From positions 62,001-126,000 of the forward strand of contig NZ_KI440837.1 of assembly GCF_000474945.1 (NCBI RefSeq): a stretch of DNA of 64,000 nucleotides, given 5' to 3'. How positions within the stretch are numbered: the first letter of the stretch is position 1; each line of letters starts with the position of its first letter. The position numbers and the translations under genes are program-made. Source of the stretch: Solimonas soli DSM 21787. GTDB taxonomy: Bacteria; Pseudomonadota; Gammaproteobacteria; Nevskiales; Nevskiaceae. The notes beneath the pieces were generated by a model. That model searched no databases. It saw only the letters and a program-made list of their open reading frames with translations, and was not told the DNA's origin. Of this stretch, positions 1 through 64,000 are shown in pieces.

Positions 1-1572
1 GTGGCCCTTGCCGGCGCGGATCCAGCCGGCCTTCGACAGCACCACGGTGACCGGCTCGGCCGGAATGATCTCGGCCGCTTCCAGCGCCGCCGCCGGCGGC
101 CTGGCGTTGATCGGACATCGGCGTTCGTCGCCGTACTTCTTGGCGTCTTCCTTCAGCTCCTCGCCGATCAGCTTCTTCAGCCTGTCGTCGTCGCCGAGCA
201 ACTCTTCGAGACGCGCGCGCTCGGCGGCAAGCTCCTCCTGCTCGCCCTTGATCTTCATCTCCTCGAGCTTCTGCAGATGGCGCAGCTTGAGGTCGAGGAT
301 CCATTCGGCCTGCGCGTCGGACAGCGCGAAAGTGCTGATCAGCCTGGCCTTCGGATCGTCCTCGAAGCGGATGATGCGGATCACCTCGTCGATGTTCAGA
401 TACGCGATCAGCAAGCCTTCGAGGATGTGCAGGCGCTCGTTGAGCTTGTTGAGGCGATGGTTGAGTCGCCTGGTCACCGTCGCGAAGCGGTAGTCCAGCC
501 ACTCCGAGAGGATTTCCTTGAGATTCTTGACGCGCGGCCGGCCGTCGAGGCCGATCATGTTGAGATTGACGCGATAGCTTCTCTCGAGATCGGTGGTGGC
601 GAACAGATGCGCCATCAACTGCTCGGCGTCGACGCGGTTGCTGCGCGGCACGATGACCAGCCGCGTCGGATTCTCGTGGTCCGACTCGTCGCGCAGATCC
701 TCGACCAGCGGCAGCTTCTTGGCGCGCATCTGCTCGGCGATCTGCTCGAGGATCTTCGCCGGCGACACCTGGTGGCCGAGATGCGTGACGATGATGTTGC
801 CGTCCTCGTCGCGCTCCCAGCGCGCGCGCGCGCGAATCTGGCCGTTGCCGGTCTGGTAGACCTTCAGCAGATCGTGCGGCTCGGAGACGATCTCGCAGCC
901 GGTCGGAAAATCCGGCGCCGGCACGAACTCGCAGAGCTTCTCGATGTGCGCGTTCGGATGCTTGAGCAGATGCAGGCAGGCGGCGACCAGTTCGCGGATG
1001 TTGTGCGGCGGGATATCGGTGGCCATGCCGACGGCGATGCCGGTCGTGCCGTTGACGAGGATGTTCGGCAGACGCGCCGGCAACAGGCGCGGCTCCTCGC
1101 GCGAGCCGTCGAAGGTCGGCAGCCAGTCGACCGTGCCCTGGTCGGTTTCGGCGAGCAGCGTCTGCGCGTAAGGCGTCAGCCGCGATTCGGTGTAGCGGTA
1201 GGCGGCGAACGACTTCGGATCGTCCTGCGAGCCCCAGTTGCCCTGGCCGTCGACCAGCGGATAGCGGTAGGAGAACGGCTGCGCCATCGTCACCATCGCC
1301 TCGTAGCAGGCGCTGTCGCCGTGCGGATGGTATTTGCCGATGACGTCGCCGACCGTCAGCGCCGACTTGCGCGGCTTCGACGTGGCGTTGATGCCGAGCT
1401 CCGACATCGCATAGACGATGCGCCGCTGCACCGGCTTCAAGCCGTCGGCGACGTTCGGCAGCGCGCGGTCGAGAACCACGTACATCGAGTAATCGAGGTA
1501 GGCCTTCTCGGCAAAGACGCGCAGCGGCAGGCGTTCGGTGTCGAGGCCGGTATCGTTCGGGGTCGTGCTCAT
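1..1572 (-). CDS. parC: DNA topoisomerase IV subunit A (partial, C-terminus outside window)
   Basis: ParC is the DNA-cleaving subunit of topoisomerase IV, which decatenates daughter chromosomes with ParE. The first 524 residues are visible and the frame is still open at base 1, so about a third is missing. The ATG at 1570-1572 begins MSTTPNDTG. The catalytic tyrosine lies in YRYTESRL (Tyr127). The quinolone-resistance region reads [13 protein letters not shown], with Ser87 and Glu91 matching Ser80 and Glu84 of the E. coli enzyme, so it looks quinolone-sensitive. RYTESRL together with parE 4 kb away favours ParC over GyrA. recQ and ybaL lie between the two topoisomerase genes, all on the same strand. 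Confidence 0.95.
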
Positions 1573-1635
1573 GGAATGAAAAGTCTGAGGATCGTGGCGG
1601 GCCGCGGCCCGCGGGTTCAGCGGTCGGGTCGGATT

Positions 1636-3536
<1,901 letters not shown>

Positions 3537-3540
<4 letters not shown>

Positions 3541-5234
3541 GCGAACTGCGCGTCCGCCGGCCGCGATGCCGGAACCACCGCCATTTCCAGCATCGCCTGC
3601 GCGATCTCGCGCTCGCCCATGATCGTCATGTTGGCGCCGCACTGCTGGAGGTAGCTGACTTCGGCATCGGAGTGTGCGCGTGCGACGATGACGAGTTGCG
3701 GATTGGCCTGGCGCGCCTGCTTGACGACCTGCCCGGCCTCGAAGCTCTGCGGGATGGCGACGAACAGATGGCTGGCGCCGGCGACATTGGCGGCCTTGAG
3801 CACGCGCGGCTCGGCGCCGTTGCCGATGAGGAGCTCCGCGCCGTCGGCATGCGCGGCGGCGCCGGGCTTCTCGCGATCCTCGATGACGAGAAACGGCGCG
3901 CCGGCCGCCTTCAGGCCGGCGGCGACGATGCTGCCGACGCGGCCATAGCCGACGACGATCGCGTGCGCCTGCAGCGCCGTGGTCTTCAGGCTCGGCTGCG
4001 CCGCGGACGGCGGCGCGTCCGGCGGCGCCGCCGGCAACAGCAGCGGCTCGGCCTTGCGCTGGCGGCGCTCGGCGATCGCGAAGGCGAGCGGATTGAAGAG
4101 GATCGACAGGATGGCGCCGGCGAGGATCAGGTCCTGCGCCTGCTGCGGCAGCAGGTGCAGCGACAGGCCGAGCCCGGCGAGGATGAACGAGAATTCGCCG
4201 ATCTGCGACAGGCTGGCGGCGATCGTCATCGCGGTGGCGCGCGTGTAGCCGAAGGCGCGCACGATCGCGAACGCGGCGATCGACTTGCCGATGATGATGA
4301 TGGCTAGCGTCGCGAGAAGCTGCAGCGGCGCGCGCAGCACGATGCGCGGATCGAACAGCATGCCGACCGAGACGAAGAACAGCACCGCGAAAGCGTCGCG
4401 CAGCGGCAGCGATTCCTCGGCGGCGCGGTGCGAGAGCGGCGACTCGGCGAGGATCATGCCGGCGAAGAAGGCGCCGAGCGCGAACGACACGTCGAACAGA
4501 TACGCCGCGCCGAGCGCGACGCCGAGCGCGACCGCGAGCACCGCCAGCGTGAACAGCTCGCGCGAGCCGGTGCGCGCCACCCAGTCGAGAATGCGCGGAA
4601 TGACGCGGCGGCCGACGATCAGCATCACGGCGACGAAGGCGATGACCTTGCCGATGGTGACGGCGAGCGTCGCGGCGATCGACGCCGCGCCCGGAGCGCC
4701 ACCGTCGCCGAATGCCGCGGCGAGCGCCGGAATCAGCACCAGCGCGAGCACCATCGCCAGGTCCTCGACGATCAGCCAGCCGACGGCGATGCGGCCGCGA
4801 TCGGTGTCGAGCAGGCGCCGGTCCTGCAGCGCCCGCAGCAGCACCACGGTGCTGGCCACCGACAGCGCGAGACCGAACACGAGGCCCGCGCCGAGCGGCC
4901 AGCCGAGCAGCAGCGCGAGGCCCGCCCCGAGCGCGGTCGCCGCGGCGATCTGCACGATCGCGCCCGGCACCGCGATCCTGCGCACGGCGAGCAACTCCTT
5001 GAGCGAGAAATGCAGGCCGACGCCGAACATCAGCAGGATCACGCCGATCTCGGCCAGCTCGCCGGCGAGGTTCTGGTCGGCGACGAAGCCCGGTGTGTTC
5101 GGCCCCATGGCGACGCCGGCGACGAGATAGCCGACCAGCGGCGGCAGGCGCAGACGCTGCGCGACGGCGCCGAAGATGAACGCCAGGACGAGACCACCGA
5201 CGATGGTGGCGATCAGCGGAGTCGAATGCGGCAT
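3537..5234 (-). CDS. ybaL: Cation:proton antiporter, CPA2 family (YbaL/KefB type)
   Basis: An inner-membrane monovalent cation/proton antiporter of 565 residues (YbaL is 558). The N-terminal 380 or so residues are a Na_H_Exchanger domain with about a dozen hydrophobic segments, beginning MPHSTPLIATIVGGLVLAF and including the family-typical PPLVGYLVAG. A cytoplasmic TrkA-N/RCK domain follows, with the nucleotide-binding glycine motif VVGYGRVGS at about residue 430. It lacks the extra C-terminal quinone-reductase partner features of KefC, so YbaL is the better name. Transport substrate (K+ or Na+) cannot be told from sequence. It is followed by recQ with a 4-base overlap. Confidence 0.88.
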
Positions 5235-5405
5235 GCGTCAGACCGTGCAATGGATAGCCGGAGCTGGCGGTTCAGCATACGCAATCGAGAGTACGAATGT
5301 CTGACCGTTTCGATAGGTGCGCGTCGATCCGAAAGGTTCTGAGGCGCGTCGCGAGCGCGGGCCGGGAGCACCGCCCGCGCGCGAGATGCCGAGCGCAGCA
5401 GCGTC

Positions 5406-7328
5406 TCAAACCTCGGCGCGATTGCCTTCGCGTTCGAGCCAATCCTTGCGGTCCGACGCGCGCTTCTTGGCGAGCAGCATGTCCATCACCTTGTCGGCCG
5501 ACAGTGCGCCGTCCGCATCGTCGTCGAGCGTCAGCTGCACGAGGCGGCGCGTGTCGCGTGCCATCGTCGTTTCGCGCAGCTGCAGCGGGTTCATCTCGCC
5601 GAGGCCCTTGAAGCGCGTCACCTGCGGCTTGGCGCGGCTGCCTTCGGCGACCAGGCGATCGAGCACGCCATTCTTCTCGGCTTCGTCGAGGGCGTAGAAG
5701 ACCTGCTTGCCGGCGTCGATGCGGAACAGCGGCGGCATCGCGATGAAGATGTTGCCGGCCGCGACCAGCGGACGGAAATGCTTGAGGAACAGCGCACAGA
5801 GCAGGGTCGCGATGTGCAGGCCGTCGGAGTCGGCATCGGCCAGCACGCAGATCTTGCCGTAGCGCAGGCCGTTGATGTCGGCGCTGCCCGGATCGACGCC
5901 GATCGCCACCGAGATGTCGTGGATTTCCTGGGAGCCGAGCGCCTCGTTGGCGTCGACTTCCCAGCTGTTGAGGATCTTGCCGCGCAGCGGCATCACCGCC
6001 TGGTATTCGCGATCACGCGCCTGCTTCGCCGAGCCGCCGGCCGAATCGCCTTCGACGAGGAACAGCTCGGTCAGCGCTGGATCGCTCGACACGCAGTCGG
6101 CCAGCTTGCCCGGCAGCGCCGGACCGCTGGTGATCTTCTTGCGCACGACCTGCTTCGACAGCTTGAGGCGCGCATTGGCGTTGGCGATGACCAGCTGGGC
6201 GATCTGCTCGCCGGCCTCGGTGTGCTGGTTCAGCCAGAGGCTGAAGGAGTCGTGGACGACGCCCTGCACGAAGGCCGCCGTCTCGCGCGACGACAGGCGC
6301 TCCTTGGTCTGGCCGGCGAACTGCGGGTCCTGCATCTTCACGCTGAGCACGTAGGCGCAGCCGTTCCAGACGTCCTCCGGCGTCAGCTTGAGGCCGCGCG
6401 GCAGGAGGTTGCGGAATTCGCAGAACTCGCGGATTGCCTCGGTGAGGCCGGTGCGCAGGCCATTGACGTGGGTGCCGCCCTGCGGCGTCGGAATCAGGTT
6501 GACGTAGCTCTCGGCGACCGGCTCGGCGCGCGCGCCTTCCTGGTTCAACCAGACCAGAGCCCACTCCGCTTCTTCGCGCGCCGCCTTGAACTGGCCGATG
6601 AAGGGCTCGTTCGGCAGGGTCTCGGCGCCCTGCAGCGCGTCCTTCAGGTAATCCGGCAGGCCGTTCTCGTACTGCCAGGTGATTTCTTCGTTGTGCGTCT
6701 TGTCGATCAGTGTCACGCGCAGGTTCGGGCACAGCACGGCCTTGGCGCGCAGCACCTGCTTGAGGCGCGGCATCGAGAACTTCGGCGAGTCGAAGTACTT
6801 CGGATCGGCCCAGAAGCGCACCGTGGTGCCGCGCTTGTTCCTGGCGACGCTGCCGACCGGCTTGAGCTTCCTGGAGACTTCGCCGTCGGCGAACTCGATG
6901 AGGTATTCGGTGCCCTCGCGGAACACGCGCACGTCGAGCTTGTTCGACAGCGCATTGACCACGGACACGCCGACGCCGTGCAGGCCGCCGGAGAACTGGT
7001 ACTGCTTGTTCGAGAACTTGGCGCCCGAATGCAACTTGGTCAGGATCAGCTCGACGCCGGTGACCTTGTGTACCGGATGGATGTCGACCGGCATGCCGCG
7101 GCCGTCGTCGGCCACTTCGAGCGAACCGTCATCAAAGACGGTGACGATGATGTTCTTGCAGTAGCCGGCGAGGGCCTCGTCGACCGCGTTGTCGATCACT
7201 TCCTGCGCCAGATGGTTCGGACGGGTCGTGTCGGTGTACATGCCCGGGCGCTTGCGCACCGGGTCGAGGCCCTGAAGAACTTCAATCGCTTCAGCGCTGT
7301 AAGAACTGTTATTGGAGTTTGCGGCCAT
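5406..7328 (-). CDS. parE: DNA topoisomerase IV subunit B
   Basis: ParE is the ATPase subunit of topoisomerase IV. The 640-residue protein (E. coli 630) has the GHKL ATP site (IDNAVDEALAG at 45-55, DDGRGMPVD at 74-82, GGLHGVGVSVVNA at 114-126), a transducer domain, and a TOPRIM domain with LFLVEGDSAGGSAKQ (about 422-436) and the metal triad DADSD (498-502). The ATG at 7326-7328 is chosen because MAANSNNSSYSAEAIEVLQG aligns with the start of ParE proteins; the frame runs 22 codons further up but through the promoter. ParE specificity rather than GyrB is supported by YTDTTRPNHL. Confidence 0.96.
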   Translation of the reverse strand: MAANSNNSSYSAEAIEVLQGLDPVRKRPGMYTDTTRPNHLAQEVIDNAVDEALAGYCKNIIVTVFDDGSLEVADDGRGMPVDIHPVHKVTGVELILTKLHSGAKFSNKQYQFSGGLHGVGVSVVNALSNKLDVRVFREGTEYLIEFADGEVSRKLKPVGSVARNKRGTTVRFWADPKYFDSPKFSMPRLKQVLRAKAVLCPNLRVTLIDKTHNEEITWQYENGLPDYLKDALQGAETLPNEPFIGQFKAAREEAEWALVWLNQEGARAEPVAESYVNLIPTPQGGTHVNGLRTGLTEAIREFCEFRNLLPRGLKLTPEDVWNGCAYVLSVKMQDPQFAGQTKERLSSRETAAFVQGVVHDSFSLWLNQHTEAGEQIAQLVIANANARLKLSKQVVRKKITSGPALPGKLADCVSSDPALTELFLVEGDSAGGSAKQARDREYQAVMPLRGKILNSWEVDANEALGSQEIHDISVAIGVDPGSADINGLRYGKICVLADADSDGLHIATLLCALFLKHFRPLVAAGNIFIAMPPLFRIDAGKQVFYALDEAEKNGVLDRLVAEGSRAKPQVTRFKGLGEMNPLQLRETTMARDTRRLVQLTLDDDADGALSADKVMDMLLAKKRASDRKDWLEREGNRAEV

Positions 7329-7365
7329 GGCCAGCCAGAGGAATGGGGTCGCTTGCGGACGCGCG

Positions 7366-7394
7366 AAGGTAGCCAATGCGCCACGCGCCGGCAA
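7366..7394 (-). promoter_or_regulatory. Putative sigma-70 promoter for parE
   Basis: On the minus strand TTGCCG (7389-7394), a 17-bp spacer and TACCTT (7366-7371) lie about 40 bp before the parE start. The hexamers are imperfect, so this is a candidate only. Confidence 0.45.
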
Positions 7395-7457
7395 GATGGC
7401 GAACGCCGCTTTTCTCGGGCACGCGGGCGCGCGGCGCGGCGGCCCCTCGGATATCGA

Positions 7458-7862
7458 TCAGATTTCCGCGAGCAATACGGCGGCCAGCGCCAGCGCCGCC
7501 AGCGGCGCCAGCACGTTCAGCGCGGCATGCAGCGACAGCGATCCGTCCAGCGCTTCGCGCGGCACGGTCAGCAGCGCCGGCGCCGTCCGCGCAAGAGCGT
7601 CGATCGACGCGCCGGCGGCATGCATCCACTCGCCGAGCAAGGGACCGAGACCGACGGCCAGGGCGGCGATCGCGAACAGGAGGCCGATGCCGTCGAGCCA
7701 TGGCAAGCGCCGGCGCGGCGCCGGCAGCTGCCGCACGACGCGCGCGCTGAAGCCGGCGTCATCGAGATACGGCGCCTGCGCCAGATCGTCGCGCAGCGCG
7801 GCGCGCAGCCACGCCGCGCCGTCGTCATCGTCGCGAGCGGGAATGGGCGGATGGCGGTTCAT
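7458..7862 (-). CDS. Small membrane protein co-encoded with an ECF sigma factor (possible anti-sigma factor)
   Basis: A 134-residue protein I cannot assign to a named family. The first 50 residues are charged and soluble-looking (MNRHPPIPARDDDDGAAW), and the rest contains hydrophobic segments near 54-75 and 110-133, predicting an inner-membrane protein with a cytoplasmic N-terminus. Its ATG (7860-7862) overlaps the stop of the ECF sigma gene in ATGA. That arrangement, sigma factor followed by a translationally coupled membrane protein with an acidic N-terminus, is how many anti-sigma factors are encoded. The role is inferred from context; no ZAS zinc motif is visible. Confidence 0.6.
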   Translation of the reverse strand: MNRHPPIPARDDDDGAAWLRAALRDDLAQAPYLDDAGFSARVVRQLPAPRRRLPWLDGIGLLFAIAALAVGLGPLLGEWMHAAGASIDALARTAPALLTVPREALDGSLSLHAALNVLAPLAALALAAVLLAEI

Positions 7863-8422
7863 GTCCTCGTCTCCCAGGCCTGCAGACGGGCCTTGAGCTT
7901 CTGCTTGCCACGTGCCAGGTGCGATTTCAGCGTGCCCAGCGGACAGCCGAGCGCAGCCGCGGCTTCCTCGTGACTCATGTCGAGATGGTAGCACTGCACC
8001 AGGGCCGCTCTTTCCGCCGGCGACAGCACGGCGAAGGCGCGCGCCATGTCGAGCTGCAGCTCGGCCCGCGGCGCCTCGTCGGCGGCGACGCTGCCGGCAG
8101 TGGCGGGCTCCGGCATGTCGTCGAGCGACAGTTCGACGTGCCGTGCCCGCAGGTGCTGCAGGAACACATTGGTGGCAATGCGGTGCAGCCAGGTCGGGAA
8201 CGCCGCGTCGGCGCGGAACTGCGCGAGCTTGCGGTAGACCTGCAGAAAGGTCTCCTGCGCCAGATCGTCCGCCAGCGCCGCGTCGCCCGCCGTCAGACGA
8301 CGCAGCAGGTTGCGCACGGCCGACTGGTGGCGGCGCACCAGCAGGCCATAGGCGAGGCGATCGTCGCCGGCGACGACGCGGGCGATCAGCGCCGCGTCGG
8401 CCGGTTCGGCACGGGCTGGCAA
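7859..8422 (-). CDS. RNA polymerase sigma factor, ECF (sigma-70) family
   Basis: A 187-residue extracytoplasmic-function sigma factor. Region 2 (about residues 25-90) contains DDLAQETFLQVYRKLAQF and FPTWLHRIATNVFLQHL. Region 4 (about 130-180) contains LSPAERAALVQCYHLDMSHE followed by the helix-turn-helix LGCPLGTLKSHLARGKQKL. The start is uncertain: no in-frame ATG fits, and I use a TTG (8420-8422) just after the DUF6249 gene stop, giving a normal ECF length. An inherited CTG overlapping that stop is the other option. The downstream membrane protein may be its anti-sigma factor. The regulon is unknown. Confidence 0.85.
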   Translation of the reverse strand: MPARAEPADAALIARVVAGDDRLAYGLLVRRHQSAVRNLLRRLTAGDAALADDLAQETFLQVYRKLAQFRADAAFPTWLHRIATNVFLQHLRARHVELSLDDMPEPATAGSVAADEAPRAELQLDMARAFAVLSPAERAALVQCYHLDMSHEEAAAALGCPLGTLKSHLARGKQKLKARLQAWETRT

Positions 8423-8430
8423 GGCAGCGC

Positions 8431-8859
8431 TCAGCGGCTGCCCTGCGCGCGCTCCTCGATCGCCCACGACAGCAGGCGGGCGATGCCGATGAACACCGGG
8501 ATCAGCGCCCACGGCCAGGCGTGATGCTGGCCGGTCAGGTAGAAGGCCAGCGCCAGCGCCATGCCGACCGCGAGCAGGGTCAGGCCGCGGCTGAGGTTCG
8601 AACGCGCGCAGCGTGTCACCAGCAGCTCGGGCGGAATGGACTGCCCGCTGGCGGCCAGCTTGGCGATGATCTCGTTCTGCAGGCGTTGCTGACGCAGGCG
8701 GTACAGCAGCACGGCGATGACGATGACGGCCGGCAGCGCGAAGGCCATGACGACGGCGATGATGCCGGTCACGTCGGTGCCGTGGCCGGCGCCGAAATCG
8801 ATGCCGTCGAGCCCCTCGACCTGCAAGGTGGCGGCGGCGCTGGAAAGCATGTTGATCAT
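8431..8859 (-). CDS. DUF6249-like membrane protein
   Basis: A 142-residue protein with a hydrophobic segment near 33-53 followed by a basic, Gln-rich stretch (YRLRQQRLQNEIIAKLAASG), then two more hydrophobic segments near 91-108 and 114-130. This layout matches small DUF6249 membrane proteins often encoded beside ECF sigma factors. A good ribosome-binding site (AGAGGA) precedes the ATG. It is first in the three-gene sigma module and divergent from xseB. No function is known; an accessory role in the signalling module is only inferred. Confidence 0.65.
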   Translation of the reverse strand: MINMLSSAAATLQVEGLDGIDFGAGHGTDVTGIIAVVMAFALPAVIVIAVLLYRLRQQRLQNEIIAKLAASGQSIPPELLVTRCARSNLSRGLTLLAVGMALALAFYLTGQHHAWPWALIPVFIGIARLLSWAIEERAQGSR

Positions 8860-8933
8860 GACGGCGGTCCTCTGGATGTCGCGGCGCCGGTCCGGATGGT
8901 GGCGTTCGGCGATATAGATGCGGCGACGCGGCG

Positions 8934-8962
8934 TTTTGGATGCAGGCGACGGCGTTTACACT
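8934..8962 (+). promoter_or_regulatory. Candidate promoter for xseB-ispA
   Basis: TTTTGG (8934-8939), a 17-bp spacer and TACACT (8957-8962) precede xseB by about 26 bp. The -10 is good and the -35 is weak. Confidence 0.4.
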
Positions 8963-8988
8963 AGCACCCCTTCTCCGGCCCTCCGCCC

Positions 8989-9255
8989 ATGCCGACCAAG
9001 ACAACCGCGCCGCCGCCCGCCTCGCCCTCCGCCGCCGATCCGGTCGGCCAGTTCGAGGACGCGATGAAAGAGCTGGAAGGCATCGTCCAGTCGCTCGAGC
9101 GCGGCGATCTGCGGCTCGACGAGTCGCTGCGCCTGTTCGAACGCGGCGTCGTCCTGGCCCGCCAGTGCCGCGGCTCGCTGGAGAACGCCGAGCTCAAGGT
9201 CCACGAACTGCTGGCCGACGGCGACCGCCAAGCCGACGGCGACGAACCGTCGTGA
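8989..9255 (+). CDS. xseB: Exodeoxyribonuclease VII small subunit
   Basis: XseB is the small subunit of exonuclease VII, which degrades single-stranded DNA with XseA. The protein is 88 residues (E. coli 80). The core FEDAMKELEGIVQSLERGDL (about residues 22-41) and ESLRLFERGVVLARQC (about 45-60) form the family's two-helix hairpin. It sits first in the xseB-ispA-dxs order common in proteobacteria. Its TGA overlaps the GTG start of ispA (GTGA), suggesting coupled translation. xseA is not in the window. Confidence 0.95.
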   Translation: MPTKTTAPPPASPSAADPVGQFEDAMKELEGIVQSLERGDLRLDESLRLFERGVVLARQCRGSLENAELKVHELLADGDRQADGDEPS

Positions 9256-10145
9256 GCGAACCGTTCGCCAGCCGCGTCGCCGCCTATCAGCAGCGTCTGC
9301 GCGACGGCTTCGAACGCTGGCTGCCGCCGGCCGGCTGCTATCCGGCGCGCCTGCACGAGGCCATGCGCTACGCGAGCGACGGCGGCAAGCGCCTGCGGCC
9401 GCTGCTGATCTACGCGGCCGGCGAAACGCTCGGCTTGCCGGCGCGCGCGCTCGACGCGCCCGCCTGCGCGGTCGAAATGATCCACGTCTATTCGCTGGTG
9501 CACGACGACCTGCCGGCGATGGACGACGACGATCTGCGCCGCGGCCGGCCGACCACGCACAAGGCCTACGACGAAGCAACCGCGATCCTGGTCGGCGACG
9601 GCCTGCAGGCCCTGGCCTTCCACGTGCTCGCCTGCGATCGCGATGCGGGGCTCGGCGCCGCACAGCGCCTGCGCATGGTCGAGATCCTGGCCGATGCCGC
9701 CGGTTCGCGCGGCATGGTCGGCGGCCAGGCCGTCGACCTGCAGTCCGAAGGCCGCGAGCTGACGCTCGCCGAGCTGGAGGCGCTGCATATCCACAAGACC
9801 GGGGCGATGATCCGCGCCTGTCTGCTGCTCGCCGCGACCGCGGCGCGCGAGCTGCCGGCCGTGCAGCGCGACGCGCTCGACCGCTACGGCAAGGCCATCG
9901 GCCTCGCCTTCCAGATCCAGGACGACGTGCTCGACATCGAGAGCAGCTCGGCCCTGCTCGGCAAGACCGCCGGCAAGGACGAAGCGCATCTGAAATCGAC
10001 CTATCCCTCGGTCATGGGCCTGCCGGCCGCCAAGGCGCGCGCCGCCGAACTGTTCGCCACCGCCCGCGAAGCGCTGGCGCCGTTCAATGACGCTGCGGAG
10101 CCCCTGCTGTGGCTCGCGCGCCATATCGAGAGCCGCGATCACTGA
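9252..10145 (+). CDS. ispA: Farnesyl diphosphate synthase (polyprenyl synthetase)
   Basis: IspA condenses dimethylallyl and isopentenyl diphosphates to geranyl then farnesyl diphosphate, precursor of quinones and undecaprenyl phosphate. The 297-residue protein has the first aspartate-rich motif in VHDDLPAMDDDDLRRGRPT (about 83-101), preceded by GGKRLRP, and the second as FQIQDDVLDIE near 225-235. The start is the GTG at 9252-9254 overlapping the xseB stop; the frame is open upstream but through xseB. dxs, the first enzyme of the same pathway, follows 100 bp downstream. Confidence 0.96.
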   Translation: MSEPFASRVAAYQQRLRDGFERWLPPAGCYPARLHEAMRYASDGGKRLRPLLIYAAGETLGLPARALDAPACAVEMIHVYSLVHDDLPAMDDDDLRRGRPTTHKAYDEATAILVGDGLQALAFHVLACDRDAGLGAAQRLRMVEILADAAGSRGMVGGQAVDLQSEGRELTLAELEALHIHKTGAMIRACLLLAATAARELPAVQRDALDRYGKAIGLAFQIQDDVLDIESSSALLGKTAGKDEAHLKSTYPSVMGLPAAKARAAELFATAREALAPFNDAAEPLLWLARHIESRDH

Positions 10146-10245
10146 GCCACAGTGCCGGCCTTGCCGCTTGCACTGGTCCGGGGCAGTGCCTTTCGCCGAT
10201 AATCCCGTTTCGTATCGATAGGGTGCCGCAAGGCACGAGACCTGC

Positions 10246-12144
10246 ATGACCGAGATACCCGGATACGCCCTGCTCGGGCGCATCCAGACGCCCGACGACT
10301 TGCGCAAGCTGGCGCCGGACGAGTTGCCGGCGCTGGCCGTCGAGATGCGGCGCTACCTGATCGAGACCCTCGGCCGCATCGGCGGCCATTTCGCCGCCAA
10401 TCTCGGCACGGTGGAGCTGTCGCTGGCCCTGCACGTTTGCCTCGACACGCCGCACGACCGCATCGTCTGGGACGTCGGCCATCAGGCCTACCCGCACAAG
10501 ATGCTCACCGGCCGCCGCGCGCGGCTGGAGACGATCCGCCGTCTCGGCGGCCTGGCGCCGTTCTGCGCGCGCAGCGAAAGCGAGTACGACAGCTTCGGCG
10601 TCGGCCATTCCTCGACCTCGATCTCGGCCGCCGCCGGCATGGCCGCGGGCGCGCGCGTCAAAGGCGAAAAGCGCCGCGTGGTCGCCGTGATCGGCGACGG
10701 CGGCATGACCGCCGGCATGGCCTTCGAGGCGCTCAATCACGCCGGCCATCTCGGCCTCGACCTGCTGGTGATCTACAACGACAACGACATGTCGATCTCC
10801 GAGAACGTCGGCGCCCTGCGCGACCACTCGGCGCGCGTGATGCAGAAGCTCGGCCTCGCCGCGCCGCACGCCGCGCGGGCGCCGCGGGCGCCCCTCCACG
10901 ACGAGAGCGGCAACGAGGCGCATCTCGATCATCCCGGCGCGATGTTCGAAACCTTCGGCTTCACCTACTCCGGTCCGATCGACGGCCACGATCTGCCGGC
11001 GCTGATGGCGACGCTGGATCGCCTCAAGGACGCGCGCGGCCCGCAGCTGCTGCACATCGTCACGGTCAAGGGCAAGGGCTTCGAGCCGGCCGAAGCCGAT
11101 CCGATCAAGTATCACGGCATCACGCAGTTCGACCCGGTGACCGGCGCCTTCCCCCCGAAGAAGGCCGACAACGCGCCGACCTACACGCAGGTGTTCGGCG
11201 ACTGGCTGTGCCGCGCCGCCGAGCGCGATCCGCTGGTCGTCGGCATCACGCCGGCGATGCGCGAGGGCTCGGGCCTCGTCGAGTTCGCCAGGCGCTTCCC
11301 CGAGCGTTATTTCGACGTCGGCATCGCCGAGCAGCACGCGGTGACGCTCGCCGCCGGCCTCGCCTGCGAGGGTCTCAAGCCGGTCTGCGCGATCTACTCG
11401 ACCTTCCTGCAGCGCGGTTACGACCAGCTGATCCACGACGTGGCGATCCAGAATCTGCCGGTCGTGTTCGCCATCGACCGCGGCGGCCTGGTCGGCGCCG
11501 ACGGCGCGACGCATCACGGCAGCTTCGATCTGTCCTACCTGCGCTGCATTCCGAACATGGTGGTGATGGCGCCGTCGGACGAAAACGAGACGCGGCGCAT
11601 GCTGGCGACCGGCCTCGAGCTGAAGCAGCCGAGCGCCGTGCGCTATCCGCGCGGCAACGGCATCGGCCTGAAGGCCGAGCACGACGCCCGGCCGCTCAGC
11701 GTCGGCAAGGGCCGCATCGTGCGCGAGGCGCATGGCCGCCGGCGGCCGCGCGTCGCCATCCTGGCCTTCGGCGCGATGGTGCAGCCGGCGCTCGAAGCGG
11801 CGGACATCCTCGACGCCGTGGTCGCCGACATGCGCTTCGTCAAGCCGCTCGACGCCGAGCTCATTCTCGAACTCGCGAACGAGAACGACCTGCTGGTCAC
11901 GCTGGAGGACAACGCCCGCCTCGGCGGCGCCGGCTCCGGCGTCAATGAAGTGCTGCTCGCACAGCATCATCTGGTGCCGGTGCTCAATCTCGGCCTGCCC
12001 GACCATTTCGTCGAGCACGGCACGCGCGAGGAATTGCTGGCGCAGGTCGGGCTCGACGCCGCCGGCGTGTTGCGCGCGATCCAGAAACGCCTGCGTTCGC
12101 GCGATCTCGACGAGGCGAAGCGCGGCGCCGGCGGCGCCGCCTGA
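10246..12144 (+). CDS. dxs: 1-deoxy-D-xylulose-5-phosphate synthase
   Basis: Dxs makes 1-deoxy-D-xylulose 5-phosphate from pyruvate and glyceraldehyde 3-phosphate, the entry step of the MEP isoprenoid pathway, and uses thiamine diphosphate. The 632-residue length matches the family (E. coli 620). Visible features: [13 protein letters not shown] near residues 72-84, the thiamine/Mg motif [14 protein letters not shown] about 152-165 with YNDNDMSIS, and the transketolase-type [20 protein letters not shown] about 360-379. The ATG at 10246 starts [10 protein letters not shown]. The 100-bp gap from ispA holds a possible -10 (GATAAT at 10198-10203) with no clear -35. Confidence 0.97.
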
Positions 12145-12153
12145 TTCCCGAAT

Positions 12154-13569
12154 TCAGCGCGCCGCCGCGCCGGCGCGGAACCAGTCGAGCTTGTCGCGCA
12201 GCTTCACCACCTCGCCGACCATCAGCAGGCTCGGGCGACGGATGTCGGCGCCGGCGATGCGCGCCGGCAGATCATCGAGCGTGCCGGTGAAGACCTGCTG
12301 CGTCGGCGCCGTGCCGTCGACCACGATCGCCGCCGGCCAGTCGCGCGGCAGGCCGTGTTCGATCAGCGCGGCGCAGATCTGCGGCAGCGTCTGCAGGCCC
12401 ATGTAGAACACCACGGTCTGGCCGCGCCGCGCCAGCTGGTCCCAGTGCAGTTCGAGCTTGCCGTCCTTGCGCGCGTGGCCGGTGACGAAGATGCAGGCCT
12501 GCGCGTAGTCGCGATGCGTCAGCGGAATGCCGGCGTAGGCGGCGCAGCCGGCGGCGGCGGTGACGCCGGGCACGACCTGGAAGGCAACGCCGTGCGTCAT
12601 CAGCGTCTCGATTTCCTCGCCGCCGCGTCCGAAGATGAAGGGGTCGCCGCCCTTGAGGCGCAGCACGCGCCGGCCGCGTTGCGCCTGCCGCACCAGCTCG
12701 GCGTTGATCTCCTCCTGCGGCACGGTGTGCTGGTTGCGCGCCTTGCCGACGAAGATGCGCTCGGCGTCGCGGCGCACCAGCTCCATCACGCCGGGCGAGA
12801 CCAGGCGGTCGTAGAGCACGACGTCGCACTGCTGCATCAGGCGCAGCGCGCGGAACGTCAGCAGATCGGGATCGCCCGGCCCGGCACCGACCAGATACAC
12901 CTCGCCGCGCATCGCTTCGCCGGCCAGCAGACCGTCGAGCACGCGCTCGGCGGCCTGGTCCTCGCCGCGCAGCGCCGCCTCGGCGCCGGGGCTGTCGAGG
13001 AACTGCTCCCAGATGCGGCGCGGCAGGCCGCCGGTTTCGCGTGACTTCACCTTGGCGCGACGCGCGTGCATGAAGGCCGCCAGCCGCCCGTAGCCCTGCG
13101 GCAGCCAGCTCTCGACGCGTTCGCGCAGGCGCCGCGCCAGCACCGGCGCCGCGCCGCCGCTGGAGATCGCGATCTGCAGCGGACTGCGGTCGACGATCGC
13201 CGGCACGATGAAGCGGCTCAGCGCGATGTCGTCGACGACGTTGACCGGCACGCCGGCGCGCTCGGCCGCGGCCGCAACGGCGGCATTGAGCGCGTGATCG
13301 TCGGTGGCGGCGATCGCCAGCCGCCGGCCCTGCAGCAGAGCCGGCTCGAAGGCGGCGCCGATGTGCTCGGCGCGCCCCGCATCGACGACGGCGCGCACCT
13401 CGGCACCGAGCGCGCGCGCGACAATCTGCACCCGGGCCCCGGCGCGCAGCAGCAAGTCCAGCTTGCGCGCCGCCACCTCGCCGCCGCCGACCAGCAGCAC
13501 CGCTTCGCCGTGCAGGCGCAGGAAGATCGGGAAGTAGCCGGCCGCGCCGGCGGGCTGATCGGAGTTCAT
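12154..13569 (-). CDS. cysG: Siroheme synthase (uroporphyrinogen-III methyltransferase / precorrin-2 dehydrogenase / ferrochelatase)
   Basis: A fused trifunctional enzyme making siroheme from uroporphyrinogen III. Residues 1 to about 215 form the precorrin-2 dehydrogenase/ferrochelatase module with the NAD-binding motif LLVGGGEVAARK (25-36). About 222-471 form the SAM-dependent methyltransferase, with VYLVGAGPGDPDLLTFRAL (about 224-242) and LKGGDPFIFGRGGEE. Length 471 compares with 457 in E. coli. The start MNSDQPAGAAGYFPIF at 13567-13569 fits the family. Siroheme is the cofactor of the CysI encoded 2 kb away, so this locus builds enzyme and cofactor together. The gene is 35 bp downstream of the TauE/SafE permease and is probably transcribed with it. 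Confidence 0.95.
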   Translation of the reverse strand: MNSDQPAGAAGYFPIFLRLHGEAVLLVGGGEVAARKLDLLLRAGARVQIVARALGAEVRAVVDAGRAEHIGAAFEPALLQGRRLAIAATDDHALNAAVAAAAERAGVPVNVVDDIALSRFIVPAIVDRSPLQIAISSGGAAPVLARRLRERVESWLPQGYGRLAAFMHARRAKVKSRETGGLPRRIWEQFLDSPGAEAALRGEDQAAERVLDGLLAGEAMRGEVYLVGAGPGDPDLLTFRALRLMQQCDVVLYDRLVSPGVMELVRRDAERIFVGKARNQHTVPQEEINAELVRQAQRGRRVLRLKGGDPFIFGRGGEEIETLMTHGVAFQVVPGVTAAAGCAAYAGIPLTHRDYAQACIFVTGHARKDGKLELHWDQLARRGQTVVFYMGLQTLPQICAALIEHGLPRDWPAAIVVDGTAPTQQVFTGTLDDLPARIAGADIRRPSLLMVGEVVKLRDKLDWFRAGAAAR

Positions 13570-13604
13570 GTGCGCAGCATAGCGTTCCGCACCGCCGGCA
13601 CCGC

Positions 13605-14402
13605 TCAGCGGGCCAGCACGCTCGTCACCATCGTCACGCCGATGAAGATCAGGAAGCCGGCGACGCCGCGCCGCAGCAGCCGCGGCGACAGCCGAAAGCC
13701 GATGCGCGTGCCCAGCCAGATGCCCGGCAGGGCGCCGGTCAGCAGCAGAACCAGCATGCGGCAATCGACCGAGCCGATGCCGGCGTGACCGAGACCGGCG
13801 ATGCCGGTGATCAGCACGGCGTGCGCGAGATCGGAGCCGACCAGGGCGATCGGGCGTTCCTTCGGATAGAGCAGCAGCAGGAGCATCATGCCGATCACGC
13901 CGGCGCCGACCGAGGAGATGGTCACCAGCGTGCCGATCAGCAGGCCGGACAGCAGGGTCAGCGGTCGCTGCCAGCGCAGCAGCGCCTGCGCGTCGAAGGC
14001 GATGCCGCAGTTCTTCATCAAGCGCAGGATCGGGTCCTGCAGCAGGGTGAACGTCGCCGTAGTGATGATGGCCGCCGCCAGCACCAGCTTGATGAGACGA
14101 TCGAGCCCCGGCCCGGCGCCGACCAGATGCAGCACCAGCAGGGTGAGCAGGGTTGCCGGCACGCTGCCCGCCGACATCCAGGCGACGATCTTCCAGTTGA
14201 CCGAACCGTTGCGGCCGTGCAGCGCGACGCCGAAGGCCTTGCTGATGCTGGCGTAGAGCAGGTCGGTGCCGACGGCGATCGCCGGCTTGATGCCGCAGAA
14301 CAGGATGAGGATCGGCGTCATCAGCGAGCCGCCGCCGACTCCGGTGGCGCCGACGGCGGTGCCGACGACCAGTCCGGCCAATATGAAGCCGAGTTCTTGC
14401 AT
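13605..14402 (-). CDS. TauE/SafE (TSUP) family sulfite/anion permease
   Basis: A 265-residue inner-membrane protein with about eight hydrophobic segments and the TSUP hallmark GATGVGGGSLMTPIL near the N-terminus, plus a second repeat ISSVGAGVIGMMLLLLLYP near 160-180, as expected of the duplicated TauE/SafE fold. Family members export sulfite, sulfoacetate or related anions, or import sulfate-type anions. Placement between cysG and cysB and next to cysI suggests a sulfur oxyanion, but substrate and direction are inferred from context. The ATG at 14400-14402 sits only a few bases after the predicted transcription start. Confidence 0.87.
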   Translation of the reverse strand: MQELGFILAGLVVGTAVGATGVGGGSLMTPILILFCGIKPAIAVGTDLLYASISKAFGVALHGRNGSVNWKIVAWMSAGSVPATLLTLLVLHLVGAGPGLDRLIKLVLAAAIITTATFTLLQDPILRLMKNCGIAFDAQALLRWQRPLTLLSGLLIGTLVTISSVGAGVIGMMLLLLLYPKERPIALVGSDLAHAVLITGIAGLGHAGIGSVDCRMLVLLLTGALPGIWLGTRIGFRLSPRLLRRGVAGFLIFIGVTMVTSVLAR

Positions 14403-14414
14403 TTGATTATTTGG

Positions 14415-14443
14415 ATATAAGGGGGCGAAAGATATCGGATCAA
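14415..14443 (-). promoter_or_regulatory. Promoter for the TSUP permease and cysG
   Basis: On the minus strand TTGATC (14438-14443), exactly 17 bp, then TTATAT (14415-14420). The predicted start point is about 6 bases from the permease ATG, so the transcript would be nearly leaderless. Confidence 0.6.
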
Positions 14444-14483
14444 ACGGAATAGCGCACTATACTTTTATACGGTTTCCGAATAA

Positions 14484-15476
<993 letters not shown>

Positions 15477-15514
15477 CCATTCGGCATTAGCTCATAACCG
15501 GACGCGCGCAGGGC

Positions 15515-15543
15515 TTCATTGCCTGAGGAAAAGTCCGGATAAT
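15515..15543 (+). promoter_or_regulatory. Candidate promoter for cysI-DUF934
   Basis: TTCATT (15515-15520), a 17-bp spacer and GATAAT (15538-15543). A matching pair CCGGAC (15498-15503) and GTCCGG (15533-15538) flanks the -35 and could be part of an operator. A weak -35 fits a CysB-activated promoter. Confidence 0.45.
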
Positions 15544-15599
15544 GCGCGACCCGCCGCCCATTCCGCCGCCGAGTCGCCCCGCGCTCACCGAGTCCGTTC

Positions 15600-17270
15600 A
15601 TGTACCGATACGATGTCTATGATCAGAAGCTGGTCGACGAACGCGTCGCCCAGTTTCGCGACCAGACCCAGCGCTTCCTCGCCGGCCAGATTCCGGACGA
15701 CGAATTCCGCGCGCTGCGCCTGCGCAACGGGCTCTATATCCAGCGCTTCGCGCCGATGCTGCGCGTGGCGATTCCGTATGGCCTGCTGGCCAGCCGCCAG
15801 CTGCGCATGCTGGCGCATGTCGCCCGCGAATACGACAAGGGCTTCGGACACTTCACGACGCGCCAGAACATCCAGTACAACTGGCCGCAGCTCGAGCGCG
15901 TGCCGGACATCCTCGCCGACCTGGCCAGCGTGCAGATGCACGCGATCCAGACCTCCGGCAACTGCATTCGCAACATCACTTCGGACCCTCTCGCCGGCGT
16001 CGCCCGCGACGAGCTCGTCGATCCGCGCCCGTACTGCGAGCTGACGCGGCAGTGGGCGACCTTCCACCCCGAGTTCAACTGGCTGCCGCGCAAGTTCAAG
16101 ATCGCCTTCTCGGCGACCACCACCGACCGCGCCGCCACCAAGGTGCATGACATCGGCGTGCACATCGTGCGCAATGCGCAGGGCGAGCTGGGTTATGCCA
16201 TCTACGTCGGCGGCGGCCTCGGCCGCATGCCGATGATCGGCCACCTGATCCGCGAGTTCCTGCCGGAGCTCGATCTGCTCTCGTATCTGGAAGCGGTGCT
16301 GCGCGTGTACAACCGTCTCGGCCGCCGCGACAACATCCATCGCGCGCGCATCAAGATCCTCGTCAAGGAAACCGGCCCGGCCAGGTTCGCCGAAATGGTC
16401 GAGGCCGAATGGGCGCAGATCCGCGACGGCGAGCTGAAGCTCAAGCCGCAGGACATCGACTTCATCAAGTCACGCTTCGACGAGCACGCCTACCGCAGCG
16501 ACGCCGCGCGGGACACGAGCTTCGCCGCGCACGTCGCCAGCGACAGCGCCTTCGCCGCCTTCGTCAAGCGCAACGTCAAGGAGCATCGCGCCGACGGCTA
16601 CAAGATCGTCTTCGTCTCGCTGAAGCCGGCCGGCGGCGTGCCGGGCGACATCACGGCCGAGCAGCTGGAGATCGTCGCCGATCTCGCCGAGCGCTACAGC
16701 TTCGGCGAGGCGCGCGCCACGCACGACCAGAACCTCGTGCTGGGCGAAGTCGAACAGAAGGACGTCTACACGGTCTGGCAGGCGCTGCGCCAGTACGATC
16801 TGGCGACGCCGAACATCGGCCTGCTGACCGACCTGATCTGCTGCCCGGGGCTCGACTACTGCTCGCTGGCCAATGCCGGCTCGATCGGCGTCTCGCAGGA
16901 CATCAACGACCGCTTCGATTCGCTCGACTACCTCTACGACATCGGCGACATCCAGATCAAGATGTCGGGCTGCATGAACGGCTGCGGCCATCACACGATC
17001 GGCCACATCGGCATCCTCGGCGTCGACAAGCATGGCGAGGAGTGGTACCAGGTCACGCTCGGCGGCTCGTCCGGCAACGACGCCAGTCTCGGCGATCGCA
17101 CCGGCCCGGCGATCAGCCGCGCCGACATCGCCGAAGCGGTCGAACGCATCATCAGCGTGTACATGGAGCAGCGGCAGTCGGAGGATGAATCCTTCCTGCA
17201 GTGCTATCGCCGCGTCGGCATGGCGCCGTTCAAGGCCCGTATCTACGCCGAAGACGGAGTGGCCGCGTGA
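15600..17270 (+). CDS. cysI: Sulfite reductase hemoprotein (nitrite/sulfite reductase family)
   Basis: This siroheme/4Fe-4S enzyme reduces sulfite to sulfide in cysteine synthesis. The 556-residue protein has two ferredoxin-like domains and the cluster/siroheme ligands CCPGLDYC (Cys415, Cys421) and SGCMNGCGHH (Cys458, Cys462). TTRQNIQYNW near residue 80 and TSGNCIRNIT near 118 are typical of the family. It is shorter than the E. coli CysI (570) and belongs to the beta-proteobacterial type found with DUF934. No cysJ flavoprotein is present, so its electron donor is not evident here. Stop and downstream start overlap (GTGA). Confidence 0.93.
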   Translation: MYRYDVYDQKLVDERVAQFRDQTQRFLAGQIPDDEFRALRLRNGLYIQRFAPMLRVAIPYGLLASRQLRMLAHVAREYDKGFGHFTTRQNIQYNWPQLERVPDILADLASVQMHAIQTSGNCIRNITSDPLAGVARDELVDPRPYCELTRQWATFHPEFNWLPRKFKIAFSATTTDRAATKVHDIGVHIVRNAQGELGYAIYVGGGLGRMPMIGHLIREFLPELDLLSYLEAVLRVYNRLGRRDNIHRARIKILVKETGPARFAEMVEAEWAQIRDGELKLKPQDIDFIKSRFDEHAYRSDAARDTSFAAHVASDSAFAAFVKRNVKEHRADGYKIVFVSLKPAGGVPGDITAEQLEIVADLAERYSFGEARATHDQNLVLGEVEQKDVYTVWQALRQYDLATPNIGLLTDLICCPGLDYCSLANAGSIGVSQDINDRFDSLDYLYDIGDIQIKMSGCMNGCGHHTIGHIGILGVDKHGEEWYQVTLGGSSGNDASLGDRTGPAISRADIAEAVERIISVYMEQRQSEDESFLQCYRRVGMAPFKARIYAEDGVAA

Positions 17271-17776
17271 GCACGCTGATCCGCAACGGCCAGATCCAGG
17301 CGAACGACGCTCTCGAACTGGCCGACGACGCCAGTGACCAGGGCCAGCAGAAGATCATCGTCAGCCTGGCGCGCTGGACGCGCGAGCGCGAAACGCTCGC
17401 CGGCCCGCAGCGGCAGGTCGCGGTCCGCGTGCCGAACACCGTCGCCATCGACGACGCCTGGCCCCTGCTCAAGGACTGTGCGCTGATCGTCCTCGAGTTC
17501 CCGAGCTTCGGCGACGGCCGCGCCTACAGCCAGGCGCGCGTGTTGCGCGGGCGCTTCGGCTATGCCGGCGAAATCCGCGCCACCGGCCAGGCCGTGGTGC
17601 GCGACCAGTTGCTCGGCATGCATCGCGTCGGCATCAACAGCTTCGTGCTGCGCGCCGACCAGGATCCGCAGACCTGCCTGCGCGCGCTGGCCGACTTCGA
17701 CCTCGCGTACCAGGAAAGCAGCGACGATCTGCCGCTCGTGCGCCGCCTGCGCGCCAGCCAGCACGCGGCAGGCTGA
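17267..17776 (+). CDS. DUF934 protein, partner of the sulfite reductase
   Basis: A 169-residue soluble protein of the DUF934 family, which is recurrently encoded directly after CysI-type sulfite reductases in beta- and alphaproteobacteria. Motifs: FPSFGDGRAYSQARVLR (about 81-97) and GEIRATGQAVVRDQLLGMHR (about 103-122). The GTG start (17267-17269) overlaps the cysI stop. Its biochemical role is not established; the tight coupling suggests it assembles with, or feeds electrons to, the reductase in place of CysJ. Usual neighbours cysH and cysDN are absent from this window. Confidence 0.88.
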   Translation: MSTLIRNGQIQANDALELADDASDQGQQKIIVSLARWTRERETLAGPQRQVAVRVPNTVAIDDAWPLLKDCALIVLEFPSFGDGRAYSQARVLRGRFGYAGEIRATGQAVVRDQLLGMHRVGINSFVLRADQDPQTCLRALADFDLAYQESSDDLPLVRRLRASQHAAG

Positions 17777-17794
17777 GGCGCGTCAAGCCCGCGT

Positions 17795-17813
17795 CAAACG
17801 GGCGCCCCGTTTG
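17795..17813 (+). terminator. Hairpin after the cysI-DUF934 unit
   Basis: CAAACGGG (17795-17802), loop CGC, CCCGTTTG (17806-17813): a perfect 8-bp stem 18 bp after the DUF934 stop. There is no U-run after it, so terminator function is tentative. Confidence 0.4.
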
Positions 17814-17898
17814 GAACCTGAACGACGGCAGCGCCGCATTCGCCCGATGTCTGCGGGCGACGGGCGCCCCGAACGGGTTGTCCCCCGCGGAGCTTGGC

Positions 17899-17927
17899 TT
17901 GTCTTCGCAGGTACGGCTCACTAGAGT
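17899..17927 (+). promoter_or_regulatory. Promoter for the exported-protein pair
   Basis: TTGTCT (17899-17904), a 17-bp spacer and TAGAGT (17922-17927), about 65 bp before the start at 17992. Confidence 0.5.
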
Positions 17928-17991
17928 GGTTCGGCGTATCGCCTGGCATTGCGATGCCGCGGCCATGAGTCAGCGACAGGGAAATCACGGC

Positions 17992-18771
17992 ATGAAAAGC
18001 AACCATAAGAATGCGGTTCCGCTGACCGGCGCGTTGATGTTCGCAAGCGCTTCGGCCTGGGCGCAGGTCGGCACGGATGCCGCGAGCGCCGCGGCCAGCG
18101 AGCTCAAGGGTTTCGCGGCCCCGGCCCTGCAGGCGCCGGTCGCCTTCGGCGCACGCTGGGGAACCGCCGGTGTCGGCGTGTACGGCCAGACCTGTGACTG
18201 CAACCAGGACAACGCGGACGGTTCGCTGGGTGTGGCCTTCGGCCTCGGCGATCCGGACAAGTACGCGGCGCTCGAGGTCACGGTCGCTGCTTCGTCGCTG
18301 TTCGGCGACAAGGGCAGCGGCGACGGCTTCGGCGAAGCCGGATCCATCGGCCTCAAGCTGCACACCAACCTGCCCGGCTACGCGTCGTTCGCCGTCGGCG
18401 TGAACGGCACCGGCCGCTGGGGCGGCGATGCGTTCAGGGATGCCAACCGCTCGAGCACTTACGCCGTCGCTTCGAAGATGCTGCCGGTCGGCCCCTTCGC
18501 GACGATCCTCACTCTCGGCGTCGGCGACGAGCTGTACAACGAGCCCGGCAAGGGCGGCGTCGGCGTGATCGGCTCGGCGGCTTTCTATTTCACGCAGCAG
18601 ATCTCGGTGCTCGCCGAGTACACCGGCCGCTTCACCAACGCGGCGCTGTCGGTCGCGCCCTTCGCCACCTTCCCGCTGACGATCACGCTCGGCGCCACCA
18701 ATCTCGGCGAACGCTATGGTGGTGACGTCGAGTTCGCCGGCTCGGTCGGCATGGGCTTCGTCTTCGATTGA
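17992..18771 (+). CDS. Exported protein of unknown function (possible beta-barrel)
   Basis: A 259-residue protein I cannot place in a family. It starts MKSNHKNAVPLTGALMFASA and has a signal peptide with a likely cleavage after AWA (about residue 23). The mature part has alternating glycine/aromatic strands (VGVYGQTCDCNQDNADGSLG, SFAVGVNGTGRWGGDAFRDA, ATNLGERYGGDVEFAG) of the sort seen in outer-membrane beta-barrels, but the C-terminus is FVFD rather than ending in an aromatic. A CDC cysteine pair could form a disulfide. It shares a promoter region and terminator with the small exported protein after it. The start has an AGGGA site 10 bases upstream. Confidence 0.7.
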   Translation: MKSNHKNAVPLTGALMFASASAWAQVGTDAASAAASELKGFAAPALQAPVAFGARWGTAGVGVYGQTCDCNQDNADGSLGVAFGLGDPDKYAALEVTVAASSLFGDKGSGDGFGEAGSIGLKLHTNLPGYASFAVGVNGTGRWGGDAFRDANRSSTYAVASKMLPVGPFATILTLGVGDELYNEPGKGGVGVIGSAAFYFTQQISVLAEYTGRFTNAALSVAPFATFPLTITLGATNLGERYGGDVEFAGSVGMGFVFD

Positions 18772-18785
18772 TCAGGAGGCATGCA

Positions 18786-19040
18786 ATGCGCAAGCAACTT
18801 TTCGCCCGGTGGGTCTTCACCCTGGTCGTCGGCGCCGCACTGCCGATGGCGGCACACGCCGACTCGGGCAGCACGAGCAGCAGCAGCGCGGGTCTCGGCG
18901 TCGACTACACCGCACTCGTGTCGGCAGGCGGCACCGGCAATCCGGGGCTTGCGCTGCCGGGCTCGTCGTCGGCCAATACCGTGCGCAGCCCGATTGCCGG
19001 CATCGCCCGCCACTTCGCCAGAGCCAAGCGTCCGAAGTAA
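18786..19040 (+). CDS. Small exported serine/glycine-rich protein of unknown function
   Basis: An 84-residue protein with a clear signal peptide (MRKQLFARWVFTLVVGAALP, cleavage after AHA near residue 25). The mature 59 residues are low-complexity (DSGSTSSSSAGLG) with a basic tail (ARHFARAKRPK). A strong ribosome-binding site AGGAGG lies 6 bases before the ATG at 18786. It follows the larger exported protein by 14 bp and precedes a strong terminator. An overlapping ATG at 18781 opens another frame without protein-like composition. Function unknown. Confidence 0.7.
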   Translation: MRKQLFARWVFTLVVGAALPMAAHADSGSTSSSSAGLGVDYTALVSAGGTGNPGLALPGSSSANTVRSPIAGIARHFARAKRPK

Positions 19041-19051
19041 GCGGCGCGCAG

Positions 19052-19087
19052 CATGAAAAAACCCCGCCGCGGCGGGGTTTTTTCATG
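19052..19087. terminator. Bidirectional intrinsic terminator (36-bp perfect palindrome)
   Basis: CATGAAAAAACCCCGCCG is followed directly by its exact reverse complement. The GC core is flanked by A6 and T6, so it can terminate both the exported-protein pair (plus) and amiC (minus), which converge here. Confidence 0.9.
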
Positions 19088-19099
19088 TCATGCGGCCGC

Positions 19100-20365
19100 T
19101 CAGTCGTCGGCCAGTGGCCGGTTGCGCGCACCGCTGGCACTGGCGGCGCTGACCTTGGTCAGGCGCGGCGCCGCCTCGACCATCTGCTGCTTCGGCCGGT
19201 ACGCCTGGAAGTAACCTTTCACGCCACTGAGAATGCTGGCGGCCAGCTTGCCCTGGTAATCGTCGTCGGCGAGCAGTTTCTCCTCGCGCGGATTGGTGAT
19301 GAAGGCCGTCTCGACCAGCACCGACGGGATGTCCGGCGCCTTCAGCACGACGAAGGCCGCCTGTTGCACGTCCTGCTTCTGCAGCGAGTTGATCTGGCCC
19401 ATGGCGCGCAGGATGCGCGAGCCGACGTCGAAGCTCGCCTCCATCGTCGCGCTCTGCGAAAGATCGATCAGCACCGCGGCCAGATCGTTGTCCTTGCCAT
19501 GCAATTCGACGCCGCCGACGAGATCGGCGGCGTTCTCCTTGTTGGCGAGCCAGCGCGCCTGTTCGCTGGTGACGCCCCGGTCGCTGAGCACGTAGACGGC
19601 GGTACCCTGCATGTCGCGCCGGGTGAAGGCATTGCAATGGATCGACACGAACATGTCGGCCTGATGCTTGCGCGCGATCTCGACGCGCTGGCGCAGCCCG
19701 ACGTAATAGTCGCCGTCGCGCGTCAGCACGGCGCGCATGTTCGGCTGCGTGTTGATCAGCAGCGCGAGCTTTCGCGCGATCGACAGCGAGACGCTCTTTT
19801 CGAGCAGGCCCGAAGTGCCGCGCGCGCCGGGATCCTCGCCGCCATGACCGGCATCGACGGCGATGACGATGGGCTTGTCCTGCAAGCGCGTGGTGCCGGG
19901 CAGCGGGGCGCTCGCGATCTGGCCGGCAGGCGCCGGCGAACGCACGGCCGGCGCATCGCCGGCGTCGGCATCGGACAGCGCCGCCGCATCGCGCGCCAGA
20001 TCGACGATCACGCGATGGCCGTACTCGTCGTTCGGCGTCAGATCGAGCTTCCGGGTGCTGACCGCGCCGGTGACGTCGAGCACGACGCGAATGCCGCCCT
20101 CGCGCGGAGCGCTGCGGATCTGGCGGACCAGGCCCTTGGGTGCGGCGGCGGCGGCGCGCTTGATGCTGGCGCCGTCCAGTCCGTCCAGATCGACGACGAC
20201 GCGATCCGGATTGGCGAGCGTGAACACCGAGGCCCTGGCGGCGCCGTTCATGTCGAACACGACGCGCGTCGATTCAGGGCTTTCCCAGACGCGCAGATCG
20301 CGCAGTTCCGCCGCCTGTGCAAGCGACGAAACGAGCGCGAAAAGCAGGGCAGTCCCCCAATGCAT
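19100..20365 (-). CDS. amiC: N-acetylmuramoyl-L-alanine amidase (AmiC type)
   Basis: A periplasmic zinc amidase that cleaves septal peptidoglycan for daughter-cell separation. The 421-residue protein has a Sec-type signal peptide (MHWGTALLFALVSSLAQA), an N-terminal AMIN domain (about 20-125), a linker, and an Amidase_3 domain from about residue 166. Zinc and catalytic residues are His174 (DAGHGGEDPG), Glu189, His243 (SIHCNAF) and Glu352 (VETAFITN). The ATG at 20363-20365 is chosen because it starts the signal peptide directly; a TTG five codons upstream is possible. It follows tsaE, as in many proteobacteria. Unlike E. coli AmiC it shows no twin-arginine signal. Confidence 0.93.
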   Translation of the reverse strand: MHWGTALLFALVSSLAQAAELRDLRVWESPESTRVVFDMNGAARASVFTLANPDRVVVDLDGLDGASIKRAAAAAPKGLVRQIRSAPREGGIRVVLDVTGAVSTRKLDLTPNDEYGHRVIVDLARDAAALSDADAGDAPAVRSPAPAGQIASAPLPGTTRLQDKPIVIAVDAGHGGEDPGARGTSGLLEKSVSLSIARKLALLINTQPNMRAVLTRDGDYYVGLRQRVEIARKHQADMFVSIHCNAFTRRDMQGTAVYVLSDRGVTSEQARWLANKENAADLVGGVELHGKDNDLAAVLIDLSQSATMEASFDVGSRILRAMGQINSLQKQDVQQAAFVVLKAPDIPSVLVETAFITNPREEKLLADDDYQGKLAASILSGVKGYFQAYRPKQQMVEAAPRLTKVSAASASGARNRPLADD

Positions 20366-20459
20366 CAAACGCTTATCCAAAACAGTTTGCGGCGAAAGTA
20401 AGCCACCGCAAAGAAAAAATCAAATTTCCCTATTCACTACAGGAGGATGGCCAGCCTTC

Positions 20460-20939
20460 CTAAAGTTGACTCTGGGAACCGGACAGGACCGCCGGGCGCA
20501 GATGGGCAAGCCGGCCCGGCGCCGCGAGCCGCAGTTCGATCTCGAGCGAAGGCGGCGGCAGAAAGCCGGCGCCATGCTCCGGCCACTCGACGATCCAGAC
20601 ATGCTGGCGCGGGTCGTAGTCGCGCACGCCGAGCGCCGCCAGTTCTTCCGGGTCACGCAGGCGGTAGAGATCCATGTGCACGACGTGACGGTCGGCAAGC
20701 TCGTAGGGCTCGATCAGCGTGTAGGTCGGACTGCGGATCGCGCCGGTGACGCCGAGCGCCCGCAGCAGCCCGCGCGCCAGCGTGGTCTTGCCGGCGCCCA
20801 GATCGCCGCGCAGGAACAGCACCGCACCGGCGCGCGCGCGCAGCCATTGCGCGAGCGCGGCACCAAGCCGCTCGGTCGCTTCCGCGTCGGCCAGGGCGAT
20901 CTCCTGCCCCGCTTCGGCACTCATCGTCGTGAGGCTCAT
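20460..20939 (-). CDS. tsaE: tRNA threonylcarbamoyladenosine biosynthesis protein TsaE
   Basis: TsaE is the small ATPase of the TsaBDE complex making t6A37 in ANN-decoding tRNAs. The 159-residue protein has Walker A GDLGAGKTTLARG (about 45-57) and the family motif SPTYTLIEPYE (about 70-80), then HMDLYRL and VEWPEHGAGFLP. The ATG at 20937-20939 has a GAGGA site upstream; a second ATG five codons later is possible. It lies between nnr and amiC on the same strand, a widely conserved trio. The C-terminus is slightly longer than usual. Confidence 0.95.
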   Translation of the reverse strand: MSLTTMSAEAGQEIALADAEATERLGAALAQWLRARAGAVLFLRGDLGAGKTTLARGLLRALGVTGAIRSPTYTLIEPYELADRHVVHMDLYRLRDPEELAALGVRDYDPRQHVWIVEWPEHGAGFLPPPSLEIELRLAAPGRLAHLRPAVLSGSQSQL

Positions 20940-20973
20940 TGCGCCATCGTCCTCGCGCGAAGCCGCCCGCCGA

Positions 20974-22461
20974 TCATGGATTGACGATGCCGCGCAGTGC
21001 ATTGATCAGATCGCCCGGCAGCAGGCCGCGCTCGCCGCTCGCGGCCGCCGAGTCGCCGGCCAGGGCATGAACGAGCACGCCGTGCTGCGCCGCCGCCGCG
21101 CCGTCCAGACCCTGCGCGCGAAGCGCGGCGACGATGCCGGTGAGCGCATCGCCCATGCCGCCGACCGCCATGCCCGGATTGCCGAAGGGGCAGAGCTGGG
21201 GCGGCGCGCCGCTGACCAGCGTGCCGGCGCCCTTGAGCACGATGCTCGCCGCGTAGCGCTGCTCCAGCGCGCGCAGCGCCGCGAGACGGTCGGCCTGCAC
21301 GTCGGCCGCGCGGCAGCCGAGCAGGCGCGCGGCCTCGCCGGGATGCGGGGTAAGCACCGCATCCGCAACGGGCAGCGGTTCGAGCGCCAGGAGATTGAGC
21401 GCGTCGGCGTCGAGCACCAGCGGCTTGCCGGCGTCGAGCGCGACCGACCACAGCGCCCGCGCCCAGTCGTCGGTGCCGAGGCCCGGGCCGAGCGCGATGA
21501 CATCGGCGCGGCGCAGCAGCGCGCGCGCGGCGGCGAGGTCGTCGCCGGCATGGCACATCAGCTCCGGTTGCGCGGCCGTCAGTGCGGCGGTGTGCTCGCT
21601 GCACGTCAGCAGGCTGACCAGGCCGGCACCGGCCCGCAGCGCGGCGCGCCCGGCGAGCAGCGCTGCGCCGGCCATGCCGCGATTGCCGCCGATGACGGCG
21701 ACGTGCCCGTGGTCGCCCTTGTGCGCGGTACGCGAACGCCGCGGCAGGACGGCGGCGAGCTGCGCGCGCGCCTGCAACGAGGCCAGCGGCATCAGGCCGG
21801 CACCGATCTCCGCGGGAACGTCGAGATCGGCGAAGCAGACCTCGCCGGCACGCTGCGGGCCTTCGCCGGTGTACAGGCCGAGCTTGCGGCCGATGAAAGT
21901 CACGGTGAGATCGGCCTGCACGCAGGCCGCGTCGAAGACGGCGCCGCTGCTCGCGTCGAGACCGGACGGGATGTCGGCGGCGACGACCTTGGTGCCGGTG
22001 TTGCGCAGCGCGTTGATCGCTGCCACGACGGCCTGCGCCCGCGCGTCCAGGCGGCGCTTCAGGCCGGTGCCGAACAGGGCATCGACCAGCACCGCGCACG
22101 GCGGCAAGGCGCCCTCGAACGGCAGCGGCGCCGCGGCGCCCGCCGTCGCGCCCCAGGCCTCGCAGGCGCGATGCGCATCGCCGGTGCCTTCCGGCGCGCC
22201 ATACGGCGCGACGATCCATACCGACCAGCCCGCGGCGCGCGCGAGGCGCGCGATCTCATAACCGTCACCGCCGTTGTTGCCGCGGCCGCAAACCACGCCG
22301 AGCGCGTCGGCTGCGGGCCAGCGCGCGCGGATCTGCTCCCAGCAGGCGCGCGCCGCACGCTGCATCAGCGCATAGCCCGCCATGCCGCGATCCTCGATCG
22401 CGCGGCGATCGAGTTCGCGTACCTGTTCGGCGCCGTAAAGCGGCAGTGCGGAGGTTGCCAT
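20974..22461 (-). CDS. nnr: Bifunctional NAD(P)H-hydrate repair enzyme (epimerase + ADP-dependent dehydratase)
   Basis: This enzyme repairs hydrated NADH/NADPH. Residues 1 to about 215 are the YjeF N-terminal epimerase domain (VVCGRGNNGGDGYEIARLA near 58-76; AADIPSGLDASSG). About 230-495 are the carbohydrate-kinase-like dehydratase with KGDHGHVAVIGGNRGMAGAA, GPGLGTDDWA, LDADALNLL and the nucleotide motif NPGMAVGGMGDALTG. The fused form is usual in bacteria (E. coli 515). I use the ATG at 22459-22461; an in-frame GTG two codons earlier is possible. A TATACT at 22468-22473 would place transcription start almost on the ATG. Confidence 0.95.
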   Translation of the reverse strand: MATSALPLYGAEQVRELDRRAIEDRGMAGYALMQRAARACWEQIRARWPAADALGVVCGRGNNGGDGYEIARLARAAGWSVWIVAPYGAPEGTGDAHRACEAWGATAGAAAPLPFEGALPPCAVLVDALFGTGLKRRLDARAQAVVAAINALRNTGTKVVAADIPSGLDASSGAVFDAACVQADLTVTFIGRKLGLYTGEGPQRAGEVCFADLDVPAEIGAGLMPLASLQARAQLAAVLPRRSRTAHKGDHGHVAVIGGNRGMAGAALLAGRAALRAGAGLVSLLTCSEHTAALTAAQPELMCHAGDDLAAARALLRRADVIALGPGLGTDDWARALWSVALDAGKPLVLDADALNLLALEPLPVADAVLTPHPGEAARLLGCRAADVQADRLAALRALEQRYAASIVLKGAGTLVSGAPPQLCPFGNPGMAVGGMGDALTGIVAALRAQGLDGAAAAQHGVLVHALAGDSAAASGERGLLPGDLINALRGIVNP

Positions 22462-22543
22462 GCTCACAGTATAAAAGCGCGGCCCCGCCGCACCGCATGC
22501 GGATGATCCTTACAATGGCGCCCTTGCTTCCGATGCCGCAGCC

Positions 22544-23644
22544 GTGTCCGCGATCCGTCTCGATCCCCAGCAGCTCGCCGCCGCCATCCCGGCCTGGGCA
22601 CGCGACTACGGCTTCGCCGGCGCCGGCGTCGCGCATCTCGAACTCGCCGAGGACATGGCGCACCTGCGCCGCTGGCTGGCCGAGGGCTTCCACGGCGGCA
22701 TGCAATGGATGGAACGCGATCTGCCCCTGCGCGACCACCCTGCCCGTCTGCGGCCCGGCACGCTCAGCGTGATTTCGGCGCGCATGGACTACTACGGCGA
22801 TGTCGCCGCCGCCGACGTGCTGGCCGACGGCAACATGGCCTACATCTCGCGCTACGCGCTCGGCCGCGACTATCACCGGCTGATGCGCGCGCGCCTGCTC
22901 AAGCTTGCGCAGCGCATCGAGCAGGTCGTCGGCCCGCATGGCCATCGCGTGCTCACCGACAGCGCGCCGGCGCTGGAGAAAGCCTACGCGCGCAACGCCG
23001 GCCTCGGCTGGATCGGCAAGAACACCCTGCTGCTGCGCCGCGACGCCGGCTCCTGGTTCTTCCTCGGCGAGATCTATACCGACCTCCTGCTGCCGCCCGC
23101 CGCGTCGTCGCCGCCGGCCAATCTTTGCGGCAGCTGCTCCGCCTGCATCGACATCTGTCCGACGCGCGCCATCGTCGCGCCCTACCGACTCGACGCGCGC
23201 CGCTGCATTTCCTACCTGACCATCGAGCACCACGGCAGCATTCCCGTCGAGCTGCGGCCGCTGATCGGCAACCGCATCTTCGGCTGCGACGACTGCCAGC
23301 TCATCTGTCCGTGGAATCGCTACGCGAAGCGCAGCGCCGAAGCCGACTTCGCGCCGCGTCACGGGCTCGACGCGCCGCAGCTCGTCGAGCTGTTCGCCTG
23401 GGACGAAGCCGAATGGCTGCGCCGCAGCGAAGGCATGGCCCTGCGCCGCGCCGGCTATGCGCGCTGGCTGCGCAATCTCGCCATCGCGCTCGGCAATGCG
23501 CCGCATTCGCCGGCGGTGATCGACGCCCTGCGCCGGCGCCGCGACGACGCCGAGGAACAGGTGCGCGAACACGTCGCCTGGGCGCTCGCGCAACAGCAAG
23601 CGCGGGCCGCAGCGCCCGCCGACCCGCGCGCCGCGGCCGGCTGA
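22544..23644 (+). CDS. queG: Epoxyqueuosine reductase
   Basis: QueG reduces epoxyqueuosine to queuosine in the tRNA wobble position using cobalamin and two 4Fe-4S clusters. The 366-residue protein has the two ferredoxin-type cysteine sets, CGSCSACIDICPTRAI (near 195-210) and CDDCQLICPWN (near 247-257), plus KNTLLL and the DUF1730 N-terminal domain. Start is a GTG at 22544-22546. It is divergent from nnr-tsaE-amiC, a common arrangement. A TACAAT at 22511-22516 may be its -10; no good -35 is seen. A HEAT-like C-terminal segment follows the clusters. Confidence 0.95.
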   Translation: MSAIRLDPQQLAAAIPAWARDYGFAGAGVAHLELAEDMAHLRRWLAEGFHGGMQWMERDLPLRDHPARLRPGTLSVISARMDYYGDVAAADVLADGNMAYISRYALGRDYHRLMRARLLKLAQRIEQVVGPHGHRVLTDSAPALEKAYARNAGLGWIGKNTLLLRRDAGSWFFLGEIYTDLLLPPAASSPPANLCGSCSACIDICPTRAIVAPYRLDARRCISYLTIEHHGSIPVELRPLIGNRIFGCDDCQLICPWNRYAKRSAEADFAPRHGLDAPQLVELFAWDEAEWLRRSEGMALRRAGYARWLRNLAIALGNAPHSPAVIDALRRRRDDAEEQVREHVAWALAQQQARAAAPADPRAAAG

Positions 23645-23654
23645 GCGGCGATGC

Positions 23655-25295
<1,641 letters not shown>

Positions 25296-25327
25296 GGAGA
25301 ACACAAGACTAGCCGCTCCCGGCGCCG

Positions 25328-25356
25328 AAAAAAACCGCCGCCGCCGCGTTGCGGCG
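25328..25356 (-). terminator. Candidate terminator between the 2OG-Fe oxygenase gene and pgi
   Basis: On the minus strand CGCCGC-AAC-GCGGCG (25342-25356) is followed after 7 bases by seven T (25328-25334). The gap between stem and T-run makes it less certain. Confidence 0.45.
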
Positions 25357-25362
25357 CGGCGC

Positions 25363-25980
25363 TCAATACCAGTGATAGTTGAAGCTGATGCTGATGCGGT
25401 CCTCGTCGACGCGGCTCGCCGGCACCTCGTGGCGCAGCCAGCTCTCGAAGAGGATCACCTGCCCCGCCTTCGCCGGATAGACGATATGCGGCTGCTGTGC
25501 CGCCGCACCCGGCTTGCGCGGCGGCGCCGCCATCAGCTGCGCCAGGCGCGGGTCCTCGAACTTCAGACCGCTGCAGCCCTTCGGCGTCTGCACGTAATAG
25601 GTTCCACTGACCACGGCCTGCGGGTGCAGGTGGAAGCTGTGCGCGCAGCCGCGCGGCATGATGTTGATCCAGCAATCGGTCATCTGCAGGCGGCCGCCGC
25701 GGAGGTTCCACTGCAGGGCGCGGGCATAGCGCTTGACGTGGCCGTCGAGGCGCTCCTGCAGGGTCACGAAGGTCGACGAGAAGCCGTGCAGGCGATCGAG
25801 CGAACCGTAGCTCGTGTAGCCGAACGGATAGTTGGGCTGCGACCATTTGCGCCCGGCGGCATCGTGGTCGCGGATGCGGTAGCACTCGTCGCGCAGCTCG
25901 GCGTTGAAGGCGCGCAGGCCTTCGGCCTGCAGCCGCTCGCTGTAGATCAGCGTGGGAAACCAGGCCTGCACGCTCGCCAT
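25363..25980 (-). CDS. Putative 2OG-Fe(II) oxygenase (TIGR02466-like)
   Basis: A 205-residue protein resembling the putative 2OG-Fe(II) oxygenase family TIGR02466. It opens MASVQAWFPTLIYSERL, has NIMPRGCAHSFHLHPQAVVS followed by GTYYVQTPKG (a double-stranded beta-helix core), GLKFEDPR, and ends with LFESWLRHEVPA and RISISFNYHWY, where the distal iron-binding His and a 2-oxoglutarate-binding Arg are expected. The HxH in place of the textbook HxD is common in this family, so the exact iron ligands are unclear. Substrate unknown. It lies after panD but beyond a terminator, so it is probably not in the pan operon. Confidence 0.75.
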   Translation of the reverse strand: MASVQAWFPTLIYSERLQAEGLRAFNAELRDECYRIRDHDAAGRKWSQPNYPFGYTSYGSLDRLHGFSSTFVTLQERLDGHVKRYARALQWNLRGGRLQMTDCWINIMPRGCAHSFHLHPQAVVSGTYYVQTPKGCSGLKFEDPRLAQLMAAPPRKPGAAAQQPHIVYPAKAGQVILFESWLRHEVPASRVDEDRISISFNYHWY

Positions 25981-25999
25981 CACCGCTTCGCCCCCTACG

Positions 26000-26025
26000 A
26001 AAAAGGGGGCAGCAAGCTGCCCCCT
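26000..26025 (-). terminator. Intrinsic terminator after panD
   Basis: On the minus strand AGGGGGCAGC, two bases, GCTGCCCCCT, then TTTT: a 10-bp GC-rich stem followed by a U-run, about 22 bp past the panD stop. Confidence 0.8.
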
Positions 26026-26047
26026 CCTGAAAATGCCCCGTCCCGCG

Positions 26048-26437
26048 TCAGGACGACGCGGCGAGCTGGACCGGAATCGTATTCGCCGTGCGCACCACGC
26101 GGTTCTTCTCGTCGAGATAGACCAGGCGCGGCTGGTAGACGCGCGCGGCGGCGGCGTCCATGTCGGCATACGCGCAGATGATGACGCGGTCACCGACGCC
26201 GGCCTTGTGCGCCGCGGCACCGTTGACCGAGATGATGCCCGAGCCCGGCTCGGCCTTGATGGCGTAGGTCGTGAAGCGCTCGCCATTGGTGATGTTGTAG
26301 ATCTGGATCTGCTCGAATTCGAGGATGCCGGCGAGTTCGAGCAGCTTCGAGTCGATGGCGCAGGAGCCGTCGTAATCCAGCTCAGCGTGGGTCACACAAG
26401 CACGATGCAGCTTGCATTTCAGCATGTGCAATTGCAT
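26048..26437 (-). CDS. panD: Aspartate 1-decarboxylase
   Basis: PanD makes beta-alanine from L-aspartate for pantothenate, using a pyruvoyl group formed by self-cleavage. The 129-residue protein starts [20 protein letters not shown], and the cleavage site is Gly24-Ser25 in DYDGSCAID, exactly where E. coli PanD is cut. Catalytic Thr57 and Tyr58 correspond to the [12 protein letters not shown] segment, and [20 protein letters not shown] completes the family core. The start has GAGG 7 bases upstream. It has its own promoter and a structured leader with two hairpin copies (see below), although panC is directly upstream. Confidence 0.96.
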
Positions 26438-26460
26438 GGAGGGCCTCTTTGGAGATGGTG

Positions 26461-26498
26461 AACCGCCGGCGGCCCAAAAAGACATACGCGCGACGATT
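26461..26498 (-). ncRNA. Cis-regulatory hairpin, proximal copy, panD leader
   Basis: In the mRNA: stem AATCGTCG, bulged C, GCG; 15-nt loop TATGTCTTTTTGGGC; then CGC and CGGCGGTT. That is 3 bp, one bulged base, then 8 bp (two G-U pairs). It ends 23 nt before the panD ATG, next to the ribosome-binding site. The same loop and bulged stem occur upstream of panB (28448-28483). Confidence 0.75.
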
Positions 26499-26515
26499 GC
26501 AAGTATTAACAAAGG

Positions 26516-26542
26516 CGGGCGGCCCACTAAGACATACGCCCG
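26516..26542 (-). ncRNA. Cis-regulatory hairpin, distal copy, panD leader
   Basis: In the mRNA: CGGGCG, 15-nt loop TATGTCTTAGTGGGC, CGCCCG (6-bp stem, no bulge). It lies 17 nt upstream of the proximal copy. The loop is nearly identical in all four copies of the element. Confidence 0.75.
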
Positions 26543-26548
26543 GCGCCC

Positions 26549-26562
26549 GTGACCCAGGTCAC
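26549..26562 (-). promoter_or_regulatory. Small hairpin at the start of the panD leader
   Basis: GTGACCTGGGTCAC forms a 5-bp stem with a CTGG loop close to the predicted transcription start. The panB leader also begins with a GC-rich hairpin. Confidence 0.4.
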
Positions 26563-26578
26563 AGAGCTGGAGGCCGCG

Positions 26579-26606
26579 ATTCTAGCCCATTTCGTTCTAT
26601 GGTCAA
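26579..26606 (-). promoter_or_regulatory. Promoter of panD
   Basis: TTGACC (26601-26606), a 16-bp spacer and TAGAAT (26579-26584) just after the panC stop. The same -35 and spacing are used for panB. The predicted leader is about 135 nt. Confidence 0.75.
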
Positions 26607-26615
26607 CTCGTTTGG

Positions 26616-27464
26616 CTATAGCTCGAGCAGGCCGATATTGTCGATCAGCCGCGTATTGCCGAGAAAAGCCGCCAACAGGATGCGAAAGTCCCGGTCTGCA
26701 GCGACGGGCTCGCTCAGGTCCGGACGCCGGACGGTCACATACTGCGGACGAAAGCCGGCCGCTTCCAGCGCGGCCGTCTCGCGCGCGCACAGCGCCGCGA
26801 AATCGCGCTCGCCGCGCCGCAGGGCGTCGGCGATGCGGCGCAGGCCGGCATACAGCTGCGCCGCCTGCGCACGCTCCTGCGGCTGCAGGTACTGGTTGCG
26901 CGACGACAGCGCGAGGCCGTCCGGCTCGCGCTCGGTCGGCACGCCGACGATCTCGATCGGCAGATGCAGATCCTCGACCATCTGCCGGATCACCAGCAGC
27001 TGCTGGTAATCCTTCTCGCCGAACAGCGCCACGTCCGGCGTGACCAGATTGAGCAGGATGTTGACGACCGTCGCCACGCCGTCGAAATGCCCGGGCCGGA
27101 AATGACCTTCGAGCACGTCGGCATAGCGCGGCACGCTGATGGTGGTGAAGCCGTCGCGGCCGCGCGGGTACATCTCGGCGACGCTCGGCGCGAACAGCAG
27201 GTCGCAGCCGGCCGACGCGAGATGTGCGGCGTCGGCGGCCAGGGTGCGCGGATAGCGGTCGAAATCCTCGTTCGGACCGAACTGCAGCGGATTGACGAAC
27301 ACGCTGGCGACGACGCGCTCGGCGCGCGCGCGTGCCGCTTCGACCAGCCGCAGATGCCCGCGGTGCAGATTGCCCATGGTCGGCGTCAGCGCGATGCGCG
27401 CGCCCTCGCGGCGCCAGGCGTCGAGCTGCGCGCGCAGCTCGGCGATGCTGTGGACGGTCTTCAT
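26616..27464 (-). CDS. panC: Pantothenate synthetase
   Basis: PanC joins pantoate and beta-alanine using ATP. The 282-residue protein (E. coli 283) carries [20 protein letters not shown] (the PMGxLHxGH nucleotide motif), [50 protein letters not shown] and the KMSKS-like [10 protein letters not shown]. The ATG at 27462-27464 starts [13 protein letters not shown]. It is 16 bp after panB and clearly in the same transcript. panD follows after a 178-bp gap with its own promoter. Confidence 0.97.
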
Positions 27465-27480
27465 CGCGCCGGCATGCGCC

Positions 27481-28377
27481 TCACTTCTTGCGCCGCGCGG
27501 CGACCTTCGCCGTCGGCAGCTTCATGGCCTTGGGTTCCGGCGACTGCAGCGTCAGCGGCAGATCGAAGCTGTGCTCGGCGTCCGGATAGGCGCCGGACTT
27601 GACCTCGGCCACATACGCGCGAATCGCCGCTTCGATGCTCGCCGCGCCGTCCATGTAGTTCTTGACGAAACGCGGCTTGCGGCCGAGCGTGACCAGCGGC
27701 GAGATGTCGAGGATGTCCTGCAGCACGAGAATCTGCCCGTCGGTCGACGGCCCGGCACCGATGCCGATCACCGGCACCGGCGAAATCTCGGTGATGCGCC
27801 GTCCGAGTTCGGAGGGGATGCATTCCAGCACCAGCAGATCGGCGCCGGCTTCGGCGAGCACCTTGGCGTCATGCAGCATCGCCTCGGCCGCCGCGTCCTC
27901 GCGGCCCTGCACCTTGAAGTTGCCCATCTTGTGCACGAACTGCGGCTGCAGGCCGAGATGCGCGCAGACCGGCACGCCGCGCACCGCCAGATACTCGACG
28001 ATGCTGGCCTGCTCGCGGCCGCCTTCAAGCTTGACCATCTTGGCGCCGCCTTCCTGCATCAGGCGCTGCGAGGCGTCGAGCGCGCGCTCCAGCGTCGCGT
28101 AGGAAAGAAACGGCAGGTCGGCGACGAGGAAGGCGCGCTTGAGCTGCGGCGCCACGCACTTGCTGTGGTAGACGACCTGATCGACCGTGACCGGCGTCGT
28201 GGTGTTGCCGCCCTGCATGACCATGCCGAGCGAATCGCCGACGAGGATGACGTCGACACCGGCGCGATCCTCGACCAGCGCGAAGCTGGCGTCGTAACAG
28301 GTCAGGCTGGCGATCTTCTCGCCGGCCACACGCATGCGGCGCAGCTCGGCGACGTTGATCGGCTTTACAGTTTCCAT
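27481..28377 (-). CDS. panB: 3-methyl-2-oxobutanoate hydroxymethyltransferase
   Basis: PanB adds a hydroxymethyl group from 5,10-methylene-tetrahydrofolate to 2-oxoisovalerate, the first committed step to pantothenate. The 298-residue protein has [31 protein letters not shown] (metal-binding Asp), the [13 protein letters not shown] segment, MVKLEGG, and [18 protein letters not shown] near 205-222. The start [19 protein letters not shown] is an ATG at 28375-28377 preceded by GGGGAG. It uses 2-oxoisovalerate from the ilv genes and a folate cofactor; folK is the next gene upstream. The 219-bp leader holds a promoter and a tandem hairpin pair. Confidence 0.97.
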
Positions 28378-28447
28378 ATCAGGGCTCCCCGAAAACGCCC
28401 GTTGCGCCGACACGCTCAGTGAACGGAAGCGGACGCTTTCGATGGAG

Positions 28448-28483
28448 AACGCCGGCGGCCCACCAAGACATACGCACGGCATT
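28448..28483 (-). ncRNA. Cis-regulatory hairpin, proximal copy, panB leader
   Basis: In the mRNA: AATGCCG, bulged T(U), GCG; 15-nt loop TATGTCTTGGTGGGC; CGC, CGGCGTT. That is 3 bp, one bulged base, then 7 bp. It shares loop length, bulge position and stem logic with the panD proximal copy, while several stem bases differ with pairing kept. Confidence 0.75.
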
Positions 28484-28498
28484 CAGAGGCGATGGTGG

Positions 28499-28525
28499 CG
28501 GGCGGCCCACAAAGGCAGACACCCG
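28499..28525 (-). ncRNA. Cis-regulatory hairpin, distal copy, panB leader
   Basis: In the mRNA: CGGGTG, 15-nt loop TCTGCCTTTGTGGGC, CGCCCG (6 bp with one U-G pair, no bulge). It is the panB counterpart of the panD distal copy; two pyrimidine/purine loop positions differ. It lies 15 nt upstream of the proximal copy. Confidence 0.7.
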
Positions 28526-28527
28526 TG

Positions 28528-28561
28528 GCGCCGCGGCCGGCCGGCCGGCGGAGCGCGGCGC
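28528..28561 (-). promoter_or_regulatory. GC-rich hairpin at the start of the panB leader
   Basis: GCGCCGCG and CGCGGCGC form an 8-bp stem around a (CCGG)n-type loop directly at the predicted 5' end of the panB transcript. Confidence 0.4.
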
Positions 28562-28589
28562 AGTGTAGCCAATCCGCCCGAGCGGTCAA
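28562..28589 (-). promoter_or_regulatory. Promoter of panB-panC
   Basis: TTGACC (28584-28589), a 16-bp spacer and TACACT (28562-28567), immediately after the folK stop. Same design as the panD promoter. Predicted leader about 178 nt. Confidence 0.75.
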
Positions 28590-28596
28590 CCCGGGA

Positions 28597-29073
28597 TCAT
28601 TCCCAGGGCGCAAGGCCTTCGGCACCGAGCGCCGCCGCCGCGTCGGCGATGCGGCCGACGCCGGGCACGACGAGATCCGGCGCGATTTCCGCCCACGGCC
28701 ACAGCACGAAGCTGCGCGCGGCGATACCTGGATGCGGCAGGCGCAGGCCCGGCGTATCGAGCGTGACGCCGTCGACATGCAGCAGATCGAGATCGAGCGT
28801 GCGCGGCCCCCACTTCACGCTGCGGATGCGCCCGGTCTTGCGCTCGATCGCCAGCAGCGCCTCCATCAGCGCCGCCGGCGTCAGCGGCGTGCGCAGGATC
28901 GCCACGGCGTTGCAGAAGTCGGGCTGGCCGGCCGGCCCCATCGGCGCACTGCGGTAGAGCCGCGAGCGCGCTTCGATGTCACCGAGCGCGGCGAGCGCGG
29001 CGACGGCCCAGCGCAGGCGCGCCGCGGGATCGCCGAGATTGGCGCCGAGCCCGATATGCGCCCGTGCGCTCAC
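28597..29073 (-). CDS. folK: 2-amino-4-hydroxy-6-hydroxymethyldihydropteridine pyrophosphokinase
   Basis: FolK transfers pyrophosphate from ATP to the pterin in folate synthesis. The 158-residue protein matches the family length (E. coli 159) and has AHIGLGANLGDP (6-17), LYRSAPMGPAGQPDFCNAV (about 39-57) and the signature WGPRTLDLDLLHVDG near 88-102, containing the two Mg-binding aspartates, then LPHPGIAARSFVLWPWAEI. The GTG start (29071-29073) overlaps the pcnB stop in GTGA. panB, whose enzyme uses a folate cofactor, is next downstream. Confidence 0.96.
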   Translation of the reverse strand: MSARAHIGLGANLGDPAARLRWAVAALAALGDIEARSRLYRSAPMGPAGQPDFCNAVAILRTPLTPAALMEALLAIERKTGRIRSVKWGPRTLDLDLLHVDGVTLDTPGLRLPHPGIAARSFVLWPWAEIAPDLVVPGVGRIADAAAALGAEGLAPWE

Positions 29074-30416
29074 TCGCCAGCGGTCGGCTGCTCGGACGGG
29101 CGACGGCGGTTACGGCCGCCGCGCCGGCGGCGACGCTTGCGCGGCGCGCCTTCGCCGTCGGCATTGCTTTCGGTCGCGGTGACCGGCGGCAGACCGCTGC
29201 CGGTCTGCGCCTGCGTCCACCAGTCGGCGAGCTCCTGCGGCGCCTCGCCGGAGGCGGCGCGCAGCAGGAGGAAGTCGTAGGCGGCGCGAAAGCGCGGATG
29301 CGTCAACAGGCGCTGCGCGCGTCCGCCGCGGCGCATGTCGAAGCGCGGCTGCAGCGCCCAGATCTCGCGCATCGGCACCGAGAAACGCTTGGGAATGACG
29401 ATGTGCTGCTGCGCCTTGGCCAGCACTTCCTCGGATGCTTCGGCGATCGCCACGTTCACCTGCGCGCTGTCGCCCTTGCAGAGCTGCTGCGTACGCGCCT
29501 GCACCGCCGGCCACAGCAGCGCGGCGTAGAGGAAAGCCGGACTGACGGTCTGCTCGGCGACGATGCGCTCGGCGGTATTGGCCAGCGCGCGCTCGACGAA
29601 ATCGCGCGACTGCGGCTTGGCCATCGCCATGTCGGTATGCGGCAACAGGTGCGCCAGCAGGCCGTACTCGCGCAAGCCCTGCAGATTGGCCACGCCATCG
29701 CGGCACTGCAGCAGCTTGACCACCTCGTCGAACAGACGCGCCGGCGGAATCTCGCGCAGCAGCGGCGCCAGCTTGCGGATCGGCGCCGCCGTACTCTTCT
29801 CGATGTGGAACTTCAGCTTGTTGGCGATGCGCACCGCGCGCAGCATGCGCACCGGATCCTCGCGGTAGCGCAGCTCTGGATCGCCGATCAGGCGGATGAC
29901 GCCGGCCTTGATGTCGTCGAGGCCGCCGGCGAAGTCGACGATCGAGAAGTCGCGGATGTCGTAGTACAGCGCGTTGACGGTAAAGTCGCGGCGGAACGCG
30001 TCGGTCTCCAGCGTGCCGTACTCGTTGTCGGCAAGGATGCGGCCGGTCTCGTCACGCTCGTGGCTGTCGGTGATCGGGCCGCGAAAGGTGGTGACCTCGG
30101 AGATCTCGTCGCCGAAGCGCACGTGCGCGATGACGAAGCGCCGGCCGACGAGACGGCAGGAGCGGAAGATCTGCCGCACTTCCTCGGGCCGCGCGTTGGT
30201 GGCGATGTCGAAGTCCTTGGGCTCCATGCCCGCCAGCAGGTCGCGCACACCGCCGCCGACCACGTATGCCTCGAAGCCGGCGTCCTTCAGCCCATAGAGG
30301 ACCTTCAGCGTGCCGGATGGAAGCTGCGAGCGGGAGATCGGGTGTTCCGCGCGCGGCACCCGTTTCGGAGCGGGAATCTTCTTGTTGCGCGGAAACAAAG
30401 TCTTGAGCCAATTCAT
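29070..30416 (-). CDS. pcnB: Poly(A) polymerase I
   Basis: PcnB adds poly(A) tails to RNA 3' ends, promoting decay. The 448-residue protein has the nucleotidyltransferase core YVVGGGVRDLLAGMEPKDFD (51-70) with catalytic Asp68 and Asp70, the RRFVIAHVRFGDEISEVTTF segment, RRDFTVNALYYDI, and the YREDPVRMLRAVRIANKL box. The tail is strongly basic (APRKRRRRRGGRNRRR), as in PcnB rather than tRNA CCA-transferase. The ATG at 30414-30416 begins MNWLKTLFPRNKK; earlier in-frame starts fall upstream of the promoter. pcnB-folK-panB-panC is a classic betaproteobacterial order. Confidence 0.94.
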   Translation of the reverse strand: MNWLKTLFPRNKKIPAPKRVPRAEHPISRSQLPSGTLKVLYGLKDAGFEAYVVGGGVRDLLAGMEPKDFDIATNARPEEVRQIFRSCRLVGRRFVIAHVRFGDEISEVTTFRGPITDSHERDETGRILADNEYGTLETDAFRRDFTVNALYYDIRDFSIVDFAGGLDDIKAGVIRLIGDPELRYREDPVRMLRAVRIANKLKFHIEKSTAAPIRKLAPLLREIPPARLFDEVVKLLQCRDGVANLQGLREYGLLAHLLPHTDMAMAKPQSRDFVERALANTAERIVAEQTVSPAFLYAALLWPAVQARTQQLCKGDSAQVNVAIAEASEEVLAKAQQHIVIPKRFSVPMREIWALQPRFDMRRGGRAQRLLTHPRFRAAYDFLLLRAASGEAPQELADWWTQAQTGSGLPPVTATESNADGEGAPRKRRRRRGGRNRRRPSEQPTAGE

Positions 30417-30425
30417 GCGGCGCGT

Positions 30426-30453
30426 ATGATACGCGGCCCCGGGTGCCGCACAA
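30426..30453 (-). promoter_or_regulatory. Candidate promoter for pcnB-folK
   Basis: TTGTGC (30448-30453), a 16-bp spacer and TATCAT (30426-30431), just before the pcnB start; the leader would be only a few bases long. Confidence 0.5.
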
Positions 30454-30517
30454 AGCAGCAAAAAGGTCGCGGCACGCCATTTCATGCGATACGACCCGCC
30501 GCGGTGACGGTCATGCC

Positions 30518-30546
30518 TTGAGGCAAGGCATCGGCCTGCGTACAAT
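30518..30546 (+). promoter_or_regulatory. Promoter of the tRNA-Glu gene
   Basis: TTGAGG (30518-30523), exactly 17 bp, TACAAT (30541-30546), about 26 bp before the tRNA. Confidence 0.7.
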
Positions 30547-30572
30547 GCGCACCCTTCGCCGCACCCGACAAC

Positions 30573-30648
30573 GCTCCTATCGTCTAGAGGCCTAGGACGG
30601 AGCCCTCTCAAGGCTTAAACCCCGGTTCGAATCCGGGTAGGAGCGCCA
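30573..30648 (+). tRNA. tRNA-Glu (anticodon CUC)
   Basis: A 76-nt cloverleaf: acceptor GCTCCTA pairs with TAGGAGC, D-arm GTC/GAC, anticodon stem GAGCC/GGCTT, loop CTCTCAA with anticodon CTC at 30607-30609, T-stem CCCGG/CCGGG around TTCGAAT, encoded G-CCA end. CUC reads GAG only, and the sequence is otherwise close to the E. coli tRNA-Glu(UUC) pattern. It has its own promoter and terminator. Confidence 0.96.
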
Positions 30649-30659
30649 CACACGAAAAG

Positions 30660-30682
30660 CCCCGCCACGCGCGGGGATTTTT
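30660..30682 (+). terminator. Terminator after tRNA-Glu
   Basis: CCCCGC (30660-30665), loop CACGC, GCGGGG (30671-30676), then ATTTTTG. Confidence 0.8.
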
Positions 30683-30732
30683 GTTGGCGGCGCGATCGGG
30701 GGCGCCGGGCCGGCCCCGACGCCGCAGCGCGC

Positions 30733-31650
30733 TCAGGCCGCCGCTTTCAGATCGCTGCCGCCGAGCGCCTTCTCGAGATCGCCCAGCAGGGCGACGAGTT
30801 CACCCGACATCAGCGCGAACTCGGCGTCGAACTGCTCCTCGGGACTCTGCGTCGCGGCATCCTCGCGCGCCTGCTCGATGTCCTCGAAACGCAGCTTCCT
30901 GACCTCGAACTTGTCGGTCAGCACGAAGCTGGCGCGATTGTTCCAGCGCAGGCCGAGGCGCGTCGCCTGCTTGCCTTCGCTGATGTGCTTGCGCACCTCG
31001 GCACCGTCGAGCGCGTGGCGCAGATAGCGCACGGTCGGCTTGGTCTGGTCGTTGCCGCGCAGCTCGCACTCCTGGTCGAGGTCGAACGTGCCGGGCGCAT
31101 CGCCGCCGGCCAGCCAGGCCGTCATCGCCGCCGCCGGCGACTGCGCCAGCTCGGGCAGCTCGAGCGCGAGCCCTTCCACGGCATCGCGCAGCACCTCGAG
31201 CAATTCCTCGGCCCGCGCCGGCGAGGCGGCGTCGACCACGACCCAGCCGCTGACCGGATCGATCCAGGCGCGCGTGCTGCGCCGCTTGGCGAAGGCGCGC
31301 GGCATGAGCTCGGCGACGACCTGATCCTTGAGATCGCGCAGCTGCTTGCGGCCCGGCTTGAAGCCCTGCTTCGCCGCCAGCTCCGCGGCGCGCTCGTCGA
31401 CGGTCTGCTTGACCACCGACGAGGGCAGCAGCTTCTGCTCGACCCCGAGCGCGATGAGCATCTGCCGTCCCTGCGCGTACACGAGCTGGGACTGCGAGCC
31501 GCCCGCCGCCGGCGCCACCCAGCCGCGGCTCTGCGGATTGAGGCCGATGCAGGGATGCAGAGGATGCTTGGCGAGGCGTTCCTCGAGACTGCCGGGAGCG
31601 AGCGTCCACTCGCCTGCCAGACGATAGGTCTGCAGATTCTTGAACCACAT
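30733..31650 (-). CDS. rdgC: Recombination-associated protein RdgC
   Basis: RdgC is a ring-shaped, nucleoid-associated DNA-binding protein that restrains RecA. The 305-residue protein (E. coli 303) begins MWFKNLQTYRL and shows the family motifs GWVAPAAGGSQSQLVYAQGR, LIALGVEQKLLPSSVVKQ, WIDPVSGWVVVDAASPARAE and ECELRGNDQTKPTVRYLRHA. The ATG at 31648-31650 is the first that gives the conserved N-terminus. A TACACT (31712-31717) is a plausible -10, with no good -35. It is divergent from the MHYT gene. Confidence 0.96.
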   Translation of the reverse strand: MWFKNLQTYRLAGEWTLAPGSLEERLAKHPLHPCIGLNPQSRGWVAPAAGGSQSQLVYAQGRQMLIALGVEQKLLPSSVVKQTVDERAAELAAKQGFKPGRKQLRDLKDQVVAELMPRAFAKRRSTRAWIDPVSGWVVVDAASPARAEELLEVLRDAVEGLALELPELAQSPAAAMTAWLAGGDAPGTFDLDQECELRGNDQTKPTVRYLRHALDGAEVRKHISEGKQATRLGLRWNNRASFVLTDKFEVRKLRFEDIEQAREDAATQSPEEQFDAEFALMSGELVALLGDLEKALGGSDLKAAA

Positions 31651-31898
31651 GGCGATGAAAAACCGGTTGATGGCGCGGCGGTCGCCGCGCGGTGACATTC
31701 GGGGATGGCCAAGTGTAGCAAGCCGGCGCCGCCAGCCGCGCCGCACCCCGACGAAGAACGAACGGTGGCCCGAAACCGACGAGCGGAGGTCCCGCCGGCG
31801 CCGACCGACGGCCGGCCATCGCGGGCGGAGCAATGGCCGCCTGGGCATTTTTGTCTACGGCCACTATGGAGCCGTCCGCAGGCAAACAGGGGAACGCC

Positions 31899-33179
31899 TT
31901 GAATTCGAGCTATCTCGACGGCCACTACGATCTCGGGCTGGTCGCGCTGTCCTATGTCGTCGCGTCATTCGCCGGCTACTCGGCGATCGACATCGCCCAT
32001 CGCATCCACCGCAACCCCGAGCGCGAATGGCTGTGGATCGCGCTCGGCGCGCTGGCCATGGGCACCGGCATCTGGTCGATGCACTTCATCGGCATGCAGG
32101 CCTTCTCGCTGCCGATCGAACTGGGCTACGACCTGGCGACGACGCTGGTGTCGCTGATCGCCGCCATCGTCGTGGCCGCGCTGGCGCTGTATGTGAGCAG
32201 CCGCCGGCAGATGGGCCTCAAGGCCGTCGTGGTCGGCGCGGCGCTGATGGGCTCCGGCATCTGCGTCATGCACTACACCGGCATGTACGCAATGAAGATG
32301 CAGCCCGGCATCGACTGGAACGCGCCCTTGTTCGTCGCTTCCGTGGCGATCGCCGTTGCGGCGTCCGGCGCGGCACTGTGGATCGTCTTCCGTCTGCGCC
32401 GCATCACCGACGGGCGGCAGATCCCGGCACGCCTCGTCGCCGCGGCGATCATGGGCCTGGCCGTGGTTGGCATGCACTACACCGGCATGGCCGCCGCGCA
32501 TTTCCCGGTCGGCTCGATCTGCCGCGCCACCGGCAGCCTGACCGGCGCCTGGACCGCCGGGCCGGTCACGGCGTTCACCGTGCTCATGTCGCTGCTGATC
32601 ATGGGCCTGGCGGCCTACGATTCGCGCGTGCAGGCCCAGCTGCGCGAGGAGCGCCTGCGCCGCGCGCAGGACGAGCGCGCCCGCATTCTCGCCCTGCACG
32701 ACCCGGACACCATGCTGCGCAATCGCGCGTCATTCCAGCAGGAAGCGGTCAACTTCATCCAGCGCTGCTCGCGCACGCACGCCAAGTTCGATCTGTTCTA
32801 CGGCGCGCTGCGCTTTCCGGATCTGAACGGACGTGAAAACGACGCCATGAAAATCATCGCCGAACGCCTTCGTCCGCTGGCGCGTCCGCACGATTTCCTG
32901 GCGCGCTACGGCAAGACCGAATTCGCGTTGCTGCGCATGCGCGATCCCATGGAGGGCGCTCCGCAACTGCTGCAGGATCAGCTGCTGTCCGCCTGCACGA
33001 TGCCGCTCGAACTCGGCGGGCAACGCCTCAGCGCTCAGGCGCACGTCGGCTGCGGCACCTTCCCCGATCAAGGCCAGACCTCGCGCCAGCTGCTGATGGC
33101 GGCGGCGCGCAGCAGCACGCCGACGCTGAGCAGCGCGGCCCTGCGCGCACAGGCGATCAAGCCGGTCGCCGCCGCATGA
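31899..33179 (+). CDS. MHYT-domain signalling protein with degenerate GGDEF domain
   Basis: An inner-membrane sensor-like protein of about 426 residues. The N-terminal half has seven hydrophobic segments and three MHYT-type motifs (MHFIGMQ, MHYTGMYAMK, MHYTGMAAAHF), which in this family are proposed to bind copper and sense O2, CO or NO. The C-terminal part aligns with a GGDEF domain, but the signature is RYGKTEFALL instead of RYGGDEF, so diguanylate cyclase activity is unlikely. Start is uncertain: the TTG at 31899 has a good GGGGA site and gives MNSSYLDGHYDLGLV; ATGs at 31833 and 31866 are in frame but lack one. Confidence 0.85.
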   Translation: MNSSYLDGHYDLGLVALSYVVASFAGYSAIDIAHRIHRNPEREWLWIALGALAMGTGIWSMHFIGMQAFSLPIELGYDLATTLVSLIAAIVVAALALYVSSRRQMGLKAVVVGAALMGSGICVMHYTGMYAMKMQPGIDWNAPLFVASVAIAVAASGAALWIVFRLRRITDGRQIPARLVAAAIMGLAVVGMHYTGMAAAHFPVGSICRATGSLTGAWTAGPVTAFTVLMSLLIMGLAAYDSRVQAQLREERLRRAQDERARILALHDPDTMLRNRASFQQEAVNFIQRCSRTHAKFDLFYGALRFPDLNGRENDAMKIIAERLRPLARPHDFLARYGKTEFALLRMRDPMEGAPQLLQDQLLSACTMPLELGGQRLSAQAHVGCGTFPDQGQTSRQLLMAAARSSTPTLSSAALRAQAIKPVAAA

Positions 33180-33194
33180 CGAGATGCCGAGAGG

Positions 33195-33224
33195 AAAAGC
33201 CGCGACCGCCGCGGCTTTTCTTTT
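33195..33224 (+). terminator. Intrinsic terminator after the MHYT gene
   Basis: AAAAGCCGCG (33195-33204), loop ACCGC, CGCGGCTTTT (33210-33219), followed by CTTTT. Confidence 0.85.
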
Positions 33225-33269
33225 CGGACGCGGTCGTTATGCTGGGCGCCCTTTGCCCGGCTGCCGCGC

Positions 33270-33788
33270 ATGTCCGAACCCCTGCCGCCGGCGCCGCTGT
33301 GGCGCCGCCTGATCGCCGCCGTCTACGACGGCCTGCTGCTGCTCGGCTTGTGGATGGCGACCGTGCTGATCGACGCCGTGCTGCGCAACCTCGCCGGCAT
33401 TCCCTACGACTGGGCCACCCTGCAGCTGTGCGTGTTCCTGGTCTGGCTCGGCTTCTTCGGCTGGTTCTGGACACACGGCGGCCAGACACTGGGCATGCGC
33501 GTGTGGCGCTTGCGCGTGCAGCGCGACGACGGCCGCGCCCTGTCGTGGGCGGCGGCCGCCACGCGCTGTGCGGTGATGCTGGCGGTGTGGGGGGTCGTGC
33601 TGGCGCCGGCGCTCGCGCGGCTGCCGCATCTGCGCGATGGAGCGCACGCCGGGATCGTGGCGCTCGTCTGCGCCCTGCTGGCGGCGCTCATGCTGATCGG
33701 CCTGTACGCCGACCGCCGGCGCCGCGCGCCGCAGGACTGGCTCAGCGGCACGACGATCGTCGAACTGCCGAAACCGCCGAAGACCTGA
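33270..33788 (+). CDS. RDD family membrane protein
   Basis: A 172-residue inner-membrane protein of the RDD family. It begins MSEPLPPAPLWRRLIAAVYD, where the LWRRLIAAVYDGLLLL segment is the family's Arg-Asp first helix, followed by hydrophobic segments near 17-38, 52-68 and 90-112. GGQTLGMRVWRLRVQRDDGR (about 70-89) is the second RDD signature. Its transport role, if any, is not established. It follows a terminator, so it is probably transcribed separately. It converges with the lipoprotein gene 7 bp downstream. Confidence 0.85.
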   Translation: MSEPLPPAPLWRRLIAAVYDGLLLLGLWMATVLIDAVLRNLAGIPYDWATLQLCVFLVWLGFFGWFWTHGGQTLGMRVWRLRVQRDDGRALSWAAAATRCAVMLAVWGVVLAPALARLPHLRDGAHAGIVALVCALLAALMLIGLYADRRRRAPQDWLSGTTIVELPKPPKT

Positions 33789-33794
33789 GCCGCT

Positions 33795-34319
33795 CTAGCT
33801 CTTCGGCACCGGCCGCACGATCAGCGCTTCGAGATTGCTACGCACCTGACGGGCATCGAAGGCCTTGACGTCCTCGTCCTTCTTCTTGCCGGCGAACATC
33901 ACGATGTTGGCCTGCGCTTCGTACTCGGTGACCGGCGTCGACGTCGACGCGCCGAGACCGCCGTACATGCCGCGCGGATACCAGTAATAAGGACCCCAGC
34001 CGTAGTAGCCGCTGAAGTTCTGAAGGTAGCGCGTGCTGGCCTCGGTGCTGTCCGAGGCGAACACGAAGTAGTCGTAGCCGGCCTGCAGCGTCAGCTCGGC
34101 GGCGCGGTAGAGCAGGTAATTCTCGACCGTCTGCCTCGGCGTGTCGGAATTGCCGGCGAACGTCACGCGATAGCGGTTCTGCTCGATGCGCTGCTCGCTG
34201 TAGCCGTAGCCGTGATCAGCCGGTTGATAGGGGGTCGCCGTGGCGCAGGCGGCAAGCGCGACCGCCGTGGCAAGCGCCAGCAGCCGCGGAATACGGGAAG
34301 AAAATGTGCGAGTCACCAT
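33795..34319 (-). CDS. Lipoprotein, CC0125/CC1285-like family
   Basis: A 174-residue outer- or inner-membrane lipoprotein. The signal MVTRTFSSRIPRLLALATAV ends in the lipobox LAAC (Cys25). The mature part has GYGYSEQRIEQNRYRVTFAG, then LLYRAAELTLQAGYDYFVFA, which are characteristic of the CC0125/CC1285 lipoprotein family of unknown function, and a tyrosine/tryptophan-rich strip (YYGWGPYYWYPRGMYGG). I choose the ATG at 34317-34319 because AGGAG sits 7 bases before it; an ATG two codons upstream lies too close to that site. lptG ends 132 bp upstream. Confidence 0.82.
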   Translation of the reverse strand: MVTRTFSSRIPRLLALATAVALAACATATPYQPADHGYGYSEQRIEQNRYRVTFAGNSDTPRQTVENYLLYRAAELTLQAGYDYFVFASDSTEASTRYLQNFSGYYGWGPYYWYPRGMYGGLGASTSTPVTEYEAQANIVMFAGKKKDEDVKAFDARQVRSNLEALIVRPVPKS

Positions 34320-34451
34320 GGTCATGCTCCTGGACACCACCGCGACGGCGGGCAGCATGCGCCGCGGCACTGAATGCATCATGAACTCGCGCCGATTGCG
34401 CGTAATGATTCGTAACGAAATGCATCGCACGGACACGACGGGCGCAGCGCC

Positions 34452-35519
34452 TCAGCGCGCCCGCCGCAGACGCTCCGCGGCGAGCACGGCCAGCACCAGC
34501 GTCGGCAGGCCGGCGGCGAGCAGCGGCGGCCAGCCGTAGAGCTGGCCGACGCTCGCCGTGACCTCGTTGATCACGTAGAACACCAGACCGACGACGATGC
34601 CGATCAGGAGCCGCTGGCCGGCGCCGCCGCCGCGCTGCGAGCCGAGCACGAACGGCACCGCGAACAGCATCATCGCCACCACCGTCAGCGGCGCGACCAG
34701 CTTGCGCCACAGCGACAGGCGGTAGCTGCGCGCATCGAGGCCGTTGTCGTCCAGGTAGGCGATCAGGCGCACCAGGCCGGGCGTGGTCAGGCTGTCCGCC
34801 TCGAGCACGAACAGGCGCAGCACGTCGGGCGACAGGTGGCCTTCGACGTCGAGCTGGTCGCGATGCTCGGCGATCGTGCGGCCATCCGCGAAGCGCGTCA
34901 TGGCGATGCCGCTCAGATGCCAGCGTCCGTCGATGTAGCGGCCACGCTCGGCGCGCAGCACGGTGCGCAGCGCCAGGTCGGCGTCGAGCTGGTAGATGTC
35001 GACGTTGGCGACCTCGCTTTCCGAGATCAGCGTGCCGATGTGCACGACGGCGTCGCCGTCGCGCAGCCACAGCGGCCTGTCGGTGGCGATGCCCGTCGGC
35101 GCGCCGTTGCGCGCCTCGCTCTTGAAACTGCGCGCAGCCTGCGTGCCGGCCGGGGCGAAGACGTCGCCGAGCATGACCTCCAGCGTGCCGAGCAACAGGC
35201 CGGCGCAGAGCGTCGCGACGCCGAGCTGGACGATGGTCATGCCGGCCGCGCGCATGGCGGTGATCTCGTTCTGCGCCGCCAGCGCGCCGAGCCCCATCAG
35301 GGTGCCGAGCAGGGCGATCACCGGCATCAGCGTGTAAAGGCCCGCCGGCATCATCATCGCGGTGTAGTACAGCAGCTGCGCGACGCCGAAGCCGCCCTGC
35401 CCGGTCTTGTCGATGTCCGACACGAAGCTGACGAACGTGTAGATGGCAACCAGCGCAAGCCCGACGACGCCCGAGAAGCCGGCGATGTGCGCGACCAGAT
35501 GACGGCCGAGACGCTTCAC
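34452..35519 (-). CDS. lptG: LPS export permease LptG
   Basis: LptG is one of the two inner-membrane permease subunits of the LptB2FG transporter that extracts lipopolysaccharide. The 355-residue protein (E. coli 360) has six expected helices, three at each end, around a periplasmic beta-jellyroll (about 125-265). The segment LGTLMGLGALAAQNEITAMR with AAGMT near 80-100 is the coupling helix. The GTG start (35517-35519) overlaps the lptF stop. Both genes are on one strand, divergent from pepA, the standard arrangement. Confidence 0.95.
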   Translation of the reverse strand: MKRLGRHLVAHIAGFSGVVGLALVAIYTFVSFVSDIDKTGQGGFGVAQLLYYTAMMMPAGLYTLMPVIALLGTLMGLGALAAQNEITAMRAAGMTIVQLGVATLCAGLLLGTLEVMLGDVFAPAGTQAARSFKSEARNGAPTGIATDRPLWLRDGDAVVHIGTLISESEVANVDIYQLDADLALRTVLRAERGRYIDGRWHLSGIAMTRFADGRTIAEHRDQLDVEGHLSPDVLRLFVLEADSLTTPGLVRLIAYLDDNGLDARSYRLSLWRKLVAPLTVVAMMLFAVPFVLGSQRGGGAGQRLLIGIVVGLVFYVINEVTASVGQLYGWPPLLAAGLPTLVLAVLAAERLRRAR

Positions 35520-36610
35520 GCCGGCCTCCGCCGCAGCAGCAGGCCGAACCAGTTCTGCTGGCGGCCGATCAGCAGCAGCGCGATCAGCAGCATCAGCACA
35601 TGGACCCACCACAAGCCGAGCACGCCGATCGGCTTGTCCTTGGCGACCCAGGACTGCGCGATGCCGAGCAGCTGCGAATAGACGAGATACGCAACGATAC
35701 CGATCACCAGCTTGCCGTACCGGCCCTGGCGTGGCCGCACATAGGACAGCGGCACGGCGAACAGCGCCAGCACGAACACCGCGATCGGCGCACTGATGCG
35801 CCACTGCAGTTCGGCACGATCCCTGGGGTCGTCGCTGCCGAGCAGCTGGCTGGTCGGCTGGATCTTGCGCTTCGAGGCGGTGTAGAGGAATTCCGGCGGG
35901 CGGATGTTGGTCGTCAGCGTATCGAAGCGCACGACGTCGAACTGCGTCGTGCCGGGCTCGCCGATGTAGCGGTAACCGTCCGCCAGCGTGATCCTGCGCA
36001 TGCCGCTGTCGGCATTGACCGCCTGCGTGCCGCGCCGCGCCGTGACGAAGCTGCTCGCCTTGGGTTCGGCGATCTGCGCCACGACGTTCTCCAGGGTGTC
36101 GCCGTTGGTGCTCATGCGTTCGGTGAACACCACCGCGCGATCGTCGCCCAGCGACTTGAAGCGGCCGGGCTCGAACGGGTTGTACTTGATGAAGCGCGCG
36201 GCATTCTTGGTGAGATACTCGCCGGTGCGTCCGGCCCAGGGGCCGACCTGGAAGGCGAGCAAGGCGGTCAGCACCGCCAGCGCCGTACCCAGCAACAGGA
36301 AGGGCCGGTACAGGGCCCAGAGACCGACGCCGCAGCCGGTCATCGCCGCGATCTCGTTGTCCTGGTACAGGCGGCCGAGCGCCATCATCACCGCCAGCAG
36401 CAGCGACACCGGAATCAGCAGCACCAGATACTGCAGGCTCGACAGCGCGGCGACCTGCAGCAGCAGGTTCTGCGGCAGTTCGCCGGCGGCGGCGTCGGCC
36501 AGAAAGCGCGCGAAGCGGGTCGACAGCATGATCGCCAGCAGCACCAGCGTCACGCCGAACCAGGCGATGCCGGCTTCGCGCAGCAGGTAGCGTCCGAGTA
36601 CGCCCTTCAT
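35516..36610 (-). CDS. lptF: LPS export permease LptF
   Basis: LptF pairs with LptG in lipopolysaccharide extraction. The 364-residue length matches the family (E. coli 366). It begins MKGVLGRYLLREAGIAWFGV, has the coupling region LLLAVMMALGRLYQDNEIAA followed by MTGCG (about 80-100), a periplasmic jellyroll with FTERMSTNG, and RISAPIAVFVLALFAVPLSY in the second helix bundle. The start is the ATG at 36608-36610. lptB and the LptC/A partners are not in the window. Confidence 0.95.
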   Translation of the reverse strand: MKGVLGRYLLREAGIAWFGVTLVLLAIMLSTRFARFLADAAAGELPQNLLLQVAALSSLQYLVLLIPVSLLLAVMMALGRLYQDNEIAAMTGCGVGLWALYRPFLLLGTALAVLTALLAFQVGPWAGRTGEYLTKNAARFIKYNPFEPGRFKSLGDDRAVVFTERMSTNGDTLENVVAQIAEPKASSFVTARRGTQAVNADSGMRRITLADGYRYIGEPGTTQFDVVRFDTLTTNIRPPEFLYTASKRKIQPTSQLLGSDDPRDRAELQWRISAPIAVFVLALFAVPLSYVRPRQGRYGKLVIGIVAYLVYSQLLGIAQSWVAKDKPIGVLGLWWVHVLMLLIALLLIGRQQNWFGLLLRRRPA

Positions 36611-36760
36611 GGTTGTCCGTGTGTCATGCGCCGGCCGGTCCGGCGCGCATTGTGCTTTTTTTTGCCGCCGATGCGTAGCCGCGGCGGCGCAACGGTCCGC
36701 GCCCTGCGGATATCTCGAAATTAGATGAGCGCCGGACCGGCGATCGGTCGATTCCCCTCG

Positions 36761-36788
36761 TTTGCATCGCTCAGTCCGATGCTAGAAT
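36761..36788 (+). promoter_or_regulatory. Promoter of pepA with an internal dyad
   Basis: TTTGCA (36761-36766), a 16-bp spacer and TAGAAT (36783-36788). GCATCG (36764-36769) and CGATGC (36777-36782) form a perfect dyad inside the promoter. The rest of the 292-bp lptF-pepA gap holds a longer inverted repeat AGGTTTTC (36811-36818) / GAAAACCT (36868-36875) in the leader and no gene. Confidence 0.55.
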
Positions 36789-36902
36789 GCGGATTGCCGC
36801 ACACTTTTCAAGGTTTTCACGCGGCCCCGGACACAGCGTCATGCAGGGCCAGCAGCCAACGGACGGCGAAAACCTGAAGAACCATTCAATACCGAGCCTC
36901 GC

Positions 36903-38420
36903 ATGGAATATTTCGTCAAAAGTGGAAATCCCGAAAAGCAGCGGGTGGCCTGCGTGATCGTCGGCGTCTTCGATCGCCGCTCGCCGACCGATGCGGCCGA
37001 GACGATCGACCGCGTCAGCGACGGGGCGATCGCCACCGTCATGCGCCGCGGCGACATGGACGGCAAGCTGGGTTCGACGCTGGTACTGCACAACGTCGCC
37101 GGCACCTTCGCCGATCGCGTGATGCTCGTTGGTCTGGGCAAGGAACGCAACTTCGATGAGGCCGCCTTCCGCAAGGCCAATGCCGCCGCGGCGCGCGCAC
37201 TGCGCCAGACCGGCGCCATCGATGCGGTCTCCTATCTCACGCATCTGCCGATCAAGAACCGCGATTTCCAGTGGAACGTGAGCCAGGCGCTGCTCGCGAC
37301 CGAAGAGGTGTTCTACCGCTTCGACGAGTGCCGCGGCGCCAAGTTCCGCGAAGAGATCCAGCCGCCGAAGCTGGAGCGCTACACCTTCGACGTGCCGCGC
37401 CGCTCCGATCTGCCGGCCGGCGAACGCGGCCTCGCCGAAGCCCTGGCGATGGCCAAGGGCGTGGCGCTGGCCAAGGACCTCGGCAATCTGCCCGGCAATC
37501 TGTGCACGCCGACCTACCTCGCCGAACGTGCCCGGCAGCTCGCCGCGCAGCACAGCGCCATCAAGACCAAGATTCTCGACAAGGCCGAGATGGAGAAGCT
37601 CGGCATGGGCGCCCTGCTGTCGGTCGCCAAGGGCTCGAGCCAGCCGCCGAAGCTGATCGTCATGGAATATCTCAAGGGCCCGAAGAACGAGAAGCCGGTC
37701 GCTCTCGTCGGCAAGGGCCTGACCTTCGACGCCGGCGGCATTTCGATCAAGCCGGCCGCGGCGATGGACGAGATGAAGTTCGACATGTGCGGCGGCGCCT
37801 CGGTGTTCGGCACGCTGACGGCGATCGCCGAGCTGAAGCTGCCGGTCAACGTGGTCGGCATCGTCGCGGCGACCGAGAACCTCATCAACGGCGAGGCCAA
37901 CAAGCCGGGCGACATCGTCACCAGCATGGCCGGCATCACCATCGAAATCCTCAACACCGATGCCGAAGGCCGCCTGATCCTCTGCGACGCCCTCAGCTAC
38001 GCCGAAAAGGAATACGAGCCGAGCGTCTGCATCGACATGGCGACGCTGACCGGCGCCTGCGTGGTCGCCCTCGGCAGCGTCGCCTCGGGTCTGTTCAGCA
38101 ACACGCCGGCGCTGGCGCGTGCGCTGCTCGCCGCCGGCGAACAGAGCGGCGACCGCGCCTGGGAACTGCCGCTGTGGCCGGACTACGACGAGAACATCAA
38201 GAGCGAGTTCGCCGACATCGCCAACATCGCCACACGCGGCGGCAATGGCGGCGGCGCGATCATCGGCGCGACCTTCCTGCACCGCTTCACGCGCAAGATG
38301 AAGTGGGCGCATCTCGACATCGCCGGCACCGCCTGGACTGGCAAGAAAGCCAGTGGTCGGCCTGTAACCCTGCTCGTGCAATATTTGCTTAATATGGCTG
38401 CCAAGAAAGAGCAGGATTGA
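36903..38420 (+). CDS. pepA: Leucyl aminopeptidase (cytosol aminopeptidase, PepA)
   Basis: PepA is a hexameric di-metal M17 aminopeptidase that removes N-terminal residues from peptides; in E. coli it also binds DNA. The 505-residue protein (E. coli 503) has the metal/catalytic segments LVGKGLTFDAGGISIKPAAA with DEMKFDMCGGASVFG (Lys and Asp ligands) and the M17 signature NTDAEGRLIL. The ATG at 36903 begins MEYFVKSGNPEKQRVAC. Divergent lptF/lptG and downstream holC-valS form the usual betaproteobacterial order, here interrupted by a phosphoethanolamine-transferase-like gene. Confidence 0.96.
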   Translation: MEYFVKSGNPEKQRVACVIVGVFDRRSPTDAAETIDRVSDGAIATVMRRGDMDGKLGSTLVLHNVAGTFADRVMLVGLGKERNFDEAAFRKANAAAARALRQTGAIDAVSYLTHLPIKNRDFQWNVSQALLATEEVFYRFDECRGAKFREEIQPPKLERYTFDVPRRSDLPAGERGLAEALAMAKGVALAKDLGNLPGNLCTPTYLAERARQLAAQHSAIKTKILDKAEMEKLGMGALLSVAKGSSQPPKLIVMEYLKGPKNEKPVALVGKGLTFDAGGISIKPAAAMDEMKFDMCGGASVFGTLTAIAELKLPVNVVGIVAATENLINGEANKPGDIVTSMAGITIEILNTDAEGRLILCDALSYAEKEYEPSVCIDMATLTGACVVALGSVASGLFSNTPALARALLAAGEQSGDRAWELPLWPDYDENIKSEFADIANIATRGGNGGGAIIGATFLHRFTRKMKWAHLDIAGTAWTGKKASGRPVTLLVQYLLNMAAKKEQD

Positions 38421-38516
38421 AAAGCCTGCTCGACGATACAGCCGGCCATTGGGGGCGGCTTTGGCGCTGGCGGGGGTCCGGGACCTGTCGCGCGATCCGG
38501 TGTGGGGCTTCGGTAG

Positions 38517-40145
38517 ATGAATGCGTCGATGGTCGTGGCGGCCTTGCCGCGTGGGCATGCCTGGTTGCGCCGTTTTGGCATCGCCTTCAGTACTGGCGTG
38601 GTGCTGGGCGCCTATGCCGTCCTCGATGCCGGCTGGCGCGATTCGCTCAAGGCAGCGCTGGTTTTCGTTCTGGGCGCCTATCCGCTGTGCCGCCTGCTGC
38701 AAGGCCGCGCCTTGCGCATCAGCTACAGCATCTGGGCGACGCTGTTCGCGCTCGACGTCGGCATCAAGGCCTTCCTGATCGAGGTCTACCAGACCGAGCC
38801 GGATGCGGTGCTGGTCATCGACGCGATCAGCAATACGACGAGCGACGAGAGCGTCGAATTCGTCCAGCAGTACGCGCCGCTGCTCATGCAGTACGTGCTC
38901 GCCGCCGCCGTGGTCCTGGCCTTGCTGCTGTGGCTGCGGCCGAATGCCGTGCCGATGCTGCGGCAAAAGGCGCGCTGGGCGGTCGTCGTGCTGGTGCTGT
39001 TCCTCGGCCTGCACGCCAACCCGACGTTCCGCCGTTCCAATCCCGCGGTGTTCTGGCCGACCCAGCTGCTGCACTACCAGCACTTCCAGGACAAGCTCGC
39101 GCAGCTCGATGACAAGCGGCGCATCGCCGAACAGAAGCTGCCGCAGTGGGCGCCGGTCTACGTCGGCCCGCAACAGCACACCGTCGCCGTGGTGCTCGGC
39201 GAAAGCACCAACCGCTGGAACTGGCAGCTCTACGGTTATCCGCGCGCCACCACGCCGCAGCTGATGCGCGAAGCCAGGGATGCGCTGGTGTTCCGCGACG
39301 TGATTTCCGGCGCCAGCGGCACCGTCGCCTCGTTCCGCCTGATGCTGACGCCGGCCGAACTCGACAACCGTCTCGACGACGAGGCCGAGCCGAGCGTCGT
39401 GCTGCTCGCCAAGGCGGCCGGCTACAAGACCTTCTGGATCTCCAACCAGCAGGATCGCTTCATCAATCCGCGCTTCGCCGCGGAAGCCGACGTCGTGCAC
39501 CTGGTCAATGTCGGCGGCGGCCGCGGCGACCGCAAGCTCGACGAAGGCGTGCTGCCGTTCTGGGACGAGGCACTGCGCGACCCGGCGCCGCGCAAGATGA
39601 TCTTCGTGCATCTGCTCGGCGCGCACCCGCACTACGAAATGCGCTCGCCGCCGAACTTCCACCGCTTCTCCGGCAGCGACGATGCGGTGATCGAGCAGAT
39701 GCGCAAGGACGGCCGTTCGCCGTGGGTGCGCCTGCAGCGCAACAGCTACGACAACGCCATGCTGTACCAGGACACCGTCATCGCCCGCCTGCTGCACAGC
39801 TTCAAGGCGGACGTCGGCGCCCAGTCCGGTGCCTTCCTGTTCACGTCCGACCATGCCCAGGAAGTCGGCCATACCCGCGATTTCGCGGGGCATTCGCTGA
39901 GCGAAGCCGGCATGACGGTGCCGTTCTTCGTGTGGATGTCGCCGCGCCCGGACGCCGCCACGGCGGTCGCCCTCGAACGGCGGCCTTTCCAGACCGACGT
40001 GCTCGACTGGGCGCTGCTCGATCTGGCGCGCATCCAGACGCGCCTGGACCGCCCGCAGCTCGACCTGTTCAGCCCGCGCTTCATTGCGCAGACCCGCCTG
40101 ATCGGCGACAAGCCTTACACACCGTCGCAGCGCCGACACGATTGA
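38517..40145 (+). CDS. Phosphoethanolamine transferase-like sulfatase-family membrane protein
   Basis: A 542-residue inner-membrane enzyme of the EptA/CptA class, which transfers phosphoethanolamine from phosphatidylethanolamine to lipid A or core sugars. The first 165 residues have about four to five hydrophobic segments. The periplasmic domain has the catalytic nucleophile Thr231 in VVLGESTNRWNWQLYGYPRA, then ASGTVASFRLMLTP, HLLGAHPHYEMRSP, and the metal-binding SDHAQEVGHTRDFAGHSL. The last reads SDHAQE where EptA proteins have SDHGES, a noticeable variation. It lies between pepA and holC and probably belongs to that transcript. Acceptor substrate unknown. Confidence 0.8.
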   Translation: MNASMVVAALPRGHAWLRRFGIAFSTGVVLGAYAVLDAGWRDSLKAALVFVLGAYPLCRLLQGRALRISYSIWATLFALDVGIKAFLIEVYQTEPDAVLVIDAISNTTSDESVEFVQQYAPLLMQYVLAAAVVLALLLWLRPNAVPMLRQKARWAVVVLVLFLGLHANPTFRRSNPAVFWPTQLLHYQHFQDKLAQLDDKRRIAEQKLPQWAPVYVGPQQHTVAVVLGESTNRWNWQLYGYPRATTPQLMREARDALVFRDVISGASGTVASFRLMLTPAELDNRLDDEAEPSVVLLAKAAGYKTFWISNQQDRFINPRFAAEADVVHLVNVGGGRGDRKLDEGVLPFWDEALRDPAPRKMIFVHLLGAHPHYEMRSPPNFHRFSGSDDAVIEQMRKDGRSPWVRLQRNSYDNAMLYQDTVIARLLHSFKADVGAQSGAFLFTSDHAQEVGHTRDFAGHSLSEAGMTVPFFVWMSPRPDAATAVALERRPFQTDVLDWALLDLARIQTRLDRPQLDLFSPRFIAQTRLIGDKPYTPSQRRHD

Positions 40146-40163
40146 AGGCGGCATAATGCCGCC

Positions 40164-40601
40164 ATGACGCGGATCGATTTCTACATCCTGCCGGAGGGCG
40201 CGGCGCCCGCCGGCACGCAGGTGCTGACCGCCTGCAAGCTCTGCGACAAGGCGATCGCCGCCGGCCATCGCATCTACGCCAACGTGCCCGACGCCGCCGT
40301 CGCCGAAGACCTCGACGTCGCCCTGTGGACCGTCCGCCAGGGCGGCTTCATCGCGCACGAGCGCTACGCCGGCGGATCGCTGGCGGAACCGCTGCCGACG
40401 GTGCTCATCGGCCACGTCGAACCGCCGGACAGCCATCACGGCGTGATGCTCAACCTCGGCCTCGAAGTTCCCGACTTCTTCAGCCGCTTCGAGCGCGTGC
40501 TGGAGATCGTCGCGCCCGATGCCCAGGGCCGCGCGAAATCGCGCGAGCGCTACCGCTACTACCGCGACCGCGGCTACGAACTGGCGACCCACAATCTATG
40601 A
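40164..40601 (+). CDS. holC: DNA polymerase III chi subunit
   Basis: HolC links the clamp loader to single-stranded-DNA-binding protein. The 145-residue protein (E. coli 147) begins MTRIDFYILPEGAAPAG, with CKLCDKAIAAGHRIYANVPD (about 25-44), DVALWTVRQGGFIAHERY, and the NLGLEVPDFFSRFERVLEIV core. Its TGA overlaps the following lipoprotein start in ATGA. holC before valS is the standard order in proteobacteria. Confidence 0.94.
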   Translation: MTRIDFYILPEGAAPAGTQVLTACKLCDKAIAAGHRIYANVPDAAVAEDLDVALWTVRQGGFIAHERYAGGSLAEPLPTVLIGHVEPPDSHHGVMLNLGLEVPDFFSRFERVLEIVAPDAQGRAKSRERYRYYRDRGYELATHNL

Positions 40602-40966
40602 ACCGCACCCTGCTGCCGATGCTCCTGCTGCCGCTCGCCCTCGGCGCCTGCAGTTATTTCAGCCAGACGCCGGATTCGGCGCTCGTCACGCGCGTCCACC
40701 AGGAAATCCCGGTCGGCGTCAGTACCGATGACGCCGAGATCAAGCTCGGCGCCATGGATTTCGCCTGCTCGCCGGTTCTCAAGCATGGCGCCTACACCGA
40801 CGAGCGCGGCGTCGATCACGAGAACGCGCGCTACATGCAGTGCCTGCGCAAGCCCTCGCGCATCGGCTTTGCCTGCGAGAACCGCGATCAGGTGCTGATC
40901 GTGCCGACGGCGGACGGCAAGGTCGGTTCGATCGACGTGATCCGCGGGCCGAACTGCCAGCCGTAA
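40598..40966 (+). CDS. Small lipoprotein of unknown function
   Basis: A 122-residue putative lipoprotein: signal MNRTLLPMLLLPLALGAC with lipobox LGAC (Cys18). The mature part contains four further cysteines (FACSPVL, MQCLRKP, FACENRD, NCQP) that could make two periplasmic disulfides. I do not recognise the family. It is translationally coupled to holC and precedes valS by 114 bp, where a TAAAAT (about 41014) is the only promoter-like element and has no clear -35. Confidence 0.72.
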   Translation: MNRTLLPMLLLPLALGACSYFSQTPDSALVTRVHQEIPVGVSTDDAEIKLGAMDFACSPVLKHGAYTDERGVDHENARYMQCLRKPSRIGFACENRDQVLIVPTADGKVGSIDVIRGPNCQP

Positions 40967-41080
40967 AGCCTTGGCCGCGTCGCGCCACGCGCGCGGCGTC
41001 CCGCGGACCCTCTAAAATGAGCGCCCTTTGCGCACGGCCCGCCCTGCGCGCCGTACCGCCGACCCCATAAGAAGATCTGC

Positions 41081-43906
41081 ATGGACAAGACTTTCGAACC
41101 GCGCGACATCGAAGCCCGCTGGCGCGAGACCTGGGAGCGCGACGGCTGCTACGCGCCGTCCGGCCACGGCGAGCCGTACAGCATCATGATCCCGCCGCCG
41201 AACGTCACCGGCACGCTGCACATGGGCCATGCCTTCCAGCACACGGTGATGGACGCGCTGACCCGGCACGCGCGCATGTCGGGCAAGGACACCCTGTGGC
41301 AGCCGGGCACCGATCACGCCGGCATCGCCACGCAGATGGTCGTCGAGCGCAACCTCAAGCTGGCCGGCGAGCCGGCGCGCCTCGAGCTCGGCCGCGACAA
41401 GTTCGTCGAGAAAGTCTGGGAGTGGAAGAAATATTCGGCCGGCACCATCGGCGGCCAGATCCGCCGCATGGGTTCGAGCGTCGACTGGTCGCGCGAAGCG
41501 TTCACCATGGACCCGGCGTACTCGAAGGCGGTCATCGAGCACTTCGTGAAGCTCTACGAGGCCGGCCTGATCTACCGCGGCAAGCGCCTCGTCAACTGGG
41601 ACCCGGTGCTGCTGACGGCGATCTCCGATCTCGAAGTCGTCAGCGAGGAGGAGAACGGCAAGCTCTGGCATTTCCGCTACCCGCTGGCGCACGGCGCGAA
41701 GACCGCCGACGGCAAGGACTACATCGTCGTCGCCACCACGCGCCCGGAAACCATGCTCGGCGACACCGCGGTCGCCGTGCATCCGCAGGACGAGCGCTAT
41801 CAGCATCTGGTCGGCAAGACCGTGCGGCTGCCGCTGGTTGATCGCGAAATTCCGATCGTCGCCGACGACTACGTCGATCGCGAGTTCGGCACCGGCTGCG
41901 TGAAGATCACGCCGGCGCACGACTTCAATGACTACGCGCTCGGCCAGCGTCACCAGCTGCCGCTGATCAACATCCTGACGCCGACCGCGACGATCAACGA
42001 CGAAGCGCCGCAGGTCTATCGCGGCCTCGACCGCTACGTCGCGCGCAAGAAGATCGTCGCCGATCTCGAGGCGCTCGGCCTCGTCGACAAGATCGACGAT
42101 CACAAGCTCAAGGTGCCGCGCGGCGATCGCAGCGGTGCGGTCGTCGAGCCGTATCTGACCGACCAGTGGTTCGTCGACCTGACGCGCGAGACGCGCCACG
42201 ATGGCCAGCCCGGCCCGGGCGGCCTCGTCGCGATCACCAAACCGGCGATCGAGGCGGTCGAATCCGGCCGCATCCGCTTCGTGCCCGACAACTGGAAGAC
42301 CACGTACTTCCAGTGGCTCAACAACATCCAGGACTGGTGCATCAGCCGCCAGCTGTGGTGGGGACACCGCATTCCGGCCTGGTTCGACGACGCCGGCAAG
42401 GTGTACGTTGCGCGCGACGAAGCCGAGGTGCGCGCCAAGTACGGCCTCGCGGCGAACGTCGCGCTGAAGCAGGACGAAGACGTCTTCGACACCTGGTTCA
42501 GCTCCGACATCTGGCCGATGGCGACGCTCGGCTGGCCCGAGCAGACCGAGGCGCTGAAGAAATGGTATCCGAGTTCGGTGCTGGTCACCGGCTTCGACAT
42601 CATCTTCTTCTGGGTCGCGCGCATGGTGATGATGGGCCAGTACTTCCAGCATGAGGTGCCGTTCCGCGAGGTCTACATCACCGGCCTGGTGCGCGATCCG
42701 GAAGGCAACAAGATGTCGAAGTCGAAGGGCAACGTCCTCGACCCGCTCGACGTGGTCGACGGCATCTCGCTCGACGAGCTCGTGAAGAAGCGCACGACCG
42801 GCCTGATGAAGCCGGAGACCGCGCCGAAGATCGAAGCCAAGACCCGCAAGGATTATCCGAACGGCATCGAGGCGGTCGGCGTCGACGCGCTGCGCTTCAC
42901 CTTCGCCGCGCTGGCGACGCAGGGCCGCGACATCCGTTTCGACGCCGGCCGCGCCGCCGGCTATCGCAACTTCTGCAACAAGATCTGGAACGCGGCGCGC
43001 TACGTGCTGATGAACGCGGAAGGCCAGGACGTCGGCCTCGACGCCTCGCTGCCGGTCGAGCTGTCCGACGCCGATCGCTGGATCATCTCCAAGCTGCAGA
43101 AGCTCGAAGCCGAGGCCGCCGGACATTTCGCGAGCTATCGCTTCGACCTGCTCGCCACGGCGCTCTACCAGTTCATCTGGAACGAGTACTGCGACTGGTA
43201 CCTGGAGCTGAGCAAACCGGCGCTGCAGCAGGGCAGCGAGGCACAGCAGCGCGGCACGCGCCGCACGCTGCTGCGCGTGCTCGAAGCCTGGCTGCGCCTG
43301 CTGCATCCGCTGATGCCGTTCATCACCGAGGAAATCTGGCAGCGCGTCGCACCCTTGGCCGGCGTCGAGGGCAAGACCATCATGCTGCAGCCCTACCCGG
43401 TCGCCAATGCCGGGCGCATCGACGAAGCCGCCGAAGCCGACATCGAGTGGCTGAAGGCTTTCATCCTCGGCGTGCGGCAGATTCGCGGCGAGATGAATAT
43501 CGCGCCCGGCAAGCCGCTGCCGCTGCTGGTCCAGAACGCCGGCAACGAAGACCGCGCGCGCCTGGCGAAGATGCAGAAGGCCATCGAGTTCCTCGCCCGC
43601 GTCGAGACGCCGCGCATGCTCGCCGCGAACGAAGAAGCCCCGCAGTCGGCGACCGCGCTGCTCGGCACCACCAAGCTGCTGGTGCCGATGGCCGGCCTGA
43701 TCGACAAGGACGCCGAACTGGCGCGCCTCGCCAAGCAGATCGTCAAGCTCGAGAGCGACCTCGAAAAAACCAGCGCGCGCATCGCCAACCCGAGCTTCGG
43801 CAAGGCGCCGCAAGCGGTGCAGCAGCAGGCGCGCGATCTGAACGCCAAGCAGCAGGCCGACATCGCCGCGCTGAAGGAACAGGAAGCGCGCATCCGCGCG
43901 CTGTAA
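41081..43906 (+). CDS. valS: Valyl-tRNA synthetase
   Basis: A class I aminoacyl-tRNA synthetase of 941 residues (E. coli 951). The HIGH box is HMGH (47-50) in [10 protein letters not shown], the KMSKS box is NKMSKSKGN (near 543-551), and the editing domain contains [19 protein letters not shown]-terminal coiled-coil ([20 protein letters not shown]) is the tRNA-binding arm of ValRS. The ATG at 41081 starts [16 protein letters not shown] with a weak AAGAAG site. It ends just before an inverted repeat shared with the convergent patatin gene. Confidence 0.97.
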
Positions 43907-43914
43907 GCGGCGTC

Positions 43915-43988
43915 AACCACGGATTACACAGAGCACACCGATCAAAAGGGCGGAGACCTTTTCCGTGTCATCTGTGCAATCTGTGGTT
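43915..43988. repeat. Imperfect inverted repeat between valS and the patatin gene
   Basis: AACCACGGATTACACAGA (43915-43932) and TCTGTGCAATCTGTGGTT (43971-43988) are inverted with 16 of 18 matches. The right arm ends on the first base of the patatin stop codon. This ACCACAGATTACACAGA-type sequence resembles dispersed intergenic repeats common in proteobacteria. It sits between convergent genes and may act as a bidirectional terminator; that is inference. Confidence 0.55.
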
Positions 43989-45499
43989 CATCTTTTGCCG
44001 TTCTCCGTGCTGCGCACGACGCGCAGCTCCGGCCGCTTGACGAGGCGGTCGCCGCTGCCCGGCAGCGGCTGCAGCTGCTCCAGCGTGCGCACGCACTGAT
44101 CGAGCGTCTGGCTGATCAGGGTCTGGTTGCGGATCATCTCGATGCGCGGCCAGGTCGCGCGTTCGCCTTCGAGCATGAAGCGCTTGACCGATTCCATCGA
44201 CGGATTGGCGGTGACGTTGACGTACCGCCAGAGGCTGACCTCCGGCAGGATGTTGATGTTGCCGCGATAGTCCTGCTCGAGGATCGACGAGGCGGTGTCC
44301 AACGTGCGGCGCACGCCGCCGCCGACCGGCAGGTTCTGCCGCACCAGGTCGACGAGACTCTTGCTCTGCCCGCGCAGCGTCGAATAGATGTAGTCGCGCG
44401 CCGAGTTGCGCAGGCCCTGCTCGCCCGGCTCGCGCTGGTGCGAGACGAAGGGCAGCACGTGCGGATTGGTCTGGCTGACGATGAAGTGGTTGACGTTGTG
44501 CAGGCGACGCATGCGCAGGATCGGCAGGTCGGACTTCAGCGAGCCGTCGTTCCAGCGCAGCAGCGGCATGTACGGCACGCGCTCGTTGCGCTCGTCCTGC
44601 GTCATCAGCATGACCGGCGGGAACAGCAGCGGCACCGCGCAGGACGCCAGCACCGCCTCGCGCACATAGAGATACGGGAAGGTCAGATAGTTCAGCAGGC
44701 GTGGCTGCTGGTTGGTGCCGGCCGGCGACACGGTGATGTTGATGGTGCGGCCGGACAGCTGCTGCGCCTGTTCGAAGGTCAGATCGCGCACGTTGGCGGC
44801 GATCGCCTTGCGCAGCTGCTCCTGATCCATCAGCGCGCGGCGGCGGATGACGTCGCGCAGCGGCTGGATGCGCCAGAAGTGGTAGTAGGCGGCGTCCGGA
44901 TCGAGCAGTTCCTCGACTTCGTGCGCGGCGCGCGTACCGACCGTCGCGCAGACCACCGAGCCCGCCGACGAGCCCGACATGATCGGCGGCACGAGGCTTT
45001 CGCGATACAGCGCCTTGACCACGCCGACGTGGAACAGGCCCAGCGTCGCGCCGCCCGACAGCATCAGCGCGGAGCGCCCGTAGCTGAGCGCGATGTCGTT
45101 GAAGAATTTCAGCTTGGCCGCGTGCGGCAGTTCCGGCAGCTCGGTGTCGCAGACCCATTGCAGGGCGGTGGCGACTTCCTTGGCGTACTCGGCGACGAGC
45201 TGCTTGGTGCCGACCCTCGCGCGCGCATAAAGGCGCGGATTGCCGAGATTGCCGAGATTCCAGTGCAGGCCCTGGCGCAGATGATGGACGAGCTTGGCGA
45301 CCGCGTTCTGCTCGCGGTACTGGCGGATCTGGCGCAGGCGCGAGCGGATCAGGCGCCAGTCGTAGTCGTCCGAGGCTTCGTCGAGCTTCCACTCGTCCCA
45401 GCCCTCGCGGCGATCCAGCTCCTCGGCGGCCTGACGCCACTGCGCATACGTCGTCGCCTCGCGCATCTCGTGCAGCAGCTGGCGGTTTCTCGAGTCCAT
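43988..45499 (-). CDS. Patatin-like phospholipase with DUF3336 domain
   Basis: A 503-residue hydrolase. Residues 1 to about 140 are a DUF3336-type region (WRQAAEELDRREGWDEWKLD). The patatin domain follows, with the oxyanion loop SGGATLGLFHVGV (about 148-160), the nucleophile Ser178 in GSSAGS, and the catalytic-Asp motif WNDGSLKSD in the second half. Proteins of this architecture hydrolyse triacylglycerol or phospholipids; the bacterial substrate is unknown. Start ATG 45497-45499 has GGAG 6 bases upstream. It converges with valS and diverges from moxR. Confidence 0.87.
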   Translation of the reverse strand: MDSRNRQLLHEMREATTYAQWRQAAEELDRREGWDEWKLDEASDDYDWRLIRSRLRQIRQYREQNAVAKLVHHLRQGLHWNLGNLGNPRLYARARVGTKQLVAEYAKEVATALQWVCDTELPELPHAAKLKFFNDIALSYGRSALMLSGGATLGLFHVGVVKALYRESLVPPIMSGSSAGSVVCATVGTRAAHEVEELLDPDAAYYHFWRIQPLRDVIRRRALMDQEQLRKAIAANVRDLTFEQAQQLSGRTINITVSPAGTNQQPRLLNYLTFPYLYVREAVLASCAVPLLFPPVMLMTQDERNERVPYMPLLRWNDGSLKSDLPILRMRRLHNVNHFIVSQTNPHVLPFVSHQREPGEQGLRNSARDYIYSTLRGQSKSLVDLVRQNLPVGGGVRRTLDTASSILEQDYRGNINILPEVSLWRYVNVTANPSMESVKRFMLEGERATWPRIEMIRNQTLISQTLDQCVRTLEQLQPLPGSGDRLVKRPELRVVRSTENGKR

Positions 45500-45681
45500 T
45501 GCGGCTCCGGTGCCAATCGAATGAGCGGTATGGTGGGCGCAGGACTGCGCGCTCGCAAGCCGCACACGCGCCGCGCCGCCGTCGCCGATGCGGGTCCGCT
45601 GCACCGCTCGTCCGGAGCGATCGCCGTCGTGCAGGTACACTCCTTGCAGCCCGCCGGAAAAACATCAACGAGAATCCCGAC

Positions 45682-46593
45682 ATGAGTGCATCCGTCGCCT
45701 CGGTGCTGCAGAGCCTCAACCAGATCATCCTCGGCAAGGACGCGCCGCTGCGCCTCGTGCTCGCCTGCCTGCTGGCGCGCGGCCACCTGCTCATCGAAGA
45801 CGTGCCGGGCATGGGCAAGACCACGCTGGCGCTGGCCCTGGCGCGCGTGCTCGGCCTGCACTTCCAGCGCGTGCAGTTCACCAGCGATCTGCTGCCCGCC
45901 GACATCCTCGGCGTCTCGGTCTTCGAAACCGCGACCGGCGGTTTCCGCTTCGTGCCGGGCCCGATCTTCGCGCAGCTGGTGCTGGCCGACGAGGTGAACC
46001 GCGCGAGCCCGAAGACGCAGTCGGCGCTGCTCGAGGCCATGGAGGAACGGCAGGTCACCACCGAGGGCGAGACGCGTCCGCTGCCGGAGCCCTTCTTCGT
46101 CATCGCCACGCAGAATCCCGCCTATCAGCTCGGCACCTTCCCGCTGCCGGAATCGCAGCTGGACCGCTTCCTCATGCGCATCTCGCTCGGCTACCCCTCG
46201 GCCGAGGCCGAGCGCCAGCTGCTGCTCGAACGCGAACGCCGCGATCTGCTCGCCGAGCTGACGCCGACGCTGGCGCCGGCGCAGCTCGTCGCGCTGCAGG
46301 AGCAGGTGCGCGCGGTGCGCACGGCACCGGCCCTGGTCGACTACATCCTCGCGCTCGTGCAGCGCACGCGCGAACTGCCGGGCCTGCGTCAGGGCCTCTC
46401 GCCGCGCGCCGGACTGTCGCTGCGCCGCGCCGCGCAGGCCTGGGCGTTCATCGAGGGCCGTAGCGGCGTGATTCCCGAGGACGTGCAGGCCGTGTTCGCC
46501 GCCGTGGTCAATCACCGCCTGATCGTCGCCGCCGAACGCGACGGCGCCGCGACCAGCGCCGCGGAAATCCTCGCCCAGGTCGCGATTCCCTGA
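45682..46593 (+). CDS. MoxR family AAA+ ATPase
   Basis: A 303-residue AAA+ ATPase of the MoxR group. Walker A is VPGMGKTTLA (41-50), Walker B LVLADEVNRASPKTQSALLE (about 95-115), then EERQVTTEG and ATQNPAYQLGTFPLPESQLD. A C-terminal lid domain follows. MoxR proteins act as chaperone-like ATPases that mature or activate partner complexes, here probably the DUF58 and transglutaminase proteins encoded next. The ATG at 45682 begins MSASVASVLQSLNQIILG. The TACACT at 45636 may be its -10. Confidence 0.92.
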   Translation: MSASVASVLQSLNQIILGKDAPLRLVLACLLARGHLLIEDVPGMGKTTLALALARVLGLHFQRVQFTSDLLPADILGVSVFETATGGFRFVPGPIFAQLVLADEVNRASPKTQSALLEAMEERQVTTEGETRPLPEPFFVIATQNPAYQLGTFPLPESQLDRFLMRISLGYPSAEAERQLLLERERRDLLAELTPTLAPAQLVALQEQVRAVRTAPALVDYILALVQRTRELPGLRQGLSPRAGLSLRRAAQAWAFIEGRSGVIPEDVQAVFAAVVNHRLIVAAERDGAATSAAEILAQVAIP

Positions 46594-46604
46594 GCGGACG
46601 CGCC

Positions 46605-47612
46605 ATGCGCCTCTGGCTGATCGCCAAGATCGCCCTGCATCCGCTGCGCTTCATGCAGCAGCGCATCGACGCCTGGGTGCTGGCGCGCGTCAAGCGCCAG
46701 GCCGGACCGATCGCGATTCCGCGCACGCGCGTCTACATCGTGCCGACGCGCTTCGGCTACGGCTTCGCGCTGATGCTGCTGGTGATGCTGCTCGGGGCGA
46801 TGAACTACAGCAACAGCATGGCCTTCCTGCTGACCTTCCTGCTCGCCGGGCTCGGCCTGCTGTGCATGCACCACACGCACGCCAACCTGATGAACCTGCA
46901 GCTGCGCGCCGGCGTCGCGCGGCCGGTGTTCGCCGGCGAGACGGCGCACGTCGAGGTGCGCATCGACAATCCTTCCGCGCAGATGCGGCTGTCGATCGGC
47001 CTGTCCTGGCCGCGCAGCGAGGCCACGGCGACGACGACCGCCGACATCCGCGCGCAGGACAGCGTGCTGCTGCAGCTGCCGCAGCCGGCGCCGCGGCGCG
47101 GCTGGCTGCGCGCCGGCGTATTCAGCGTGTCCACCGAATATCCGCTCGGCCTGTTCCATGCCTGGACCTGGGCCGAACTCGACACGGCGACGCTGGTCTT
47201 CCCCGCGCCCGCCGCGCCGGGCCTCGTGCCGCCGGGCAGCGCCGGCCAGGGCAGCCTCGAACCGAGCCACCGCATCGGCCAGGATGAATTCTCCGGACTG
47301 CGCGCTTACCAGCGCGGCGACACCGCGCGCGCGATCCACTGGAAGAGCCTGCCGAAATCGCCGCAGCCGATGGTCAAGCAGTTCCAGGAGACGCTCGATC
47401 AGGATCTCTGGCTCGAATGGACCAGCCTGCCGCAGCTCGAACGCGAGGCGCGTCTCTCGCAGCTGACGCGCTGGGTGCTCGACGCCGACGCCCTGCAGCG
47501 CCGCTACGGCCTGCGCCTGCCCGGCAAGGTGATCGCGCCGGGCCAGGGTGAGGCGCACCGCTACCAGTGCCTGAAGGCGCTGGCCCTGTTCGACGGCGCG
47601 GCGAAATCATGA
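46605..47612 (+). CDS. DUF58 domain-containing membrane protein
   Basis: A 335-residue protein with two hydrophobic segments near residues 55-75 and 75-95, then a beta-rich region and a DUF58 domain with the hallmark RIGQDEFSGLRAYQRGDTAR followed by AIHWKSLPK (about 224-252). DUF58 proteins have a von-Willebrand-A-like fold and work with MoxR ATPases. It lies 11 bp after moxR and its TGA overlaps the next start in ATGA. The role in peptide or envelope processing is inferred from the operon. Confidence 0.9.
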   Translation: MRLWLIAKIALHPLRFMQQRIDAWVLARVKRQAGPIAIPRTRVYIVPTRFGYGFALMLLVMLLGAMNYSNSMAFLLTFLLAGLGLLCMHHTHANLMNLQLRAGVARPVFAGETAHVEVRIDNPSAQMRLSIGLSWPRSEATATTTADIRAQDSVLLQLPQPAPRRGWLRAGVFSVSTEYPLGLFHAWTWAELDTATLVFPAPAAPGLVPPGSAGQGSLEPSHRIGQDEFSGLRAYQRGDTARAIHWKSLPKSPQPMVKQFQETLDQDLWLEWTSLPQLEREARLSQLTRWVLDADALQRRYGLRLPGKVIAPGQGEAHRYQCLKALALFDGAAKS

Positions 47613-49597
47613 GCGCGACGGCGCAAGCGGCCGACCTCGCCGACTACCTGCCGGTGCGCACGCTGCTGCACCTGCTCGCGGTCTTCACGCTGGTGCTCGG
47701 CCCGCACGTCGCGCATCTGCCGGTGTGGGCCTCGGTCGCCATCGCCGCGCTGCTGCTGTGGCGCGCCTACGCGACGCGCCGCCAGTGGCGCATGCCGTCG
47801 AAGCTGCTGCGCGCGGCGCTGGTGCTCGTCGTGCTCGGCGCCGTGTTCGCCAGCTTCGGCCGCATCAGCGGCCAGACCGCCGGCACCACGCTGCTGTGCC
47901 TGATGGGCTCGCTGAAGCTCGTCGAGCTGCGCGGCCGGCGCGACGTGATGGTGATGATCTTCCTGATGTACTTCATGCTGGTCACGCATTTCCTGTACTC
48001 GCAGGAAATGTGGACGGCGGCCTACCTGCTCCTCAGCTGCGTGGCGATCACCGCGCTGCTCATCGAGTGCCAGCACCTCGGCACGATGTCGCCGCGCCAG
48101 ACGCTGCGCAAGGGCGCGGTGATGATCGCGCAGGCGCTGCCGCTGATGCTGGCGATGTTCGTGCTGTTCCCGCGCATTCCCGGGCCGCTGTGGGGCCTGC
48201 CCGAGGACAGCGGCGCGACGGCGCACAGCGGGCTCGGCGATTCGATGTCGCCGGGCGACATCGCCTCGCTGATCGCGTCCGACGAAGTCGCTTTCCGCGT
48301 GCGCTTCGAAGGCCCGGCGCCGGCGCCGGCGGCGCGCTACTGGCGCGGCCCGGTGTTCGAGCGCTTCGATGGCCGCACCTGGGCGCGGCACTGGACGCAG
48401 CCGCCGCCGCTGCCGGCCGACGCCCTGCACTACGACGGCACCGCGCTGCGCTACGAGCTGACGCTGGAGGCGAACCGCAAGCCCTGGCTGTTCGCGCTCG
48501 AAATGCCGCAGCTCGCCGAGCTGCCGAAGGACGCGAGCTTCAATCTCAACGGCGAGCTGCTCGCCGCCAAGCCGGTCGACGAGCGCCTGCGCTACACGCT
48601 GCGGTCGAATCCGCGCTTCAGCTTCGCGCCGCCGCTCGATGCGCGCGATCGCGAGCGGCTCACGCGCCTGCCGCGCGGCTTCGATCCGCGCAGCCTCGCG
48701 CTCGCGCGGCAGTGGAAGGCGCAGGGCCTGTCCGACGCGGCGATCGTGCAGACCGCGCTGCGCATGATCCGCGAGCAGAACTTCGTCTATACGCTGCGGC
48801 CGCCGACGCTGGGCCGCGACAGCATCGACGAGTTCCTGTTCACGACGCGGCGCGGCTTCTGCGAACACTACAGCAGCGCCTTCACCTTCCTGATGCGCGC
48901 CGCCGGCATCCCGGCGCGCGTCGTCACCGGCTACCAGGGCGGCACCCTCAACGAACCGGGCGGCTACTACGTCATCAGCCAGGCCGATGCGCACGCCTGG
49001 AGCGAGGTCTGGGTCGACGGCCGCTGGCAGCGCGTCGATCCGACCGCGGCGATCGCGCCGGAGCGCGTCGAGCGCGGGCTCGGCGCGGCGATCGGCGCCG
49101 CCGAAGGCCTGCCCGGCTATCTCGCCGACCGCGCGCCGTGGCGCGACCTGCTGCGCGCGCGCTGGGACTGGGTCAACGCGCAGTGGAACGGCCTGGTGCT
49201 GGGCTACGGCCCGGAGCTGCAGCAGCGCTTCCTCGAGCGCTTCGGCATCGACGACGTGCGCAAGATGATTTTGACGCTGACCGTGCTGCTGGTCGCCGGC
49301 ATGACGATCGTCGGCTTCGTGCTGATGCGCCGCGCCGCGCCGGCGCACGCGCCCGACGCCGCGCTGCGCGAATGGCAGCGCCTGCTGCGCAAGCTCGCAC
49401 GGCGCGGCTATGCGCCGCGCGCCGACGAGGGGCCGCGTGATTTCATCGCGCGCGTGCTGAGCGCCCGCCCCGCGTGGCGGCCCTTGCTGCAGCCGCCGCT
49501 CGAGCTCTACCTGCGCAGCCGTTATCTCGACACGCCCGACGCCGCCGCGCTCGCCATGCTGCACCGTCTGGTGCGCACGCTGCGTCTGCCGGCTTGA
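47609..49597 (+). CDS. Transglutaminase TgpA family membrane protein
   Basis: A 662-residue inner-membrane protein with five to six N-terminal hydrophobic segments, a periplasmic transglutaminase-like domain and a further transmembrane segment (about 550-570) before a DUF4129-like tail. The catalytic triad is visible: Cys418 in RRGFCEHYSSAF, His462 in ADAHAWSEVWVDG and Asp477 in RVDPTAA. TgpA of Pseudomonas aeruginosa has this architecture and is essential there. The start overlaps the DUF58 stop. Together moxR-DUF58-tgpA make a conserved three-gene unit. It converges with the PDZ gene 30 bp later. Confidence 0.9.
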   Translation: MSATAQAADLADYLPVRTLLHLLAVFTLVLGPHVAHLPVWASVAIAALLLWRAYATRRQWRMPSKLLRAALVLVVLGAVFASFGRISGQTAGTTLLCLMGSLKLVELRGRRDVMVMIFLMYFMLVTHFLYSQEMWTAAYLLLSCVAITALLIECQHLGTMSPRQTLRKGAVMIAQALPLMLAMFVLFPRIPGPLWGLPEDSGATAHSGLGDSMSPGDIASLIASDEVAFRVRFEGPAPAPAARYWRGPVFERFDGRTWARHWTQPPPLPADALHYDGTALRYELTLEANRKPWLFALEMPQLAELPKDASFNLNGELLAAKPVDERLRYTLRSNPRFSFAPPLDARDRERLTRLPRGFDPRSLALARQWKAQGLSDAAIVQTALRMIREQNFVYTLRPPTLGRDSIDEFLFTTRRGFCEHYSSAFTFLMRAAGIPARVVTGYQGGTLNEPGGYYVISQADAHAWSEVWVDGRWQRVDPTAAIAPERVERGLGAAIGAAEGLPGYLADRAPWRDLLRARWDWVNAQWNGLVLGYGPELQQRFLERFGIDDVRKMILTLTVLLVAGMTIVGFVLMRRAAPAHAPDAALREWQRLLRKLARRGYAPRADEGPRDFIARVLSARPAWRPLLQPPLELYLRSRYLDTPDAAALAMLHRLVRTLRLPA

Positions 49598-49627
49598 GCA
49601 CGCGCCGTCACGCGCAGGGCCGCGCGG

Positions 49628-50806
49628 CTACCACTTCGCGCCGTCGCCCGCCGCCAGCGTGAGGCTGGCATCGAAAGCGCGGCGCAAGGGGCCGACGTAG
49701 CGAAAGAAGCCGACGCTCACCACGTCGCCCGCCTTCATCGCCGCGATGCGCGCGCGCAGTTCTTCGGGGCTGGCGACGGGCGCGCCGGCGAAGCGCGTGA
49801 TCACGTCGCCGATCTGGATGCCGGCCGCTTCGGCCGGAAATCCCGGGCGTACCGCCACGACACTGACGCCGGCCTGCGCCCATTTCGCGTCGCCGCGGAT
49901 GCCGATGCTGGCGCCGCCATGCGCGGCGGCGACGGCCGCTGCCGGCGGCTCGATCGGCCGCGGCTGCGGAGCGGACACGCTCGGCGCCGGCGCGGGTGCC
50001 GGCGACACGGAAGGCGCGGGCGGCGGCTCGACCGCGGCGGTCGCGGCCTGCGGCGGTGCAAGCACCGGCGCCGCCGCTGCGGAGACGGGTGCCGATACGG
50101 CGACGGCCGGCAGCGGCGTCGCCGGCACCGATGGCGGAGCCAGCGGTGAGGCGGACGGCGCGGCGGCGGGCGCGGCGATGGCTTGCGGCGGCACCGTATC
50201 GATCGCGGCGGGCCGTGCGCCGGCATCCGCCGTCACCGATGGCGACGCGGCCGCGGTTCCGGGCGCTTCGGCCGGTCGCGGCGCGATGGCGGCCGGCGCC
50301 GGTGCAAGCTGCGGCGGCGGTGCGGGCGCGGCGGCGAGCGCTACCGGCTCCTTCGGCGCCGCGACCAGTGGCGGCTCCGCCGCCGGAACGGCGATCTCGG
50401 CGACCGGCGGCGCATTCTGCCCGTCGCGGTTGACGGCGGTCATGGTCGCGCGCCGGCCCTGATGATCGCGTTCGTAGTCGATCGTCACGACGTCGCCGAT
50501 CTTCAGCGCGCGCATGCGTTCGTAGAGCGCCTGTCCGTCGCTGACCGCCTCGCCCTGGAAGCCGACGATCACATCGCCCGCCTGCAAGCCGGCGAGTGCC
50601 GCCGGGAAGCCTTCGCGCACCTCGCCGATCTTCACGCCGGATTCGAGGATCTGCCCCGACAGGGCGATGCCGAGATAGGCCCGCGTGCTCGCCGCGGCTG
50701 TGAACTGCTGCGCCGACAGCGGTGGCGAAGACGCCGCGCCGAGAAAACCGGCGAGCGCCATCGAGGCCAGGCGCCGTCGCGGTATCGAGATCGTCCTTCT
50801 ATTCAT
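49628..50806 (-). CDS. Exported protein with two PDZ domains joined by an Ala/Pro-rich linker
   Basis: A 392-residue exported protein. The signal region MNRRTISIPRRRLASMALAG contains RRR before a hydrophobic core and could be a Tat signal. A first PDZ domain spans about 42-125 (YLGIALSGQILESGVKIGEV, GLQAGDVIVGFQGEAV). Residues about 135-295 are low-complexity Ala/Pro (for example APAPPPQLAPAPAAIAPRP). A second PDZ domain follows (GVSVVAVRPGFPAEAAGIQI, GDVITRFAGAPV). No protease domain is present, so it is an adaptor or substrate-binding protein rather than a DegP. It is last in the five-gene minus-strand unit. Confidence 0.82.
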   Translation of the reverse strand: MNRRTISIPRRRLASMALAGFLGAASSPPLSAQQFTAAASTRAYLGIALSGQILESGVKIGEVREGFPAALAGLQAGDVIVGFQGEAVSDGQALYERMRALKIGDVVTIDYERDHQGRRATMTAVNRDGQNAPPVAEIAVPAAEPPLVAAPKEPVALAAAPAPPPQLAPAPAAIAPRPAEAPGTAAASPSVTADAGARPAAIDTVPPQAIAAPAAAPSASPLAPPSVPATPLPAVAVSAPVSAAAAPVLAPPQAATAAVEPPPAPSVSPAPAPAPSVSAPQPRPIEPPAAAVAAAHGGASIGIRGDAKWAQAGVSVVAVRPGFPAEAAGIQIGDVITRFAGAPVASPEELRARIAAMKAGDVVSVGFFRYVGPLRRAFDASLTLAAGDGAKW

Positions 50807-50854
50807 GCGCCATCCCCATGCGCCCCTTGCACGGCGTGGTGCCGCGAGGCCCGC

Positions 50855-51667
50855 TCAAGGCGCCAGCGCGCGGCTCAGGCGCTGCGCCACTTCGATCGCG
50901 ACATTGGCGCCGACGTCGTCGACGGTCGTGACCTGCGTTTCCGAGACGTGCCGGAAGCCGTTGTCGGTCGCCACGTAGCCGGACGTGCTTCGCTCCGCGC
51001 CCAGGCCGGTGCTGGAAAAGCCGACGATCGTGCGTCCGCTCTTCACCTGCGTGATGCGGATGCGGAAGCGGGCATCCGCCGGCCCGCTGGCCGGCGTGCT
51101 CAGGACCTCCAGGATGTAGTCGGCGTACTGGTTGATCGCTTCCGTCTCGATCTTCTGCGCGTTCGGTTGCCGGCTGTCGACCGTGATCCCCGCCTGGCGC
51201 AAGACCGCGGTGCGGTCGACGAGATTCATGCCGCAGTCCAGCAGCCAGCTCTCGAATGCGCCGCGCACCTGCCAGTCGTCGTCCTCGGCCAGCGCGGAAG
51301 ACTCCTGCTCGCGCACCGCGCGATTCGAGAAGCGCGACTCCGTCTCGATCGACGCCGACCGCGACGAGGCGCCGATCTGCGCCGTCTGCGAGGTGTGGGC
51401 GACCGATTCGTACTCGGTGACCAGCGCATCGCTGAGCTGCCGGTTCCACAGCATCACGAAGCGCGGGCCGCCGGCGCGACCGAGCGCCGAGCGCAGGCCA
51501 TCGGCGGCACGCGCGGCATGATCGTCGACCGGCGCCGGCGGCGGCGTGGCGACCGCCGGCTGTCCGTCGCGGTAGAAGGGCTGCGAATTCCCGGCGCCCG
51601 GCGTGGCGGCGCTCGCCAGCAGCGGCGAGCCGGCCATCACCAGCAACAGCAGAGATCTGATTTTCAT
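50855..51667 (-). CDS. Exported protein of unknown function (CsgG/LpoB-like fold possible)
   Basis: A 270-residue exported protein with signal peptide MKIRSLLLLVMAGSPLLASA. Not confidently assigned. The pattern PRFVMLWNRQLSD, then a variable Ser/Glu-rich stretch, then ESWLLDCGMNLVDRTAVLRQ, YADYILEVLSTPAS and RIRITQVKSGRTIVGFSSTG is similar in layout to TolB-N/LpoB/CsgG-type domains. The operon context (LpoB-like protein three genes upstream) agrees with this. Function is inference. Confidence 0.65.
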   Translation of the reverse strand: MKIRSLLLLVMAGSPLLASAATPGAGNSQPFYRDGQPAVATPPPAPVDDHAARAADGLRSALGRAGGPRFVMLWNRQLSDALVTEYESVAHTSQTAQIGASSRSASIETESRFSNRAVREQESSALAEDDDWQVRGAFESWLLDCGMNLVDRTAVLRQAGITVDSRQPNAQKIETEAINQYADYILEVLSTPASGPADARFRIRITQVKSGRTIVGFSSTGLGAERSTSGYVATDNGFRHVSETQVTTVDDVGANVAIEVAQRLSRALAP

Positions 51668-51741
51668 GCGGATGCCCTCGTCAAGAACCCATGCGACCGC
51701 GCGCCGGCGGCGCCGGCGGCGCCGGCGCACGGACGTTCGCG

Positions 51742-52251
51742 CTACAACCTGGCGACCTCGATGTAGAAGCCGCTGACGACATCGGACCGGCTGAACGAGG
51801 CCTCTTCGTAAACGGCGGTCAGTCCCGGCGGCAGGTGCACCGTGGTCCAGTTCGAAGCAGCCTCGGCGGGCGCGCCACTGCCCTTGAGAAAATGCGTGCG
51901 CGCCTGGAAGACGAGCGGGTAAGCGCCGCAGTTCGCGAAACGGGCCGAGACCTTCACGGTCGAGCCGCCGGTGACTTCGCTGCCGATGGTCTGCGCGATG
52001 AACAGCTTGAACAGCACCGGATCGGCGACCACCACGGCGCCGAGCGGAATCACCGAGGTACTGTCGTAGGCCTGCGCGACGATGGCTGGTCCTTCGCGAC
52101 GGCTGTTGTTTTCGAGCGCCTTGAAGTCGCACACCAGCAGGGTCTGCGGCGCGGCGTTGACGAACCCCGGCCCCTTCGCGCAGGCGCCCAGCATCGAAGC
52201 CACGACCATGCCGGCGGCGAGGCCGGCGATACGCACCATTCGGCTCTTCAT
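51742..52251 (-). CDS. Lipoprotein (YcfL/DUF1425-like by context)
   Basis: A 169-residue lipoprotein. The signal MKSRMVRIAGLAAGMVVASM ends with lipobox LGAC. The mature domain has two beta-rich parts (TVKVSARFANCGAYPLVFQA; DVVSGFYIEVARL) and resembles YcfL/DUF1425 proteins that accompany LpoB. Sequence support alone is weak. The ATG at 52249-52251 overlaps the COG3014 gene stop as TGATG, with AGGAG five bases before it. Confidence 0.62.
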   Translation of the reverse strand: MKSRMVRIAGLAAGMVVASMLGACAKGPGFVNAAPQTLLVCDFKALENNSRREGPAIVAQAYDSTSVIPLGAVVVADPVLFKLFIAQTIGSEVTGGSTVKVSARFANCGAYPLVFQARTHFLKGSGAPAEAASNWTTVHLPPGLTAVYEEASFSRSDVVSGFYIEVARL

Positions 52252-53555
52252 CACATCTCCTGGGGATCGGCGGAGGCTTGGGCTTGCGGATGGGCCTGCA
52301 GAAGCTCGGTGAACGCCTGGCGGAAGCGCAGGTCGCGATCACCGTTGCGGCGGAAGATGTCTTTCCTTTCCGCCGCCGTGGTGTTGCCCGGCGCCGAGGC
52401 CGGCGGTGCCGAATTGGTTCCCGCGCGCACCAGCCCGAGACGGCAGGCGCCGGACTTCGCGTGCAGCACGGGATCGACGGCGACGCCGTCGACGCTGACC
52501 TGCGGCAGCGTGTCGGCGGCCAGGAACAGCGCATGCACCTTGTCGGGGATCGTGTCCCAGTAGCGGCTGTCGGCTTTCGGCGTCATGGCCGCCGACGTCG
52601 CCTTGGTCACCATGCCGAACAGGCCGGCCAGTGCGCCGACGCCCGCCATGTTGCGCATGCTGTCGAGGCTGTTGGCGTAGGTCGAGGCCTGCATCAGGCC
52701 CATGCCGGCGGCGGTGGCGACGTTGCCGACCGTTTCCGTGGTGCCCTTGAACGAGGCCTTGCCGGCCAGCACCTTGTCGACCTGACGGCCGCCGCGGGTC
52801 ATGGCCTGGAAGGCGATGTCGCCGACGACCACGGCCGGCGCGCCGCCGACGACGATGGTCGAACCGGCGCCACCGCCGGCCGAAATCACGAGCGCTTCCT
52901 GATACTGGCCGGCGGTCGACTTGATCGGGCTCAAGCCCGTTTCGACCAGCACCAGCGTGTTGGCGCCCGGCGCGGGACGCAGGATGCCCGGCTGCTGGGC
53001 CCCGGCCTTGTCGTAGAAATCCGCCGCCATGGCGTCGTCGCCGTCGCAGTGCGACGCCCATCCGGCCAAGAGATGCAGCATGCCGAAATCGCCGGCGTAC
53101 TCTTCCTTCTCGGCGACGGTGTCCTGGTACTCGCCGGAGCGGAACGAGGCGCGCGCGTTCTGGTAATCGCCCTGCGCCATGTACAGCAGGCCGCGGTAGT
53201 AGTAGGTCATCGCGCGTTCATAGGACTCGCCCTTGAAGTCCTTGATGCCCTCCGCCGACCACAGGCCGCGCGCCTTCTTCGCGGTGGGATCGTCGGCGTA
53301 CACGGACTCGATGCGCGCGATGCTCTGATCGAGCGCGTCGACGGCGATGTCGGCGCGGCCCTGCTCGATCGCCGCGACCGCCAGGCGGTTGTAGTTGAGC
53401 ACCGCCGCCCATTCGCCCTCGGCATACGTGGCGTTCATCAGCCCCTGCAGACCGGCGGGCTGCGCATCGAGCAGCGCGTTCTGCGCTCGGACGTCATGCG
53501 CCGCCGCACACAGCACCGCCGCGGCCGCAAGGCTTGCCGGAATTTTCCTCTTCAT
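52251..53555 (-). CDS. COG3014-family exported TPR-like protein
   Basis: A 434-residue exported protein. Signal: MKRKIPASLAAAAVLCAAAH, cleavage near VRA. The N-terminal half has tetratricopeptide-like helices and the family segment DFKGESYERAMTYYYRGLLY, then MAQGDYQNARASFRSGEYQD and FGMLHLLAGWASHC, matching COG3014 proteins. A glycine-rich stretch (VISAGGGAGSTIVVGGAPAV) follows. COG3014, LpoB and YcfL genes travel together, suggesting a role in activating peptidoglycan synthesis; no activity is proven. The ATG at 53553-53555 has GGGGGA upstream. Confidence 0.8.
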   Translation of the reverse strand: MKRKIPASLAAAAVLCAAAHDVRAQNALLDAQPAGLQGLMNATYAEGEWAAVLNYNRLAVAAIEQGRADIAVDALDQSIARIESVYADDPTAKKARGLWSAEGIKDFKGESYERAMTYYYRGLLYMAQGDYQNARASFRSGEYQDTVAEKEEYAGDFGMLHLLAGWASHCDGDDAMAADFYDKAGAQQPGILRPAPGANTLVLVETGLSPIKSTAGQYQEALVISAGGGAGSTIVVGGAPAVVVGDIAFQAMTRGGRQVDKVLAGKASFKGTTETVGNVATAAGMGLMQASTYANSLDSMRNMAGVGALAGLFGMVTKATSAAMTPKADSRYWDTIPDKVHALFLAADTLPQVSVDGVAVDPVLHAKSGACRLGLVRAGTNSAPPASAPGNTTAAERKDIFRRNGDRDLRFRQAFTELLQAHPQAQASADPQEM

Positions 53556-53610
53556 CGCATCCCCCAAACCCGATCGACCGAAGCCCCCCGGGCCGCGTGC
53601 CGGCGATCCG

Positions 53611-54240
53611 CTAGCGATAGATCACATCCTCTCCGGATGCGCGCGTGAATTCGTAGATGTTGCTCCACACCACCACGCCGGTTTCGGCGTCGAACAGCTC
53701 GAAGACGATCTGGTTGTACTTCTGCGTCACGCCGCGCGCGTTGTCGCGCGAATCGAGCGTGGAGATGGTGCCGCCGAGCTTGAAGTCGACGCCGGCCTGC
53801 GCGCGCGTCAGCCCGGTGGTTCCGGAATCGGTGACGCCGGAACGCTTGAGGTCGCGCTCCTCGGCGACCGCCGCCGCGTACTGGCGGCCGACGAACACCA
53901 TGCGCCCCTGGCTGGCGCGGTTGAGTTCGACGCGCAGGCGGTCGGTGATCAGCTTGCGGTTGATCGCCTGCGAGCCTTCGTTGCGAAAGTTCTGCTCGTC
54001 GATCTGGATGCGCGGCGCCTGCGTGAGACCGTTGAGGAAGCCGCTGGCGAACATGTCGCGCGCCATGCGGTTGGTCATCGCGACGATGTCCTGGCCCTCG
54101 ATCCCGGTGCCCTGCACGGCCCCCTTCTGGCTCGGATCGATTTCCACCGTGCGGAATCCGTCGGGATTCGCGTTGCCCCCGGTTCCGGCCGCGCAGGCAG
54201 CCAAAAGCCCAAGCGCACAGACGCCCAGTAACTGTTTCAT
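53611..54240 (-). CDS. LpoB-like lipoprotein (penicillin-binding protein activator)
   Basis: A 209-residue lipoprotein with signal MKQLLGVCALGLLAAC (lipobox LAAC, Cys16). The mature part contains IEGQDIVAMTNRMARDMFAS, the LITDRLRVELNRASQGRMVF segment, FKLGGTISTLDSRDNARGVT, and ends FELFDAETGVVVWSNIYEF, as in the LpoB family that activates class A penicillin-binding proteins from the outer membrane. It is first in the five-gene unit (LpoB-like, COG3014-like, YcfL-like, exported protein, PDZ). No strong promoter is visible in the 281-bp gap to the acyltransferase gene. Confidence 0.82.
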   Translation of the reverse strand: MKQLLGVCALGLLAACAAGTGGNANPDGFRTVEIDPSQKGAVQGTGIEGQDIVAMTNRMARDMFASGFLNGLTQAPRIQIDEQNFRNEGSQAINRKLITDRLRVELNRASQGRMVFVGRQYAAAVAEERDLKRSGVTDSGTTGLTRAQAGVDFKLGGTISTLDSRDNARGVTQKYNQIVFELFDAETGVVVWSNIYEFTRASGEDVIYR

Positions 54241-54521
54241 CGTCGCCCCCCGGCGCACCTTGTCTGGTCCGGCATGCGATGCGCATACCCCGGCGGAGAA
54301 GCTAACAAGGTTCGCGCCGGTGCGCCAGCGGACGCGTGCCGCGAGTTCTGGCGGAATCCTCACGGACGCCCGCGCGGCCCGCGCCGCGCCGGCGCGCGGC
54401 CGGGCGCCTGCGCACACAATCCCTGATAATGCGCGTCCGCCGCTGTCCCCCGCCGGCGGCAGATCCGACAACGACGAGCCCGCGGCAAGCGGCGGGCGAA
54501 CGAGCGAGAAGCGGCAATACC

Positions 54522-55118
54522 ATGAGCGATGTCATCGAGATCGGCGCGTCCGTGCCCCGGCACCGGCGTCCGCTGCTGCGCATTGCGGGGCGCTGCGTGC
54601 TGCGCGCCGGCGGCTGGCGGCTGCAGGTGCGCATCCCCGACCAGCCGAAGCTGATCGTCATCGCCGCGCCGCACACCTCGAACTGGGATTTCGTGTTCGG
54701 CCTGGCCGCCGTGCTGGCGCTCGAACTCGAGCTGCACTGGTTCGGCAAGCACACGATCTTCAAGGGCCCCTGGGGCCGCATGTTCCGCGCGCTCGGCGGC
54801 ATCGCCATCGACCGCGGCGCCGCCGGCGGCGTGGTGCGGCAGACAGCGCGGACCTTCGGCGAATGCGAACAGCTGGTCATCGGCCTGGCGCCGGAGGGCA
54901 CGCGCACGCGCGTCGCGCGCTGGAAGCGCGGCTTCTACCACATGGCGAGCGAGGCCGGCGTGCCGGTGCTGGTTGCCGGCATCGACTATCGCGAGAAGCG
55001 CGTCCTCACCGGCCCGATGTTCAAGCCGAGCGGCGACTGGGATGCCGACATGGCGCCGGTCTTCGCCTTCTATCGCGGCGTCGCCGCGAAGCGGCCGGAA
55101 AATTTCGCGATGGGCTAG
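54522..55118 (+). CDS. Lysophospholipid acyltransferase family protein (PlsC-like)
   Basis: A 198-residue acyltransferase. The HX4D catalytic motif is HTSNWD (His51, Asp56) and the second motif is APEGTRTR (123-130), with RALGGIAIDRG between. It has no long transmembrane region, so it is a short, peripheral member of the 1-acyl-glycerol-3-phosphate acyltransferase superfamily. Acyl donor and acceptor unknown. The start ATG at 54522 begins MSDVIEIGASVPRH. A GATAAT at 54425-54430 is a possible -10. It converges with the MFS gene 9 bp later. Confidence 0.87.
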   Translation: MSDVIEIGASVPRHRRPLLRIAGRCVLRAGGWRLQVRIPDQPKLIVIAAPHTSNWDFVFGLAAVLALELELHWFGKHTIFKGPWGRMFRALGGIAIDRGAAGGVVRQTARTFGECEQLVIGLAPEGTRTRVARWKRGFYHMASEAGVPVLVAGIDYREKRVLTGPMFKPSGDWDADMAPVFAFYRGVAAKRPENFAMG

Positions 55119-55127
55119 TGCCGCGAG

Positions 55128-56375
55128 CTAGAGCTTCGACACCCGGGCCCTGGCCGGCTCGCGCACCTTGGCGAGCAGCCAGCCGCCGATCATGAAGAAC
55201 GGCAGCAGGGTGAGGATCGGCAGGCGCTGGTTGCTGACGACGTCGGCGGTGAAGCCGACGACCAGCGGCCCCAGCACCGCGGCGAACTTGCCGAGCATGT
55301 TGTAGAAGCCGAAGAACTGGCCCGACTGCTCGGCCGGGATCAGCCGCGCGTAGTACGAGCGCGACAGCGACTGGATGCCGCCCTGCACGCAGCCGATCGC
55401 CGCGGCGAGGATGAAGAAGTCGCGCTCCGATTCGAGCCAGTACGAGCCGACCGTGACGGCGCCGTAGACCAGGAGCGCGAGATAGATCATGCGTCGGGTG
55501 CCGAAGCGCTCGGCGAGCCAGCCGTAGGCGACCGCCGCCGGAAAGCCGATGAACTGCACCATCAGCAGCGCGCCGATCAGCGCGCCGGGCGCGAAACCGA
55601 GCTTGACGCCGTAATCGACCGCCATGCGGATGATGGTGTCGACGGCGTCGATATACAGCCAGTACGCGCCGAGGAACAGCAGCACCGGCTTCATGGTCAG
55701 CACCTGGCGGAAGGTGCGCACCAGTTCCTGCCAGTCCGAGCCGGACTGGTCGTGCATCGGTTCTTCATGAACATTGCGGAACAGCGGCAGCGAGAACAGC
55801 ATCCACCAGACGCCGACCATCAGGAACGACCAGAGCACGGCCTGCGCGCCATCGGCGAGGCCGAAGGTCTGCGGCTTGAGGAACATGAACACGTTCAGCG
55901 CGAACAGCAGGCCGCCGCCGAGATAGCCGAGGCCGTAGCCGAGGCCCGAGGTGAAATCCATCTCCTCCGGTCCGGCGACCGCGACGATCAGCGAATCGTA
56001 GAACGAGGTGCCGGCGAAGAAACCGATCGAGCCCAGGGTGAACAGCGTCAGCGCGACCGTCCAGTTGCCGTTCGCCACCCAGAACATCGCCGCGGTCGAG
56101 GCGGCGCCGAGCAGCGTCGCGAGAAACAGGAAGCGCTTCTTGTAGCCCTTGCGGTCGGCCAGCCCGCCGAGCACCGGCGCGAGGATCATCACGACCACGC
56201 TGGCCGCCGAACTGGCGATGCCGAGCCAGAACGTGCGCGCGCCGGGTTCGAGATCGTGCGCCCAGTAGCTGGCGAAGAACAGCGGGAAGAAGCCCGCCAT
56301 CACGGTCGTCGCGAACGACGAGTTCGCCCAGTCGTAGAAAGCCCAGGACCAGCGCGCCCTCTGTTCGGCGTTCAT
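55128..56375 (-). CDS. MFS transporter, UMF1 family
   Basis: A 415-residue major-facilitator transporter with twelve hydrophobic segments. It begins MNAEQRARWSWAFYDWANSS; AFYDWANSSF is the UMF1 (Atg22-like) signature. GGLADRKGYKKRFLFL is the conserved A-loop between helices 2 and 3, and GGIQSLSRSYYARLIPAEQS near 300-325 is also characteristic. Bacterial members' substrates are mostly unknown. It follows rimI by 51 bp and is probably in the UDG-rimI-MFS unit. Confidence 0.88.
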   Translation of the reverse strand: MNAEQRARWSWAFYDWANSSFATTVMAGFFPLFFASYWAHDLEPGARTFWLGIASSAASVVVMILAPVLGGLADRKGYKKRFLFLATLLGAASTAAMFWVANGNWTVALTLFTLGSIGFFAGTSFYDSLIVAVAGPEEMDFTSGLGYGLGYLGGGLLFALNVFMFLKPQTFGLADGAQAVLWSFLMVGVWWMLFSLPLFRNVHEEPMHDQSGSDWQELVRTFRQVLTMKPVLLFLGAYWLYIDAVDTIIRMAVDYGVKLGFAPGALIGALLMVQFIGFPAAVAYGWLAERFGTRRMIYLALLVYGAVTVGSYWLESERDFFILAAAIGCVQGGIQSLSRSYYARLIPAEQSGQFFGFYNMLGKFAAVLGPLVVGFTADVVSNQRLPILTLLPFFMIGGWLLAKVREPARARVSKL

Positions 56376-56426
56376 CAGTGTCTTCCCGTCGTTCCCGCGC
56401 GCGGGATTGCTTGCCGCGCCGCGCCT

Positions 56427-56900
56427 TCAGGCGCCGATCAATTCGAGCGCGAGCACCAGCGCATCCTCGCGCCCGTCCAGCGCCGGATAGTAGCTGCGTC
56501 GCTCGCCGATCTTCTTGAAGCCGAAGCCGTCGTACAGCTTCTGCGCACCCTTGTTCGACTTGCGCACCTCGAGCAGCATCAGGGTCACGCCGGCGGCGCG
56601 CGCGACCATGATCAGATGCCTGAGCAGAAAGCTGGCGAGGCCGCGGCGCTGCTGCTCCGGCGCCACGCAGATGTTGAGGACGTGCGCCTCGCCGACCGCC
56701 ATGCTCATCAGCGCGTAGGCCTGCACCTCGCCGAGCGTGTTGGTGACGACCCAGGCGCTGTAACCGACACGCAGGCAGTCGTCGAAGATGCCCTCGGTCC
56801 ACGGATACGCATAGGCGGCGCGCTCGATCTCCAGCACCTGCGGCAGGTGCGAGGGCGCCATCGGATAGAGGCGCCAGATGTCCTGCGGCTGCGCGCTCAC
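56427..56900 (-). CDS. rimI: Ribosomal protein S18-alanine N-acetyltransferase
   Basis: RimI acetylates the N-terminus of ribosomal protein S18. The 157-residue GNAT protein (E. coli 148) has LEIERAAYAYPWTEGIFDDC near 22-41, VGEAHVLNICVAPEQQRRGL (acetyl-CoA-binding QRRGLA segment) and LLEVRKSNKGAQKLYDGFGF then KKIGERRSYY, the family C-terminus. The GTG start (56898-56900) overlaps the stop of the upstream uracil-DNA glycosylase gene in GTGA, so the two are coupled. The rimI-UDG pairing is common in betaproteobacteria. Confidence 0.93.
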   Translation of the reverse strand: MSAQPQDIWRLYPMAPSHLPQVLEIERAAYAYPWTEGIFDDCLRVGYSAWVVTNTLGEVQAYALMSMAVGEAHVLNICVAPEQQRRGLASFLLRHLIMVARAAGVTLMLLEVRKSNKGAQKLYDGFGFKKIGERRSYYPALDGREDALVLALELIGA

Positions 56901-57754
56901 GAGGTCTTCGCCAGGAACCGATGGATCTTCTTCAAGTCTTCCCAGCTCTTCGCCTTCTCGCGCGGGCTGCGCAGCAGATAGGCGGGATGGTAGGTGATGA
57001 AGAGGGGCGTCCGCTGCGGCCCGTACTGGTACATCGGCCCGCGCAGGCGCGACAGCGGCGCGTCGCTGTCGAGCAGGCGCTGCGCGGCGATGCGGCCGAG
57101 CGCGACGATCAGCTTCGGCTTCACCAGCTCGATCTGCCGGTCGAGATACGGACGGCAGGCCTCGACCTCGTCGGCCTCCGGGTCGCGATTGCCCGGCGGC
57201 CGGCACTTGACGACGTTGGCGATGAACACCGCCGAGGCCGCATCGTCCTTCTGCCGCGAACGGCCGATCGCCTTGAGCATCTCGTCGAGCAACTGGCCGG
57301 CGCGGCCGACGAAGGGCTCGCCGCGCGCATCCTCGTCGGCGCCCGGCCCTTCGCCGACGATCATCAGCGGCGCGTTCTCGGTACCGACGCCGAACACCGT
57401 GTTGCTGCGCGTGCCGCACAGCTTGCAGGCCGTGCAGTCCTTGACCATCGCGCGCAGCCCGGCCCAGTCGCGCGGCACTTCGGCCGCGGGCTTGCGCGCG
57501 GCGGGCGGCGCCGACTCGGACACGCGCACCGCGGCCGCGGCTTGGGCGATGCGCGGCGACGGCCGCGAAAGCGGTGGGCGTGGCGGCTCGCCCGGCGCGG
57601 CGGGCCCGGCTGCTGCCGGACGCGCGGCGCGTGGCGCCTCGGCTTCGACCGCCGCCAGTGCTTCGCCTTCGACGATGTCCGGCTCGGCGCCACGCGGGCG
57701 CCAGGCATCGATGCCCAGGAGTTTCAGATAACGCTGGCGGCGCGTGGCGTCCAT
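56897..57754 (-). CDS. Uracil-DNA glycosylase, family 4 (iron-sulfur)
   Basis: A 285-residue family 4 uracil-DNA glycosylase (SPO1 DNA-polymerase-like type). The N-terminal 90 residues are a low-complexity Ala/Pro linker. The catalytic domain has the 4Fe-4S cysteines CTACKLC, then CRPPGNRDP and EACRPYL, the uracil-binding GEGPGADEDARGEPFVGRAG and the ITYHPAYLLRSPREK motif containing the active-site His. The start at 57752-57754 (MDATRRQRYLKLLGID) is probable; no strong ribosome-binding site decides it. Thermophile and mesophile members both occur. Confidence 0.92.
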   Translation of the reverse strand: MDATRRQRYLKLLGIDAWRPRGAEPDIVEGEALAAVEAEAPRAARPAAAGPAAPGEPPRPPLSRPSPRIAQAAAAVRVSESAPPAARKPAAEVPRDWAGLRAMVKDCTACKLCGTRSNTVFGVGTENAPLMIVGEGPGADEDARGEPFVGRAGQLLDEMLKAIGRSRQKDDAASAVFIANVVKCRPPGNRDPEADEVEACRPYLDRQIELVKPKLIVALGRIAAQRLLDSDAPLSRLRGPMYQYGPQRTPLFITYHPAYLLRSPREKAKSWEDLKKIHRFLAKTS

Positions 57755-57816
57755 ACGGCCTATTTTAGCCGTGGATGCCGACGCGCCGGCAGCGGGTCCG
57801 GGCTGATTCAGGCGAA

Positions 57817-59520
57817 TCAGGCGACGCGGCGTTCGGCCTGCGGACGGCGCAGCGCGCGCGCGCGATTGACGCCGGACAGGATGGCCTTCAGCGAGGCGGT
57901 GACGATGTTCGGATCGCGCGCCGCGCCGAACAGCGCCTTGCCGTCGCCGACCTTGAGCTCGATGTAGGCCACCGCCGCCGAATCGGCGCCGCTGGTGATC
58001 GCGTGCTCGTGGTAATCGACGACGGTCACCTTCTCGCCGATCAGCTGCGACAGGCCGGCGATGAACGCGTCGATCGGGCCGTTGCCGCGGCCGGCGAGCT
58101 TCTGTGCGCGGCCGTCGATGCGGATCTCGGTCGACAGCTCGACTTCGTTGCGCGTCGAATCCTCGACCAGGTGATGCGAGACATAGCCATAGGGCTGCTG
58201 CGCGTCGAAGTAGTGCCGGATGAAGATGCCGCCGATGTCCTCGGCCGTCATCTCCTTGCCGCTCTCGTCCATGGCCTCCTGCACGACCTGCGAGAACTCG
58301 ATCTGCAGGCGACGCGGCAGCACCAGACCGTACTCGTGCTCGAGCAGGTACGAGATGCCGCCCTTGCCCGACTGCGAATTGACGCGGATCACCGCCTCGT
58401 AGGAGCGGCCCAGGTCCATCGGGTCGATCGGCAGATACGGCATTTCCCAGATGTCGCCGTCCTGGCGCGCGGCGAACGCCTTCTTGATGGCGTCCTGGTG
58501 CGAACCGGAGAACGAGGTGTAGACCAGATCGCCGACGTAGGGATGGCGCGGATGCACCGGCAGCTGGTTGCAGTACTCGACGACGCGGCGGATTTCATCG
58601 ATGTCCGAAAAATTCAGCTGCGGATCGACGCCCTGCGTGTACAGGTTCAGCGCCAGGTTGACGACGTCGAAGTTGCCGGTGCGCTCGCCGTTGCCGAACA
58701 GCGTGCCTTCGATGCGTTCGGCGCCGGCCATCAGCGCGAATTCGCCGGCGGCGGTGCCGGTGCCGCGGTCATTGTGCGGATGCACGGACAGGATGATCGC
58801 CTCGCGCTTGGCGACGTTGCGGTGCATCCACTCGATCATGTCGGCGAAGATGTTCGGCGTCGAATGCTCGACCGTCGACGGCAGGTTGATGATCAGCGGA
58901 TCGTCCCGGGTCGCGCCGAAGGCCTCGACCACGGCGTCGACCACCTGCTTGGAGAATTCCAGCTCGGTGCCGGAGAACATTTCCGGCGAATACTCGAAGC
59001 GCCACCGGGTGCCCGGATTCTCGTTCGCCAGCTGGCGCGCCAGGCGCGCATGCCTGATCGCCAGATCGTTGAGCACCTGCTCCTTCGTCATGTTGAAGAC
59101 GACGCGGCGCATGATCGGCGCGACGGCGTTGTAGACGTGCACGATGGCCTGCCTGGCGCCCTTCAGTGATTCGAAAGTGCGGCGGATCAGCTCCTCGCGG
59201 GCCGGCGTCAGCACCTGGATGGTGACGTCGTCCGGAATCAGGTCCTCGTTGATCAGGCGGCGCACGAAGTCGAACTCGGTCTGCGAGGCGCTCGGAAAGC
59301 CGACCTCGATCTCCTTGAAGCCGATGCGGATCAGCTCGCGGAACATGCGCAGCTTGCGTTCGACGTTCATCGGCTCGATCAGCGCCTGGTTGCCGTCGCG
59401 AAGGTCGGTCGACAGCCAGATCGGCGCCTTGGTGAGCACGGTGTCCGGCCACTGGCGGTCGCGCAGATGCACGGGTTTGAACGAGCGGTACTTGGTCGAC
59501 GGGTCTTTCAGCATGGTCAT
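57817..59520 (-). CDS. leuA: 2-isopropylmalate synthase (long type)
   Basis: LeuA condenses 2-oxoisovalerate with acetyl-CoA, committing carbon to leucine. The 567-residue protein is the long form (compare about 520 in E. coli), with an N-terminal extension [20 protein letters not shown], the HMGL-like catalytic motif [19 protein letters not shown] (about 33-51), [20 protein letters not shown] with metal-binding His, and a C-terminal LeuA-dimer domain where leucine feedback acts. The start ATG at 59518-59520 has AGGA upstream; a second ATG two codons on is possible. A leucine-rich leader peptide and hairpin precede it. Confidence 0.95.
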
Positions 59521-59543
59521 GACGGCATTCCTGGCCGGTGTCG

Positions 59544-59565
59544 GACACGGCCCCACGGGCGTGTC
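59544..59565 (-). promoter_or_regulatory. Hairpin upstream of the leuA ribosome-binding site
   Basis: In the mRNA: GACACGCCC, loop GTG, GGG, bulged C, CGTGTC: a 9-bp stem with one bulge, ending 23 nt before the leuA ATG. No U-run follows, so it would act on translation or through Rho rather than as an intrinsic terminator. Confidence 0.55.
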
Positions 59566-59603
59566 GCGGCGGGATTCGGGGGGTGAAGCTCTGGAGTCGG
59601 TTT

Positions 59604-59623
59604 GCACGGTTTCGGCCCCGTGC
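59604..59623 (-). promoter_or_regulatory. Second hairpin in the leuA leader
   Basis: GCACGG, 8-nt loop, CCGTGC. Its CACGG arm can also pair with CCGTG in the 3' arm of the downstream hairpin, so the two could be alternative structures. Confidence 0.45.
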
Positions 59624-59644
59624 TGGCGCGGTCGTCTGTCTGCC

Positions 59645-59734
59645 TTACGGCAGAAGCGCGAGACCGAGAAGCGCGAGCGCCGGCGCCGCACGGAGCGTGC
59701 GGTTCGCGGTGTCGATGTGACGGGCGCTGTTCAT
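59645..59734 (-). CDS. leuL: Leucine-rich leader peptide of leuA
   Basis: A 29-codon open frame from ATG 59732-59734 to TAA 59645-59647. The peptide begins [17 protein letters not shown] and ends [12 protein letters not shown], with seven Leu codons (CTC, CTT, CTG), six in the last eleven residues. It is followed by mutually overlapping hairpins and then leuA. Leu codons clustered at the end of a short frame before leuA is the hallmark of leucine attenuation. There is no Shine-Dalgarno, but the start lies within a few bases of the predicted transcription start, so it may be translated leaderless. Confidence 0.72.
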
Positions 59735-59742
59735 GGGCCGTT

Positions 59743-59771
59743 ACTGTAGACCAATTCGCCGCCCGGGAAAA
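59743..59771 (-). promoter_or_regulatory. Candidate promoter of leuL-leuA
   Basis: TTTTCC (59766-59771), a 17-bp spacer and TACAGT (59743-59748). The predicted start would be immediately before the leader peptide ATG. Confidence 0.5.
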
Positions 59772-59800
59772 CCCTCGTCGCCGACGAACGGGCCGCCGGC

Positions 59801-60595
59801 TCAGGCCGGCGGCTTGCGGCGCAGGCGCCGCCAGGCGATGACCACCGGACCGGACAGCGCGTAGGCGAAGAACACCAGGAAGAGGATGCGCGGCGGGTCG
59901 TACAGCACCAGCACGAACACGCCGATCAGTGCCGCGAGCGACAGGAAACGCACCCTCGCCTTGAGGTTGAGCTTCTTGAAGCTGTGGTAGCGGATGCTCG
60001 ACACCATCGACAGCGCCGTCGCCAGCGTCAGCGGCGCCGCGAAGCCGAGCACCTCGTCGCCGGCCAGCGGCATGTGCCCGGACACCCAGGAAAACAGCGA
60101 GCGGCTCGAATCGACGCAGCTCCACACGAAGAAGGTCACGACCGCCGCCGCCGCCGGGCTCGGCACGCCGTAGAAATCCTTGTTCGAGGTGGCGATCGCC
60201 GCCAGCACGTTGAAGCGGGCCAGGCGCAGGGCGGCGCAGGCCGCGTAGGCGAAGGCGATGATCCAGCCGAGCTTGCCGCCGATCCACGGGTAATCGGCGA
60301 GGTAATGCAGCGAAAAGGCGTAGATCAGGATCGCCGGCGCGATGCCGAAGGCGACCATGTCGCACAGCGAGTCGTATTCCTTGCCGAAATCCGTCTGCGT
60401 GTTGGTGAGGCGCGCGACGCGGCCGTCGAGGCCGTCGGCGATCATGGCGCCGAAGATGCCGAACACCGCGTGCTCGAAACGCCCGGCCATGGCCATGACG
60501 ATGGCGTAGAAACCGCCGAACAGCGTGCCCGTCGTCAGCAGGTTCGGCACCAGATAGATGCCCTTGCGGCGCTTGGCCGGCTTGCCGGTGTCCAT
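59801..60595 (-). CDS. pssA: CDP-diacylglycerol--serine O-phosphatidyltransferase
   Basis: PssA makes phosphatidylserine, precursor of phosphatidylethanolamine. The 264-residue inner-membrane protein has the CDP-alcohol phosphotransferase motif DGLDGRVARLTNTQTDFGKE then YDSLCD (about 54-79), matching D-G-(x)2-A-R-(x)8-G-(x)3-D-(x)3-D, and about eight hydrophobic segments. It is the integral-membrane (type II) enzyme, unlike the soluble E. coli one. It sits between ilvC and leuA, a common betaproteobacterial order. A terminator after ilvC suggests it has its own promoter; a TAAGAT (60626-60631) is the only -10 seen. Confidence 0.94.
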   Translation of the reverse strand: MDTGKPAKRRKGIYLVPNLLTTGTLFGGFYAIVMAMAGRFEHAVFGIFGAMIADGLDGRVARLTNTQTDFGKEYDSLCDMVAFGIAPAILIYAFSLHYLADYPWIGGKLGWIIAFAYAACAALRLARFNVLAAIATSNKDFYGVPSPAAAAVVTFFVWSCVDSSRSLFSWVSGHMPLAGDEVLGFAAPLTLATALSMVSSIRYHSFKKLNLKARVRFLSLAALIGVFVLVLYDPPRILFLVFFAYALSGPVVIAWRRLRRKPPA

Positions 60596-60676
60596 GAAGT
60601 TCGTGGGTTCCCTGTGGTCGGGCGAATCTTAGCGGGTTGTGCATGGCAATACGCGGAGCGCCCGGCGGCAAAATGA

Positions 60677-60704
60677 AAAAGGGCGCCCGAAGGCGCCCTT
60701 TTAT
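60677..60704. terminator. Bidirectional intrinsic terminator between ilvC and pssA
   Basis: AAAAGGGCGCC, CGAA loop, GGCGCCCTTTT (60677-60702). It lies 80 bp after the ilvC stop. A second hairpin ACGCTGC-TC-GCAGCGT (60768-60783) abuts that stop. Confidence 0.8.
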
Positions 60705-60782
60705 TCGCTACTTGCAGCGACGCAGACTCGCAACGCTAGGTCCCCATGCGTCGCAAGGGGCCCCTCCACGCTGCTCGCAGCG

Positions 60783-62481
<1,699 letters not shown>

Positions 62482-62516
62482 CGCGCCCCCTTCGTGGCCG
62501 ACCGCCCCTGACGAAC

Positions 62517-64000
62517 ATGAACGCCGTGCTGAAGACCCCGCATCCGCTCGCTGGCCACACCATGACCGGCGCCGAGATGCTCGTCCAGATCCTCGCCGAC
62601 GAGGGCGTGGACGTCGTCTTCGGCTACAGCGGCGGCGCCATTCTGCCCAGCTACGACGCGATCTTCCGCTTCAATGCCGCGCACGCCAGGGCCGACGGCA
62701 GCGAACCGATGCCGCTGATCGTGCCGGCCAACGAGCAGGCCGCCGGCTTCATGGCCGCCGGCTATTCGCGCGCCTCGGGCAAGGTCGGCGTCTGCATGGT
62801 GACCTCCGGCCCCGGCGCGACCAACACGGTGACGCCGGTGCGCGACTGCATGGCCGACTCGATCCCGATGGTGGTGATCTGCGGCCAGGTGCCGACCGCC
62901 GCGGTCGGCACCGACGCCTTCCAGGAGGCGCCGATCAGCTCGATCATGGGCGCCGCCGCCAAGCACGTGTTCCTGGTCACCGACGCCACCAAGCTCGAAG
63001 CGACCGTGCGCAGCGCCTTCGAGATCGCCCGCACCGGCCGCCCGGGTCCGGTCGTGGTCGACATCCCGAAGGATGTGCAGAACTGGTCCGGCCCGTTCCG
63101 CGGCGAAGGCACGCTGCCGCTGCCCGGCTACCGCGCGCGCCTCAAGGAGGTCTACGAGAACCGCGTGCAGCCGGCGCAGGCCGAGGCATTCCTGGAACTG
63201 CTGAAGGCGTCGAAGCGGCCGCTGATCTACGCCGGCGGCGGCGTGATCCACGGCGAAGCCGCGGCGAGCCTGCGCGCCTTCGCCAAGGCCTTCGGCATCC
63301 CGGTGACGACCACGCTGATGGGCATCGGCGCCTACGACACCACCGAGCCGCTGTGCCTGCAGATGCTCGGCATGCACGGCACCGCGTTCGCCAACTACGC
63401 GGTCGACGACTGCGATTTCCTGATCGCCATCGGCGCGCGCTTCGACGATCGCGTCGCCGGCAATCCGGCGCGTTTCGCGCCGAGCGCGAAGGCCATCGCC
63501 CACTTCGACATCGATCCGTCGGAGATCAACAAGGTCAAGCGCGTGCACTGGCATCACGTCGGCGAGCTGAACGCGGCGCTGACCACGCTGCGCGAACACA
63601 TCGCGGCACAGGGCTTCAGGCCCGACTACACGGCCTGGCACGCGCACATCGCCGAGCTGAAAAAGACCTACGCGATGAACTACGAGCGCGGCGGCGAGTG
63701 GATCCAGCCGCATGCGGTGATCGAGACGATCAATCGCATCACCAGGGGTGAAGCGGTGGTCGCCACCGGCGTCGGCCAGCACCAGATGTGGGCCGCGCAG
63801 TATTTCGATTTCAAGGAGCCGCGCCTGTGGCTGACCTCGGGCTCGATGGGCACCATGGGCTTCGGCCTGCCGGCCGCGCTCGGCGCCGCCTACGCGGCCA
63901 GGGGCAAGGTCGTCATCGACATCGACGGCGATGCCTCGATCCGCATGAACTACGGCGAGCTGGAAACGGCGACGACCTACAACATCCCGGTCAAGATCGT
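62517..64000 (+). CDS. ilvB: Acetolactate synthase large (catalytic) subunit (partial, C-terminus outside window)
   Basis: The thiamine-diphosphate subunit of acetohydroxyacid synthase. The first 494 residues are seen and the frame is open at the window end. Features: MTGAEMLVQILADEGVDVVF and GYSGGAILPSYDAIF, the catalytic Glu73 in VPANEQAAGFMAAGYSRASG, TSGPGATNTVTPVRDCMADS, and the thiamine-binding SMGTMGFGLPAALGAAYA with DIDGDASIRMNYGELETAT. The GYSGGAILPSYDAIF and DIDGDAS wording is closer to the eukaryote/alternative bacterial form than to E. coli IlvI. It is divergent from ilvH. Start ATG 62517-62519. Confidence 0.93.
   Translation, partial: MNAVLKTPHPLAGHTMTGAEMLVQILADEGVDVVFGYSGGAILPSYDAIFRFNAAHARADGSEPMPLIVPANEQAAGFMAAGYSRASGKVGVCMVTSGPGATNTVTPVRDCMADSIPMVVICGQVPTAAVGTDAFQEAPISSIMGAAAKHVFLVTDATKLEATVRSAFEIARTGRPGPVVVDIPKDVQNWSGPFRGEGTLPLPGYRARLKEVYENRVQPAQAEAFLELLKASKRPLIYAGGGVIHGEAAASLRAFAKAFGIPVTTTLMGIGAYDTTEPLCLQMLGMHGTAFANYAVDDCDFLIAIGARFDDRVAGNPARFAPSAKAIAHFDIDPSEINKVKRVHWHHVGELNAALTTLREHIAAQGFRPDYTAWHAHIAELKKTYAMNYERGGEWIQPHAVIETINRITRGEAVVATGVGQHQMWAAQYFDFKEPRLWLTSGSMGTMGFGLPAALGAAYAARGKVVIDIDGDASIRMNYGELETATTYNIPVKI

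What the first reader, a model, noticed from the sequence alone, without database searches (positions are those of the whole stretch)
26438..26606. panD leader carries a tandem pair of hairpins with a conserved 15-nt loop
The 178-bp panC-panD gap holds a good promoter (TTGACC-16-TAGAAT) and then two hairpins at 26516-26542 and 26461-26498. Both present nearly the same 15-nt loop (TATGTCTTAGTGGGC and TATGTCTTTTTGGGC) and are 17 nt apart. The first has a 6-bp stem; the second has 3 bp, a bulged base and 8 bp. The downstream hairpin ends 23 nt before the panD start, so it could control translation. The conserved unpaired sequence points to binding of a protein, RNA or ligand.
Basis: partly seen in the sequence, partly recalled or inferred. 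Interest (0 to 1): 0.85.

Follow-up and report, generated by a model that had tools for sequence, protein, structure and literature searches.

The report
Tandem RNA hairpins before vitamin-B5 genes
A pair of nearly identical RNA hairpins sits at the start of the messages for one or two vitamin B5 (pantothenate) genes across one bacterial family and a close relative, and was not found before these genes elsewhere, which makes it a likely, apparently undescribed, control for making the precursor of coenzyme A.

Summary
The panD leader carries two copies of a 25-nt hairpin; the panB leader carries two more. A covariance model gives 145 matches (E<=0.01) in 58 genomes of the family; all 145 lie on the sense strand within 250 nt upstream of panD (109) or panB (36). 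Motif and panD occur in the same 56 of 58 genomes. None is found at 44 of 44 panD loci from elsewhere. The '15-nt loop' is itself structured: 5-bp stem, 3-nt bulge (mostly YAU), 4-bp stem with U.G pairs, UNKU loop. One stem pair runs C-G 53, U-A 34, U.G 23, C.A 0, so selection acts on RNA. New: a further 5'-proximal hairpin, conserved in shape but not sequence, and a long lower stem only on the second motif. No Rfam 15 family matches; the known pan motif RF01749 is an analogue, not a relative by our tests. Best reading: a Nevskiaceae-type cis-regulatory RNA for pantothenate synthesis, each hairpin a binding site, probably for a dimeric protein, possibly a ligand. The host is gammaproteobacterial. 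The effector is unknown and no expression was measured.

The parts
26579..26606 (-). panD promoter TTGACC-16-TAGAAT
   Evidence: 26 of 35 panD leaders (own included) score >=8/12 in the same stretch against 11% of mononucleotide shuffles
26545..26567 (-). H0 of panD leader: 5'-proximal hairpin (GTGACC-TG-GGTCAC core), sequence not conserved among relatives
   Evidence: RNAfold of the leader; 57 leaders, mean z -1.86, mean pairwise identity 0.30; in this genome on its own only z -0.3
26517..26541 (-). H1 of panD leader: GGGCG-[UAU]-GUCU-(UAGU)-GGGC-CGCCC
   Evidence: R1 model 50.9 bits, 1.4e-8
26461..26498 (-). H2 of panD leader, same core (GCGCG-[UAU]-GUCU-(UUUU)-GGGC-CGCCG) with a bulged base and a long lower stem
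   Evidence: R1 42.4 bits; RNAfold; lower stem conserved
26048..26437 (-). panD, aspartate 1-decarboxylase
   Evidence: Pfam PF02261, 2.9e-48
26616..27464 (-). panC, pantoate-beta-alanine ligase
   Evidence: Pfam PF02569
27481..28377 (-). panB, ketopantoate hydroxymethyltransferase
   Evidence: Pfam PF02548 (given 27481-28374)
28562..28589 (-). panB promoter TTGACC-16-TACACT
28529..28560 (-). H0 of panB leader (GC-rich 5'-proximal hairpin; weak in this genome, z -0.9)
   Evidence: row L003
28500..28524 (-). H1 of panB leader: GGGUG-[UCU]-GCCU-(UUGU)-GGGC-CGCCC
   Evidence: R1 41.3 bits
28447..28484 (-). H2 of panB leader with long lower stem
   Evidence: R1 44.2 bits; RNAfold of the unit alone z -3.47

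Best explanation
The 5' leaders of panD and, in about a third of the family genomes, panB carry a cis-regulatory RNA made of a 5'-proximal hairpin (H0, any sequence) followed by two copies of a sequence-specific hairpin (H1, H2). Each copy is a 5-bp stem, a 3-nt bulge (mostly YAU), a 4-bp G-C/U.G/C-G/U.G stem and a UNKU loop. SHOWN: conservation, tandem arrangement, placement before pan genes, covariation of RNA type, a predicted promoter upstream. Bound at H2, about 12 nt above a purine-rich AAAGAGG before the panD ATG (by eye), it would hinder 30S loading or change message stability. H0 is probably a 5' stabiliser or spacer. The same signal on panB(-panC) and panD would balance the pantoate and beta-alanine branches. 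I see no T-run after the hairpins in the relatives, so control is probably translational or by RNA stability rather than by a terminator.
For: 145 of 145 model matches at E<=0.01 in 58 family genomes lie within 250 nt upstream of panD/panB on the sense strand; 53 of 56 genomes have exactly two before panD, 18 of 56 exactly two before panB. The two genomes without the motif (G017, G031) are the two without panD. Outer-stem pair C-G 53, U-A 34, U.G 23, C.A 0; covariation score 0.152 against 0.094 shuffled (0/500) and at most 0.117 when slid. Two natural length variants lie in the apical loop (L019:3249, L210:1904). H0: 57 leaders, mean z -1.86, 37 of 57 at p<=0.1, identity 0.30, three control stretches near z 0. 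H2 lower stem of >=4 pairs in 55 of 55 against 69% of shuffles. Promoter-like site upstream in 26 of 35 leaders. H2 core end to ATG 24-33 nt in 34 of 35.
Against: No binding partner was identified and transcription was not measured. The inner stem is almost invariant, so it gives 100% pairing but hardly any covariation; the strong signal rests mainly on one outer pair. Two of five pair measures are not exceptional: pairs with double changes (3; 45/500 shuffles reach it) and further pair types (8; 49/500); on A1 139/500 and 374/500. Sequences are related, so shuffle counts are not probabilities. The whole panB leader of the window folds otherwise by minimum energy. A terminator scan flags a weak 5-bp site overlapping panD H1 (26527-26515; 2 found in the stretch, 1.3 expected). 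Predicted SD accessibility is middling (mean unpaired 0.39), so a default-ON state is not evident. The panB matches end 52-212 nt before the aligned gene start, which fits direct ribosome blocking less well.
Confidence: 0.5

Rival explanations
1. Riboswitch: H1 and H2 (perhaps with H0) directly bind a small molecule of the pathway (pantothenate, beta-alanine, pantoate, CoA or a precursor), as the tandem-hairpin guanidine-II riboswitch does (recalled).
For: Sequence conservation concentrated in bulge, wobble pairs and loop; metabolic specificity; many invariant positions; tandem spacing 46-53 nt.
Against: Very small for a cofactor aptamer; the loop apex varies (UAGU 47, UGGU 27, UUUU 25, UUGU 9, UAUU 6, UCGU 3, CAAU 1 of 118 rows); no recognisable expression platform.
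Confidence: 0.23
2. The hairpins are targets of a conserved base-pairing small RNA.
For: Conserved accessible-looking sequence near the translation start.
Against: The most exposed loop bases are the least conserved and differ between H1 and H2 of one leader (AG and UU in the window); bases on both arms of a stem are conserved together, 100% paired. No search for such an RNA was made.
Confidence: 0.1
3. DNA operators: inverted repeats bound by a transcription factor downstream of the start site.
For: Outer arms form an inverted repeat; several H0 dyads resemble TGTGA-N6-TCACA sites.
Against: U.G 23 and C.A 0 at one pair, while a DNA dyad would lose either half equally; spacing varies over 46-53 bp; H0 stretches share only 30% identity; bulged lower stem in H2.
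Confidence: 0.06
4. Structural mRNA-stability or standby element without specific partner.
For: 5'-proximal hairpins and hairpins above the SD are common stabilisers (general knowledge); H0 is conserved in shape only.
Against: Does not explain the near-invariant loop and bulge or the restriction to pan genes.
Confidence: 0.11

Closest known systems
pan motif, Rfam RF01749 (Weinberg et al. 2010, PMC2864571; passages read)
   Same: Two simple hairpins with bulges, mostly tandem, upstream of operons with panB, panC or aspartate decarboxylase; said there to suggest a dimeric protein-binding motif.
   Different: Different sequence and structure: pan has single bulged A residues (alignment); this has a 3-nt bulge, a U.G-rich inner stem and a UNKU loop. 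In the loci tested neither model finds the other.
Guanidine-II riboswitch (mini-ykkC) (recalled, no call)
   Same: Two small conserved-loop hairpins separated by a linker.
   Different: Different loop, different genes; no evidence here for loop-loop pairing.
PanD/PanZ CoA feedback in E. coli (PMC4410942; passages read)
   Same: Control of the same pathway at PanD.
   Different: Post-translational protein control, not an RNA leader.

Membership tests
Rfam RF01749 pan motif | Match to the covariance model over its gathering score | tested here: not met
   No RF01749 match in window 26400-28700 even at E<=10; 0 of 31 family genomes over the cut-off (4 of 31 have a sub-threshold match, best E 1.66) while the B. 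subtilis control is over it
Rfam RF01749 pan motif | Stem interrupted by two conserved bulged A residues | tested here: not met
   3-nt bulge on one arm, no conserved pair of single bulged A's; compare
Rfam RF01749 pan motif | Tandem hairpins upstream of panB/panC/panD | tested here: met
Rfam RF01749 pan motif | The new model finds pan-motif leaders | tested here: not met
   R1 on three RF01749 loci (one over its cut-off, two under it), best E 1.3 with filters off
Any of 4227 Rfam 15 families | Gathering-score match over the leaders | tested here: not met
   Only a tRNA at 30573-30645 in the whole window
Cis-regulatory leader RNA (general) | Conserved structure with covariation 5' of the gene, behind a promoter | tested here: met
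   Promoter predicted and conserved upstream, covariation; transcription and regulation themselves not measured
Riboswitch | Direct ligand binding that changes expression | not testable with these tools
   needs in-line probing or reporter assays

The most novel reading that the evidence does not exclude
The leader is a metabolite-sensing RNA of the pantothenate/CoA pathway (two ligand sites, with H0 as part of the fold): a first natural riboswitch for CoA, pantothenate or one of their precursors.
Probability: 0.18. Interest if true: 0.92.

Novelty: new variant of a known kind. Interest (0 to 1): 0.66.

Why it matters
A 2022 riboswitch review names CoA as a cofactor surprisingly lacking a known riboswitch (PMC9971707, passages), and a 2015 paper says no regulation of pantothenate biosynthesis had been identified before its PanZ work (PMC4410942, passages). 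Here is a leader RNA that, in the 58 family genomes searched, stands only before two enzymes of that pathway, in a family with strains in culture collections (for example Solimonas flava DSM 18980). Whichever way the effector turns out (protein or ligand), how these bacteria set their pantothenate supply becomes directly testable. If a protein reads it, the same may be asked of the pan motif.

Tried and rejected
Rejected: membership of RF01749. Rejected: spread through Gammaproteobacteria. 369 class genomes gave two single weak hits besides the own genome (E 0.012 and 0.015), with no pan gene in their ~3-kb loci; 398 phylum genomes gave one single weak hit (E 0.005; L264 not examined). These searches used strict filters, so diverged relatives could be missed; the panD-locus search is the more sensitive control, though of the 39 panD matches the 9 weakest had no locus and were not looked at. 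Considered a leader peptide (AUG UCU UNK UGG): codon 3 is UAG in the commonest loop (47 of the 118 33-nt rows), so not coding. Considered loop-loop kissing between H1 and H2: the variable loop bases show no complementarity by eye. Looked for a regulator gene between panB and panC in two Nevskia-type loci: only a membrane-protein-like ORF (not profile-searched).

Rows dropped: of 101 rows, 8 chance matches and 13 near-duplicates were left out of A1 (80 rows). A2 (121 rows, 111 distinct) keeps one probable chance member (L102:4474), and the leader pairs (55) and probably (57) keep one (second L166 pair). In one search I gave 55 of the 65 panB matches; nine diverged paralogues and the G031 fragment were left out. 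One search used only the 35 leaders with a recognised panD start. One search used wrong-frame panD and panB queries; one search repeated it with corrected frames, and one printed leader there (L115 panB) was garbled by a slicing error and not used. A bulge-length variant that I first read in L210 is withdrawn: the model aligns that copy with a normal 3-nt bulge.

Full report
CHECK. Two further copies are in the panB leader. In the whole genome the pattern TMTGYCTTNNTGGGCCG has four exact matches, all four here; 13 more places match with two mismatches, about as many as the reversed pattern gives (14).

WHO CARRIES IT. A covariance model (R1, 33 positions) built from 80 copies (A1) was run on 58 genomes of the family: 56 have matches at E<=0.01, 145 in all. 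panD is present in 56 of 58, and the two without it (G017, G031) are the two without the motif. All 145 matches lie within 250 nt upstream of panD (109) or panB (36) on the sense strand. Fifty-three genomes have two panD copies; three (G042, G010, G036) have one at this cut-off, and in all three a weaker second match is seen (G042, E 0.2; G010 and G036, E 0.03 and 0.02). Eighteen genomes have two panB copies and 38 none. Outside the family: of 41 order genomes, the 16 family members and G428 (another family of the order) have strong matches; the other 24 have none better than 0.02. At panD loci, two copies occur in 11 of 11 from the family and G428, and none at E below 1 in 44 of 44 others. 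Class and phylum samples gave only single weak matches.

STRUCTURE. The unit is GGGYG-[YAU]-GYCU-(UNKU)-GGGC-CRCCC; the bulge is UAU 60, CAU 49, UCU 6, AAU 2, CAC 1 of 118 rows. RNAfold finds this fold unprompted as best structure in three single window copies and as centroid in the fourth, and in the whole panD leader; the whole panB leader folds otherwise. On 111 distinct rows 96.7% of cells pair, and the covariation score is 0.152 against 0.094 for shuffles and at most 0.117 for slid partners; two of the five measures are reached by 45 and 49 of 500 shuffles. The fourth outer pair is C-G 53, U-A 34, U.G 23, A-G 1 and never C-A. RNA tolerates U.G but not C.A, whereas a DNA dyad has no such bias, so selection acts on RNA; the sequences are related, so the Fisher value (1.9e-13) is descriptive. 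The inner stem pairs in every row with letters, but only one of its pairs varies (U.G to C-G), so it is consistent with, not proved by, covariation. Two natural variants lengthen the apical loop by one base (UUCGU in L019, UCCGU in L210).

First, the 28 nt before H1 fold as well as H1 itself (57 leaders, mean z -1.86, 37 of 57 at p<=0.1; H1 -1.82; three control stretches -0.17, 0.19, 0.39) although their mean pairwise identity is 0.30, against 0.87 for H1. An earlier pass on 36 nt gave mean z -1.33 over 55 leaders, with the window's own panD and panB leaders at only -0.3 and -0.9, so the case rests on the relatives. The -10 box most often starts 40-43 nt before H1, so this hairpin H0 should lie at or near the 5' end. 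Second, H2 but not H1 has a conserved lower stem: mean 6.2 pairs against 4.5 for shuffled flanks, 55 of 55 with four or more (one row probably a chance pair), while H1 equals its shuffles (4.45 against 4.29). Third, spacing H1-H2 is 46-53 nt, mode 49.

MECHANISM. Shown: RNA-level conservation, placement before pan genes, a predicted and conserved promoter upstream. Inferred: binding, and control of translation or stability. A dimeric protein is favoured because two compact bulged hairpins at near-fixed distance resemble sites read by one, and because the same was proposed for the pan motif. A riboswitch is the main rival. A base-pairing RNA is less likely because the exposed loop bases vary most. 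DNA operators are unlikely for the reasons above. In the panD leaders the H2 core ends 24-33 nt before the ATG in 34 of 35, close enough to hinder 30S loading; the panB matches end 52-212 nt before the aligned gene start, so stability control remains open. A terminator scan flagged one weak site overlapping panD H1; I saw no T-run behind the hairpins of the relatives printed.

KNOWN OR NEW. No Rfam 15 family reaches its gathering score on the leaders, and the six matches listed at E<=10 in 26400-28700 lie outside them. RF01749 is over its cut-off in 0 of 31 family genomes while its B. subtilis control is over it, and its hairpins, seen in L261, differ; R1 does not find them. Paper searches for pan motif, panB, pantoate, pantothenate and riboswitch terms and for Nevskiales with riboswitch listed no paper that I recognised as describing this element; I saw only the listed top rows (20 of 27, 15 of 1,760, 3 of 3, 12 of 22, 5 of 9,000 and 1 of 1). 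The library is open-access only, and the 2017 '224 candidate RNAs' paper could not be read (its PMC number is recalled), so novelty in print is probable, not certain.

Noticed in passing
window 26549-26562; L020, L033, L066, L070, L107 leaders: In several leaders H0 coincides with a CRP-like dyad TGTGA-N6-TCACA just downstream of the -10 box; in others the dyad is unrelated, so it is either a fold only or a lineage-specific operator.
   Followed up: partly
window 26000-26024: A 9-bp GC-rich inverted repeat followed by TTTTT lies just after panD (by eye; the terminator scan does not list it, its loop being 2 nt), so panD is probably monocistronic and the 2OG-Fe(II) oxygenase-like gene behind it (PF13759) separate.
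   Followed up: no
G017, G031: Two family genomes lack panD and the motif; G017 also lacks a panB match, G031 has only a short panB piece at a contig end. Possible auxotrophy or assembly loss.
   Followed up: no
G055:C57, G053:C3, G004:C14, G047:C4, G003:C8, G043:C31, G033:C1, G001:C1, G022:C244: Second, diverged panB-like genes (30-53% identity) in nine family genomes; no motif match at E<=0.01 lies there.
   Followed up: no
L107 (CAJCJI010000531.1) and L115 (CAJCJH010000085.1): Public records titled Verrucomicrobia and Rhodospirillales carry the Nevskiaceae element; their contig lengths equal those of contigs in family genomes G027 and G028, so the record titles look wrong.
   Followed up: partly
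L117:1982-3520, L130:1314-3116: In two Nevskia-type loci a membrane-protein-like gene separates panB from panC; there panB has no motif.
   Followed up: no
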